Source: Ophiura sarsii (lineage: Eukaryota > Echinodermata > Ophiuroidea > Amphilepidida > Ophiuridae). From it: 64,000 nucleotides of DNA. The stretch is taken from positions 99,507,606 to 99,571,605 of the forward strand of contig CM069441.1 of the NCBI GenBank assembly GCA_035610835.1, written 5' to 3'. How positions within the stretch are numbered: position 1 is the first letter of the stretch; every line of letters starts with the position of its first letter. Position numbers and translations under genes: made by a program. Positions 1-64,000 of the stretch are shown piece after piece. The notes beneath the pieces were generated by a model. The model was not told the origin of the DNA. It did not search any database and worked only from the letters and a program-made list of their open reading frames with translations.

Positions 1-36
1 TTACCAATAACAAGCAGGGAGCTGGGGAACATGGTA
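1..36 (+). other. Partial upstream copy of the gene A exon (window edge)
   Basis: The first 36 bases match the 3' end of the exon at 575-736, including the run AGGGAGCTG and the donor GTAAG, and the similarity continues into the intron (GGCAGGCAAAT). Read with a phase 1 donor, the visible piece is open (TNNKQGAGEH, against RDREQGAVDD in the intact exon). It may be a functional tandem copy of the exon or an early decayed one. The rest lies outside the window. Confidence 0.4.
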
Positions 37-574
37 AGGGCAGGCAAATATTGTTTCCCTGTTAGTTAAACACCAAGGGAATGAGCAACTTGATAGACAT
101 GTTGCCATTTACCAGGGTGTTTGTGATCAAGTTAGATGAACAAATTAAAAAAGGAAACTTTACAGTGAGATCTATATGCATACTTACTGTATCTCGCTAA
201 CAGCAACAGTATGTATTAAATTTTCTTTGTCAGCTATATCAATCACTCCAAATCAGTTCCAAAACCTGTTTACAGCAGCGAATAAATTCAGAATGACACA
301 ATATGGCACGCAGTGTCGCAGAGTTATTGTATGCGTGGTGTATGCCAAAAACATGCTTATACGCATGGATTACTTTTGCAGGCGGATCGATAAAATCCGA
401 ATATTTCTGGCCAATTTGGAACTGATTGAACTATAATGGTTTTATCAACAACGCTGCAATTTCAATTTCAATTAGATAAAAAGAGTATGTGATGTTATTG
501 ACAATTGGATGTTCTTCTTTCTCAGCATTAGCTCCATTATATTAACATTATATTTTTACTTGAAATATATGCAG

Positions 575-1444
575 GTGCATCAGATGGCCAAAAACAGTTA
601 AGACGAAAAAAGCTGAGGCCACATCCTAATTTGGTGCAAAGAGCACAACCCCCACTCTCAGTGGGAACGCAACAGGTTGCACATGACATAAGTGTCCCAG
701 CCCAAAGAGACCGAGAACAGGGAGCTGTGGACGATGGTAAGTGCAGGCAAATTTGTATCCCCCTCCCCCTCCCCCTCTCCGGGCAAAGCGTGGATGCGCT
801 GCGCCAATATTGGCTGGATTCATTCAGTGACTGTATAGTTATGTAATGCTTTATGTACACCCCAGCTAAGCCCTGGTGTGTACATTTGTGAACCCTAGCC
901 TACATCCCTGCTACACTGCCCGGCCATTCCCCGGCTCATTTTTTCAGTGATGTACGACACGTCCACCGCTACATGACCTGGCTAACAGGGGCACATATTG
1001 TATGTCCCAGGTAAACGCCCCCGCATATTGTACATCCCCGCAATGGGCCGGGTTGCATCAGATGGCCACGAAAACAAGCTGAATCCATCCCCTAATTTGG
1101 TGCAAGAGCACCATGACCCCCACTTTCAGTTCAAAAGCCACAGGTTGCGCCAGACCATAACCTAGCTAAAAGAGACAGGGAACAGGGAGCTGGGACTTAT
1201 GGTTGCCTCCCGTACTGTCCTTAGTATGTTTTTATTATCTTCAATTGAGAAATTCGCATAATCCAATTATAGGACAATGAGAATTCATAAGCTCATTCAC
1301 GGACAAACACTTACTAATGTGATAACATGTTTTATTCTGTATGTCGTTATTATAGGTACATGGGTAACTATGCGTGATCCAGAGGATGACGCACTCAGTG
1401 ATAAGGATTGCTACATGGACCAATCGGATGATGATGATGATTAG
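575..1444 (+). CDS. Gene A, 3' end: two phase 1 exons, basic then Asp-rich tail
   Basis: Two exons are visible: 575-736 (acceptor GCAG, donor GTAAGT) and 1356-1444 (acceptor TATAG, ending in TAG). The first is 162 bases, phase 1 at both ends, and open. Splicing gives about 82 residues. The first exon has a basic patch (QLRRKKLRPH) and a Gln/Pro-rich stretch. The last contains MRDPEDDALSDKDCYM and ends QSDDDDD. No in-frame ATG occurs in the visible part, so the 5' end lies to the left of the window. A poly(A) signal follows at 1748. I recognise no domain; the product looks disordered and polar. A related partial exon copy lies upstream (1-36) and a decayed one lies in the intron (1052-1200). 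Two matching consensus splice pairs with agreeing phase make a real gene likely, but its function is unknown. Confidence 0.6.
850..1051. repeat. GC-rich dispersed repeat, copy 1
   Basis: This tract of CCCCGGCTA / TACGTCCC-like units between the intact exon and its decayed copy in gene A closely resembles the arms at 41393-41690 and 43990-44310 (shared CATTCCCCGGC and AGTGATGTAC). It has no coding potential. Confidence 0.55.
1052..1200 (+). pseudogene. Decayed duplicate of the gene A exon
   Basis: The sequence aligns with the exon 575-736 over its whole length (shared GCATCAGATGGCCA, CCTAATTTGGTGCAA and AACAGGGAGCTG). It has a one-base insertion near the start, internal indels, no AG acceptor (CCGG precedes it) and a weak donor (GTTGCC). 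It is a relic of tandem exon duplication. Confidence 0.7.
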
Positions 1445-1747
1445 GCAAAGAAAAAATGTTTGTTTGTCCATATTCGACCGACCGTGCACTATTATAGTCC
1501 CGACAATGTAACTTTTAAAAAGAACAAAATTAAACTTTTAATATTTAACTTTTTTTCTTCTTCAAAGTCACGTATATGGCCTTAATTGACCACCATGTGA
1601 CCCATCATGTGACCCCATACCATGTATAGTATTATGGTGTGGCATCTGTAGGTTACCTCAGGTCATGTGACATCGGGTCAGGTGACCCATGATGAGATGA
1701 AGCATTTGTGATGAGCATTTACATCGCTGTGTACGTAAAGTAAGAAA

Positions 1748-1753
1748 AATAAA
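1748..1753 (+). terminator. Poly(A) signal of gene A
   Basis: AATAAA lies about 300 bases after the gene A stop codon in an AT-rich 3' region. No other AATAAA lies closer. Confidence 0.4.
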
Positions 1754-4408
1754 GATGAAGCAAGACAAAACGTAATTATTAATATTCAAAATATTTGTAT
1801 GTGTTAGATAAAAATGTCATACAGATCGAGCCCTACAGGGTATGTCCACATATGAAGTGATAAGTGAAGAATAGACACCAGTAACCTTAGAATTGTGGGA
1901 TATTGATCAGAGTACTGTATACGATAGCATACAAGTACATACATACTAACGAACTGATGCCATATTTTCCCATGATTCATTGCAACATTTGTAAAGAAAT
2001 TCATAGGAATTTACAACAACAAAAACCTTTCAGGGACTGTTTATTTCAAATATGAAACTTAAAAATTATTAGACATCGAAGCTGAAGTTTTAAGGAACAA
2101 ATATGTGTCGGAATTTTAATGTGTCTGATTTGATGATTGATGATATTGAGAAAATTATAAAATTGTAAGGCATTATCTATTGTATACATTGAAAAGCTGA
2201 TATGCAAAAGGGCTTACATCCATTTTGGTGATTTTAAGAAAACAGCATGACAGTATTCTGGACTATAATCAAAACAATAATTTGTCGATCACAGCGTAAT
2301 GATTTCTAGCGTCCCATGCACCTGAGTGTGTATCATGCTGTACCGCGCCATTCGTACAGTTCACATGCACCGACAGCGCAAATGTTTTGGAACGCACTGC
2401 ATGCAATTAGACACGCTCAACCTTTGTAATATCGCGAGCGCTCGGATTATGACGCTGCGATCGACAAATTATTGTTTTGATTATAGTGTAATTGATCCTT
2501 TGAAATATTATTTGTATAATTAAAGAGGTTCAAAATATATACCAATCAGATACAGTATGTTTTTCAAATCAATCACTTATATTTTTTTGGTTATTATATT
2601 CTTTATTCTTTAAAAAATTGATGTAAGCCCTTTTGCAAAACATTTGGCATGGACATAAGTATTTTTGCATAACAACTCTGATTTCTGTATTGAATTACTA
2701 TGGGATGTGAGGCCTTTTTGCAACAAATTAACCACATTGCTAGAAACTACTACCAAAATACTATGATATTGCTGGTTATAACTCATTAAAAAAATTGAAT
2801 GTAAGCCCTTTTGCAAAACATTTTTCATGGATGTAAGTTCTTTTGTGTTTTCAAATTTTGCACAGAAAAGTATATGACCAGGAGCTACTTTTGTTTAAAA
2901 GTTACAAAGTAGCCTATGGTGTACATATGCTTAATTCGAGGCTTGTACTTTGTTATGGTTTAAGTTCTTTATTTTCATATCTTGAGTATAAAGTATCCAG
3001 TCATGCAACTTTTTGGGCAATGAACCACAATTCAGGAAAATTGGTGTTGGACCACAGAGTCCATTTCTCCGCTAATATCCCACATTAAGGAATCATTTAC
3101 AAGCGCTGATTTTGCAACAAACTTGTATGCAGAGCTGGAGCTATAGTAGATTCATAAACTCTGGCGCATCGGTATCGATTTTGGACCTCGTCCATTGGGC
3201 GTTAGAGGAACCCATTTTGACCAATGATGAAACAGCGGTACTTTTATAGATGTTATTATCATGATTATTTGCGCTCCATAATCAAATGCTATTCATGATA
3301 GTGTGGCTTTATGAATAGGGCTGATCATATAGCTTTACAATCACGACAACCAAAAACTTAATCCAGCAGCTTCAAATGTGTATCCCTTTGGAAGCGGTTA
3401 CCACAATAAAAACAAATCGACCATCATCGACCGTATACAGGTTTCGAAAGAAAAATATTATGTATGTCATTTTACCTATTCATAATTTAGTGGATACTTT
3501 TTATTATTTTCCGTTTTTATTATGCACGTGGAATAAAGGAAACATTAAAATGAAAATAACAGTTCTACGTATTTATTTGCGAGAAAAACCCGGAAAATAA
3601 TTCAATAATCATTTTTTTATATACATGTACCTAGGTACAAAACCATTTGTCCTAATTAAATGGAAAAACAGTTATATCAACCAAGATACGGATTATAAAC
3701 GTTACTTTAAGTATTTCTGGCTATGAGACCACCTGAATACCTTTATCAAATTATCTGAATAACAATACATTTCTTTATCGTTATGCCGATAATCCAACCG
3801 CAAGTTCCCTGTCACTAGGTACATAGTGGTGACTACATCACAGTAGTACATTACACGAAGACACGGTATTAACCTTGCATATTACGATTAAATTCGAATG
3901 CCTCCCCCTCTTTTGCTTCTGTTACCTCTTTACTGAAATGGTAAATCGCTAAAATCGGCCAATGTCTGCGAATCGACTATAACTACTAACACATATCCCA
4001 CCTTCACCCCCCCCCCCCCCCCCCACCCAATCAATGTTGAGGGTCCCAACGACCCGCACAGATGAAACGGTTCCGAACAACATTGAATGGGGGGGACTGG
4101 GTTAATATTAACAAAGTCCTCAAAGTGTTCCAACCGTTATTTCTTGGATTGCAGTCCCAAATGAACTGTGTAGTATGGCGCGTAGCTGCACACTTAGTTA
4201 TTTAGGACCCATGTTTAGGATATATTTTGTTGCGATTTTGGAATCACTGAAATTATACCCATGTTTAGCAAATTTTTGCAAAAAGGTGCTCCATTCGACT
4301 GGCACGGCCTGATGTACATGTATATCTCATATGTACGGATATTCCATAAAAGATCTTATTTCACAAAACGCTCTCTGATGTGCACAACTACCCCATAAGG
4401 GAATGCTA
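1754..4408. other. Intergenic region with small repeats
   Basis: No credible exon was seen. The stretch holds the inverted-repeat element at 2262-2487, two direct copies (2622 and 2798) and one inverted copy (about 2200) of a short unit ATGTAAGCCCTTTTGC, and a poly-C tract near 4010-4024. Confidence 0.5.
2262..2487. mobile_element. Small inverted-repeat element (MITE-like)
   Basis: Terminal inverted repeats of about 40 bases start ACTATAATCAAAACAATAAT at the left; their complement ends at 2487. The interior is unusually CpG-rich (CGCGAGCGC, GTACCGCGCC) for this AT-rich area. No frame could encode a transposase. No clear target duplication was found. Confidence 0.6.
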
Positions 4409-4664
4409 TTAACCCTAACCTACTACACCGCACGGCAACAACTCGGCCAGCCTGTTTTTATAACCCGGTGTGCACGTTATTTTGGGCTACACAATGGGCC
4501 CAGGCTATATACTAGGCGAAATATACTGAGCCAAGTAGCCTTGACAGCTGTGGTGTAGTGGAATTTAGATGGGCTTGGGGGGATGACCTTTCAGGTGAAT
4601 TTTCTGTGGGGGGGGGGGGGGGGGGGGGATCTGTTGCCGTGTGGTGTTCCAGGGTTACGGTTAA
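4409..4664. mobile_element. TTAA-flanked element carrying a tRNA-like segment, copy 1
   Basis: The ends are inverted repeats: the left reads CCCTAACC then CTACACCGCACGGCAACA, and the right has TGTTGCCGTGTGGTGTTCC then GGGTTACGG. TTAA flanks both ends (4409-4412 and 4661-4664). The inner AGCTGTGGTGTAGTGGAAT resembles a tRNA A box, as in the copy at 21164, but the B box is replaced by a poly-G run. Confidence 0.6.
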
Positions 4665-4879
4665 CTGACCTAATTGGCTTTCCAACTTGTTCCCCCAAAG
4701 GATTTTGTTTGTTTATATGTTTATTGGTGTATTGTTTTTATGGAAATAAATAAATAGATAAATAAGTAATAATTATGTTGAATTTGTGTTCTTGCTTGTG
4801 TACTTTTCAGCTAAATCTGTATTGGTATTAAATATTACTACAACTACTTCACGCTAGTAGTTTTCACTTCCCCACTCTG

Positions 4880-5330
4880 TCTCGTGTGAAATTAAGGCAG
4901 GCTTGGAAAAGGTCCATGACTCGAAGATTCATACTCATAATCATATCACACACCAGGATATAGGTCAAGGGTTCATATTTTTCTATATTCATGTCTATAT
5001 TATGAATTGGTTCAGTGCAATAAACAAATACAACTGCTTATATTATGTGTGAAGATAAATAATAGCCAATAAAGAGTAGTGGGGCTGTCAGCAAATGGGT
5101 TCGCTACACTGTGACAAATACATGAAAGTCTATTAGATAGTAATGGTAGACGTGCCAATGATGTCTGATTTAAATTTTACTTGAACTGTCTGCAAATTGA
5201 TTTGGTAAACCGTGACAAATGCGCATACTTGGGATATTATGTCATGATGTAAAAGCATTTATTATTTCATTTGGTTAGGTAAAGGGAGGAGGGGAGTGGT
5301 CATAGAAGCATTAGAAACATATCAAATCCT
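4880..5330. repeat. Local duplication, left copy
   Basis: This block recurs at 5890-6430: both hold GGATATAGGTCAA, TATGAATTGGTTCAGTGCAA, CGTGACAAAT and GAGTGGTCATAGA in the same order. The segment between the copies has a (TAAA)n tract near 5675. No coding potential is evident. Confidence 0.6.
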
Positions 5331-5889
5331 AGGCACTCCAATTCATGCATCGTTCATCCGATACCGAATTAAAATGTCTATGGAGCGGTCTAGTAAAAAC
5401 ATGGTATGAGCGCCCCCATAGTCTATGCAAAGAAAGTCATTAAGCCTTGAAGTCTAGGCTTTCATATGATACTAAAATGATTGTGATTGGACAAGGGTAA
5501 GGCCCGTGGATTAGCGCTTCAAAAATGACCAATCAATGATTTTGTTTTAGCCAGTACAAAAATCAATCAGCAGGTTATTTCATTTCTTTTTTCTTTATTT
5601 TAATTACTGCATTCACAGTAGCAAGGACGCACCGGTCGAGAAGACTCATACCACTGTTTCAAAAGTGTATGTCCAAATAAATAAATAAATAAATAAAGTA
5701 TTACATATTTTAAATTGTTGATCGCGGCCGTAGTGGTCCTCCCATGTAGAATAATGGTACAGTCCAAAATCGCTCCACAGTTTTTGGAGCGGTGTTTGTT
5801 TAAGGTTTATCAAGCGATCAATGAAGCATTGAATGGGCGTTAACATGGTAAGGACCCGTTTTAATAGGAGCGATTTAGCCCCAAAAGGA

Positions 5890-6430
5890 TTTGATATGGA
5901 TTCATACTCATGATAATATCACACACCTGGATATAGGTCAAAGGGTCATATTTTTATTTGAAGTTTACATTATGAATTGGTTCAGTGCAATAAACAAATA
6001 GTACTAAAATATGTGAAGATGAATAATAGTCAATAAATCGTCAAATGAGTTAAGCCGTGACAAATACATGAAAGTTTATTTGATAGTAACCATGGTAATG
6101 GTAGATGTTTAGTTAAGCTGTCGGCAAATTGGTTTGGTAAATCGTGACAAATGTGCACACTTGGGATATGTCATGATGTCAAAGCATTTATTATTTCATT
6201 TGATATATTACATCAACACCTGCTGATAAAATCATGTTTCACAATGAGGGCTATTCTCTTTCCCCTGCTCCTCTCCCCATCCCATCTCCCATATTTTTGT
6301 CCCTCTATATCCCTAATTATTGATGGTCTGAATTGAAGTGAATGAAAGATGAACCAGCCAATGGCATGAATAATAGATGGTAATTAAGGGAAGAGGGAGT
6401 GGTCATAGATGCATTAGAAGCATTAAAAAA
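5890..6430. repeat. Local duplication, right copy
   Basis: Partner of 4880-5330 with the same ordered blocks. It carries a longer pyrimidine-rich insert at 6250-6310 absent from the left copy. A fragment (GGTTCGATAAGCCGTGACAA) also occurs near 24360. Confidence 0.6.
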
Positions 6431-6649
6431 GTGTAGAAAACGCTACAATGTCAAATTGTTATGAATAATACAAAATCAATATCACTGGCTGATTTCATTC
6501 ATAATATAAATTTATCGAAGCTTTCAATCAATAAATCTAACGTGTCTGGCACCGTCTTCGGCAGTAAATAAAGTTCTGCCGTAAAATGTGAACTTCGCCA
6601 CTACCAACAGTGAACTTCGCCCTCTAATTAACATCGCAGACCGATCGAC

Positions 6650-6890
6650 CGTAAGTATTCAGCTGTATTATGACTATAAATCAAACCTTTGACTTTATTC
6701 AAAGGCATGAAAGGTACTCAATCAGGAAATTATCAATACCAGATATGATCGAGTGATTATTAGCTACACTATCGACACGTGTGTACAGGGGCGAAGAAAT
6801 ACCTAAACAAAGTAGCAGCGTGCCGCACATCGCTGCTATTATTGACATATGTGCATACACACGCGGGTTAAAGGTTTGACACATGCAAGA
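6650..6890. repeat. Diverged duplicated block, copy 1
   Basis: Shares with 8225-8470 the ordered blocks CGTAAGTATT, ATCATGACTATAAATC-like, CAATCAGGAA(A/G)TTATCAAT, a short run of GCGGGGGCGA type and GTGCCGCACA. Both copies hold short minus-strand frames sharing IDNFLIE, which looks like simple nucleotide conservation rather than a gene. Confidence 0.5.
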
Positions 6891-8224
6891 TAATCACATC
6901 ATCAAAAGCTAATATGTGATGCGATCTGAGAAAACCCGTCGGATGTCGCAAAATGTGAATTAGGGATTATGGGTAAAATCAAAATTTAAAAAACTTTTTT
7001 TTATTTTTTTTAATTTTAGATTTGTTTAAGAAAATTAAATTCCAATACTTTGTGTCATCATCTTTCATGAAATTTTAACTTCAAAAACTTACTTAAGTCA
7101 CTTTTATTATTAACCTTATAATGTTATTCTATTGAATTATGTATCTTTTTTGGCCTGTTTTCATGATTTCTTGTTTGTAGCTTTTTATGACATCACAATC
7201 ATCATTCACTCATAACTTTTTTTGCAGTGATCGTAGAAAAATGATCGAAACAGTGTTGTAATCAGCACAGTTTTAGCTTTCTTATGATATAAATATCTCA
7301 AATATGAAAAATGCCACCATGTGGCGGGTTTTCACAGATCGCATCACATATTTAATTTCATAACTGATAGTGGTATGCCTTTTACCACTTTAAATAAATA
7401 ATAATAATTTCAAAACCATGGTGTTTTTTTCGTTGTAACTTTAAAAAGTTAAGATTTTGTACAGATGTAGATCTGATGTCAATGTACTAATGGTTTTCCA
7501 TCGTGATTTGGTCATTCTTTGAAAATCTAAATAATAAAAAAAATTAAAAAAATATTTATTTTATTTTATTTTTTATTTCTTTTGTTTAGAGAAATTACAA
7601 ATTCGTCACCTAAATGACCTCAATTGACTCCTATGTGACCCCACTCTGAAATGTTTATCCATGCCACCAAACTTTCTCTTTTTAATATCAAAATGTAGTT
7701 CGATTATAAACTCAGTGTATTCCAGTGTGATTTGGTAGCAACCCAACAAAAAAATCTGAGGTGACCAACCAACCCATTAGTTGATTTGGCATGGAATGGA
7801 CCCAGATCATTGCTTTAATTAGCTTAAAATTAATTTAAATGAGCTATCCTTTCTTAACCCCCCCCCCAAAAAAAACCCCACCAGTACAATTCTTCTAATC
7901 ATTTTTGCAGAGCACTCAGTGGGAGAACCATAAAAAAATGATTTTACTGTGTGCAAAATATGTGTTGACTCACCCCACCCCCCCCCCCCCCCCCCCCCCC
8001 TATTAAGGACCACATTTTTTGATCCACCCTTTTGGAAACACATTTTTATGACTCCCCACCCCCATATTTGTCAACCATTCCCCTGATATTTTTTCCCCCT
8101 GCCCCCCCCCCCCCCCACACCACCAAATTATTTATGAACACGCACTAAATGTGTGCTCTGCCACTGTCTGCATCTGCGCAGAGTAAACATTGAAATCTCA
8201 AGTTCATGACCAACAAACAGATAT
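6891..8224. other. Non-coding AT-rich stretch with poly-C runs
   Basis: No exon was seen. A/T homopolymers dominate 6980-7590. Poly-C runs lie near 7856-7867, 7977-8000 and 8102-8116. Confidence 0.5.
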
Positions 8225-8470
8225 AATAGGCATCGTAAGTATTGACAATCCCGCGTATCATGACTATAAATCTGTACTTTGGCATCAATTTCAATTCAAT
8301 CAGGAAGTTATCAATGCGAGATAGGATTGAGTGTTTATTAGTGCAAATCGGTATGCGGGGGCGAGTGGGCGAATCCAGTAATAAAAATGTAAACAAAGTA
8401 GACACATGCCGCACACATATCCTTTCAATATCAATTAAGACATGGGCATTCCGAATTCTGCACTGATGGC
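8225..8470. repeat. Diverged duplicated block, copy 2
   Basis: Partner of the block at 6650-6890, in the same orientation about 1.6 kb away. It keeps the ATGACTATAAATC and ACAAAGTAG motifs. Confidence 0.5.
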
Positions 8471-8756
8471 ATGATTGCCAACTTTTGTATTGCCATGAAT
8501 ATAGGCCAATGTGGAGGAACATTTACTGAAATTATTTTGGCTGCCCAGGCCAAAATAAATTTAGTTGATTGATTTTCATCTTTGCAAATTTAGCATCTGA
8601 AAATTACATTATGGGATGGGATGGGACAGCAAGCCGTCAAATTTGCCCCTAAAGGAGATTTACGAGAACATGCAGGTTCTCGCAACTAGCCATTCTGATG
8701 CAAGAATAGTAATGTTGCGAGTTCTCCCGGTGCTACAGTGTGTCGGTGTGTTATAC

Positions 8757-9740
8757 CAAATGTGACGCATCACGTCGAAAGGTACTTCTTGTCGGCCACA
8801 GTCATTTTAAGTAATTCGATGCCAAGTTGAAAATAAACACAAAACTGGTCCGAGGTCGATTTTTCAAATGGTCCAGAAATGTGTTCTTTAAAGTATGTTA
8901 AACGAATGTAATATAGTCGTCATTCGAAAAAATACCTGCAACTGTGCACATTTTGTGATTTTTGTAACCATCCTTATTCCGGGGTTTTTTGGAATTGCTT
9001 GCAAAGCTATCGTTTTACGGTGAATATTGTTTCCATTCCGATACGAATTATCCATGTTTATTGTCACGTTATGCGTTCGTGTTTGGTATCATTATCTTCC
9101 GGTTGACCTCATCTTCTTGAATCTGCCTCCAATTTTCACTGAATATTCATGTTTTAATTGTTCGGACATCATATCTGATGTGAACAAGCTCATTTTGCCC
9201 TAAAGACGGTCATGTGAGCATGATTAGCGCTGCTCATTGGCTGTTACTCTTAATTACGAATTATGAATATTCATAAGCTTGACCTCTGCCGGTCACGACG
9301 TCGTCTCGTGTTTAGTAGTTCGGGTCGAAATGGAGTCGCGGTAAGCGGTATGTATAATGTTGAATGACGATCTCTGTGTATTGTGCAAAATCACCAGGTT
9401 GTTATTTGTATACCAAGCTTTGTTGGAGTGTTTTGGACTGCATCGCCATCATATTTTGCTAAATTTATGGCACAAAATTGTTTACAAAATGAAGTTAATC
9501 AGTGCTCACTGAAATGTCAATTCCTTGGCGTGTGGCTGCAATCATTCTGTTCACTTAAATTTCAATGGTAATTCAACTTTAAATGCCATTTACTCGGAAG
9601 CGTGATTTTTGAGCAACTGAGTGTCCAGTACCTATATATTTTGGTATCATTTTAAAGTTATCGAATCTGGCTTTCTTTCTATTGATATCGATTTTGAGGT
9701 TTTTGACATGAAGTACCTTTCGACGTGACACGTCACAAAT
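8757..9740. repeat. Inverted repeat pair bounding a CpG-rich segment
   Basis: The left arm at 8757-8793 contains CACGTCGAAAGGTACTTC; the right arm near 9703-9740 contains its complement GAAGTACCTTTCGACGTG. The words GACAGCAAGCCGT (8626) and ACGGCTTGCTG (about 9743) extend the symmetry outward. The possible first exon of gene B lies inside, so the segment could be an old transposon or a promoter region. Confidence 0.5.
9233..9340 (+). promoter_or_regulatory. Possible promoter and non-coding first exon of gene B
   Basis: An inverted CCAAT box (ATTGG, 9236-9240) precedes a CpG-dense stretch (about 9289-9340) ending in a strong donor, GTAAGC at 9341. An ATG at 9330 opens a short frame. Spliced to the acceptor at 12831 it would read only five codons and stop at a TGA overlapping the gene B start codon. 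This is position and motif evidence only. Confidence 0.3.
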
Positions 9741-10039
9741 GTACGGCTTGCTGTAAAAATGATAAACCTTTACCATGGTAATTAATCTTTCCCTTGTGGT
9801 TTAAAAATAACAATTTCTGTCGTCTTGACTAAGTGAAGTGTTTATAATTATCTTCCGAGCATTCCGACATCATCCATAATCAATTCATAATGAATCAATA
9901 TAAATCTTCAAAAGCGTGTTCGCATAGATCGTCAATAGATGGGATGATTTTACCTCCCGGATTATCGAAATGTTGTCTGGATCTATGTCTGTTTCGCACA
10001 CACCTGTATGACTAGCATGTTTGAAAAGCCTGGTAAAAC

Positions 10040-10316
10040 AGATTGGGTATTGATAGTTACATAAGTAAGTTTATCAGAGGAGAAGGCAATGTGATTTAAG
10101 AATATAATAAAAAGTAAAGGACCTACACCACAAGATATATTATGATATTACGACTTATGATTATTGAAGCAAACATACTGAGATCTATGAGAAAGGTAAC
10201 TCTTGAACCACTCGAAGGCACTTCCTCTGACACCATAATGGTGAAGTTTTGCAAGAAGAATGTCATAATCAATGGTGTCGAAGGCCTTCGAGAGGTCCAA
10301 GAAGATTCCCATTGTA
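10040..10316 (-). pseudogene. LINE reverse transcriptase fragment
   Basis: On the minus strand the region reads [17 protein letters not shown] then [17 protein letters not shown], the typical motif A and following part of Jockey/CR1/L2-type reverse transcriptases. Further on is a degraded GPLLFIIFLNHI piece that has lost the usual PQGS before it. The fragment is 5'-truncated and broken by indels, and no active-site YxDD segment remains. Confidence 0.8.
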
Positions 10317-10400
10317 TGTAGTACCCTTTATCAAGGTCTGCAGCGATCTTATTGTATGTATTAAAGGGGCATTAAGAGATGTGGTGGAGGCAGCGGGACA

Positions 10401-10860
10401 GCGGTCCCAAATAGGTCATCCGTTTATATGGGTAGATTAAAAACAAGGGGGCTCTCAAACCACAGGCATCAGGCACTAGAAAGAAGGAGGACATAGTATA
10501 CATGTAGCCTCCTTGTTAAAGACATAATAAGTAAACATCATAATGTAAATAAATAAACATCCTGGAGTTTGGTTGCAATTGTACTTCACCTGTTTAAATG
10601 TGATCAATTTTACATATGCAGCGAATTTTACATCTTGACCTCAGATGACCTTTGACCTTGGCCATATGAAGGTTTTCATGTTGCATCTATGACCCAAGTT
10701 TGATATAAAATTGGATGGATTGAGCGTGATACACAAAGATATTGGTCGAGCTATGAGTTTTAAAAAACATTGTGCGAGACGCAGTCGAGCACAATATTTT
10801 TTAAACTCATAGCGAGCCCAATATATTTGTGTATCATGCGAAAAAATCCGTCCGATTTTA
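10401..10860. repeat. Dispersed repeat with a DR1-like site, copy 1
   Basis: GCGGTCCCAAATAGGTCATC and the following bases recur at 63306-63341. After a 132-base insertion (10436-10567) the shared sequence resumes (TTTGGTTGCAATTGTACTTC). It contains TGACCTTTGACCT at 10646-10658. A foldback follows at 10718-10850 (GAGCTATGAGTTT against AAACTCATAGC). Confidence 0.6.
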
Positions 10861-11689
10861 TCATTATTATGCAGTGAGAATCTGACTCGATACTCGAGAA
10901 ATGACTTGAGCCTGTCAGATAAATGAATAACACTGTACTAAAAAAAGTAATAGTCTGTAGGCCTACTTTCCAAACTGTTCAACATTTCTGGTACACTTAA
11001 CAGAATGACAGAACAAAAGCTCCAAAACAAATTCCAAACACGTAACAAGTTCAAGTTTTACAGTTAGCAATAAATTCAAAAAACATATTTCGCCGATCGT
11101 CTGTTTTCAACATTAAAAAAAACACCCGTTGTATATGTAAAGCTTACATTGACTTACAAGTTACAGTACAAAACTTTGACGATCGCCATTTTTTAGGCCA
11201 GGAACGTCCCCATTTATACAGATAGACACACTTGTATCGGTGCTTCTTCGCGTTGCAGAACTGTCGGCTTAATTCCTGGAAATTCGTTTTCATTTCGCGT
11301 CACAAAACATGTGCTCCAGGAACCCTTCACCATTTTTAACACAAATGACCATGACCCATGACCCGGATGTCGATCGTAATTAATTAAACCCAAAATTAGT
11401 CTCGAGTCTCGCCTACATTTTTTGCACGCTACACGTGCGGTCGCTACACATCGGCGTATTAGCACATGCCTTTAGTGGATTCGTGCGAAGGCTTTAAATG
11501 TGTTTAAAGAGGCAGGTAACCAAATCGACCAAGTTCGAATAAACTTGGTCGGGCCAAGTTCACTTCAGTGACATAATGTGCAGAATAATAGGTGTTTACC
11601 AATGCATTGCAAGTATGGGACGGAAGATTCGAACTGCATAATAATGGTTGCAATTGGTCATTGTATGAGAAAGAAATGGACAAATGTAA

Positions 11690-12080
11690 TCCATTTTACA
11701 TATGCAGCCACTTTTACATCATGGCCTCAGATGACCTTTGACCTTGGTATGTGACCTTTGACCTCATTAACATATGAAGGTTTCCATGTTGCATCTATGA
11801 CCGAAGTTTGGTTGCAATTGGTCATTGTATGGAAAAGTAAAGGACAAATGTAATCAATTTGACATATGCAGCCACTTTTACATTTTGACCTCAGATGACC
11901 TTTAACCTTGATATGTGACCTTTGACCGCATTAACATATGAAGGTTTCCATGTTGCATCTATGACCCAAGTTTGGTTACAATTGGTGATTGTATAGAAAG
12001 AAATGGACAAAACAAAAAGTGTATACCAAATTGTTGACAGACACAGACAGACAGACACAGACAGACAGACACAGACTACA
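11690..12080. repeat. Dispersed DR1-bearing repeat, tandem pair, with ACAG microsatellite
   Basis: Two copies of the unit TATGCAGCCACTTTTACAT...CTATGACC lie in tandem. Perfect TGACCTTTGACCT sites occur at 11732 and 11752, and a one-mismatch site at 11916. The block ends in an (ACAG)n-type microsatellite at about 12037-12076. Confidence 0.7.
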
Positions 12081-12831
12081 CAGACGAAGGATGCAGCCAT
12101 AAGGTCTCTCTCCTACGGACGACCTAAAAATTAGATTTGTATATTTTTACAATTGTATTACATGTATGAACTTACACCTATAAGGATTAAGAAAAATCAG
12201 CCCTCTTTGGACAACAAAACGTTGATACAAAAATGCTGATCTCCGGCAGATCAGCATTTTACATGGCTAAGGGTGGTATTCCAACATATTTGAGGGCGCT
12301 CTAAAACGATGGGTGTATGTAACCAAAGTAACGCATACCCGTCAATTAGCGGAATGATTGAATTTACAATACATATGGGCTCATCTATCCAATTTTATAT
12401 TACACTTGGATTCATCAAACCATAATATAATTGTTGTTATCGCTGCCATGCAAATTTCACTGGCAAAATGGTTTTATGCAACATGATTTATATTTTTCAG
12501 TCAAATATTTACTTTCATTCAATCTACCAACACCCATCATTTCAGCACCTTTGGTCAACGCCTTCAGAGGAGCAGGCCTGCCAGTCATCAGAGACATGCT
12601 CCCAGCACCCAGCACCAAAGTCCTTCTGTCTTCGTTTCCACCTTCTTTTTACTTGCACCTATTAGCTATGATGTAAAACCTGCACCAACATCCTAGTTTA
12701 GCTCCCGTTAGAGCTGCATAGGGATTACCAACTTCAAGATTCAAGCTTTAAGATGATTTCTATAAACCAAGAGAGATTTTTGTATGTGTGGTTTTTTAAT
12801 GAGAATAAACTTGCTATTTGTATTCCCACAG
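12081..12831. other. Intron or 5' flank of gene B
   Basis: An open stretch from an acceptor-like TTTCAG at 12541 runs to a stop near 12675 (residues such as VNAFRGAGLP), but no donor or homology supports it. The acceptor TTCCCACAG for the first coding exon of gene B ends at 12831. Confidence 0.35.
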
Positions 12832-12834
12832 TAA

Positions 12835-15420
12835 ATGAGTACCGATAACAAAGAAGTTAAACCCCGAGTTAAACAACCAACTTTTGGAGATTTTCTCCCA
12901 AAAGAAGCATTTCCAACAGGTAATGATCGCAATGAAGAGGTGACAGGGGGAGGCGATATTTCACGATTCTAAGCGAGTTGTTTTGCAAATAAAATTGTTC
13001 AGAGCCAAAAATAAGGGTTTGCAAACAGGACATATTTCAGAGGGTTTTTTTAAGAATGGTCGTAAATAATACAGGTATACCAAAAAATTTGCATTTTTTA
13101 TTCAGTTATTTTTTAACATAAGATGACTTGTCAAAACTTTCTTAGAAAAATTCTGATTAACGACACTATCTCCTAGGGTAGAGCGACAGGACAGAATTTA
13201 CAATTTTTAAGAATATATAACCCCTGTGATCTCAAATAACTTTTAGTTACCTTGTATTGTTGATTTCTGGCCCGTCACATTTTAGGTCACTTAACCAATT
13301 TGAATGCCAGGTATCCTGAAAAAAATGAAGAAAGAAAAGACAACGATACAATAAATTAAAAGAGAATTTTGATCATTAAAAAAGGAGAAAATATTGATAT
13401 ATAATAAGCAATGTCAAGGAATCGAACCCCAAAACAACAGCCATCATAAAGCATAAGGTATGCTATTTTCAAATCACTGCAAGGAATTTTGAATATTCTG
13501 ATAAACTTATAATCCAATCAACACTAACCTAATGAAATATTAAGATCCAGTTCGTGTTCAAATTAAGCAAACAAATGGACATTTTTGTCTGTTGGTTTTG
13601 GTGGGTGGGTGCAAATGTGTTTTCATCCTCATGTTGTAAGAACAAAATTGTATATTTTCTTTGGACTAGTTAAATGAAATATGATATACAGAAAGTATTC
13701 AGTGACTTCCCCAGGTAGGTGAAGTTTGGGGCAGCCTACAAAGCCAAAAGTTAAAATCTTTTACTAAATAATATAGAAATATCAATGCACATAACATTGA
13801 AGCCTTATCTTAGGTGAGTCATAAGGAACTGGCACTTTTTCACAAAGGCATCACAAAAACAGTCATAAAGAACTGGCACTTTTTCACAAAGGCATCACAA
13901 AAACATTAGGCACACATATTCAAAAACAATGGTAGCGCTATAAAGACCTATAACTTACCTTTTATTCAAAAGAAGAATTTTAAAAATTGACCATTGCATT
14001 ATCATGTTTGACTAATTTGAGTACAGCTCCCAAATGTTGCGATGGTCGAATTATCAAGTTATTTCCCAATGTGTTTTAAATAGGTTTGCTTTCTGAATAA
14101 GAAGATATGCCTCCTTCCACTTTTCTTTCTTGAAGTCAGGCTTTTCTTTACTCATAATTTCACAGTTCTATTTATTTACAGTCATTTCAAGATTTCGCAT
14201 CCAACATTCATGTGCCTTTTAAGGTTTTTCACTAGTATCATTGATTAGCATCTTTAAATGAGCCAGCCAAACAATACTATGTGTTATTGCCATTCCGTGG
14301 ATTGGCTTTAAAATACTTTAAAATTGTTGTAACAGTATGACGCAATGTTCGAATTCAAAAATTCGAATAAAAGCCAATTATGTAGTATTTGTAGCACTCT
14401 CATTGATTTTAAATATGCAGGTCGGAAATTTCTGTGGCACTTTCGCTAAAAAAGTGCCCGTTCTTTCTGATCGACTCACCCAATACATGACTTTCCCATA
14501 TACTCAAAACCGCCCTCTCCTTGAACACTACTGTCAATTATAAAAGCTTGGATCACATGTAACTGAAGTATCGAGGACATGGGTACTGAAATTGAAGATC
14601 CGCATACAACCCTACCCCACCATGTGTGTCCGAACAGACCGACTGTGTAAACAAACACACAAACAAACAAACCAAAACACCTCCCTTACCAGCAGCGCAT
14701 GACCATGCAAACTAATCGTTTGTTAACTATTAATTATGTCTGATACCTGTTCTTATTATAATTTCAGGTCCAATAGAAGATATTGGGACGTGTGCCATGG
14801 TGTCGTCCGAAGACCAGCAGTCACCAACCGTGGTGACAGCCACAACAGGTTTGTTTTTATTTTATTTAAAAAGATTTCTCCTGCCAGATTTTCCCACAAA
14901 ATTTAAAAGATTATCCAACTATTTATTTCTAATCTTCTCCCAATAGGCATTTGGACAGTTTTCATTCTTTATTTATCTTTGGCGTGATAACACAAACGTC
15001 ATCAAAGTTGGTCAAGAAAGTTGTCCATTTCTGTGACAGAATGTTAAAGCAATATATATTTTATTGGTCATTTTTGTTGGTCATATTTCATTGTTTTTAT
15101 AAGGTATGTGTGAGTATTCTTGTGTAAAAATGCCAACATTTGAATTCCTGTGATTTTTTTCTTATTTGATCAAATGATCAAGTGACCAACAGCAAACTGT
15201 TAGTAAAACTATGTTGCAATCATAGATAAATGTACAACCCAAGCTAATTGTGTCAGTAACCTTCATATCACTGCCTATTCCCCTTCACAGATAAAATAAA
15301 AAGTAATAAGTGTGGCTGGTTTTAAAAACATTATCAATCATTTTTATGCTAACTTTTATAAACATAGCTTTTTTGTGTGTCTTATTTCTAACAGGCACAC
15401 CGAAGGAAGAGGACACATGA
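12835..15420 (+). CDS. Gene B: 63-residue polar protein on three exons
   Basis: Coding exons are 12835-12919, 14768-14848 and 15395-15420. Acceptors are CCCACAG, ATTTCAG and CTAACAG; donors are GTAATG and GTTTGT. Both introns are phase 1 and the joined frame is open from ATG to TGA, giving MSTDNKEVKPRVKQPTFGDF at the start and TGTPKEEDT at the end. A TAA directly upstream of the ATG in the same exon (12832) supports this start. The protein is small, rich in Lys/Glu/Thr/Pro, has one Cys, and has no signal peptide, membrane segment or domain I recognise. A poly(A) signal follows 48 bases after the stop. The fit of three exons, phases and a poly(A) signal makes this the best-supported complete gene here. 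Function is unknown. Confidence 0.65.
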
Positions 15421-15467
15421 TGAAGGCAAATTCCTGAGCTAATTTGATAGATTTGTAAAAAAAATGG

Positions 15468-15473
15468 AATAAA
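15468..15473 (+). terminator. Poly(A) signal of gene B
   Basis: AATAAA lies 48 bases after the TGA of gene B, a plausible distance for a short 3' UTR. Confidence 0.6.
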
Positions 15474-16030
15474 AAATTGTTTAAAAAAATCATGCTGCCT
15501 TAAGGTGTTTCCATATTTTCCTTAACACAATAAGATGTCAGTGCAAACTCTACAGGTCGGCCCGGTCATCCGGGTACTTTTTACCCTATCTGTCGACAAA
15601 ATAACAGACGTTTTAACATATCAGTTTTGCGCTCTACTCAACCATACAATAGATCAACCCAAGTGATCGTGTCACGTTGTGAAAGAGACCTTAAAGGAAA
15701 TCCTTGCCATGGAACTTTAGCGCTCAATTATGTAGCATTATTATTATACAAACCACATCCGTATTGATCTAAGCTATGACGAAACAGTTACGAGATGTCC
15801 GCATCTCTGTTTCATGTATTGATTTTTTTTAGATTTATGCATTGAATTCCTGCGTGAATACATGCAGCAACCTGTTGCTGATGAGGCGGTGACGTCTCAA
15901 TATTGGGTATGGCTATCCCATCAGCACTTTCTACACAGACAACCGGGCGCAAATTTGAAATTATCACGGGTTGGGAATGTGCAGTTTTAAATTTGTTTTA
16001 TTGAATATGATAGTTCTGAATTCAATAAAA

Positions 16031-16269
16031 CTGGTCAATATACATTAGGTAAATAACAACAATTTTAACAGGTCAGGCAGAGCTACAAAGCTTTCGATTT
16101 ATTTCATCATCATCAGCGTATGGTAGAATGGTAGAGAAAGACTACCAAAATTGTTGTTATTTACCTATTATCTTATGGCATCTTTATTTAAAAGATCCAG
16201 GTCACTTTTCCTGCCTGTACCTGTTTACAGTTTACTATTTGCTGTCTTCACCTGGTCAATATACATTAG
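16031..16269. mobile_element. Insertion bounded by an 18-base direct repeat
   Basis: CTGGTCAATATACATTAG occurs at 16031-16048 and again exactly at 16252-16269, consistent with a long target duplication around a ~200-base insert. The insert carries an inner inverted pair (GTAAATAACAACAATTTT and its complement near 16150) and a (CAT)n patch. Type unknown; the long duplication suggests a retroposon. Confidence 0.45.
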
Positions 16270-16637
16270 ATAATTATTTTCCTACCATATGCTTAGTTTC
16301 ATGAGTGGCAAAGGATTTCCTTTAATTGTTTACAATTTACAAAAAGGTAGTAAGCCTTGCCCAAAAATAGGAATTGTGTGTAAAGATGATTCGATGGGCA
16401 TGTAAAGGAAACCCTTGGGCAAATATTTCAAGCGATGACCCCTGTCGTGGTTTTTGAAAAAAGTATACATTTTGACAATTTTGGGGGATGGTACTTGTCA
16501 TCTGAGAGCTGTGTTTGTGGTCACAAAATGTTTGTGACGTCACTCCGGGCCGACCTATACTGAGCTGCATTGAGTTACTGGTCAAATTGATCTTGTTAGG
16601 GGATGCAGGAGTAATATAAGAGTATCCACACTATATT

Positions 16638-16875
16638 ACATAATAATAATAATAATAATAATAATATAATTTATATAGCGCCTAATATCCATTTACAAAG
16701 AAATGTTCAATGGCGCTGTAGAGTCAAGTGCTATGCACTGTATGCTTTCGAGAAGAGATGAGTTTTTAGTTTCTTCTTAAAAATGTTGACATTCGGGGAT
16801 GACTTAATGTCCAGTGGTAATGAGTTCCATAGAACAGGTGCAGCTGATGAAAAGCAACGGCGACCGTACGTATGT
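16638..16875 (-). pseudogene. LINE ORF2 C-terminal fragment with 3' tail
   Basis: The minus strand reads RRCFSSAAPVLWNSLPLDIK then NIFKKKLKTHLFSKAYSA and a stop, the characteristic C-terminal end of CR1/L2/Jockey-type ORF2 proteins. The 3' tail reads GGCGCTATATAAATTATA and ends in a (TTA)n repeat. It is strongly 5'-truncated. Confidence 0.85.
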
Positions 16876-16967
16876 ATAATTCAGGCCCGTTCAATAGTCC
16901 GAAGGGTCACAAGTATGAATATCCAGTAACAAAAGTGAGTAAGTGTATATCCTTTATACATATAATA

Positions 16968-17259
16968 CACCTAGCAACAAAAGTCCCGGACCAGGTGCTT
17001 TGAGGTTGGCTAATTCAAAATAGGTAATCGGTACACACAAATCAATGATCCTATACCTAGTGCAACTTTGCTGTTGTTATGCGCGGTCATTGAAATTGCC
17101 ATAACTTTAAAAGTATCTATTCGATTTTGTTGAATGAGGTATCAAACTGCGGAGAAGAAATTTGCTCATTTAAAGTATATCTCAGATTTTTGGTACGGAT
17201 TATCTATTTTGAATTAGTCAACCTCAAAGCACCTGGTCCGGGACTTTTGGTGCTAGGTG
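16968..17259. mobile_element. Tc1/mariner-type MITE, TA target duplication
   Basis: TA duplications flank the element (16966-16967 and 17260-17261). Inverted ends read CACCTAGCAACAAAAGTCCC; the symmetry runs about 70 bases, through a shared CACCTGGTCC / GGACCAGGTG word. No transposase frame. Confidence 0.8.
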
Positions 17260-17313
17260 TAATCAGAAAAGATGATTTAATAAATAGCAGAGTCATTTTG
17301 CTCTGTGTCTTAA

Positions 17314-17870
17314 GGGGGCTGTGCACCTTCGGTATAGCCTCCGTAAAACTGCCGTAACTTCTTCATTATTCATTTAATCTATATAAAAGTATACATTTTT
17401 TTGTAGGAAAGGGTTCAATGAATCCAACCATGATCATGAAATTGACCATTTTGGAAAAAATTATAAAAAAACATGTTTTTTGACCCATTTTAGGATCTGC
17501 AAAGATAACTCAAAATACATTTTGTCAAATTTTGTCATACACATTTTTTGGCACTTTTTGGTCGATAATTCAAAAAATAATAAAGATTTTCAACAACAAA
17601 AAAACGATTCCTAGAGAATTGTATGAGGAATATAATGAAACTAGTATGACAAAATTTAACAAAATAGATTTTGAGTTATCTTTGCAGAACCTAAAATGGG
17701 TCAAAAAACGTGTTTTTTATAATTTTTTCCAAAATGGTCAATTTCATGATCATGGTTGGATTCATTGAACCCTTTCCTACAAAAAAATGTATACTTTTAT
17801 ATAGATTAAATGAATAATGAAGAAGTTACGGCAGATTTACGGAGGCTGTACCTGAAGGTGCACAGCCCCC
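17314..17870. mobile_element. Foldback MITE with TTAA target duplication
   Basis: Arms of about 230 bases form a near-perfect inverted repeat starting GGGGGCTGTGCACCTTC; TTAA lies on both sides (17310-17313 and 17871-17874). The TTAA target suits piggyBac- or Kolobok-type transposition. The short open frames inside are arm artefacts. Confidence 0.85.
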
Positions 17871-18350
17871 TTAACTAAGTATTTTAAAAATTAGTTGTTG
17901 TGCAAAGCAATGACAGAAAAGGCTTGGAAAGATAACAGATGATCAAAGTGGGATAGAATTTGAAAAATGAGATAATTATTGATATCAAAGCTATTTTGCT
18001 CAATGTAACTGCGCGAATTTGCCTTTTTGCAATAAATATATTGAATCCAAAAATTGTAAAACTATGTTAAAATGGTGCCCCAAATGCCTTCAAATAGGCC
18101 TCTATTTTTCAAAAATTTTCAACTTTTCGGGGGACACCGGCGCGGCGGGATGGGCGCTGCGCGACCATTGAGTAGTCTTTCAGAATATTCAATAATTTAA
18201 TCTTAAAATCGAACCCTAACTAAAATGGCTGGCTACGGGCCTGGAATTTATAGCATATAACCAGGCTCAGGTCATCATCTATATATAATTAATCAGTACA
18301 GCGTTCACAGATTTTAGATGAAAAATGAGAGAGCCTTTTATGGATACATA

Positions 18351-19785
18351 GTCACATACATAAATACATACATATAGAAGGAGAGTATAGTATAGTATCA
18401 ATATCAATACCGTTAAGTAGAGCTATATATCAAATAAAAACACTTTTTATGATTGTAGTTCACTACTCTGGGTTTCTCGCTTATTACAAAATATAACATG
18501 ATAAGACAAATTCCTGTTAACACAAACAAACTAAAATGTAAGGCCCATATGCACCTTTGTGGTAACAAGGTTCCACTGTATTTGGGGTATGGAGAGCTGC
18601 CAGCGCGTCCTGATTCGCACAAAACTTCCTGAAAATAGATTGATTGCCCTGGTAAAATGGAGAAAAACCACAAAAAATGATACGGCTTCCTGTGTTTGTA
18701 ATTTGTTGCCCATTAAGGAACGATTTTTTTTCTTCTTTTTAATTTTCACTTTTTTTCTCTAATTTTACCCTGATTAACCCTTACAGCCCCAGATCCCATG
18801 AAATCCCATTTCCCAGCATCCTGGTTCCACCTGGCGCTGAGGTTTTTGTCTGAAATAATGGCCCCGGGCTATATAGCTGGGCGAATACACTCGCCCAGCA
18901 CAGCTTCCCCCGTGGCGCAGTTGGTAGAGTGTCCGCCCGCCAACCGAGAGGTCGTGGGTTCAAACCCCGGGGCGTGGCACCTCTTGTTGTGTGTGCTTTT
19001 TTCGCTTGAAAAAAATTTCGTTGGAAAATCCACCGGGTGGGTTAGGGTTAAAGTCTTTAACATCTTCCTGATTCCTGTGCCAATTGTTCCTGATTATAGG
19101 TTAGGTTGTTTGTTGATGGCTCTGGAATCTGGATATGAATTAAAAATCAGATTTTAACCCGTTTTGCTGTGAAATCCAGACTTAACAGGTAGTATACTAT
19201 TCATATTTTGTAATGTATACCAACTGTCATGAAACTATATTAAATATTCTTTTCATTATTATTAATTGTAAAAGAGTATCAATAATAAAATTGCAGTTAA
19301 GATAGTTTCTAAATGATTTTAGGCTCTGAAGTCTTTTATGTTTGGAGGAATCTGACGAGTCAGATATTTTTCATGCAACTATAGCTTAACTAGTTGCATG
19401 AAAAATATCTGACTCGCCTTTACTGTATTTCGGTTAAATATCCGATGGAGTTGGTGACCATGTGGGAAATGCTTGTCTTATAAATGTTCCTCCAACGTTT
19501 TATGATACGCTTTTGCTGTACGGAGGGTTGCATTTTTTTTGCGCAAGGAGTGTTAGGCGAATTGAATATACAGCATGAATTGCACATGCACTGCAACTAT
19601 TTTTCTCACTGATTTGCTGAATGAAAGAAAAACATTTAGTTCGCCCAATGATCGCGTAAGCGAGAAACCCAGGGTAGTGAAAAAGTGTTTTTATTTGATA
19701 TAGCTCTACTTAACGATATTGAGCACTGTCCGTCGTATATTGATACTCTCATTTTATATGTATGTATTTATGTATGTGACTATAT
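18351..19785. mobile_element. About 1.4 kb element with long inverted ends
   Basis: The left arm (18351-18485) and right arm (about 19660-19785) are inverted copies, sharing TAGAGCTATAT, CAAATAAAAACACTTTTT, GGGTTTCTCGC and their complements. An inner inverted pair lies at about 19360-19415 (GAGTCAGATATTTTTCATGC). A SINE head is nested at 18908. A short relative of the arm is found at 59985-60150. Confidence 0.7.
18908..18980 (+). repeat. tRNA-derived SINE head
   Basis: TGGCGCAGTTGGTAGAGTG fits an A box and GGTTCAAACCC a B box, at normal tRNA spacing. The region ends without a proper acceptor stem and runs into a tail with CTTTTTTCG, so it is a SINE rather than a tRNA gene. Related lead sequence (GGGCTATATAGCTGGGCGAA) also occurs at 4510 and 21240. 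Confidence 0.65.
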
Positions 19786-19984
19786 GTTATTAGATAAGAT
19801 AAGCTAAATCATCCAACCTGGTTCATTTCTTTGACTTTTCTAGAAATTTTGATTTTCCCCCACATCAAGTGATGCAATGCACATGTTTTATGAATGACTG
19901 GGGCCAACTGATAGGTTTGAAGATGACGATGGATAAACAATACCACTTTATGAACAAAACTAGAAATGGAAAAGTGTACTTTAG

Positions 19985-20285
19985 GTACCAGATACTGGAA
20001 CACCACCCAGTATCGTCCGATATTGGTACAAAGTTCGTGTTCCAGTATCGTCCAATACTGGGACATATAAAATGTTCCAGTATCCGGTGATACTGGAACA
20101 TAATTATGTACCAGTATCCTTCAATACTAGAACTCTCACTGCAACATAAAAAATTGCTAGTATCGCTCGATACTGGAACACAATTTGGCATTCCAGTATT
20201 GATCGATACTGGAACAGTAAAATCGTACCAGTATCGACTGATACTGGCAACTTTTATGTTCCAGTATTGAACTTATACTGGTATA
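19985..20285. repeat. Cluster of short CCAGTATC / GATACTGG palindromes
   Basis: At least seven inverted units of the form CCAGTATCnnnnGATACTGG occur at short intervals, continuing at 20840-20855 beyond an inserted MITE. Single relatives lie near 33370-33440. The DNA could form many small hairpins. No coding role is likely. Confidence 0.7.
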
Positions 20286-20837
20286 CAGGGTGAGTAAAAA
20301 AAAGTGTACTCACTAACTTTGAGATTTTATATCTTAAAATCTGTGCATAGATTTCACAGATTTCTCATTGAGGCAGACTAGTTATCTCATTAGCTTTCTA
20401 AAGAATTTTAGTTGGTTGAAATCGGTTGTGGTAAACATATTTTATGCTTATTTGCGTAAAAGTGAACATGTTATAAACCAAACAAAATTTGTGATATTTT
20501 CTCTTATAGGATCTATTAAATACTATTGAAAACGGTCTACACTCTAGTCCGAGCTGAGTCTGATTATCACAAATGCCAAAATAAAACTATTGCATTTAAT
20601 GTTTGAAAAAGTAACTGAGAATGTTTGATTTGTCTTTATTAGTTAGCTATCTTATACCATACGTGAATCCATGTGTTCATTAATATCGGTTCACTTTCAA
20701 AATGCAGTAACTTTACCAAAATATTCATATCTGGTAAACGGTACCGTGAAATGTCAAGATTCTATTGTCTGCATATTTTGATAACAAATATTTTTAATAA
20801 TTATTTTACTTAGAGTACACTTTTTTGACTCACCCTG
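20286..20837. mobile_element. Tc1/mariner-type MITE inserted in the palindrome cluster
   Basis: Ends read CAGGGTGAGTAAAAAAAAGT and the complementary form ...TTTTTTGACTCACCCTG, flanked by TA on both sides (20284-20285 and 20838-20839). It interrupts a CCAGTATC unit, so it is younger than the cluster. No transposase frame. Confidence 0.8.
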
Positions 20838-21163
20838 TACCAGTATCTGGGACCAAAAGTACACTTTTTCCCAAGAAATAAATAACAGTGGATAAATTAC
20901 AGATTTAATGTGATTACACAAGGTGTATTTTTATTCACCGTCTTTGAATAAAGCATTTTGTGTTTTTTTATTGGTATTTCAAATAGATCGCTAGGGTGGA
21001 TCGTCAACTGGCATTTTTCCCCTGATGTTGATTCAAGGCTGATTCAATGCAGATCGTTGCTGATTCCAATCTCCTGATTTGGAACGGCCATCACTTATAA
21101 TCATATTTGAATACATTAGCTAGGATGGTCAATAACAGATTTATAATTTGTTAAATCTGTTAA

Positions 21164-21434
21164 AAGCCCTACTACACCACACAGCAACAAAATGGCCAGC
21201 CTGTTTTTATAACCCGGCGTGCAAGTTTTTGGGCTATAAAATGGACCCAGGCTAATATGAGGTAAAGTATACTGAGCCGAGTAGCCTTGACAGCCGTGGT
21301 GTAGTGGAATGGAGATGGGCTTTGGTGCTGGAGGTCCGTGGTTCAAATCCGGGGTGGGGTCGGGTGACCTTTCGGGTGAACTTTCTCCATCGGAAAAATA
21401 TCTGTTGTCGTGTGGTGTTCCAGGGTTAGGGTTA
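21164..21434. mobile_element. Element carrying a tRNA-like segment, copy 2
   Basis: Same family as 4409-4664, with inverted ends (CTACACCACACAGCAACA at left; TGTTGTCGTGTGGTGTTCC at right) and TTAA at the left. The inner part has an A-box-like TGGTGTAGTGGA and an intact B box GGTTCAAATCC, both on the plus strand. Confidence 0.65.
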
Positions 21435-22116
21435 TTGGGGAAGCAATCCATAACAGTTTAACAAATTAATGAGGAAGCAATCCATTTTAAAACAGGAACA
21501 TAACTGTTTCACCCAAGTTGGATGACTTCATCTGCAGCGGCTTTATTCTGTCATTTACCCTTGTGTACCACAGAATGACACATTTAAAAAAATGAAATAG
21601 GCAATATCCAGACGATCAAACAAACTCCGGATACCCAAAATGGGCTTTCAAAAAGTACAACAACAGAAGGATGATTAAACCAAGAATGAAATCAAGGTAT
21701 GAACAAGAAATATCAATACGATAAAATGTATTCATATACTGTAAAACCAAAAATGTTTTGCTTGCATTTAAATTTGGCTAATTGCTCGAGGAGCACTTAC
21801 TCACGAAAATTTCATGTCGTGAATATTTCCAGTCTACCTTGTAGCAGTGCATTGCAAAGTTACACGATATGACTCCAAAGTTAAACGTCGCTAAATTGTC
21901 ATGCCATGAATTAGGCCGGTATTACCGATTCATGAAATTTTAAACTCGCAAATATTTCTGGCTTTACAGTATAAGGTGTGTCAGAAAGATTTCAATGAAG
22001 TCTATAAGAAGTCAATTAAGAGATGAAACATGAACGGCACTGAACACTGAAGCCCTAAAACACTCTCAAAATTAATATCGGTCCATCCCAATACGTGATA
22101 ATGTATTCAGTTATTA
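21435..22116. other. Non-coding stretch
   Basis: No exon or clear repeat boundary was seen. A short direct repeat (GAAGCAATCCAT) occurs at 21440 and 21474. Confidence 0.4.
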
Positions 22117-22473
22117 AAGGTAGATGTTCCGATTGCTGGCCCGATTTTTAACTTGATGTTTTCTATTTGACATGAAAGGTCATCCTTAAAATTGTCACAT
22201 TCCAAAGTTTGAGTTGCATTACTCCAATGGTTCTATTTTTAGAAGCACAAGGTCACAAACCATTTGCCCATCCAGTCTTACACAAACTGGTTGGTGGTTA
22301 ACCACCTTTGGCAGTAATTCACCACATTTTAGCCTATAATTTCTAAATGGAACATTTCTGGCCCCTAAGATTTTACAGAAATAATGAGAAAATATGGGGA
22401 TTCTTCTGATATCAAAATATCTTGATGTGAAAAAAAATCAAGGCCCCCAAAAAGTGATCGGAACATACACCTT
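22117..22473. mobile_element. TA-flanked MITE, family AAGGTAGATG, copy 1
   Basis: Left end AAGGTAGATGTTCCGAT, right end ATCGGAACATACACCTT, TA on both sides. Its interior aligns with the copy at 59351 (shared TGAAAGGTCATCCTTAAAA and CCAAAGTTTGAGTTGCAT). Confidence 0.8.
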
Positions 22474-24640
22474 TAATGTAAATATGCAGCTTTTGTTAAT
22501 TACCACATTAGTTGCTTTTCTTATCCATGACCACAAATAGTAATACTAAACACAATGTAATATGACAGCACCTTGTTTGTTGATTAGACATTATAAAATA
22601 CCAAGTTATGTTTCCACAGTAAGCTGTGTGTATATTGGATTTTTTAGCAGGTTTAGCTACATTTCCTTCTTCTTTTTGTATTGAAAATTCATGTGGAAAC
22701 CCTCTAAACTGCAATATTTTGAAACTGATATCATTAGGGCTCAACATTGTTCCTCTTTTATTGTTAAGTTATTGTATAAGTCATTAGTGGTCTAAAGATT
22801 ACATTCATTGAAAGAACATAGTTTGCATTTAATTTCACCATTAACATAAGCTCCTCAAAAAAGTTCAGATTTATTTTCGATGTGGTATCATTGTAAAGAT
22901 GAAAACATTCAGCTTTCCATTAACATCATGAACATAACAAGGATACAAAAAGGCAGGCAATTGAAAACAAAATGTCGTAACTTTTTGGAGGGTTTTAGAT
23001 GACTTGTACCAGACTTTATGCCAAACTCAAAACTTCCAAATTTCTCCTTGTTTTTAACTTCCAAATTTATTTATTTTTAGAAAAAAAAGAAAAAAATGCA
23101 TTTTGCATTCAGGTTATGCAAATTAATGATTAGTTCCAGAAAACATTCTACCTATAGTTTAAAATGATTATGCTTTGGACCGTTTTAAAACTAGGGCGAG
23201 CATGCCCGCCAAAACACACTTTGAATCACATGTCACATTCATGATATTTTGGTCTAAGGGATTCAGAATCTGACTATACACTAGATGATTTTATTAAGAA
23301 TTTCTGTGATTTGAAATCCACACAACACAGATTTGGGCAAACCATATCAACCATTCTTGCAAGGGCTGTTTTTTGTATTATAGCCCCCTTCAATTGATAT
23401 TTATAAGGACAAAACATGGTCTGGACCAGTACCTTCTTACACTACATACCTATTTTGGATTGAGTAGTTACAATAAAATTACTGTACAGGTATCACGCAA
23501 TTCAATAACACATGTATCGATCAGTTGTTAATATAAAAGGAATTTGTAATTAACGGATCGCATTTATTTCCACAATTTTTGCCCAGCATGCACATATTGT
23601 AAATCAAATTTAAAAAAAGTAATCTACACAATTTTGGGTTCAATAAGAAACAATCATAGTAACATGAAACAAATTAGCTCACTAAAAGTTTACAGATAAA
23701 AAAATGTTTGGTTTGTGTATGTAAAAGGGAATCCAAAGCTAAAAAGAGACCCACAGTTGATTTGTCTTTCTTCTTTAACACACTGTGTAGATAAATATAA
23801 TACGTTATTCATGGAATTTGTCCTGGTTAACTATTGCACCTTTGTTGACATGTCTATGAACTTTGTTGGCTATAAATATAATAATATTAATTTATCACAA
23901 GGTCAAGGCACTTTTGGGATGAATACAAACAAACAAACGTACGTCAACTTTGAACCATGAACTGCGCCCTCACATATATCATCGTTGACTGCTTTCGAGT
24001 TACAAGTAATTTGTCATGCTACATTTGCAAGCATACATTGTTTACTTTATCATACATTTAGGTAAGATTTCGCATGATTTCATTAATTGCATAAAAGAAC
24101 ATTAGTCAACAAGTAGGCTGTGACACTATGAACGTTGATGAATGATGATAATCGTAATAAGCTTAATTCCAGCCCTGATCACAATGCAATGCCGGGACAC
24201 GTAGTCTTGTCAGTACAGTCTGATGATAATTTGATTTGTTTTGTCCGGAAGATGGTTCAATATAATAAGCAAATGGCACATGCAACCATGTGAAGATTAA
24301 TATAATGATAGCCTATTAATATCTAAGCAGGCATGTTCTTTGATCTTGTCGGCATATTGGTTCGATAAGCCGTGACAAAGCTATCAGCAACAGACCAACC
24401 TGTCAATCACAGGCAGACTGGGGAGTGAAAATGACTGCACCATAATGTTGTTGATCTGCCCCTGCCCTCAAGTATCCTGACAATTGTCCAGGGTCCCGCA
24501 ACCGGCAGAAGGGTCACTGATTAGGTCCATATCCACAGGGCAAAGCTAATTTTCCCGGTGGTTTCTCTTCGTATTCAGAGGGGTAACGCATGATCGTTCC
24601 AGGAGTTCGAAATACCCCCCTATTTAACGGTGTTTCAAGG
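22474..24640. other. AT-rich stretch without recognised genes
   Basis: No supported exon. A donor-like GTAAGATT at 24062 follows CATTTAG and could end a non-coding first exon for gene C, but no promoter motif supports it. Confidence 0.35.
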
Positions 24641-24649
24641 ACAATTTTT

Positions 24650-24865
24650 CTAATTTGACCCCCTTTTTTGCGCAAAAACAAGGACATTTTGAATTCAAAA
24701 AACACCCCTTTTTTACCATATCAAGGGCACATTCTAAAATGACCCCCTTTATGCGCAAAAACGAGGACATTTTGTCTTTAAAAAACACCCCTTTGTTACC
24801 ATATCAAGGACACATTCTAAAATGACCCCCTTTTTGCGCAAAATCGAGGACACATTTTTTTGAGA
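24650..24865. repeat. Three-copy tandem repeat of about 83 bases
   Basis: The unit TGACCCCCTTTTTTGCGCAA...CCATATCAAGG recurs at 24656, 24739 and 24823, with the run AAAACACCCC in each. AT-rich with C and T homopolymers. Confidence 0.7.
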
Positions 24866-25176
24866 TGCCACGGAAAAACCCCTGCATGTTCTACAGGCAA
24901 ATGGAACTCTCAGGTAGAATAATTGTTAGCAGTGATACACAAATACATGTACTATTCCAAAGTCCCAATACACAAGTATTTAAAATTCAAAACATGTTTT
25001 AATGCTATACACTTGTAAATATGAGCACGATGAGATTAATTGTTACCAGTAGTGCAGAGCTAACAATCTGATCATCAGGAACAATTTGGTACAGGAATCA
25101 GGAAGATATATAGAATTACAAAGGCCCAAAATGGAACAGAAATCATGAAGATCTATAAATGTGTTCATTTTTACAG

Positions 25177-25258
25177 AGAGTCTTCTGCGATTCCAGGAAG
25201 GGTTTGCAGCTCCAGCAGTGTATAGACATATACTTTTCCAATTCAGTCCTCATACAAA
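25177..25258 (+). other. Candidate upstream exon of gene C
   Basis: An 82-base segment lies between TTTTACAG and a perfect GTAAGTA donor. Two frames are open. The frame in phase with gene C would extend it N-terminally (ending SNSVLIQ before the junction). Another reads LLRFQEGFAAPAVYRHIL but meets a stop 16 codons after splicing. It is either 5' UTR or coding. Confidence 0.45.
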
Positions 25259-26259
25259 GTAAGTATTTTACGATGCACCATGTTCAAAACTCACTTCAAA
25301 AGTTTGGTGCATTTATAACTTCATAAATACCTCGATCAGCACCCCATCAATTGTATTCTAAATATAGGGGGAAAATATTTACCCCTGACGCCATACTTGC
25401 ATCTCATCGACAACATAAAAGCCATTGTGGAATATCATAGGAGCTGTTCCTTGGCAAGAATTTTAACAGCGCCTCTTACATGTAAAAAAGGAACATTTTT
25501 CTAGATTCCGCCCAGAAATATTTTTACCATAATACTTCAATTTGAAAATCAACTTGTCATTTTACTTTTGTTTAATATTTGTTGCTTGTTCGTAATATCT
25601 GTGAGATATTAAAGCATGGAAAATATTTTTTTAAACCCACAAGCAGTTTACAAAATGTCTGTTGAATATTGAAGGGTAGAGAAGTGTTGATCCTGTTTTG
25701 CCGCAACAACACACCATGGAAATCTAAATGGCGAAGCAATATCACCAGGCCAACAGGTGCAGGGCAGGGTTATGTTTAGCGTGAAATATTAGCGGTTTCA
25801 GCTCAAAATTATTGAAAGATGTGATCAGATTTTAACATTTTACCGAGCAATAAATGATTTTTCCTGATATTTTGTAACTTCTAAAAAATCACAAAAATTG
25901 GGTCGGTCAGGAAAAGATAACACCAAATTTCTTTTGGCCTTAGATGAACAGATAGTGTGATTTTAAACAGTAGCACGTATTTGTGTGACATGATACCATT
26001 GCCATGCAGGCAACAACTATGGTGTGCTATAGGGTGGTGTACTGCAGATTACTCACTGATGTACAGTACATTGAAAAATATCCCTCTGTAAGCATTTTAA
26101 TACCATACATATAGCGCATTCTCTATCTTGAATGTCCTAATTAGGCTATGTTGGAAGCCTCTTTTCCTGCAATCCAATTTTTTTTTAATATCACACATCC
26201 TATTGAATCATACTTATTTTATTTTTCTTCTTCTTTACCATGTTTACATTTTAGGCAAG

Positions 26260-26574
26260 ATGTCAGGAACCAGAGACAGACAGGCTATACTGAAAGAACT
26301 TAATGATCAGTTCAATAAAACCGAGCAAGAATATCATCAGTTGCTGAGCGTTGTATGGGCAAAATGGAATACTACGTGCAAAAATGAGCTGAAGTTGATG
26401 ACCCTTGCAAAAAAGTACAATGATGCTGCTGTGAAGGTGACGGAACTTCAGCAAAAGCAGAACCAGTATTTGGATGACATAAAAAGGAATTCCAAGAGAT
26501 TGGTTTTCCAGAAAGCAGAAATTACCCAGCAAGAGTTGAAAATCAAAACTCTTGAGGCGTTAATGAAATTCTGA
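26260..26574 (+). CDS. Gene C: 104-residue coiled-coil protein
   Basis: A single exon begins after an acceptor (CATTTTAG, ending 26254); an ATG follows five bases in and the frame runs to TGA at 26572. The product starts MSGTRDRQAILKELNDQF and is helical throughout, with heptad-like hydrophobic spacing (LKELN, LQQKQNQYLDDI, QQELKIKTLEALMKF), Lys/Glu/Gln-rich, and with one Cys. The frame is also open upstream through the intron sequence, but the composition there (Phe/Leu-rich) suggests intron. The exon at 25177-25258 joins in frame. No poly(A) signal was seen close by. No family is recognised; a structural or adaptor role is only a guess. Confidence 0.55.
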   Translation: MSGTRDRQAILKELNDQFNKTEQEYHQLLSVVWAKWNTTCKNELKLMTLAKKYNDAAVKVTELQQKQNQYLDDIKRNSKRLVFQKAEITQQELKIKTLEALMKF

Positions 26575-28055
26575 AAACTTTTCTCTCAAGATGACATGAT
26601 GCCAGGGACTTCGAGATAACCTTTCAATTTCGACAATGCCTAATTCATTCCATGGTCACTGATACGTTTCAAGATTATTATTCTGAAATCTGGAACAATC
26701 AGCTAAGACTCAAGAACAGTTCAAAACTTCTCATAAAACATGTCTTTTAGTGTTAATGCTAATTTCATTTTTGTGTGATATGTTGATAGTCTTGTTACTG
26801 TTTTTGTAACTTATTTGTGAATTATAGTCAGTCAATTGGACAAACGTTTTTGTAGGGGCAACGTATCGCGAGCCATTTCAACCCTGTCAAAGATCAGTGA
26901 GTCACTGGTTACCAACCAGTCAGCCTGTTGATGCATCTCAGATGAGACCCAATGCCACTTATTTCAAATGTTATTTTGTTATTGCGTTTTTCCTTATAAG
27001 GATTGAATTGTGAAATGCGCTCTATGAGCATGTTATATAGTTGGTACTATAGTAGCAGTAGATATAGTGCACTAAGGTCAATGATGAGGGCCATGAGTCA
27101 ATTTGTTTTTCCATTTTGAGTAAGCCTGGTTCAAGGCGATTCCAACCCCAGCGCCACCCCTACCCCCACCCCACCCCCAATTTTCTGAAAATTCAAGTTG
27201 AGTAAAGAAAAATATAAGAGCTTTAAAATTGTATATACATTTGTATAATATCCAAGTTCGTGTACTGGATCCAATAATAAGACCAATGCTTCCAAGAAAT
27301 ATTGCACAAAGTGCAAGCGGATCTCTCCATTTTTTAATGATAAAATTGCTCAATTGGGTGGTAAGAGGACGGTGTCTAAATGCAAGTTTAAAAATAGATT
27401 TATTTGATATATTGCCCGGGGGTCACTCATGTATAAAAGTTGTAATCATCCGTGTGAATACTCAAAAACTACCCTTAACACAGACTCTCAAAGAAGGGAA
27501 AAGGTACCCTTAACAAGGATTATAGCTTGACGAATCATACTCATAGCAACGGATATAAGTCCTCAACACAAAGCTTAGACTGAAAAAGTAATTGTATGAT
27601 TCAGCTTTGTTTGGATATTTGTCTTGTAGGCCTAACCATTGTTGACCATTTTTACAATGATGGCAAGTGACTATCGGCCCAACACAAGCAACCCTTCGCG
27701 CGGATTCAGATTGAAAAAGACACCCTTATTCTTTGAAATTGGCGACTTTGATGCCCTTAGCATGGGTCCACATTGTGGTCAGAAAATGCACCCTTAATCC
27801 ACATTTTCGTTCATGCGGATGATTCCAACATTATACCTGATAGGCCCCAGGATATACATGTAATGGCTCTTTGAAATGATACCATGTCACTGTATTTAAA
27901 TAAATTTTAAAAATTGGACAAAATTGTTTGATTCTTTTCTCACTGACTATGTCAATATTAGAAGATGATTTAATAAGTTTGCAATCATGTTTCAACATGG
28001 CTCATTATTATTATTGATTTGTTCATCTCACGAGAGCATCACTGAAGTGAAGTAA
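26575..28055. other. Gene C 3' region and repeat-like sequence
   Basis: Probably the 3' UTR at first. At 27410-27850 there are repeated ACCCTTA words and a TTGCCCGGGGGTCACTC motif, which look like an old dispersed repeat. No exon was seen. Confidence 0.35.
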
Positions 28056-28057
28056 TA

Positions 28058-29399
28058 CACCTATCAGTTGTAAGACGCACTATACGACCCCCGGGAGAGG
28101 TGCATCATGGGTGCATCGTTTACCACCACATCCTTGACGGAGGGTACGTCAGTGGCAGCCTTTGGTCCGTCACGAAATTGACGAAGGGTGCGTCAATGTC
28201 CGTTACTTTACATGGATGCGTCAATTTAAATATATGCCATACTACAGAGTCGTCCAAAAAAAGGTTCACACTTTTTAGAGGCAAATTTATCATTTTAAAA
28301 TATTCCTAAACTAAAATATCTTGTTGGTATATGGCGAAAACAGCGTTGAAATTAAAGCTCAAATTAAGAAATAGCGTCAATTTAAAGAATACTTGTCAAA
28401 TACAAGTTTGTCCACACGTAAGTCTATGGCAGTCATGGATGTTTCCATATATAAACTCCTCAAAAAAAGTTTAGAAAGTTTTTTGAGCCATCTATTTCTC
28501 ATTTATTTGAGACCTGTTTTTATCCTTTTATGCATAAGTGGATTAGCTAATTTCCTCCTCTCTAAAATGAAACCACTTTTGAAACAATCGCTTGCTTCAT
28601 GGCTGAGTACCTCCCCTTTGTTTACAGGTATAATTAGGGCCTACATACTATTGCAGGAAATTGTGAACGCAGTACTATTGAGTTGACAATATCCCATAGA
28701 CTTGCGTAACACGTGGACAAACTGGTTTTTGACCATTATTCTTTATACCGTTTTCATTTCTTTATTTATGCTTCATTTTCAACGCCGATTTCACCATAAA
28801 TCACTAAGATAATGGCGTTTAAGATAATATTAAAACAATTATTAGATGTCTCGTCCATTTCGAGAAATATGCATCTTAAAAAGTGTAAACATTTTTTTTG
28901 GACCACTCTGTATACCACCAACCAGGCTTTACTTTACGGCAAACATCACTTTTCCGATATACCGCATGTTCTAAAATGCCTGAAATCACTCGATCGCCGT
29001 GCAAGTGTGCAAGAGTTTGGCAAACGGAAAAAACAAGGAACCGACAGTAGACCGAGAACCTTTCATTTTGAGAGTACTGTCACATATAATATAGGGGATC
29101 AGCATTGCGTTATACCACGCAAGCGCAGAACAGGCTAACCACAGCAGAGGTAGGAGGACAGGCCCGTTCACTAGGATCATGTACGAACAAAATAATCGCC
29201 AACGGGGGTGCATCATATGGTCCATCAGAATCAACCAATGGTGCGTCACAAAATTGACTGAGGGTGTGTATATTGTATGACAAAGGTCCGTCACTTTTTT
29301 GACACAGGGTGCATCATGGTACATGAGAAGTTGAGGCACCTCGGTAAAGTGACGCACCATTCCCAGGGGTCGTATAGTGGGTCTTACAACTAATAGGTG
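28058..29399. mobile_element. 1.3 kb TA-flanked element with long inverted ends
   Basis: TA at 28056-28057 and 29400-29401 flanks ends CACCTAT(C/T)AGTTGTAAGA with about 60 bases of symmetry (CACTATACGACCCC in both). Inside both arms are diverged repeats of GGGTGCGTCA. It has no transposase and is itself split by the element at 28245-28910. Confidence 0.8.
28245..28910. mobile_element. Nested MITE inside 28058-29399
   Basis: Ends CAGAGTCGTCCAAAAAAAG and complement ...TTTTTTTTGGACCACTCTG, flanked by TA (28243-28244 and 28911-28912). A second inverted pair farther in (TTGTCCACACGTAAG against CGTAACACGTGGACAA) makes the arms long. Later insertion than its host element. Confidence 0.8.
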
Positions 29400-29539
29400 T
29401 ATAACTCAAACCAAACTTGAGTTAAATTGCAAATTGTTCATCCATCTAGAGCCATATGACGAGGATGACACTATGGCCAAGCATTGAAAAATAGGCAAAA
29501 AGGAATTATTTGAGAAAAATAACAAAAAAGAACATCGCT

Positions 29540-30060
29540 CCTAGACACTTCAAAATCTGACACTGCTACAATCTTGTACCGTGTGATCGCCCTCTCAATC
29601 TTGTGTAACACTCCACCAGGCGTTCAACTTGTGAAGAAAAGTTTTTTGAACCTGACCAATATAAATATAGTTCAGTCGATAGAGCCTCAGACTTGCACGC
29701 ACGCGGCCCAGGTTCGATCCCGGCTCATGCAGAGACTGATTTTTCCCTCAAATTTGACCCGTTTTCTCCCCTGATCGTTTAATTCACAAAACCACACCCT
29801 AGGAGTTACGGCTAAACACACATTTTTGCATGTTTTGTTAATCCTAACGCTCCTAGATACTACATAACCCGACATTGCTACAATCTTGTACCGCCCGGTC
29901 AATCTCGTACTCCGCTCCACCAGGCATTCAACTTTTGAAAAAAAAGAGTTTTTTGAAACTGACCCATAGCTCAATCAGAAGGGCCTCAGACTTGCACGCA
30001 TGCGGCCCAGGTTCGATTCCCCGCCCATGCAGAGACTGCATGATTTTCCCCTCCCTTTTT
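29540..30060 (+). repeat. Two tandem tRNA-derived SINE copies
   Basis: Copies at about 29540-29760 and 29850-30060 share GACA(C/T)TGCTACAATCTTGTACC, CTCCACCAGGC and a tRNA-like part with GCCTCAGACTTGCACGCA and B box GGTTCGAT(C/T)CC. The A box TAGCTCAATCAG is kept in the second copy. Confidence 0.7.
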
Positions 30061-30069
30061 TTTTTATAG

Positions 30070-31214
30070 AAGCCCATTTAAAACCAGAATGTACCTTTAT
30101 TATAATGTATACTGTAGGCCTAAATATTGTTTTCGAATTTCATGCGCGTTGACGACTCGGCGTGCATGTTTTCAAGCACAGATAATAGGACAATATATGG
30201 TGTGAAGTTATTCTGGGAATGAAGAGTCTGGACCTCACCTAAATCCTGCACATGCAACTGTAGCACGAAAAGTTGCCCCCACCGCCTCCCCCTACATTAT
30301 TTGGGAATTCCAGCATTTATTTTCTGGAATTGCATTCTTCTTTTGCCCATAAACTCTGAATAATTAAAAACAAGACAGAGAACGCTGGAATTCCAGCTTA
30401 TATTTTGCAAATATGGCTTGGATTTCCAGGTTTTTCTTGAGATAATATGATTAACCCTCTAATAAAAATTCCATTGAAATGGAATGGGGGCGATCCAAGA
30501 GAAAGAAGCATGTTTTGTAACCATTTTCTGGAGCATCTGTTGCATACCAAAATACCAGGGAAATGGTGTATGTATTTTCCATAATTCAAACCAAAAAACA
30601 AATCAAAACATCGCATTCTAAAAATAGTACAGGAAACCAATAAAGTTGATTTGTGTGCAAGGAGGTGGGGGGGATACCATCTGAAGAACAATCTAGGTAT
30701 ATATGACATTCACAACTCACCACTTATTAGACAACCCCACAACAATTGGGAGATTTCCCCTTAGTCAAACAAGATAAGCTATTATGTCTCTCTATTGGGA
30801 GTCTAATAACATCTCTCTGATTGAATCATCAAGGCTAAACAAATATAGCTTTGACTCCATCACAGACTGCAGGACTGTTAAAATAAACTGCATAGGTACA
30901 TGTAATTTACAAAGACTACAAACATGGCAGCCCCCACCAATGTCTAGAAAGACCTAAATGTGTAAGTTTTTGCAATAACATGCTAATAGGGTGGCTTCGC
31001 CCCCAAAAAAGGCCAATTATATATAAATTCTGTAAGAAAAGAAATGAAAAAGGGTTTTTTATCTACCACAGGCAAAGATGTTAAAATAAGTGTGTAATCT
31101 TATGCAGATGTAAAAATGTGAATAAATACACAAAATGTGTTCCATATTGGAAAATTATCAACACACAATGTTTTAATTTTTTATGACTAAAGAGTCCTTA
31201 TCCTTCTGCTGTAG
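30070..31214. other. Non-coding stretch
   Basis: No gene recognised. AGCATTTATTTTCTGGAATT and a GGAATTCCAGC word form loose symmetric repeats near 30300-30400. Confidence 0.35.
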
Positions 31215-31333
31215 GTATGAGCTGTGGAAAGGGCCCCCTCTATAGTTTAAAAGAACGATACTTAGTAAAAATCCTTTGGGATCCAGTTGCCAGCAACGCT
31301 GGATCTGTGAAGCTTCAGTTATATCTAAAATGA
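31215..31333 (+). CDS. Candidate terminal exon, 38 codons
   Basis: After an acceptor (CTGCTGTAG) the exon starts GT ATG and stays open to TGA at 31331: MSCGKGPLYSLKERYLVKIL then WDPVASNAGSVKLQLYLK. The phase (1) matches the other exons of the window. No donor partner or poly(A) signal was identified; a chance open frame is possible. Confidence 0.25.
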
Positions 31334-31439
31334 AAGAAATGATTTATAGACTTTGTCCCGCACCACTGGTTTAATTAAATTGGCTATATTTACACTGAAA
31401 GTCTATTTAACCACGTACTATATAATACCGCGCTGTCAA

Positions 31440-31554
31440 AGGTGAGATATACTTCCGGTTTAAAGTATCTGGGTCAATTATCACGATCGGCGTCGTGCTG
31501 CAAAAGAAAGTAGGCCGTGCTGCAAAAGAAAGTAGGCCGTATCTTTGCATTTCG
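31440..31554 (+). promoter_or_regulatory. Possible promoter and first exon of gene D
   Basis: ACTTCCGG at 31451-31458 is a consensus ETS-family site, common just upstream of TATA-less start sites. A tandem pair of GCCGTGCTGCAAAAGAAAG-like words and a consensus donor (GTAAGA at 31555) follow. No ATG lies between, as expected of a 5' UTR exon. The link to gene D 5.8 kb away is inference. Confidence 0.3.
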
Positions 31555-33864
31555 GTAAGATTTTGTGTCTGGATAAATCATCACGGAAGATAACATGAAC
31601 ATTAGTCCCAGTGACCTTTAACAAGCTATGCTGCTTTTAATGTCACCTAAATTTATGGCACACTTGTTATGGCCTTATTTACAAAATGTGATAAAGCTTA
31701 TACATGTATGTTGTCAGTATAAATCATCATGAATAACACATTCATTGTATTATTCCAGGTAACATAATAGAAGCTCTGCATCATTTTTGTCAACCTAAAT
31801 TTGAGGCCTACTTGCAATGGCTGTATTTACAAAATGTGACAGAGCTTATAATGTATATAATGTTTTTCAATTTTTTTAATTATGTGAGCTTTTAATGCCA
31901 ATGATAGCCTTTTTAAATGGATTACCAAAGAGATGCTCTCCTAGACATCCCACCAGAAAGGGGACAATGAAATAAGTTCTGTCAAATGTGTGAATGTATG
32001 GGGGTAGGGGTGGGGGTGCATGTGTAGTGAACCGACAATCCAGGTGATAAATGTTGGGGGGGGGGGGGTAAATCAAATATCAAGCTGTAAACCCCCTGTC
32101 AACCCTACAGCGCTTAGACCAGCGCTTGCATAATTTGCGCTGATAAGTATCAAAATATGAATAACAACACAGGAAGAGCGCCCAATTCTTTTTAATAGGT
32201 AGCTAAACCCCTTTCACATTCTGTTGCGATCAGACCGGCGCTTTATTGCGCTGAAAAATGATCACAACGCCAAGCCAAATGCATGAAGGCCTCCAAGAAT
32301 CGATTAGTGATGCAGTAGACACTGGCTAGGGTGGTAAAGGGTCCACATGGTCCCCCTTGAGCGCCAAAGCGCCATGCTTGTTTTGTGCATGCACAAAATA
32401 AGCGCCGAGGTTCGGCATTCCGAGGGCAATGTAATGAATGACTCATTCAAGGATGCAAGCTACTTGAGGTCGCAGCGATAAATCAATCTTGTCCTCTGCG
32501 TAGTTTACGGTGAGGATGGAGCAGACTGCCTTCCTCTTCCCCTCCCTCTGCCCTTTGGTGCTGAAGCCTTGCCTTTGGCTTTTACCATCATGGTTTCTAT
32601 GTTGTTCAATGTTGTTCGTCAAGAAAATTCAAATATTTCTAATATTTTAAATATATTAAATTAATATGTACATTCACTGATGCGATTAATGTAACACTTG
32701 TTGTGAAGTTTTATAGACATCTACTTTACTTTTCTACTAGTTTTTAATAACACCTAAACTCGAACCCATGAGTTCAATGGAGGAGCATGTTTTTTTCTTC
32801 AAATCAATACTTAACGCATATGGGAACGAGAGTCATGTTTTATTTATGAATTGTGAGAAGTTGTTTCATGTCAGTGCAAAAGACTACAGGGGCTTTTGTG
32901 TTACACAAATTTAATCTGAGACGAGCATAGTTTCAATAGAAAGTACTTACTTCGCCATCCATACCTTCATTATTTATGCTCAGCCCCAACCCATTGCCAG
33001 ACCCAGACTGTAAAGCTAATTTTTCAGCATTTTATAAAAAGTAGTGAAGTGTAGTACTTGAATAAAAAAAGTCTCTAAAATTAATGAATTTATGTTAATT
33101 TTAGTGAATGAAATTGGTGCTATGTTGGCACTAATTTGCAGGTGATTTGAAGTAAGGCGACTTCCCTTATTACGTTTTTTAATCCACCACCCTCACGCCT
33201 ACTTATTCTTCCATAAATGGGTTGCAAGAAACCCCTACATCACTAATGTTACAGTAAGCATAACCTTAGTTGCATAAATAATACATGTAGTGCCGACTGT
33301 TGGGCTAATATGCATGCATTTCGAACAATAGTATAGACATAATTTTGTTTGGAAATACATTTTTTTAAGCATCAATTGATACTGGATCAATAAACCTGTA
33401 TCAGTATAAAGCGATACTTACATGACATATATATACCAGTATCTGGAACCTAAATATTATTTTCTTACTTATTTACCACCCTCAGACTAGGAAAATCTAC
33501 CCAACTAAGGAAGCCCCTTCTGACATGTGACTCAAGTTACACCACTGGACATTTTTTGTATCCTCGGTATTACACAAGCCAGGCTGTTTACCAACATCAG
33601 TGCTGTGACATTTTTTAGTGCTACACTGTGTGGTAAAATATTCAAAGGTAAAGGTTCTTTCCAATGAGGTCTCATGTGCGATCCAAGATGTGTGCCCATT
33701 AAACCTCTTCACTCTAACCTGACAACTGATCTTGTAACAAATGATAAATATTTCATTGCAAGTTTCACTAACAATATCTGAATTAGACTTAGTGAGGATT
33801 GCTCGTCCAAATATCTATTATCCACTTCATTGTGAAATGGCTTAATCACCACATCCTTGCTCTA
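31555..33864. other. Probable intron, no recognised gene
   Basis: Two loosely repeated blocks at 31600-31730 and 31740-31860 share AAATTT(A/G)(T/A)GGC and TTTACAAAATGTGA. A poly-G run lies at 32056-32068. A minus-strand 28-codon frame near 32505-32591 is discussed among the rejected items. Confidence 0.35.
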
Positions 33865-33869
33865 CAATG

Positions 33870-34249
33870 AGCATGTTTCTACTGGGGAACTTAATGGTTA
33901 TTACCACTAAGTTTCCCAGTAGAAACAGCCCGATAACAATAATTTACGGTAAGTTTTGTAACCTTCACAAACCAGGTTTGTTACCGGTAATTAATGATTA
34001 ATGGTTTCCCAGTAGAAACAGCCACCCGTTTGATCTCAACGGTAAGTTCAGTGACCCGCTGGATTCTACGCATTGTGAGGCAGTATTTTTCAAGTGGGCG
34101 GCATTGTTTGGTATAACAAAAGGGCAAATGGCGTGGCCCATCGACTAGGATCGATAAACTTATCGGTAACTTTTAGTAGAAACATGGGGATTAAAAAGTT
34201 AGCGTTAAAACTTACCGTTAACTTTGTAGTGCCCCAGTAGAAACACGCT
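33870..34249. mobile_element. MITE with 5-base target duplication
   Basis: CAATG occurs at 33865-33869 and 34250-34254. Ends AGC(A/G)TGTTTCTACTGGGG are inverted at left and right. Inner copies of CCCAGTAGAAAC lie at about 33918 and 34010. A 5-base duplication is unusual for the TA/TTAA elements nearby. Confidence 0.8.
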
Positions 34250-35139
34250 CAATGATTCCAAATGTCTATTCTAATTGACACAATGGAATTAAATATATAT
34301 GCCAATATCGTCGTCTACGCTTTTCTGTTATATTGCCATTGCGCGCGCAACTATTGTTTTCAAGCTCTTTTGATCATCTGTCCGTGTCATAAGCTCTGGG
34401 TTGACATCAATTTTTGATATGTGCTGCCCATGTTGGTTTTAGTCTTCCTACTGGTTGTTTTGTTTTTTCTATTGAATTCAGTGAGAGCTTGATGTGCCCT
34501 GTGCCTGTATGCCTACCTGTTACTATGAAACGTAATTATTATACAACAAGTGGATACGATATCAGCCATTTCAAAACATATCACAAAATGTTATCAATCA
34601 TCGGTCATTGTATTCAAACAGAGACATGGTCCACTTTTAGATGATTGTTTTTTTAATGTTTCATTTTACCAGGTGTGAAGAATGTACAGACAATATTATT
34701 GTTCTTATAAAAAAATGTTTGACTTCTTACCTTTTGTTGCAATGGATAATCACATACATCATGACATCTGGGAAAATGAAAAAAGTGAAACAAATATGAA
34801 ATGTTATCAAATAATTTGCTCCAACATCAAAAGGGGGAAAACTATACAACTTTGCAAAAACTTCCACGCCGGGTTATACAAACAGATGGCTCGTTGGATT
34901 CTGTTGGATTTGGCAGTGTTAGGGTTATTTGAAGCAATTTGAATTTTTGACTCCCTGTATGCGGCTATTTTGTTTTCTGGGGCCCCATGGATTCTGCCCA
35001 CACTTTTACGAGGGAAACCTGCTAAATTTGCTAATTTAACATCCTAGAAGACAAATCCACTTAGAAATTAACCTTCGCTTTCAGTCACAGAATCACTGGA
35101 GATAACCCCAAGTAATTAAGACCATGTTCTGGGTGACGC
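34250..35139. other. Non-coding stretch
   Basis: No supported exon. Short open frames on both strands lack splice sites or recognisable residues. Confidence 0.35.
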
Positions 35140-35880
35140 AAGAATGTTTGTTTGTTTAATCTTTCTTTATTGAGGGTAAACAGCTTCAGTGTCAAGCACT
35201 GCTTTCCAAGCAGGCCCTCATCATACAGAAAATAATACAGTATTTACAAAGAAATGTTCAACTATTTACACATAATACATGAATCAAACAGAAATAGCAA
35301 AATAATATAATTAAGAAGTACTTTGCACACAATTAGAGTCCATTAATCTTAGACTTAAATTGGTGCACGGTCATGTTCTCCAGTTCAATTCTGACTGCTG
35401 CTGGTAGGCTATTCCAGGCATATGCTGCCCTAACATGAAATGTGCGCAAGCCTGGATTGGATTTAAATGTTGGCACAGCCAATGTATTACTGGTGTGATT
35501 TCTTGTAAGATGTGAATGGCTGTTATGAACAAATTCAAATTGGGCATATATGTATGATGGACTTAAATTTCTCAAACATTTATACACAATAAGAGTTAGG
35601 TGATTATGCCATCTTTTATCAAGTTTTACCCATTTAAGTATATCATATCATTTGTTGGTGTTCTAATATCAGCTGTAAATGAGTGATAGAATTATCCTAG
35701 CTAAGTTATTATGAAGTACCTGTAATTTTTATGAAACTCAGCAGAAAAGTTTGACCAAACAGTGCATCCATAATCAAAGTGAGGAATAACAAGAGCATCT
35801 GATAGCATTATAATAGTCTGATATGGAAGACTATTGTAATGGGAGCGTGATATATCTATGTAGCCAAGCGAAAGTGATTA
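35140..35880 (-). pseudogene. LINE ORF2 3' fragment with tail
   Basis: The minus strand gives a piece around LPYQTIIMLSDALVIPHFDY then GCTVWSNFS at about 35700-35870. After a frameshifted stretch it gives MYKCLRNLSPSYIYAQFEF through RTFHVRAAYAWNSLPAAVRI to a stop at 35333. Both are standard C-terminal segments of CR1/L2/Jockey-type ORF2. The 3' end carries CAATAAAGAAAGATTAAAC and an (AAAC)n-like tail. Confidence 0.85.
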
Positions 35881-37120
35881 ACACCCGTACCTGGCCTATT
35901 TAATAAGAGATGGTGCACGACATCCAATTAATAGCATATTAAATGTGCTATCAAATACAGATCATGAAACAGGTGCATCGTCTTTCTAAAAATCTTAAAC
36001 ACAGCAATACATGTACTCCTAAAAGTAACACAGGTCATTATGAAAACAATGGAAATGGTTATACATTCTGGGGCTTTAAAATGATACCTTATTGAAGGTT
36101 ATCAGTCTTTGGAATCACACGATATGATTTTAGGAAACATAATTTTCCCCATGAATTTCTTCACATTCAACCAAATATTTGGCTTACATTTAAACTGAAC
36201 TGTGTTGACCAACAACCAACGTCCGACATAAGGTGTATCGCATCGCAAAAAGCTCTACAATACAAGACAGCATTGTTAGAGACGCAACTGTAAAGAGCCG
36301 TCGCATATTATGCGATGCCATATTTCGACTAGGAAGTACAAAAAATGTCCAATGTCTCAATTAATTTCTGCCATTATAACTCAGTTTTTACGCCACACAA
36401 AATGTCAATACATTCATGCTGGTCACCTCCGTTATTGCCTGAGCAATCGGGATCCTTTGGTGGTCCTAAAACCGACGCGCACAATACCGCATGGTAAAAA
36501 CATACCGGGAACCATTCATGGTCAATTGTCCCGCAATAGGTATTGGAATAGCAACACAATTCATAGACTGTCACACACGTGTTAAGAAGTAAAGCGCACT
36601 ATTATGGTGCTCAAAGTAGATTATCGAAAGGACTAGCAATACACAAGTTTTGTTTACATCGACAAAAAAGGTATTCCCCCCTTATGCAAAGGCAACATAT
36701 ATGATCGAAGGATTTAACTCATTTTCCGGAGTGTTAATACTAGATATTTGGGTGGAATTGATCAGCATATTAATGTTATTCTCTTAATAAAATTTCATGA
36801 TTTTTCATCTTCCATTTTCTAATCCTGATTTCCGCGAATTTGTATTGCCTATACAACTGCTACACAAAACTTAGAAATAGCGACACAAGTCATAAAGTGC
36901 ATAGCAGTTTTTGCGTATAAAGCCGAACGTCTGACGTTGCCAACAACATCCTTTTTGATGTGGCCGGTCAAATATTATGCAGTCCTCGTGAACACGAAGG
37001 GGGAAATATCCCATCCGTCTAACCTGAAATTCCATTTTCATATTTCTTATTTGGAACTTAAATTATTGTCAGCTGTATCATGAACCTAAAACTGTGGAAC
37101 TTTAATTACTTTCTTCAGAT
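35881..37120. other. Intron, no recognised content
   Basis: Nothing beyond weak open frames. An area around 36420-36560 is somewhat CpG-rich. Confidence 0.3.
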
Positions 37121-37125
37121 TTGCG

Positions 37126-37320
37126 ATTTTGCGCTTCACTTGAAAAGACTTTAAAAACTCATCTGTTTAAGACTGCTAATATGATAATTGACTTATTGAC
37201 TTCGATGTAACTGTTTTTTGTTGATTTAATTGTTTGTTTATATATATTTGTTTTAATGTTTGCGCCTTTGAAAGGGTTGTCTGGATGGATTAAACTATAT
37301 GTATTAATCTCTTTTAACTA
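37126..37320 (+). pseudogene. LINE ORF2 extreme C-terminus and 3' tail
   Basis: The plus strand reads SLEKTLKTHLFKTAN before a stop near 37210, matching the usual FKKxLKTHLF end of LINE ORF2. The downstream GCGCCTTTGAAAGGGTT is typical of such 3' tails. It ends about 65 bases before the gene D exon. Confidence 0.6.
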
Positions 37321-37386
37321 ACTGTCGTTTAAATATCTCAATAATTATGTTAACTTATTGAATTTGTTTTGCTTTTAATTTCAGAT

Positions 37387-40300
37387 ATGGCATACAGCCA
37401 AGAAAAATCTGGTGAGGATGTGCCTGATGTCCAAATCAAAGGGCTGGCTGATGAGCCACAACCTCTGCCATCACCCCCAACAGCATCACCCCTACCGGCA
37501 TCACGCCCACCAGAATACCCCCCAACAGAATCCCCCCAACAGAATCCTCCCCAAACAGAATCACCACCGATGCCATCATCAAGCAATAATAGGTATGTTA
37601 CACTATTGACAATATGGCTATAGCAGACATGAAACTGCAAAGAATGATACAGAATGCACCCATGCCATTCAATATAAAAACACTCACATCCTACCCACTA
37701 CAAATCCCTACACTGCTAGCTGCTGCTATTGCGCTTCCCTGGTCTCGTGGCTTGATCTGTGGGCAATCAAATGGCAAAGAAAAGGCGATATTTTTGAGCT
37801 GACCAGCAGGCCCGTAACTAGGGGGTACCAATGTACCTTTTGTTTTGTACCAATGTACCTTTTTTTGTACCAATGTACCTTTTTTTGTACCAATGTACCT
37901 TTTTTTGTACCAATGTACCATTTTTGTACCAATGTACCTTCTAATGTACTTTTTTTTGTGAAAACGCCCCCCACCCACCCTAATTTTCCGGAAAACCCCC
38001 CATTTCCCATTGTGAAAAGCGTTTTTTCGGGCCGTTTTGGACTAAAACATGTCCTTACCCCCCACCCCCCCCCCCCCCCTCCCTGATGGTTTCATTCCCA
38101 AAATAAAACATGGGGGTTAGCGTTAGGGGGCAGGGGGGGGGGGGAATAGCACACATTATTTCAAATGTTGTGCCATGTCAAGAACAATTAAACAAGTTTG
38201 AGGTCAAGATATCTCTTTTAACAGTGAACTAAAGGGAATGAAAGGCTGTTTATTAAACATATCTTTTAAGGGGGGTCTAGGTTGATTTGCACCAAATTTG
38301 GAAACAGATGTTCTCAATATTACTGTGGGCTTACCCCTTAGAGTCATATCAAATTGAAGCTTAGGTAACAGCGTTTCAAAAACTGCGCGTTATTTTGATC
38401 TGGTTGTTATGGTAACCAAACAATGCCTCTGATTGGCCCACCCTAATTTTCTGGAAAACGCCCAATTTCCCATTGTGAAAAGCGTTTTTTCGGGCCGTTT
38501 TGGACTAAAACATGTCCTTACCCCCCCTTTTTGGAAACAGATTTTCTCAATGTTACCGTGGGCTTACCCCTTAGAGTCATATATCAAATTGAAGCTTAGG
38601 TAACAGCGTTTCAAAAACTGCGCGTTATTTTGATCTGGTTGCTATGGTAACCAAACAATGCCTCTGATTGGCTAAACACTGGTACAAAGATAACTAGAAA
38701 ACTAAATGTTGCATGTTCACCATACTTTGGTAGATGATGTATGGGAACAATGCGCACGAATTAATGAAGCCGGATTTTTTATATGGTTGCCATGGTAACC
38801 AGGAACTGACCAATCGGGTAATTTTACGTTATAATTCAAATTTGGAAAGATAAATTGATAATTCGGCTAATACCACCGATATTTTGAGACACCCGAAACT
38901 CAATTGACCATAACATCAGAACCAAAAATCCAATTGACCTCAAACAAAAAGCATTTTAAAGCAGAGACTTAGCAGTTTTCTACTGTGTTAATATCTCATT
39001 TTTGTCTGAAGCACTGAATTTAATATCTGACCAACCTAGACCCCCCCCCCCCCCCCCCCCCTTAAAATCATAGGCATCATTTAACTTTACAATTCTATCT
39101 TGTTTTGATATAAATAATATACATAGACTCGGAAAAACGGGCATGAATTCAATAAACAAAGACCGGTCCCTCTTCACTATCACGGCAAAGGATTGCCCAC
39201 TTGACCACAGGGATTGTGTTTACATGGTAGGGCTGGGATTTTCTCCAAACATTTGATTCCTAAATTTTTCATCAAAATAATTGAAAAGAAATTAGAAAAA
39301 ACAATGCATGTGAGCCGATGTTGATGTGTGAATAATGGCACTACCCTGAAGAAAAAAAAGTTTTTGTGAGCATAATATCAACATCGGTGCAAGTACATTG
39401 ACCTTTTCTCATTTCTTTCAAAACAACACATTCATACTCTTCAGTTGGTTTGTGACACATATGAATATCGCAACAACTTTCACTGTAATTGGAATCATTT
39501 TAGATTATGGTGTCATTAGTTAAACTTTAAAAATAGATAAATTACAGCCCCGAACCATATGAAATCTCAGAACCTGTATTTTCTGATTTTGCCCATGAAC
39601 TGTCCATGCGTTGCATTTGTGCATCATACTGACTTCAAACAAAGTTTTGCCTTTATTACAATGACTTACTCAGGAAATTTATCTTCGTCATAAGGGGAAT
39701 TAAAAGTGTAAATACCTATGAAATGTTTTAGATCAATAAATAACCTTCGGAGACACTGCCATTTTTTGTAGCAGTTCAAAAACAATTTCTTTGCAATTGG
39801 AAACCAGCTGTTAAGTCAGTTGCTCTGTGTTTGTACATTTTCAACAATAAGGTTACTGCAGTGGGTATTTCTATTCAACACGAAGCTATACTGCTCTGTT
39901 GCAGCTCAACATCACAAGCCTGCTAAAAATGGGCCTTTGGCATAATTTCACAAGCATGGGTTCCCCCTAAAATGTATGTGTGTCCACACTTATGGACAAA
40001 GAACAATTATTACTCTATAATTATTTAAGTTTGAGCTGTAGTTTAGATTTTTATCTGGTACGTTACTCTCTTAAGGTACCCAATACAACGTTTTGAAAAA
40101 ACAGGTCAAATGTATTTATGTATTTACATTTTATGTTTTCCACTCCAAAGTAATACCCTTGTCTTGTTTTATTCTCAGGGATGCTGATTCTAATCAGACC
40201 GATTGCATCGCCAAATCTTTGGATGACGATTCGGTTAAGTGGCAGACAATGCCGTCATCAAGTCATCAGGTGGCAAAGCCGCAATTACCTCCAAAAGACC

Positions 40301-40389
40301 CACCATCTTTGATATACCTTCCTCCTTTTATTGGAGAGGTGAAATGGCCAGATGATGATGACGAGGACTGGTGGGAAGCTATGATATAG
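37387..40389 (+). CDS. Gene D: 138-residue Pro-rich protein with acidic tail
   Basis: Exons are 37387-37592 (acceptor TTTCAG ending 37384, donor GTATGT) and 40179-40389 (acceptor TTCTCAG, stop TAG). The phase 2 intron rejoins the frame as SSSNNR-DADSNQ. The protein starts MAYSQEKSGEDVPDVQIKGL. Residues about 24-65 are Pro/Ser/Thr/Gln-rich, with near-repeats (PPTESP, PPQTESPP). A second Pro patch (QLPPKDPPS) precedes LIYLPPFIGEVKWP and a very acidic, Trp-containing end (DDDDEDWWEAMI). No signal peptide or membrane segment. It is probably disordered, with a short C-terminal acidic/aromatic motif of the kind used for protein binding. The exon starts AT ATG, so a further upstream coding exon cannot be excluded. 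No family recognised. Confidence 0.6.
37826..37955. repeat. About six-copy 20-base minisatellite
   Basis: The unit GTACCAATGTACCTTTTTTT repeats with small changes inside the gene D intron. Open minus-strand frames with GTLVQKK repeats are by-products. Confidence 0.85.
37970..38800. repeat. Intronic tandem duplication with X-box-like sites
   Basis: Two blocks are duplicated: GTGAAAAGCGTTTTTTCGGG at about 38014 and 38477, and CTTAGGTAACAGCGTTTC at about 38360 and 38593. The second block ends in GTTG(T/C)TATGGTAAC (38403 and 38638). A third site, GTTGCCATGGTAAC, lies at 38786-38799 and matches the RFX X-box palindrome. Regulation is inferred. Confidence 0.65.
38801..40178. other. Gene D intron, remainder
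   Basis: Holds a 21-base poly-C run at about 39041-39061; nothing else recognised. Confidence 0.4.
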
Positions 40390-41345
40390 TGTTGGAAAGA
40401 ACTAGAATCACACGTCTTCTTAAAACCTCCTTGTATACTCCGTTCCATCGACAAGTCACTTCTGTGTCAACCTCATTCCAAACACTCTTGGGGGAAAGAA
40501 CATTTTCGATTGCAGTGCCACGTCTTTACGTGTCAGCCAGTCCAAGTTCCACAAATTTTACTCATAGTTTAGCTTCAAAATGCTATTAATTTGACATCGT
40601 AAATAACCTGATTAATTACAGCACTGTAATTATTACCCAACTTGGTGTGTGGGGGTGTGTTTTTAGTAAATGAGTGTTTAAGTCCTGCAGAGTGAGAGGA
40701 GTGAAAGTGGTGTATAATATATTGAGGTGTCCTACTGTGCAGGGGTATGTAAAGCAGAGTTCTGCCACGTAAATCATCACTAATATATAGTACTGTCGAT
40801 GAGTGCTATTAATTCCTTATAGCACTCAGCAGCTTTGCTGCATTGTGCTACATATAAGTCATACTAAGTAAAACCATTGTAGATAAAGGCATATTATGTG
40901 ATCTTTTCCAAAGAGCACCCTCTATTCATGATTTTTTTTTAGGAAGTGGATTTTCTTGCAGATTTATATTTCTGATCATAAATCGTACATACATTCCAAG
41001 TTACAGAGCGATACGATTCCTAATTCCTCAAAATCATGGTTTTAGAGTGAATTTAGAGTGAAAATATAAACTCTAAAACCATGATTTTGAAGTAATTAAG
41101 AATCGTATCGTCCTGTAACTTGAAATGTATGTAAGATTTATGATCAGAAATGTAAATCTGCAAGAAAATCTGCTCTTTTTTTTCGATGTTGAGGGCGTTC
41201 CCTGGAAAGATCACATAATATACCTTTAAGTTGTACATGAAAATGTATGTTGTAATGCAAGATATTTTTTGTAATGTGCCTCGAGCACCATTTTGGTGGA
41301 TTAGTGCGCATTATAAACAGACCATTATTAATATTATTATATGTT
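40390..41345 (+). pseudogene. Possible LINE C-terminal remnant with 3' tail, split by a MITE
   Basis: A plus-strand frame just after the gene D stop reads TSFQTLLGERTFSIAVPRLY, resembling the FGxRxFSxAAPxLWNSLP end of LINE ORF2. At 41275-41345 a tail with GTGCGCATTATAAACAG and (ATT)n follows. The MITE 40886-41226 lies between. It overlaps the likely 3' UTR of gene D. Confidence 0.35.
40886..41226. mobile_element. TA-flanked foldback MITE, family AAGGCATATT, copy 1
   Basis: Ends AAGGCATATTATGTGATC and complement ...GATCACATAATATACCTT, TA on both sides. The arms are nearly full-length inverted copies (CAAAATCATGGTTTTAGAGT). It has the same internal sequence as 53611-53985, in the opposite orientation. 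Confidence 0.85.
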
Positions 41346-41392
41346 CATATGTATGAAATTGTCTGAATATATAATAATGCAATTATCAATTG

Positions 41393-44310
41393 CAGCCCCG
41401 GCCCCCGGGGGACCCGGGAATAGCAGGGATTAGGGCCTGAACGTACAAATTGCTGATGTGACATCCCGGGTACAGTCGTGTACGGTCCCTGCAGGGCGGG
41501 GCACCAATTTTTGTATGCTCCCGCTACAGTCCCGGCCCCCTATGGCCGGGACAAAGTGTACGGCGGCGTACAGTCCCGGCCCTCCATAGCCTGGACAAAG
41601 TGTATGATGGCGTAGAGTCCCGGCCCCCCATAGCCGGGACATAGTGTACGCCCCTGATACGCCCGGCCTCAGACAGCCGGGCCAATATTAGCGAATCGTT
41701 ATCATGTTACACGGTTCACTGCGAGCATTTTCAGGATTTACCGTTCACATGTTCACTATATTATATGGTTTATGTGGATAGTTTACAGTGCGCAAGAACA
41801 AAACTTACCAGAGGCCTAAAACTAGAAATAATGTTGGCATGATCTATCTCAGTGGTCGTGTCAACCAGAAATGAATCGAGTCAAAAAATCACTTTATGGA
41901 TATAATATTGTGTAGCTTTATTTTTGATAGACCATGCGTACCCAACAGCAACATTAGAAAGTTTTGATCAAATTTATTTATTATGAACAAACAGTATTTA
42001 AGTTTTAAAAATGGACTGACAACATGATGATTGATGCATATTTTTGAAAATTAATTCGATCGTTTAGTGTATAGAACAGCCTACGTAGTGCTATTTTGGG
42101 GTCAAAGGTCAAACACAAATAGCCCTTTATTTGACATATAGGGAGAATATAGGGAGAACATTTATGTTATCTTTATGTTATATATTATACGCTTGATATA
42201 CGCTTGATATCAAGCCAAAGGGAGAAACATTAGTCGTTTTCACTATAGTGTCTCACAAATGTTAACACTTTCCACGCGGCAGGCAGCTGGGGCTTTTTCG
42301 ATTTCGATTTTCGTGATACAATGCACAGAGGGGGTCGGGGGAGGGGGGGGGGGGGTGAAAAGGGAGTCTTCCTGGCAGCACATACATGTTTCCAATGTCA
42401 TTTCCCACACCCCAAACACAACGGATTGTTAATCATCAAAATTATGCAAGGGGTTGCGTTTGGTATGCCATTACGCCATTTATATTTCCTTTTGATTTGC
42501 CGTTCATAGAAGAAAAGATGATTCCTTGAAAATAAGAGATCAAAATCATTTTAATCTGTCATTTGATTCGGTCCAATGTTATACATGTATATGTCTGTAG
42601 TATAAATACTGCGCCATTCATAAATATCAACCAATATTAATCAAGTTACATTTCTGTTAACATTCTATGTTTGTTTCTTATATTAAACGTATTAGTTTGT
42701 TTCTTTAATCATGCATGTTTACTATTATAGTATACAGCACAAGCCTTAGAGAAGGGACATTATTAAGAGCGCCATCGCTTGATGGCTAGTCTCAGTTTAT
42801 TTTTGATTGACAGTTAAAATCTTTTGTTCCACTCAAGCGATTGTCCTGGACAAAAGTCACACGAGTCGATGTACGTACCCGAGTCATCGCGTACCCATTG
42901 TTTAAGCCCCATGATGCAACGATAGGCTGTGGATGTTAATTTTATTTAGTATTTATCACAAAGCTCGCGGTAAACCAGACAATATGCAATTCAAATGTTA
43001 ATCAGTAAATCAAACAGAAACGTTAATGTCTATAATACTTCACGGAATTATAATTCCTAAATCGATAGCACGTTCAGACATCATTGACTTATCTCAATAC
43101 TACATGCAGTATTCATAACATTATCTCAATCAATAACATTGAATATAATAGAGACATTGCATCACGGGGTATTTTGATGGGCACCGACGACTCGGGTAGA
43201 AAGTGAATCAAAAGAAATCAATCATGTGTCATTCATCGATATTACAGGCCATTCAGTTTATTCTTGGGATTGACGCGGGATATTTGAAAGTAAACTCGCA
43301 TGATTATGAAATGGGCTTTTTACTACTTGAAGTTTTGGTGAACAAAGTTTAGTAATTCTAGTGTCATAACAGTAGACGTGGTATTACCTGAATTGTTTTC
43401 AAATGAGAATAAAATATAACTTGAGTATATAAGAAAGTACGGAATTCCAAAAATAAATATGGTATGAACGTAATTCACTGAGAAAATAAGCTTTGAATAT
43501 TACCCGTACTTGTTTTATAGAGTTTAAAACATCTTACCATCATGGAATAATAATTCCGTAATTGCTATTCTATTATCTTACACTCCTATAGATAGTGATA
43601 TCTGATGGGCTATTTCTCTAATATTTCAACATTTTGGAACATAATGAACATTTAAATATAACGACAATAGACTACATCCCCTGTTATTATACTTAAATAG
43701 TACAATGAAGCAGACGAAGTAACGCCCTATAGCGTCACTAGGCGGCGTTGATATTGTAGTTTATATCCAGGAGGCGTGACCACAGTAGCTTTCCAGTTCA
43801 TGATTATTCCCAAACACGCAGTTTGAATGTCGAAGAGGGCGCTTGCATTAATGTCCATTTTTTACCTTGTGTAAGGCTTGTGACAGCAGGTCTAAATAGA
43901 CCCAATAGACCTATTGCACATTAAAATACCGAATTGAAAATCCAGGCATTGATCAATCGCGTTGACTAATGTAGTAGAGCATGTCTGTATAGTCTTAATG
44001 CCCCGGTGTGGATGATATGTACCTTAGCGTACGTCCCCGCTATGTGTGCATACACCCCGGCTATGCCAAGCAGTGTACATTTGTGTACCTTAGCGTAAGC
44101 CCCCGCTACAATGCCCGACCATTCCCCGGCCTATTTTTTTAGTGATGTACGTCCCTGCTACGCCCCGGCTACATGCCCCACGGGGGCACGTTATGTACGT
44201 CCCGGTTACACACCCCCGCATAGCCGGGCAATGATTTTTGTACGTTTGCGTACAGTCCCCCCCCCCCCATGCCCTGGGTCCCCTGGGGCTGGGGATGCAA
44301 TTAATAAGTG
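41393..44310. mobile_element. Large region bounded by inverted GC-rich arms
   Basis: The left arm (41393-41690) begins GCAGCCCCGGCCCCCGGGGG and holds ~55-base tandem units with CCCGGCCCCCxTAxGCCGGG. The right arm (43990-44310) ends GTCCCCTGGGGCTGGGGATGC, the inverted form. The ~2.3 kb between is AT-rich and holds no transposase or other gene I can recognise. It may be one large non-autonomous element or two separate copies of a repeat (third copy at 850-1051). Confidence 0.4.
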
Positions 44311-44334
44311 CACAAAGGGGTAAAAAAAGTAAGC

Positions 44335-45145
44335 CCCACCTAAAATTAGATTACTTTTGTTTACATAAATTCACACACAATTAGACGTATTGAAATTTTG
44401 AAACGATTATGAAAATGGTAACACTTGGCAACCAACAGAAAGTTTTTATTTTCGATATCATGTTTACTTTTTCCAAAACAGTCACATTTCCTCAAAATTA
44501 TGTTTTCAGAAAAAGTGGCACTTACTTGTATTGGATTTTGGCAAATTTCATGTTAACGTAAACATCATTTTGGGGATATTTGACTTTTGGGGGAAAAGTA
44601 AACATGGTATTGTACAGGGGAAACTTTGTACAGATAGCTAAGCGTTTTTCCTTTTCAGAAAAATATCAATTTCTTAAAACGTCTAATTGTGTGGGGCTGT
44701 TACGCAAACAAAATTGTATAGGATTTTAAAAATTGCCACTGTTTCTGAGAACATCGTTTTGGGAAAATGAGAAAATGTTGGGAAAAGTTTAAACATGATA
44801 TTGAACAGGAGAAACTTTCTGTGAGAAGCCAAGCATTTTCTCTTTTCACAAGTCTTTAAATTTCTCAAAACAATTAATCCTGTGCGGAGTTATGCAAACA
44901 AACTTGGTCTAATTTGCGTACAAAAAAATCACGAGAGTGATATTTTAAATTTACTGGCGGGACCAAGTGCCACTTTTTCTGAAAACATCATTTTGGGGAA
45001 ATGTGACTGTTTTGGGAAAAGTAAACATGATATTGACAATGGAAAACTTTCTATTGGTAGCCAAGCGTTTTCTCTTTTCATAATCGTTTCAATATTTCAA
45101 AAAGTCTAATTGTGTATGAAGTTATGTAAACAAAAGTGGGCAGTC
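44335..45145. mobile_element. Foldback element with an internal third arm
   Basis: 44335-44530 and about 44960-45145 are inverted copies (TTTTCAGAAAAAGTGGCACT against AGTGCCACTTTTTCTGAAAA; CACACAATTAGAC at the outer side). Another partial arm lies at 44620-44720. No transposase. Confidence 0.65.
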
Positions 45146-45599
45146 TGTCAAGTATGGATTCACTCAAGTAAAACTAATCTCAGGATTGTCACCCTCGTAG
45201 ATTCATAAACATTGGTTATTGATTTGGACCTATTACGTTCGAGAAACCACAGTGGAACAATTACGACGATATCTGTGTCGTTTAGATGCTATTGGTTTTG
45301 CTGCGATATATGATTTGAGATCATTTGGGTCCTACGACCCTGGATAACTCAACAAACTTATATAGCTTATTTCCATTGGGGTCCGTTAGATATGTGAACA
45401 GATACAGACCGGGATGATCCCCTACTCTTTACGAAAGAGTCTGTAACCTTTTTACCATGCTCGGGTATTGCTCTCCCGATGCAGGGGGTCACCATTTCTA
45501 TGTGACTTCCGAACCACTGGTTTTTGCTGCCATTAGGAAATCGTCACAATCACTTCGCTTCATTTACCAGGCTACCGACACGGCGCACACAATGTATCA

Positions 45600-45775
45600 G
45601 CACTTAGATTGTAATATCCCCTAACAGTCCCCAATCTCGCTTGGGTCGAGGAGTCAATTGAGACAAAGTACCTTGCCCAAGGATACAAACATGTTGGCTG
45701 TAGCGGGGCTAGAACTCACAACCTTCGTATCATGAACCCTGCATGCTATCCACTAGACCACACATGCTCTATAAT
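45600..45775 (-). repeat. tRNA-derived SINE (minus strand)
   Basis: On the minus strand the A-box-like TGGTCTAGTGGAT and B-box-like GTTGTGAGTTCTAGCCCC are followed by TTGGGCAAGGTACTTTGTCT, a word shared by SINEs with conserved central domains. The unrelated ends suggest truncation. Confidence 0.6.
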
Positions 45776-45918
45776 GTACTTCAAAGCATTGAAGCAGCAC
45801 ATCCCCAAACAGGCGTGCACGCAGGGGGTATTTTGGGTGAGAAAAGGGGAAAGGAGAAGAAAAAAACAGAAAGGAGAGGGGGAGAGTGGACACGGGAGGA
45901 AGAAGGGGAAAGAAAACC

Positions 45919-46029
45919 TCTTTCTCTCTCCCCCTCCCCCATTGACACATTTCACGAGGCCCTACCCCATCGACACAGTTCACGAGGCCTCGTGAACTGT
46001 GTAAATGGGGGAGGGGGAGAGAGAAAGAG
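45919..46029. repeat. Long hairpin with a perfect 30-base core
   Basis: The core is an uninterrupted palindrome around the centre CACGAGGCCTCGTG at about 45972-46001. Flanking purine/pyrimidine arms (TCTCTCCCCCTCCCCCAT and its complement) pair again after a ~26-base bulge. Confidence 0.75.
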
Positions 46030-46671
46030 TTTGAGAAAAGACTACAGGAAACTGGAAGAGAATACATAGAAATAGGTCTAATCATTATGTGTTAAACAAA
46101 CGCGTGTACGGGGGTTAGGGTATGTCAAAAAATTAAAAGGGGAATTATATGTTATCAATTAATAAGGTCTTAAATAGCTTAAATCTTTGGCCTCAGAGAG
46201 TATCGAAATTCCAAATTTGCTAATGTTGCACTAGATTTACTGGTACCAAACACCATGGGACTAGAAGGGGAAGCCACCTTTGACACCCAGTTATATTTAA
46301 ACAAAATGGCAGGCAAATATGTCAACAATCCTGGAATGAAAAGGAAAATATAAAGTTTGCGAGCATCAAAACGGCATAGAAATGCCCTCAGCGAGCACCT
46401 AGAGTTCAAATTTTCTCTCGGTATCAAATGATGCCTAAAAGATTCATCTAAATGCCTATCTAGCCTGTTTGGTCAGAAAAAAAATTGAATGTTACTCAGA
46501 ACCCTTTATGTTGTTGTTCACTGGTGTAATGCTCCGTGGCAGACTCTGTGTGTGTGCATTGTGCTATGCCTACTTTTAGTTAGAAAGATGCACCAAATTG
46601 TTAGGCACATTTTGATACCACATTTGTTGGCCTTGAGACAATGCAACGATAAGAAATTGTGCCACTTACCA
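46030..46671. other. Non-coding stretch
   Basis: No exon or clear repeat seen. Confidence 0.35.
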
Positions 46672-46940
46672 ATTTTTACAGAAAAAAAAGTGGCACTAAA
46701 TCTCACTGGCTATGGCTGGTTTTGTCCATAAATTAACAGACATTTTCTTGGTGGATTTTCGTGCACAGACATGGGAATCGACCAAACAATTATGTGTGGC
46801 ATCATTTCAAGAAAATCAATAAGCAAATCATAATCTTGTGCACCAAGACACAGTAGCAAATTTAAAATGTTTGTTAATTTTATGGACAAAACCAGCCATA
46901 GCCAGTGAGATATAGTGCCACTTTTTGTTCTGTATAAAAA
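46672..46940. repeat. Inverted repeat with ~65-base arms
   Basis: Arms at 46672-46735 and 46870-46940 share GTGGCACTA(A/T)ATCTCACTGG and GCTATGGCTGGTTTTGTCC, about 135 bases apart. Probably the ends of a small element, without a clear target duplication. Confidence 0.65.
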
Positions 46941-47339
46941 TTGATAAATCTGAGATTACATAAGCAAACATTATAACACACATTATGAGCGTGCAAGTTT
47001 TACAGGTCATGACACCTTCTCATGTACTATGGTACATATATTACCATATATATATATTACATACATATATAGCTGTATTTGTAAATTTGGTATCAAACAA
47101 ATTCTACAAGTGTTCTCTATCAAAAGATATTTTCAGATTTATAGTGAAAATTATTTACTGGAGATATAAAGCTTGCGACACCCTGTATAACATGCCAAAA
47201 GCATCTGTCTAATTTCAAGAATTTTCTGAAAATCCTACCCCCCCCCCCCTCGACCGATACATACTCTACTTTGCTGCCCTCTCTAGTTGCAAATGAACAG
47301 CAAGCAAATGTATGACTCATCGTTGATTGTTGTGCATGG

Positions 47340-47740
47340 GCTTCTCCACTGATAGATCATGTCAATCCAGGTCATACACAAACAAACCAGACCGATACCA
47401 CACGGGCGGCGAGCCAATTTCTAAAATAACTGGCTGATTAATAAATTCTTTTCTGAAAAAGCTTTTACTCAGCTGAAATACTTATTATTCTGTCTGTTCT
47501 TGGAACTCTCTGCTGCATTTTGGAGGAAACAGCACACATTAAAACCAATGACACCTGTAGAAAAGTTGTGAAAGGCATAATTGAAACAACACACAACTTT
47601 ACAAAGGTAAGATGGCAGCTGCTCTTATACTTATAGCTTCTGACTGATCGTGATATCCTTTAAGTAAATTCTGGTCAAGAAGAAAAATCCATGTGATTAT
47701 ATCAAACCTGTGGATTTCCAGTCTGTATAATGCACCTCTG
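47340..47740 (+). other. Duplicated block with conserved donor, left copy
   Basis: This block aligns with 55300-55650. Both contain TTATTATTCTGTCTGT, CATTAAAACCAATGACAC and a donor-like GTAAGA, then TAAATTCTGGTCAAGAAGAA. The conserved donor (about 47607) suggests a duplicated non-coding first exon, but no downstream coding exon was found. Confidence 0.4.
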
Positions 47741-48453
47741 AAAAAGCCCATGACATAACATTGGATAAAAAGTATCATCCTACATGTACCCTTAAGATTA
47801 TTTATGATAGTCAGGATAACTTATAAATATGAAAAATGAAATGTCACTTGTGCAAGGCTTTATCATACAACCAGCATAGTGCTAAATTCAGGGGCAGATC
47901 CCGAGTTGTAAAAATGTTAATTATGCAGATGCACAGAACAAATTATTGCATGTGAATGGATTCAATGTGTAATTGTAAACATGCCGATTCCACTGATTTT
48001 ATAGCATCAAACAATGCTGGAATTTATAAGCTTACCGCATCAGGAAAATTTGTTGGAAGTCACGGGGCAAGTCATTATTTATATATTTTCATTGAACCGA
48101 TAAATAAGCCCCAAACAACAAAATCCAAAATAAGCCCCAAACGTTATATACAGGCCGGCCCACACTACCCACCCTCACACCAACCTACTCTCTCGCCCAT
48201 GCATGCCGGGCGGGGCCTGGCTGGTGAAAGGTGAATACTATTGTTGGATAACAAAGTTTGAGCGAAAGCGCTTGCGACCGAAGGCTTGTACAAATTATTT
48301 TTACCAAAACTGTAATGCATGTACGTACACGTACACTGATCATGGCGATTGGTTCTGTTTAATCCCATATCCACTTGTGACGTTTGGCTATTGAACGTAT
48401 GCATCGTGGATAATGACTACTTTTACTATATTTGGTAATCCCCCCCCCCCCCC

Positions 48454-48835
48454 TCCTACATCATTCATCTTAGCAATCTGTATGCTCGTAAATCCTACGT
48501 CATTCATATTAGCACGCTGTATGCTCGTAAATCCTACGTCATTCATATTAGCATGCTGTATGCTCGTAAATCCTACGTCATTCATATTAGCACGCTGTAT
48601 GCTCGTAAATCCTACGTCATTCATATTAGCATGCTGTATGCTCGTAAATCCTACGTCATTCATATTAGCAAGCTGTATGCTCGTAAATCCTACGTCATTC
48701 ATATTAGCATGCTGTATGCTCGTAAATCCTACGTCATTCATATTAGCATGCTGTATGCTCGTAAATCCTACGTCATTCATATTAGCATGCTGTATGCTCG
48801 TAAATCCTACGTCATTCATATTAGCACGCTGTATG
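48454..48835. repeat. 39-base minisatellite, left part
   Basis: About 9.7 units of a 39-base repeat containing ATGCTCGTAAATCCTACGTC and ATTCATATTAGCA(C/T)GC. It is one array with 50886-52698, split by the LTR element. A poly-C run precedes it. The period is a multiple of three, so several frames on both strands stay open for its whole length; these are not genes. Confidence 0.95.
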
Positions 48836-48968
48836 TGTATTACTTTGTATAGCAACTTTATTCACTCATAACAACAACTCAGTCGGCCATGATAACGAGG
48901 TAACTTGGAAGTGTACCTTGGCGGTACTTTGGTCTCCGATCAAATAGTCCCTATCATGATTCATGACA
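48836..48968 (-). repeat. 3' LTR of the deleted Gypsy element
   Basis: Identical to the other LTR over 124 bases, with 7 extra bases (a TCATGA-type duplication) near its outer-polypurine end. AATAAA on the minus strand lies close to the LTR end. Confidence 0.93.
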
Positions 48969-49213
48969 TCCCCCTTTCCTTACAAAAAAGTAAAATATTG
49001 CTTCCACAAAAATATTATTCCACGCAAATAAGTGACATTGTTATAAAGGTTCAGTAACATTGAATTTGTGTGAAAATTTGCAATAAAAGTGGCAAAAAAA
49101 GTAATCAAAGAGTGCCTGTGTGATTATTGTGTCTTGGAACGCCTTAGATTATGATACGCGTAATAGCACAGGAGATATTAACACATTACCACATTAACGC
49201 AGCGCACGCGTTT

Positions 49214-50779
49214 TTAATTATATTTGTCCCTGAAGCGGGACGGTTGGCGGCTAACCCTTCCTGAGCGTGTAATTGTTGCACCCGTATTCTGCGCTGATGG
49301 CTTCGGTTGTCCAGGTGTGGGTGCTGGTGGATCATGTGGTTTCTCAGGTAGGTCTTGTGTCAGCAACGGGCTGGTGCCAGGATCAGCGAAGGACACACTT
49401 GTTGGGCGTTTGTGGGCGAGCTCTCTTAAGTGTGATCGGTTGCGTCTGTAGGAGCCTCCATTCGGGGTTTCAACTACGTATGACCGTGGTTCGTCTGCAA
49501 CCCTTTGAATGGTTGCTGGTGACCATGAGCTCTTATCTGTGTCCTGCATGTATACCTTCTGTCCAGGGTACAGTGGTGGAAGAGCTGGTCCGGCTCTACG
49601 GTCATGCTGATCCCTCATCTGGTCTTGCTTATTTAGAAGATTCTCGTTGATATTACTCTTAGTCACGATATTGTGACTAGGAAGTAGGGTTGTTATTGGT
49701 CTCCCGAACAAGATTTCTGCTGGTGAGGGAAGGTTGGAGTCAATCGGAGTTGCTCTCAAATGCAGCATGGCTATGTCTATGTCACCATTGGTCGCTATGC
49801 ATTTTTTTATGGTGCTTTTGATGGTCTGCACGAACCTCTCTGCCATGCCATTCGATCTTGGATATCTGGGTGATGACGTGGTGTGTTGTATCCCCCAGTC
49901 TTCCATCAGTTTCTGGAACGGTTCTTCAGTAAACTGGGTGGCGTTGTCGGAAACTACTTCCCTGGGTTTTCCAAATAAGCTGAAAATCTCCGAGAAAATT
50001 TTTGCGATCGTGCCGCTCTTGATGCTGTTTAGTTTTTTTACGATCGGAAACTTGGAGTGGTAGTCGACCAGTACAATGTAGTCTATTCCTCCGAGGGTGA
50101 ATATATCTGTTGCGATCTTCATCCAAGGCTGTGACGGAATGTCGTGAGGCACAAGCGGTTCCTTCCTTTGGTTTGGCATGTTTTCCATGCATGTTTCGCA
50201 TGTCTTTACCACATCTTCGATGTCTTTGTTTATGTTGGGCCAGTAGACGGACTGTCGTGCCAGACGTCTTGTCTTTTCGATACCCATGTGACCATGGTGC
50301 AGCTGGTTGATGATATCTACTCTGAGGGGTTCCGGAATCACGACCTGCTGTCCTTTGAAAATAACTCCGTTGGATTTTCCTAATTCATCTCTGAGGGACC
50401 AGTATGGTCTGAGGTCGGTAGGTAGTCCTTGAATCGTTTCTGGCCACCCTTCATTGATGAACTGTTCCAACTGTCTCAAGATCGGGTCTTGCTTGGTGTT
50501 CTCTATTAGTTGTACTTGCTTCAGCGGACCGAAGTTGACCAAGTCAACAGTAAGGTACATGCTGTCCACCTGTAGGTCCAGAGGTATATCTTCAGCTTTT
50601 TTTTTGTTTGGTAGTCTGCTCAGGGTGTCGGAGATGATCATGTATTTTCCTGGCTTGTATATGACCGTGAAGTTGTATCCTTGTACTTTCACTAGAAGAC
50701 GTTGGAGTCTTGGTGGTGCGCTTGTAAGCGGCTTCTTGCATATCCCGCCGCTGCCACCATGTATTACTTTGTATAGCAA
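49214..50779 (-). CDS. Intact 521-codon frame: RNase H end plus full integrase
   Basis: The product would cut and join element DNA into host DNA. The frame begins at an ATG inside the 5' LTR and reads through the primer-binding region (residues about 1-12). At residue 13 it enters the C-terminal end of a Gypsy RNase H (KKPLTSAPPRLQRLL, YKPGKYMIISDTLSRLP). The integrase follows: an HHCC zinc finger (His 161-164, Cys194, Cys197), then a catalytic triad Asp225, Asp278 and Glu314 with 35 residues between the last two. Next comes a C-terminal SH3-like module (about WSPATIQRVADEPRSYVVET) and a basic tail. No stop or frameshift breaks it. The usual upstream polyprotein is gone, so this frame could make a stand-alone integrase if the LTR drives it. 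That is inference; a simple deletion derivative is the default reading. Confidence 0.9.
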   Translation of the reverse strand: MLYKVIHGGSGGICKKPLTSAPPRLQRLLVKVQGYNFTVIYKPGKYMIISDTLSRLPNKKKAEDIPLDLQVDSMYLTVDLVNFGPLKQVQLIENTKQDPILRQLEQFINEGWPETIQGLPTDLRPYWSLRDELGKSNGVIFKGQQVVIPEPLRVDIINQLHHGHMGIEKTRRLARQSVYWPNINKDIEDVVKTCETCMENMPNQRKEPLVPHDIPSQPWMKIATDIFTLGGIDYIVLVDYHSKFPIVKKLNSIKSGTIAKIFSEIFSLFGKPREVVSDNATQFTEEPFQKLMEDWGIQHTTSSPRYPRSNGMAERFVQTIKSTIKKCIATNGDIDIAMLHLRATPIDSNLPSPAEILFGRPITTLLPSHNIVTKSNINENLLNKQDQMRDQHDRRAGPALPPLYPGQKVYMQDTDKSSWSPATIQRVADEPRSYVVETPNGGSYRRNRSHLRELAHKRPTSVSFADPGTSPLLTQDLPEKPHDPPAPTPGQPKPSAQNTGATITRSGRVSRQPSRFRDKYN

Positions 50780-50885
50780 CTTTATTCACTCATAACAACA
50801 ACTCAGTCGGCCATGATAACGAGGTAACTTGGAAGTGTACCTTGGCGGTACTTTGGTCTCCGATCAAATAGTCCCTATCATGACA
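50760..50885 (-). repeat. 5' LTR of the deleted Gypsy element
   Basis: 126 bases. On the minus strand it starts TGTCATGATAGGGAC and ends CAAAGTAATACA, with AATAAA near the end. It is short for a Gypsy LTR. Confidence 0.93.
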
Positions 50886-52698
50886 GTATGCTCGTAAATC
50901 CTACGTCATTCATATTAGCACGCTGTATGCTCGTAAATCCTACGTCATTCATATTAGCACGCTGTATGCTCGTAAATCCTACGTCATTCATATTAGCAAG
51001 CTGTATGCTCGTAAATCTTACGTCACTCATATTAGCACGCTGTATGCTCGTAAATCCTAAGTCATTCATATTAGCATGCTTAGCGCTGTATGCTCATAAA
51101 TCCTACGTCATTCACATTAGCATGCTGCATGCTCGTAAATCCTACGTCATTCACATTAGCACACTGTATGCTGGTAAATCCTACGTCATTCATATTAGCA
51201 CGCTGAATGCTTGTAAATCCTACGTCATTCATATTAGCACGCTGTATGCTCGTAAATCCTACGTCATTCATATTAGCACGCTGTATGCTCGTAAATCCTA
51301 CGTCATTCATATTAGCACGCTGTATGCTCGTAAATCCTACGTCATTCATATTAGCACGCTGTATGCTTGTAAATCCTACGTCATTCATATTAGCACGCTG
51401 TATGCTCGTAAATCCTACGTCATTCATATTAGCACGCTGTATGCTCGTAAATCCTACGTCATTCATATTAGCACGCTATATGCTCGTAAATCCTACGTCA
51501 TTCATATTAGCACGCTGTATGCTCGTGAATCCTACGTCATTCAAATCAGCACGCTGTATGCTCGTAAATCCTACGTCATTCATATTAGCACGCTGTATGC
51601 TTGTAAATCCTACGTAATTCATATTAGCATGCTGTATGCTCAAAAATCCTACGTAATTCATATTAGCACGCTGTATGCTCGTAAATCCTACTTCATTCAT
51701 ATTAGCATGCTGTATGCTTGTAAATCCTACGTCATTCATCTTAGCACGCTGTATGCTCGTAAATCCTACGTCATTCATATTAGCATGCTGTATGCTCGTA
51801 AATCCTACGTATTTCATATTAGCATGCTGTATGCTCGTAAATCCTACGTCATTCATATTAGCACGCTGTATGCTCGTAAATCTTACGTCACTCATATTAG
51901 CACGCTGTATGCTCGTAAATCCTAAGTCATTCATATTAGCATGCTGTACGCTGTATGCTCGTAAATCTTACGTCACTCATATTAGCACGCTGTATGCTCG
52001 TAAATCCTAAGTCATTCATATTAGCATGCTGTATGCTCATAAATCCTACGTCATTCACATTAGCACGCTGCATGCTCGTAAATCCTACGTCATTCACATT
52101 AGCACACTGTACGCTGGTAAATCCTACGTCATTCATATTAGCACGCTGAATGCTTGTTAATCCTACGTCATTCATATTAGCACGCTGTATGCTCGTAAAT
52201 CCTACGTCATTCATATTAGCACGCTGTATGCTCGTAAATCCTACGTCATTCATATTAGCACGCTGTATGCTCGTAAATCCTACGTCATTCATATTAGCAT
52301 GCTGTATGCTCGTAAATCCTATGTCATTCATATTAGCACGCTGTATGCTCGTAAATCCTACGTCATTCATATTAGCATGCTGTATGCTCGTAAATCCTAC
52401 GTCATTCATATTAGCACGCTGTATGCTCGTAAATCCTACGTCATTCATATTAGCATGCTGTATGCTCGTAAATCCTACGTCATTCATATTAGCACGCTGT
52501 ATGCTCGTAAATCCTACGTCATTCATATTAGCATGCTGTATGCTCGTAAATCCTACGTCATTCATATTAGCACGCTGTATGCTCGTAAATCCTACGTCAT
52601 TCATATTAGCATGCTGTATGCTTGTAAATCCTACGTCATTCATATTAGCACGCTGTATGCTTGTAAATCCTACGTCATTCATATTAGCATGCTGTATA
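50886..52698. repeat. 39-base minisatellite, right part
   Basis: About 46 units of the same repeat as 48454-48835. Each unit has a TACGTCA core, a CRE-like half. From about 52290 the units alternate strictly between GCACGC and GCATGC, giving a 78-base higher-order period. A variant block (TCTTACGTCACTC then CCTAAGTCATT) near 51010 recurs near 51880 and 51960, showing internal segment duplication. Confidence 0.95.
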
Positions 52699-52903
52699 CT
52701 CAGCTCTGTATGAAGAACAGAATTTATGTGTTAGAAAGTTAGGAACGTCAGATGACTATGGACTATTTCAAATAATTGTAAAAGCCTGTTCAAGTATATA
52801 TTATGAGATCTTTTTCAAAATTTACACATTTACACATTTTTTTCTCTCTCTATAATGAAGTTTGACAATCAAGAAAGACATTGGACTCATAAATCGATCT
52901 TAA

Positions 52904-53392
52904 GGGGTCACACTACTAAATAGAGCTCCATAGGGTTATGTACAAAAACACTGATATAAAACTCTGTGTTAGACCACTAAATTGCGAAATTGGACTTTGT
53001 AGAGTGATTTTTTCTGAAAGATGATCACATTTTCTCACCAAAAAGTGCAAAAAATAGGTAGGTGAACCTGCTCGATTTTTCAAAATACGCCCATGGAGTT
53101 GACTACCTCTCTGACAAGCTTGGAAATGCCGCCGTAATCGTCAATGTTTCCAGTAAAAAACACAAATTTGAGAGATCTCTCAAAATTTATCTAGATGATA
53201 TTCACAGTTTATAGTCAGGGTGCATGTAGGTGATGTCCCATTAATCATAATTAATCAAAAATCATAGGCATTTACGCAATTGTATTACCATCAAGTTTTT
53301 TAAATTGAGGATTTTGCCATGCATATTTTCCGATTCTAGCTTTAAACACCGCCCTTAAGGTTAGGGGATACACCATTTAGTGTAGTGCACCC
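52904..53392. mobile_element. TTAA-flanked MITE
   Basis: TTAA at 52900-52903 and 53393-53396. Ends GGGGTCACACTACTAAATAG and the complement of GGGTGCACTACACTAAATGG are imperfect inverted repeats. No coding potential. Confidence 0.65.
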
Positions 53393-53610
53393 TTAACTGT
53401 ATTTTTCATTAAAAAAACCATCACATAACTTTACTAAATCATAACAAATCTACGTCAAATTTTAGGAATTTATCAACATATTTTTTAAATTTTCATCGTA
53501 AAGAAAAATTCTGTAACTAATGTGTTCACCTATGTACAGTTGCGAGCATAGCAAAAAACACTGCCATTTGTCACTCCAGGAGACCGAAAACACTGTAAAT
53601 GGAGGTATTA

Positions 53611-53985
53611 AAGGTATATTATGTGATCTTTCCAGGGAACGCCCTCAACATTGAAAAAAAAATAGAAAGCAGATTTTCTTGCAGATTTACATTTCTGATC
53701 ATAAATCATGCATACATTCCAAGTTATAGGGCGATACGATTCTTAATTACTTCAAAATCATGGTTTTAGAGTGAAAATAAACTGTCGGAATTCCGACAGT
53801 TTATATTTTTCACTCTAAATTCACTCTAAAACCATGATTTTGAGGTAATTAGGAATCGTATCGCTCTGTAACTTGGAATGTATGTATGATTTATGATCGG
53901 AAATGTAAATCTGCAAGAAAATCTACTTTCTAAAAAAAATCATGAATAGAGGGCGCTCTCTGGAAAAGATCACATAATATGCCTT
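53611..53985. mobile_element. TA-flanked foldback MITE, family AAGGCATATT, copy 2
   Basis: Same family as 40886-41226 and inverted relative to it. Ends AAGGTATATTATGTGATC and complement, TA both sides. A central palindrome (ACTGTCGGAATTCCGACAGT) sits at the middle. Confidence 0.85.
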
Positions 53986-54270
53986 TAAACACAGTGTCAA
54001 TCCATGGTATCCGCTGTAGGAAAATCTGCTGTAGGAATAATCTCAATTTAAAATAAGCTTCTAAGAAACTAACAATGTTTTTTTGGGGATCCCCCCCCCC
54101 CCCATGCACCCACCCCTCTCCCTCTAGCTACACCACTGTACTCCACAGCAAGACCTGATTATGGATTAAAATGTCAAAATCGTGACCAACTTTAACAACA
54201 AGTTAACAATATGCACATCCAGATTAGAATGCTACAATAATTTCACATACTCTTAAATTCAGTTACCTTA

Positions 54271-54855
54271 GGGGAGAGTGGGGTTGGTTGGAACATTTTT
54301 CAGAAAAATGACTCTATAACGCAATTAAAATTGATTCAGGATTCAATAACTATATCAGTTCAAGCATACATATGTGTGTTACAAATACAGCATATAACAT
54401 TCTAAGACTTGTTTATGTTTATTAAAATAATCCACTTTGAAAAAATTATTTCAGCTGTTTCAACTAACCCCATGCATGGGGTTGGTTGGAACATGGCAGA
54501 TGTTTAAGCTTATTGTGCAAAACATGGCATACAACTGCACACCTATTTAGCCTTATTTTGTAGCTTAGTATAAGAGCCTAACATACTAAAAATATAGCCA
54601 CATGAATCTACAAACATCATAGAGATAATACAATACAAAATTTCTTAACGTCAAAAAATTTAAAAAAAGTTGAAAAATTGAATTTTCTTTTCTAACTCCA
54701 AGAATACTGACACCCATGTGCTGTAGGCAATGTGGTATGTGGGGGTTGCTTTTGCACACCACCTGATGGCAGTGTTTCTAGAAATTAATTGTTGGTTTTT
54801 AGGAAAATCTCAATGTTTCAACTAACCTCGCGTTCCATCATACCCCACTCTCCCC
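54271..54855. mobile_element. TA-flanked MITE with GGGGAGAGTGGGG ends
   Basis: Inverted ends GGGGAGAGTGGGGTTGG and ...CCCCACTCTCCCC with TA at both sides (54269-54270 and 54856-54857). The word GGGGTTGGTTGGAACAT recurs inside at about 54478. Confidence 0.8.
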
Positions 54856-55299
54856 TACAGTTCCATAATTTAATAAGCTGTCTTTTGGAGTAATTTAATG
54901 TAATTTATATAACCTTAATAATACATTTGAATAGAAGGTTTCATGTGCCAGTAACTTTCAATGAGTGTGATTTATTTTTCATTAGTGAAAATAAAATGTG
55001 AAGTAAATTTTATTTCAACTATCCGAGAATAGAAACCTGGACTTCCCCTATATATAACTATGCAGTGAGGCTGACTGTATAACCTCCACACAGACTGCGC
55101 AATCGTGTGAGACTGACTAAATTATAACCTCCACACAGACTACACAATCGCATAATCAGGCAAACAAGTGGTGTAAGTGTGGAACACATGAATATGCAAT
55201 CCCCGTCATAATCTGGCAATGAGCAGATCGAGCCTCGCTTTGAACACCTGATGAATATGAAGTGCATGCACCCCTACATACATGTAGTACATGCCCACA

Positions 55300-55650
55300 C
55301 AAACAAATGGACCGATACTACACCGGTGAGCCAATTATTCCAAGCAACTAATTAATATGGGGTTTTTCAGCTGAAATACTATTTATTATTCTGTCTGTCT
55401 TGGAACACTCTACTGCATGTTAGAGAAAGCAACAAGCATTAAAACCAATGACACATCTACAACAAAAGGTATTGGAACACACTCGACTTTACTCAGGTAA
55501 GAATTGCCAGCTTCTCTACATGTAATTATACCACTACTGAATGATGGTGACATCTAGTAAATTCTGGTCAAGAAGAAAAATCCATGTAATTATATTTTCA
55601 AAACCTGTGGATTTTCTTTCCAGCCTGTATATGCACCTCTGAAAATGTTT
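55300..55650 (+). other. Duplicated block with conserved donor, right copy
   Basis: Partner of 47340-47740 on the other side of the minisatellite. The donor-like GTAAGA follows TTTACTCAG at about 55497. Upstream, at 55040, TATATATAACTATGCAG could be a TATA box, and a 48-base tandem pair (TATAACCTCCACACAGACT) lies at 55078-55150. No following exon was found. Confidence 0.4.
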
Positions 55651-55871
55651 ACATCTCGTAAGGGGGTCGCACTCCCAAAAATAACTAAAAAAAACAAATC
55701 AAAGGATGAAATTTAATAAGTGTAATTACACCTAAGAGGGGCACTCGCTATTTATTTCCATTTGTGATATTTCTATGCTTCTTGGATGGTAAAAAAATGT
55801 TTTCCTAATTTCCGTAGCTCTATGGAGGATCTTCCTGAATTGCCTTTTTCACAACTAATTAGTTATATATA

Positions 55872-56402
55872 AACACTTCAAAAGAAGTAAGTTCCCCTTC
55901 AGGGGTTCCCTTATATTTCCAAAACAATACATTGGAATGAAATGGGGTTTTCAGTCAAATGATTATGGGCTTCATACCAATACTTGACCACAATTTCAAA
56001 TCAACAGGTTCTGTCATGCTCGAGTGAGCACGTATTGAATGACGGAATGTCCCATTTCAAAAGTTGCTAAAATTCTGGTACAACAATGGACTTCCATATC
56101 GAGAATGGACTTCCATATGCGCGCCTCATCAACACTATGAGAAATCGATGTCGTCAATTGATACACCAACGTGGTGGATACACACACTACTAAACAATAT
56201 TTTAACAACTTTTGAAATGGGACATTCTGTCATTCAATACAAGCTCACTCAAGCATGACAGAACCTGTTGATTTGAAATTTTGGTCAAGTATTGGTATGA
56301 ACCTCATAACAATTTGACAGAAAACCCATTCCAACCCAATGTATATTTATGAAAATATAAGGGAAACCCTAAAGGGGAACTTAATACTTCTTTTGAAGTG
56401 TT
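55872..56402. mobile_element. TA-flanked foldback MITE with AACACTTCAAAAGAAGT ends
   Basis: TA at 55870-55871 and 56403-56404. Arms of about 200 bases are inverted copies (AGGTTCTGTCATGCT, GACGGAATGTCCCATTTCAA and complements). Confidence 0.85.
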
Positions 56403-56404
56403 TA

Positions 56405-57039
56405 GTTGAGAGTACAATATTCCGAAATAAAGCCATGTAAAATGTACTTTGGAATCATTTACTAATTTTTGCCATCTTGGAAGGTCAGATGGTTTCATGA
56501 CGTCATATACTTGATAGTTAGTAGACAAATTCGTCTGACCCCAAAATTATCTACTTTGAGGGAGTCCTAACATAAACACACAAAAATCAAATTTATTGTA
56601 TTACATACATCAAAATAACTAGCAATATATTAATTCCCAAATTAACACAAAACGAGACCGATGATTGTTTATCCACTGACCTACATTGAAGTATATATCT
56701 GTTCCACTTTATATTATCACAATGAATCAATATATTAATTGACGAACGTCCGGAAATATGGGATTTTATACGACTACATCCGCGTAAAAATAGACATGAA
56801 TTGGAAGAAATTGTAGCCAAGTTCAGATAAACACGTCTGTAAATTCCTCATTTTCAAACGTCGTAAAAAATCCATCCATACAGTAGCACACTATATTGAG
56901 TTATTTGATATCCTGCATATTTGAAATATTCACAGTGGTTAAGATAAAAGTTGCCGCATTTTTTGTACCTCAAAAGTCCTGCCAACAGATTGTCACCCTT
57001 TAGTTTGTTTCCCTAAAGTCTTAGTTAATGAATTAAGTC
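56405..57039. other. Non-coding stretch
   Basis: No exon or repeat recognised. Confidence 0.35.
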
Positions 57040-57275
57040 AGATGACACTTATAAATCCCGAGGAGGTAGGCCTATCACTTGAGAGGATAAGTGGGGATAT
57101 CTTTTATAATCACCATTATATTAACCCTAACTCCGGTTTAGGGGTTTTGACCGGGATCACAATTTTTGTGGAAAAAACACCAACTAAATCTCAAGGGAAC
57201 TTGCCGGGATTCGATCCAGGGACCCTCCGTTCTCAATCCCATTGTCCCACCCACTAAGCCACAGCCCTCAGCTAC
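57040..57275 (-). repeat. tRNA-derived SINE (minus strand)
   Basis: On the minus strand the A-box-like TGGCTTAGTGGG and B box GGATCGAATCCC are set at tRNA-like spacing (about 57205-57270). The SINE body follows down to about 57040. Confidence 0.6.
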
Positions 57276-57376
57276 TCATTCGCGCAGTATACTGCGCTCA
57301 CTTTTATAGGCTCGGTTGACTACATCGCTAGATGACTGGAGAAGCTAGACATCGACCCACAATGTCGATTTATTTT

Positions 57377-57938
57377 GTACTAACACAGGTACAAAGTTGC
57401 CCACATGGTTAGTAGACAAGTTAGTAGACAAGTTGATACTAACACAGGTACAAAGTTGCCCACATGGTTGGTAGACAAGTTAGTAGACAAGTTGATACTA
57501 ACACAGGTACAAAGTTGCCCACATGGTTGGTAGACAAGTTAGTAGACAAGTTGATACTAACACAGGTACAAAGTTGCCCACATGGTTAGTAGACAAGTTA
57601 GTAGACAAGTTGATACTAACACAGGTACAAAGTTGCCCACATGGTTGGTAGACAAGTTAGTAGACAAGTTGATACTAACACAGGTACAAAGTTGCCCACA
57701 TGGTTGGTAGACAAGTTAGTAGACAAGTTGATACTAACACAGGTACAAAGTTGCCCACATGGTTGGTAGACAAGTTAGTAGACAAGTTGATACTAACACA
57801 GGTACAAAGTTGCCCACATGGTTGGTAGACAAGTTAGTAGACAAGTTGATACTAACACAGGTACAAAGTTGCCCACATGGTTAGTAGACAAGTTAGTAGA
57901 CAAGTTGATACTAACACAGGTACAAAGTTGCCCACATG
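57377..57938. repeat. 59-base tandem repeat, about 9.5 units
   Basis: Unit: TTGATACTAACACAGGTACA then AAGTTGCCCACATGGTTGGT and AGACAAGTTAGTAGACAAG. Units differ only at GGTT(G/A)GT, so the array is recent or homogenised. It has no long open frame, since 59 is not a multiple of three. Confidence 0.95.
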
Positions 57939-57939
57939 A

Positions 57940-59350
57940 ATGTTAATGAGTTTATTTAGGTGATTGCACGAACAAACCTGCCGATTTTGCATTAAAAAAA
58001 GGCGCTATTATTAATTATAGATATTAACTTAATAACTAGATTTCAGAATGTTAACGTCTTTTGAAGAGTAACTTGATTAATAATTTTGACCATATGGGAA
58101 ACTCCAGTGGTGGCACCAGGGGGTTTAGGGATCATCAAACTGCACCCCTAAGTTTGTTTCCCTGAAGTCAAATGTATATTTTGAATGTTATTGAAGTTAT
58201 GTCAAAATACCTAAGATTATAGTGTGGAATGTTTCAGACAAAATTAGGCACATTTAAGGAAATTTTACTGGAAAAGGCAAAAATGTCAGCACGCATCTTG
58301 CTTTGCATTTTTTTTACATTTTACTTACATATTATTCTTCCCCCTTTCTACCATGACGGAGTTGACCACCACTAGTTTCACTGGAAGGGGGGTGCCACCC
58401 CATATATCCCCAATGAGGACTTTGTTGAAATGAGCATAAAAAACCCACCAAAAAATATATATTTTATATTTTGCTTGAAAATATGGGGCGATTAAACTTG
58501 CCTTCGTTTGTAAGTCATTAATTATTCAAGTTAAGTCATTATTATGCTATCAAATGGCGAAGCAAGCTAGACAGATAGGAATGATCACATCTATTTATTT
58601 AACTAAGGGTGGGAGCGTGTCCTGGGAAACAGTGGTGTACCAAGCTTTTGGAAACTGGGAGGCCACGACAGGCATGATGTACCGACCATTTTTTTTTTTA
58701 CAGACTTCAATTTTTTTTGTTAAGTTGCCAATTCCCCCCCCCCCCATCAGCAGCTGAAATATTGGATATTGGTAAGTGGGGGGAGGATTGAGATTATCCT
58801 CAAAACCAGCCGAAAAAAATTGCATGGTCAAAATCAGAAATGTACCGACGGGGGCTTGTGTGTACCGACGGGGTTATTTCAGGGGGGCCCAGGGTACACC
58901 ACTGCCGGGAAATCCAATCCCGCCTAGTCCCGGGAGCAAAAATCACCTTCCCGAAACCGGAAACTAAAAGATACACAAATCAATAATGAGCTTCCTCAAA
59001 AAAGAAATTGTCAGCTAAATCACTCTGAATCATTGCAAATTTATAGGAGATTCACTTGAAATGGGATTTTTAGTCAAATCCGTGCATTTTCTTACACTTA
59101 TGCCCGCTAATATGTTATTTCACCACAGATTTTCACAACTTGGTTTATGGGTCGCATTTTGGATTTAAGTTGGAACATGTTGGACAACATTTTGACAAAA
59201 GATGGCACCCTAACAATCAGCCCAAAGTCTGTTTGGAGAAATTCAGGAATCCCAATACCCGCCAGAACAGTTAAATTGAATCCCGGGAGCATGATTTCCA
59301 CAAAATCCCAGGCCTAGAGTTAACACTATTCACTAGCTACATTTCAATTA
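57940..59350. other. Non-coding stretch
   Basis: A poly-C run lies at about 58735-58745; no exon recognised. Confidence 0.35.
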
Positions 59351-59697
59351 AAGGTAGATGTTCCGATTTTAAACTTGAAGTTTACTATTCTACATGAAAG
59401 GTCATCCTTAAAAAAGTTGTATTCCAAAGTTTGAGTTGCATAACTCTAATGGTTCTTATTTTAGACGCAAAAGATGCCGTGAAATGTACCCATTGAGTTG
59501 TACACAAACGATATTGGTGGTTACCACCTTTCGCGGTAATTCGACGTTATTTCATCGATTTCTCCGTAATTATACCGATTTAGGCCGTCAAATTTCAGTA
59601 TGATGATGAGAAAAATACGAGCTTTCATATGATATGAAAATCTCCGTATGTTTGAAATAATTCTGTGTTACGAAAATGTGATCGGGTCATCTACCTT
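59351..59697. mobile_element. TA-flanked MITE, family AAGGTAGATG, copy 2
   Basis: Left AAGGTAGATGTTCCGAT, right ATCGGGTCATCTACCTT, TA both sides. Aligned with 22117-22473. Confidence 0.8.
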
Positions 59698-59984
59698 TAA
59701 CAGAAACCTATTTTTAAATAAAACAATTAGACTCTGCCCTGTTTAGATAAAACCATGCTAACTGGTTAACCTTTAATCTTAACACACCCTATATAATCAT
59801 AAAATGTTGGAATCAAATGTGTATATAATATTTACTATTTTATCACTGAGAGAACATGGTGGACAACCAGATGTTACCTTTAAAAAGCAAATTTCATCAT
59901 TATGGGATACAGCAAAGAGTGCATAAAATATAACATGTACATGTAGCTTGGCTATAAAAATGCTTGTGTACATGTATATATAAT

Positions 59985-60150
59985 CAAATAAAAACACTCT
60001 TTATTTGATAATCAGCTACCTTAGGTTTCTCGCGTAATAGCGGAGAGGACTACCAAATAAAAAGTGGTTTTATTTGATATAAAGCTCTACTTATCATGGT
60101 ATTGAGCACTATCCGACTTATATTGATAATCTCGTTTTGTATTTATAATC
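59985..60150. repeat. Short relative of the 18351-19785 arms
   Basis: Contains CAAATAAAAACACTCTTTAT, GGTTTCTCGCG and AAGCTCTACTTATC, matching both arms of the 1.4 kb element brought close together; likely a deleted copy. Confidence 0.6.
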
Positions 60151-60401
60151 ATATTTGATTTGCTTATTTTATATCAACTTTCATACTTCATTCCAAAAAT
60201 ATATCTACATTACCGTGCAAGCCACATTCCAAATATGGTAATTATGTAAAACAAACTTATGTCATATTAACTATCAAATAACCTTACCTATCAAAAGGAT
60301 GCAATGGTTGAGAATTTCAGCTAAAATTATTTTGGTGAATCGATCTTGTGAACAAATTTCCCATTGAATGATTTCATATCCAACTGATATTTCACCAGAT
60401 G

Positions 60402-60640
60402 TTTTGTTGCTAAGCATTATTGGAATAGAGCCAAGCTTTCCCGAACAATTCTTTGTTTGCATGCCCCGATGCCCACGTTAATTTTGTCATTTGCACAACT
60501 TGATATCCAAAAACAGTTGTTGATTGCTAAGCATTATTGGAAAAGAGCCAAGCTTTTCCAAACAATTCTTTGTTTACATGCCCCGATGCCCACGTTAATT
60601 TTGTCATTTGCACAACTTGATATCCAAAATTAAACGGTTG
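60402..60640. repeat. About 118-base tandem duplication
   Basis: Two copies share CTAAGCATTATTGGAA and GCCCCGATGCCCACGTTAAT, then CACAACTTGATATCCAAAA, with few differences. Confidence 0.85.
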
Positions 60641-60912
60641 TTGATAGAATATGACTTGCAAAAACCACATCGAATGCTCTGAACTTGGATGTACTTGAAA
60701 GTGAAATAATTAAATGACACTCTTCTCAAATATCAGGGTGTTTTTAATAATAGACTGTACTTACATGTAGTTACATCAATAGGGTTTTCAATTCAAGTAA
60801 TTATTGCCAAACAAACAAAAATATGCAAACATATATTTTGTTTTCAATGTTACATGCTTGCAAACATGTATATGAATAAAGAACCCATATCAACAATGAC
60901 ACGGGGAACCCA

Positions 60913-60960
60913 AACAAACAAACAAACAAACAAACAAACAAACAAACAAACAAACAAACC
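60913..60960. repeat. (CAAA)n microsatellite
   Basis: Eleven or so uninterrupted CAAA units. Confidence 0.95.
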
Positions 60961-61429
60961 ATGCAGATATTTATGAGGAATCTGTCTTTCGGCAGCTCGA
61001 AAGTTACCCCCTGCATCGCGCTGGTTCCTAATTTTCAATACGATTTATTCCGTCAAAATAAACAATCGGGTTCCAAAACGTCGGCAACAACTATTTTCCT
61101 TTCATCTTCGAGCTCCCGAAAGAGAGATTCATTTATGAGTCATGTACAAACCAGACATACCTAACACACATTATTAGTTTGTCTATATAGGTCCTGCATA
61201 TATAGCTATATTAGGTACAGAAATTCCATGTTAGAGATAAAGGAGACAGTTCTTCTCTCAAAACCCATTCCAGATTTTAAAAAGAGTGCAGATGCATAAA
61301 GACCCTCATTTATGGTTGGTGTCAGAAGGTTGAAGGTAACATTTTGGTACTCAAGTGTTTGTTTTTGATCAACATAGTCAATTGGTCTTCAACTTTTCAA
61401 ATGGACCAATTTGATATGTTCAGCCTAGT

Positions 61430-61670
61430 TCACAATTTGACCTGAGATGACCTTTGACCTTGGTATGTGACATTTGACTCCATTAACATAAGAAGGTTCC
61501 TATGTTACATCTTTAACCTTTGGTTCCATTTGAATTTAAACTTAACCTAACAGCCTTTTTTACAACTTGACCTACGATGACCTTTGAACGTGGTTTATGA
61601 CCTTTGACCTTGCTAAAATATGAAGGTTCCATGTTACATCTATAGCCTAAGTTTGGTTCCAATTGGACTT
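61430..61670. repeat. Dispersed DR1-bearing repeat, two diverged copies
   Basis: Copies of the unit found at 10.6 and 11.7 kb, with TGACCTTTGACCT at 61448 and 61598. Confidence 0.6.
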
Positions 61671-63300
61671 CCACAAAAACTTTTAAAAATCCTAGCATAA
61701 TTACGTCAATATTGTCTACATAAAATATAGCCAGCCATAGACTACAGGAAAAACCCATTCTATGGACATGATCGCCCATTTTTTTTGGAATTAGTGAGGG
61801 GAAATTTGCATGGAAATGGATACAACAACAAAAAATGCTTGTCAAAAACCAGCAAAACGTTTACTGATTTTTAAAAAAAAATTACGGTCATATCAAGGAA
61901 AAATATAAGAACACAGATGTCAGACCGACCAACCCGAGGTTCGTTTGCCCATGTAGAATAAGGCTTTTTTCGTCAGCTAATGTACTCAATGTCTGGTAAC
62001 AGCAAAGTCCCATATAAAATGCCCATACAGCACACACAATTGTAAAAATGTTAACAAAATCACATCAAAATAAATGTCACTCATTTCACTTCCAAAATAC
62101 TTACATGTTGGCTTGACAGTTCCAAAGCAGTTAAGCATTGACCCTAGAAGGAGCTTTCTACAGTCCATGAGTAGAAAAAGTCATTCCATTCCATTGGTGG
62201 TATGGATAGTGGATGTTGCAATCAGCAATCCTAGACTCACGCAACACAACCAAAAATGGTATACCCCAAAATCTATTCATTTCTTGTCTGTACATGCCAG
62301 CTCGCTTCTATTCATTTCTTGTCTGTACATGCCAGCTCGCTTCCCGGTCGTGGCAAATTATATTCTATGCATGTCATGTGACTCATAGGGAAATGGCTCA
62401 CAAAGAAGAAAATATAAGCACATGCAGGGACAGCCAATCATCACAACTGTTTGTTCCACCATATCAGATGAACCTTTGAACTATTCACTCTATTCTGATC
62501 TGAACAATCTGAACCAAATAAAAGTGACATTCTGTGACTCTGTTCTATGGTTCTATGATACACACGCTCCAATTCAATGGAAACTTGCCTTAAATTTACC
62601 AAGATTCACAGTATACTGTATAAGTGGTAATTTTTCATGTGGTTATTTTTTTTTGCACTTTGTCAATTCTTAACTGTTTTGCATGTCTTTAAATTCATGA
62701 TATTTAGCTTGGATCTTTACATAGACCAATACGCAAAAGAAATACCATTTATGTATTATTTCGCGGTAGCCGCAAATATATGTATATTTTCCACTTTTAC
62801 AGTAATAAAATGCTTATAATTTTTTATGACCAGAAAAAACCCACTTATTTAGGCACATTTGGCACATTTTCTGTCTTATCCTATACTGCACTTATCAAAC
62901 TACAAACTATTCATAACATAATATTTTGAGTTTGGCTTTTCGATCAATAAGATCGACATGGTATTACTATCAAAATTGATCATGGAAATTAGCATGCTCT
63001 ATTTACATTTATATTTATTTATACCAATGATATCTCTTAATATTAAATCAAAATGGATATTTCAATTTATTCATACAATCTTTGATAGGTATACTAGTGC
63101 ACAACAGAGCACAGGATGTACGTTACCCTGTACACTGTACAGAAAGACTACAACCCATGAAATGTAATAGTACAACCCAAAGACGGAAATATGTGTATAT
63201 TTATAGCACGCTACGAAAGGAGTAGATGACATAGCATGTGCATGCAGCTCAGGATTGATATCATCATTTTTTCAGTAATTCAAAGTTGAGGTTAAAAATA
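61671..63300. other. Stretch without recognised genes
   Basis: Includes an exact 35-base tandem pair at about 62273-62342 (unit with CATTTCTTGTCTGTACATGC). A plus-strand frame of about 104 codons at 62074-62388 crosses it but has no splice or homology support. Confidence 0.4.
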
Positions 63301-63305
63301 GGGAA

Positions 63306-63494
63306 AGCGGTCCCAAATAGGTCATCCGTTTATATGGGTAGTTTGGTTGCAATTGTACTTCATCTGTTTAAATGTAATCAATTTTACATATGCAGCCAAT
63401 TTGACATCTTGACCTCAGATGACCTTTGACCTCATTAACATATGAAGGTTTCCATATTGCATATATGACCTAAGTTTGGTTGCAATCTTATCAT
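63306..63494. repeat. Dispersed DR1-bearing repeat, interrupted copy
   Basis: Matches the 10401 copy but lacks the 132-base insertion present there. TGACCTTTGACCT lies at 63420. It is cut by the LTR starting at 63495. Confidence 0.65.
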
Positions 63495-63882
63495 TGTGTA
63501 AGAGCAGCTAGGTGAGTAGTCTGGATGAGGGCAGTGTTGGTCATTGGTATTTGGCACACCAAAGTGATGTCACATATCAAGGACCAATCACGTCCCTCAT
63601 CCACACTGCCTACGTGGCTGCTGCTACATAGTTAGCTAGCGCCCAGCTAGCTAGAAGGGGTTGAGAGGTTGAGTTGAGAGAGTGGAGTTGAGCCTTGGTC
63701 TTCGACCAGGCTAGTAACCGATAGGGAACGAGAGTTAGAATGATGATTAAAGATACCAGAACTTAACATGGACTCCGAGTGCTAATTGTAGTAGAGACCC
63801 CATTCGTGTTGTAGTGTATGTAAGTTTACTGACAAGTATATCTCAGACAAGAGTGCTTGAAGTAAGATTCCATATACTTACA
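63495..63882 (+). repeat. 5' LTR of an LTR retrotransposon cut by the window edge
   Basis: Starts TGTGTAAG and ends ACTTACA, inverted terminal bases typical of LTRs. A TTGGTGGCCAATAGGGGC follows at once and fits a primer-binding site plus leader, starting TGG as in the element at 50.7 kb. The left neighbour is an interrupted DR1 repeat. The other LTR is outside the window. Confidence 0.7.
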
Positions 63883-64000
63883 TTGGTGGCCAATAGGGGC
63901 AACAACTACAACTACGATAAGCGTTTCAAGAACCGTTGTACGAGAAATCAACAAGTCAAGAAAATTTTTCAACATTAGTGCCAGAAACGACAGTATGGCA
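63883..64000 (+). mobile_element. Start of the internal region of the LTR element
   Basis: Leader sequence after the LTR; no coding frame can be assigned in the 118 bases present. Confidence 0.5.

Follow-up and report, generated by a model that had tools for sequence, protein, structure and literature searches.

A recent, internally deleted Ty3/Gypsy insertion in Ophiura sarsii with its left breakpoint at the end of tRNA-Leu-complementary sequence

How does an LTR retrotransposon without gag, protease, reverse transcriptase (RT) and most of RNase H come to carry, just behind its 5′ LTR, an intact integrase frame? The question is raised by an element of 2050 bp at positions 48836–50885, minus strand, of a 64,000-nucleotide stretch of the Ophiura sarsii genome, hereafter the window. 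The interior of this element consists of an RNase H tail, an integrase and a 3′ untranslated region (UTR), and its features and surroundings are as follows.

48454..48835, no strand: 39-bp host minisatellite, left part (Tandem Repeats Finder, 9.8 copies, 97% matches)
48831..48835, no strand: target-site duplication (TSD) GTATG, left copy, read from the sequence; the empty site restores the 39-bp unit
48836..48968, minus strand: 3′ LTR, 133 bp, TG...CA, with a 7-bp tandem duplication near the start of U3 (alignment with the 5′ LTR)
48969..48981, minus strand: sequence AAGGAAAGGGGGA, which we take from its motif to be the polypurine tract (PPT), adjoining the 3′ LTR
48982..49213, minus strand: 3′ UTR, the span from the TAA stop to the PPT
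49214..50744, minus strand: RNase H tail and complete integrase (HHCC, DD35E, conserved C-terminal tail), open frame
50639..50641, minus strand: first in-frame ATG, 475-aa product
50742..50744, minus strand: junction overlap GAT, common to nt 16–18 of the primer-binding site and to RNase H of sibling copies
50742..50759, minus strand: primer-binding site (PBS) TGGTGGCAGCGGCGGGAT, 18 nt, directly after the 5′ LTR
50760..50885, minus strand: 5′ LTR, 126 bp, with AATAAA
50886..50890, no strand: TSD GTATG, right copy, read from the sequence
50886..52701, no strand: 39-bp host minisatellite, right part (46.2 copies, 92% matches)

A sequence-only reading of the window had described this element as a young Gypsy deletion derivative, and its boundaries and age are borne out. 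The alignment of the two LTRs presents no substitution and a single 7-bp indel, the tandem duplication in the 3′ LTR, in agreement with the statement that they are identical apart from 7 bases. The GTATG duplication is exact on both sides of the element, as was also stated; when the host flanks are joined without the element, they give perfect 39-bp units (39/39 three times) with the register kept, and the repeat spacing across the insertion is 2094, which equals 39 + 2050 + 5. These results support a recent insertion of an internally deleted Ty3/Gypsy element with an intact integrase frame.

The element shares with the K02A2.6-like Ty3/Gypsy elements (Metaviridae) an HHCC/DD35E integrase with C-terminal tail, the 5-bp TSD, TG...CA LTRs, a tRNA PBS and the PPT, but differs from them in lacking gag, protease, RT and most of RNase H, and in its very short LTRs (126 and 133 bp). 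It can be classified as a Ty3/Gypsy derivative by its Gypsy-type integrase, LTR ends, PBS, PPT, 5-bp TSD and the domain order of the parent line, RT–RNase H–integrase, which is seen in the sibling locus L021, colinear with residues 46–870 of protein P0004. It is not an autonomous element, gag, protease and RT being absent. Ginger1 DNA transposons carry terminal inverted repeats; this class was rejected, since the only inverted pair in 48500–51300 is away from the element ends. Searches of the window with Rfam (gathering scores) and ARAGORN gave no match.

The frame stays open over 521 codons and runs without interruption into the RNase H tail and integrase, as the sequence-only reading held, but it does not have the start codon assigned to it inside the LTR. 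It opens with TTG at 50779, downstream of stop codons in the same frame within the LTR (standard code), and it has no ATG until 50641, in the RNase H tail. Upstream of that position are five ATGs, of which four belong to short ORFs closed before 50641. The frame matches integrase families only, namely Integrase_H2C2 (E 2.6e-18), rve (1.6e-10) and zf-H2C2, with a sub-threshold match to rve_3, which confirms the described loss of the other domains. An alignment of 16 sequences shows no variation at H161, C194, C197, D278 and E314 and next to none at H164 and D225, and the spacing of 35 residues between D278 and E314 agrees with the reported retention of HHCC and D-D-35-E. The integrase region can also be aligned to the Ty3 and PFV integrase chains, and the predicted protein is a complete Gypsy integrase.

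The best protein match of the frame is from Lytechinus variegatus (54%), and the echinoderm matches are only a lead for a possible placement in the Mag/SURL clade. Among the 120 relatives listed, eight start at the same Met as the window protein (P0001, P0019, P0035, P0050, P0053, P0083, P0091 and P0118). A junction shared with these database proteins was considered and rejected, since the common start falls on a Met that is conserved in RNase H, and other relatives start at a later Met. Scans for related loci with a single protein as query led nowhere. Alignment-based scans found 0 related loci in viral contigs and 12 in genome contigs, the best of which (35% identity) is in a record titled as a bacterial MAG; TGGTGGCAGCGG is absent from all 12. 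Domesticated integrase genes of the GIN1 type have their own start codon, have lost the LTRs and TSD and are conserved across species. The assignment to this class was rejected in view of the intact LTRs and TSD and the lack of an early in-frame ATG.

The deletion junction, expected near 50745, was mapped to 50742–50745; its proposed tRNA-copied nature, described below, was absent from the sequence-only reading. A 205-nt probe spanning the junction was compared with the host genome (1.57 Gb), which gave at least 42 matches, these counts being lower bounds. Forty matches were scored and only the window's own crosses the junction; among the 42, 8 places were not fetched, and none of them extends past probe position 125, the LTR end. 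Since the sibling LTR and PBS matches reach probe position 143 (PBS nt 18; a few reach 144–145) and the sibling RNase H matches begin at 141, the two sides overlap by GAT and there is no filler. At this position the RNase H side reads ..GAGATGAT/ATGC (the slash marks the break) in L021, L022 and L024, and ..GAGATTAT/ATGC in the more distant L029, with which the overlap is shorter than with the other three.

The DNA of the RNase H tail and integrase has at least 50 genomic matches, and two other copies among the matches listed are at least 95% identical to the window. Both are deleted elements: L022 (C2:65.69M) presents 99.1% identity over 1909 columns of the element and L021 (C13:63.2M) 95.5% over 1916 columns, and their junctions differ from that of the window. 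The search for other copies with the same junction, proposed together with the sequence-only reading, thus gave the window alone among the 40 matches scored, and the search for a full-length parent revealed none close to the window among the matches listed, whose counts are lower bounds. A single copy is one half of the condition that the sequence-only reading had set for its own refutation, the other half being a lack of transcripts. The native PBS of the exact subfamily is unseen because no close full-length copy was found. TRIMs are LTR elements of about 1 kb or less, non-coding and amplified; membership in this class was rejected for the window copy, with its 2050 bp, its 521-codon frame and a junction found once.

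The PBS is complementary to tRNA-Leu(AAG) in 17 of its 18 letters, and the complementarity ceases at nt 18, tRNA position 59 in the numbering that we adopt. The probability of a 17/18 match at one fixed site at the LTR end is P ~8e-10, and the runner-up 18-mer in the window has a score of 14 against the tRNA complement. Scoring was done against the human tRNA-Leu(AAG) 18-nt 3′ fragment ATCCCACCGCTGCCACCA, as printed in the accessible text of PMC9161985 (a longer form appears in the accessible text of PMC12025293). The host tRNA-Leu(AAG) genes L076–L078, found by ARAGORN, have the same 3′ end as the printed fragment and differ from the window PBS by one base, at nt 13. The available portion of PMC13191261 states that plus-strand strong-stop DNA ends before position 58 due to m1A58, and the end of the PBS match coincides with this end point.

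A survey of what follows the PBS included 13 loci in which an LTR end is followed by a TGG PBS (12 fetched and the window). Six of them continue into recognisable element sequence; the left breakpoint is located in tRNA-complementary sequence in all six, and the right breakpoints differ.

Window: left breakpoint at nt 18, partner RNase H
L021: left breakpoint at nt 18, partner RT
L026: left breakpoint at nt 18, then 2 unexplained nt (CA), partner 3′ UTR
L036: left breakpoint at nt 18, partner about 75 nt gag-like by eye, then integrase by alignment
L022: left breakpoint at nt 8, partner RT–RNase H connection
L025: left breakpoint beyond nt 18, partner RT

L025 has 39 of 41 nt matching antisense tRNA-Leu (L090, a host tRNA-Leu-like gene sequence) and RT comes next, and L026 is arranged in tandem as LTR-PBS-UTR-LTR-PBS-UTR-LTR. 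The junctions of L021 and L022 have 3-nt overlaps, GAT (judged against L024) and GCA, respectively; L029 reads ..TAA/TGTCC at the position of the L021 junction, and the overlap is shorter against it. The nt-8 piece of L022 could equally be encoded by the element. TSDs are present at the window, L021 and L026, a search for one at L022 found none, and the LTRs of L021 are identical. L097 has the same junction as L036 on the same contig, and L098 has sequence in common with L036 from within the PBS onward; because the 5′ parts of these loci differ, duplication of host DNA seems likelier than transposition as the source of this likeness. A derivative outside this pattern is L023, in which the LTR is cut at nt 100.

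Two other loci of the 13, L029 and L040, continue into a common leader (77% over 150 columns). Their tRNA matches extend over 11 nt and 9 nt, and their LTRs are diverged by about 15% and 25%, respectively. Used as a query against the genome, the L029 leader matched 17 places: L029 and L040, a single leader fragment with no LTR end, and 14 with the LTR end and PBS start only, so that in this search an LTR end plus leader is found only in L029 and L040. At PBS nt 12–18, ten of the 13 loci match the tRNA in 6 or 7 of 7 letters, against 0/7 in L022 and 1/7 in both L029 and L040 (L025 and L036, missed by the motif script, were read by inspection). The tRNA letters at nt 12–18 are not in L029 and L040, a comparison limited to these diverged leader-bearing copies.

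In the remaining five loci (L028, L035, L037, L038 and L039) a tRNA-type PBS leads into sequence without recognised identity; L037 and L038 have flanks in common and were counted as one event. The tRNA match of L039 extends past nt 18, with 34 of 38 letters. Rfam gave no tRNA match for L025 and L039, which weighs mildly against the tRNA reading; such a search may, however, overlook a tRNA that is incomplete and has a long variable arm.

Exact tRNA-Leu 3′-end sites number 46 in the host genome and 0 in a reversed-pattern control. Nineteen of these were fetched, comprising three clustered sites, which are tRNA genes (ARAGORN), and 16 others, two of which were cut twice (L079/L096 and L080/L095). 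Six of the 16 match a tRNA-Leu gene over 78–82 of 82 letters and are without CCA; the other ten are 3′ fragments with CCA that, read in antisense, are preceded by LTR-like ends (by eye). Among these ten, and in the same numbering, L088, L091 and L093 end just 3′ of position 37, the related pair L089 and L095 ends one nt before that stop, L081 and L084 end a few nt earlier than the position-37 group, and L083 and L096 end earlier still or match another isoacceptor. In L092 the tRNA read-through continues past position 37. These ends suggest a stop at position 37 in half of the ten read-throughs (5/10 within two nt).

We propose that the window element probably originated by the joining of plus-strand strong-stop DNA to internal cDNA, followed by integration of the short product. 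A Ty3/Gypsy element primed by tRNA-Leu would be reverse transcribed, and plus-strand synthesis from the polypurine tract would copy the LTR and then 18 nt of the tRNA still on the minus strand, halting before a modified A58. Ophiura sarsii tRNA-Leu would carry m1A58, as we infer, and nt 12–18 of the PBS would come from the tRNA rather than from the element. Instead of moving, as is usual, to the PBS end of the full minus strand, the strong-stop DNA would use the GAT of its 3′ end (..GGGAT) to pair with the minus strand at an internal position in RNase H. The partner minus strand would probably be incomplete, with the pairing at its end; this truncation, like the order of the steps, is what we infer. 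Both strands would be finished and integrase acting in trans would insert the short cDNA with the usual 5-bp duplication of the target, which gives the arrangement LTR-PBS(18)-RNase H tail-integrase-PPT-LTR.

As expected for strong-stop joining, the left breakpoint of the window is at the end of the tRNA-complementary sequence. The TSDs of the window, L021 and L026 and the identical LTRs of L021 are the expected trace of short-cDNA integration, although an internal deletion after insertion would leave both features in place as well. A short native PBS, as in the two leader-bearing copies (9–11 nt), would leave the strong-stop tail mismatched and favour the accident. If, on the other hand, the native PBS has 18 nt, the end-point match of the PBS and the contrast with the leader copies would carry less weight. 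The window copy keeps the cis sites LTR, PBS and PPT but has neither leader, gag nor RT, nor a start codon near the beginning of the frame, and therefore it is probably a functional dead end: a recent copy, and not a new gene.

An alternative origin that we regard as unlikely is that a larger insertion later lost its interior, or that RT skipped during minus-strand synthesis, with the breakpoint at the PBS due to chance or a weak hotspot and GAT assisting as microhomology. That case would leave LTRs and TSD no different from those observed, overlaps of 3 nt are typical of such deletions too, and the native PBS of the close subfamily has not been seen. However, all six mapped derivatives have their left breakpoint in tRNA-complementary sequence, and with uniform breakpoints the chance of hitting an 18-nt target is 0.4–1.2% each for the window, L021, L022 and L026, in a post hoc estimate that takes L029 as the yardstick, also lists L025 (left end beyond nt 18) and leaves out L036. 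Moreover, a later genomic deletion has no source for the antisense tRNA body of L025, which is therefore not the product of a deletion in genomic DNA. A retrocopy of a spliced subgenomic RNA, with a donor near the PBS and an acceptor in RNase H, would have a parallel, since spliced RNAs of retroelements can be copied, as with the HIV amplicons with splice breakpoints in the accessible text of PMC10986323. It is nevertheless highly improbable here: L021, L022 and L024 read ..GAGATG/ATATGC, which leaves no AG acceptor at the break on the right side, and siblings fuse the same left end to RT, to the 3′ UTR and to a gag-like site. Hardly any credence can be given to an assembly artefact within the minisatellite either, for although the insertion is inside a tandem array, a context prone to error in assemblies, the junction is within the element and outside satellite sequence, neither TSD nor register shows any deviation, and the same class of junction is present at other loci.

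The sequence-only reading had suggested a non-autonomous lineage or a stand-alone integrase. Taken as an amplified lineage with its integrase under selection, or as an integrase gene that starts in the LTR, this suggestion is in our view very unlikely. In favour of it, the frame is intact and the window deviates at only 5 of 72 columns that are invariant in 15 relatives, four of these in the non-homologous start derived from LTR and PBS (the same test on each relative gave 0–15 of 68–89 columns). In addition, integrase dN/dS against L021 is 0.16 (35 synonymous and 20 non-synonymous changes), and the other two close integrase copies, L022 and L021, are deleted elements too. That ratio can reflect constraint on the replicating parent line rather than on the deleted copy, and the counts against L022, the nearest copy (1 synonymous and 5 non-synonymous), are no evidence of selection. 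The LTR divergence has an upper bound of about 2.4% (0 substitutions), and even at this bound just 0.79 nonsense changes are expected in the frame; since this is less than one, the intact frame reflects youth and requires no selection. The junction is also unique among the at least 42 probe matches, close copies carry other junctions, and no in-frame ATG precedes 50641, with five ATGs upstream, so that the suggestion is not supported.

Internally deleted LTR elements are usually ascribed to unspecified template switching or to later deletion, and the inclusion of tRNA sequence in retroviral proviruses has been the subject of older reports. More broadly, though we would not put it at even chances, strong-stop joining could be a regular route to defective LTR elements in this genome. 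Here, a native PBS of 9–11 nt would free the mismatched tail to misprime, and the junctions would record stops at tRNA modifications, at position 58 (window, L021, L026 and L036) and near position 37 (5/10 of the other read-throughs). A junction that breaks off in host-tRNA letters points to the second strand transfer as the single step concerned, and LTR ends and tRNA sequences are all that is needed to count such junctions in a genome. They would also show where tRNA modifications halt reverse transcription in vivo, even in organisms for which these have never been measured.

Related observations come from HIV. According to the accessible text of PMC10986323, HIV strong-stop DNA moved in vitro to random sites, with large internal deletions as the result, and one group of amplicons has the strong-stop end as one breakpoint and a variable second one, as here. 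Those deleted HIV-1 cDNAs involve minus-strand strong-stop DNA in vitro, whereas here the strong-stop DNA would be plus-strand, in an animal genome and with tRNA letters as a marker. For HIV with tRNA-Lys,3, the available portion of PMC13191261 describes a main plus-strand strong-stop end before position 58 and minor longer products, one of them at 37; an end before position 58 and, as suggested above, one near 37 recur here, but read from genomic junctions and with tRNA-Leu. A literature search with most subscription journals outside it found, in the text accessible to it, no report of plus-strand strong-stop joining behind deletions of LTR elements.

Small LTR elements with PBS and PPT kept are also known as the TRIMs Helenus and Ajax, described in the accessible text of PMC10886601, and L026 is in the same size class. 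The tRNA sequence of Helenus is a promoter in its LTRs according to that text, whereas here it would be an antisense copy of the primer at the PBS. In the accessible part of PMC4558846, the probe primer for a tapeworm TRIM contains TGGTGGCAGCG.

The integrase piece occurs at three loci of one host contig, C5 (L036, L097 and L098), and at two of them it is preceded by the same stretch running from the primer-binding site (PBS) to a gag-like region, while at the third the PBS is represented by its end alone. Locus L023 (C2:80358700-80362500) has a target-site duplication (TSD), CTTAC; its 5′ LTR is truncated at nt 100, and a short stretch in the opposite orientation matches pol-like sequence.

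At host locus L028 (C3:46882000-46887400), the sequence reads as LTR, 18-nt PBS, ACCACA and ATTCC, in this order, and ATTCC is also found just before the LTR. On this reading, an LTR and PBS unit was possibly inserted with its own TSD, ATTCC; the presence of this motif on both sides may also be due to chance. A TRIM-like arrangement was observed at L026 (C15:9567200-9569000), in which LTR-PBS-3′UTR units lie in tandem over 785 bp, flanked by the TSD CTGTC.

CCA-bearing tRNA-Leu 3′ fragments adjoin LTR-like ends at ten host loci (L081, L083, L084, L088, L089, L091, L092, L093, L095 and L096), and five of the ten end no more than two nucleotides from tRNA position 37. Locus L025, which carries an LTR end and PBS, presents a strong hairpin at 3095-3211. 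The hairpin's matches to microRNA precursor families fall short of the gathering score, and it may represent an inverted-repeat insertion.

Gypsy pol sequence was also found in database contigs L001 and L002 and in protein P0020, and host contamination is likely for all three, since these records are named as bacterial MAGs. The ends of L001 and L002 are 77 nt long and (near-)identical, like those of circularised assemblies.

The 39-bp minisatellite at 48454-52701 of the window contains several open frames, which yield spurious ORFs of up to 365 codons from stop to stop, because 39 bp corresponds to 13 codons. The window also includes another array:

57260-58063, second tandem array, 59-bp spacing, ten registered copies.
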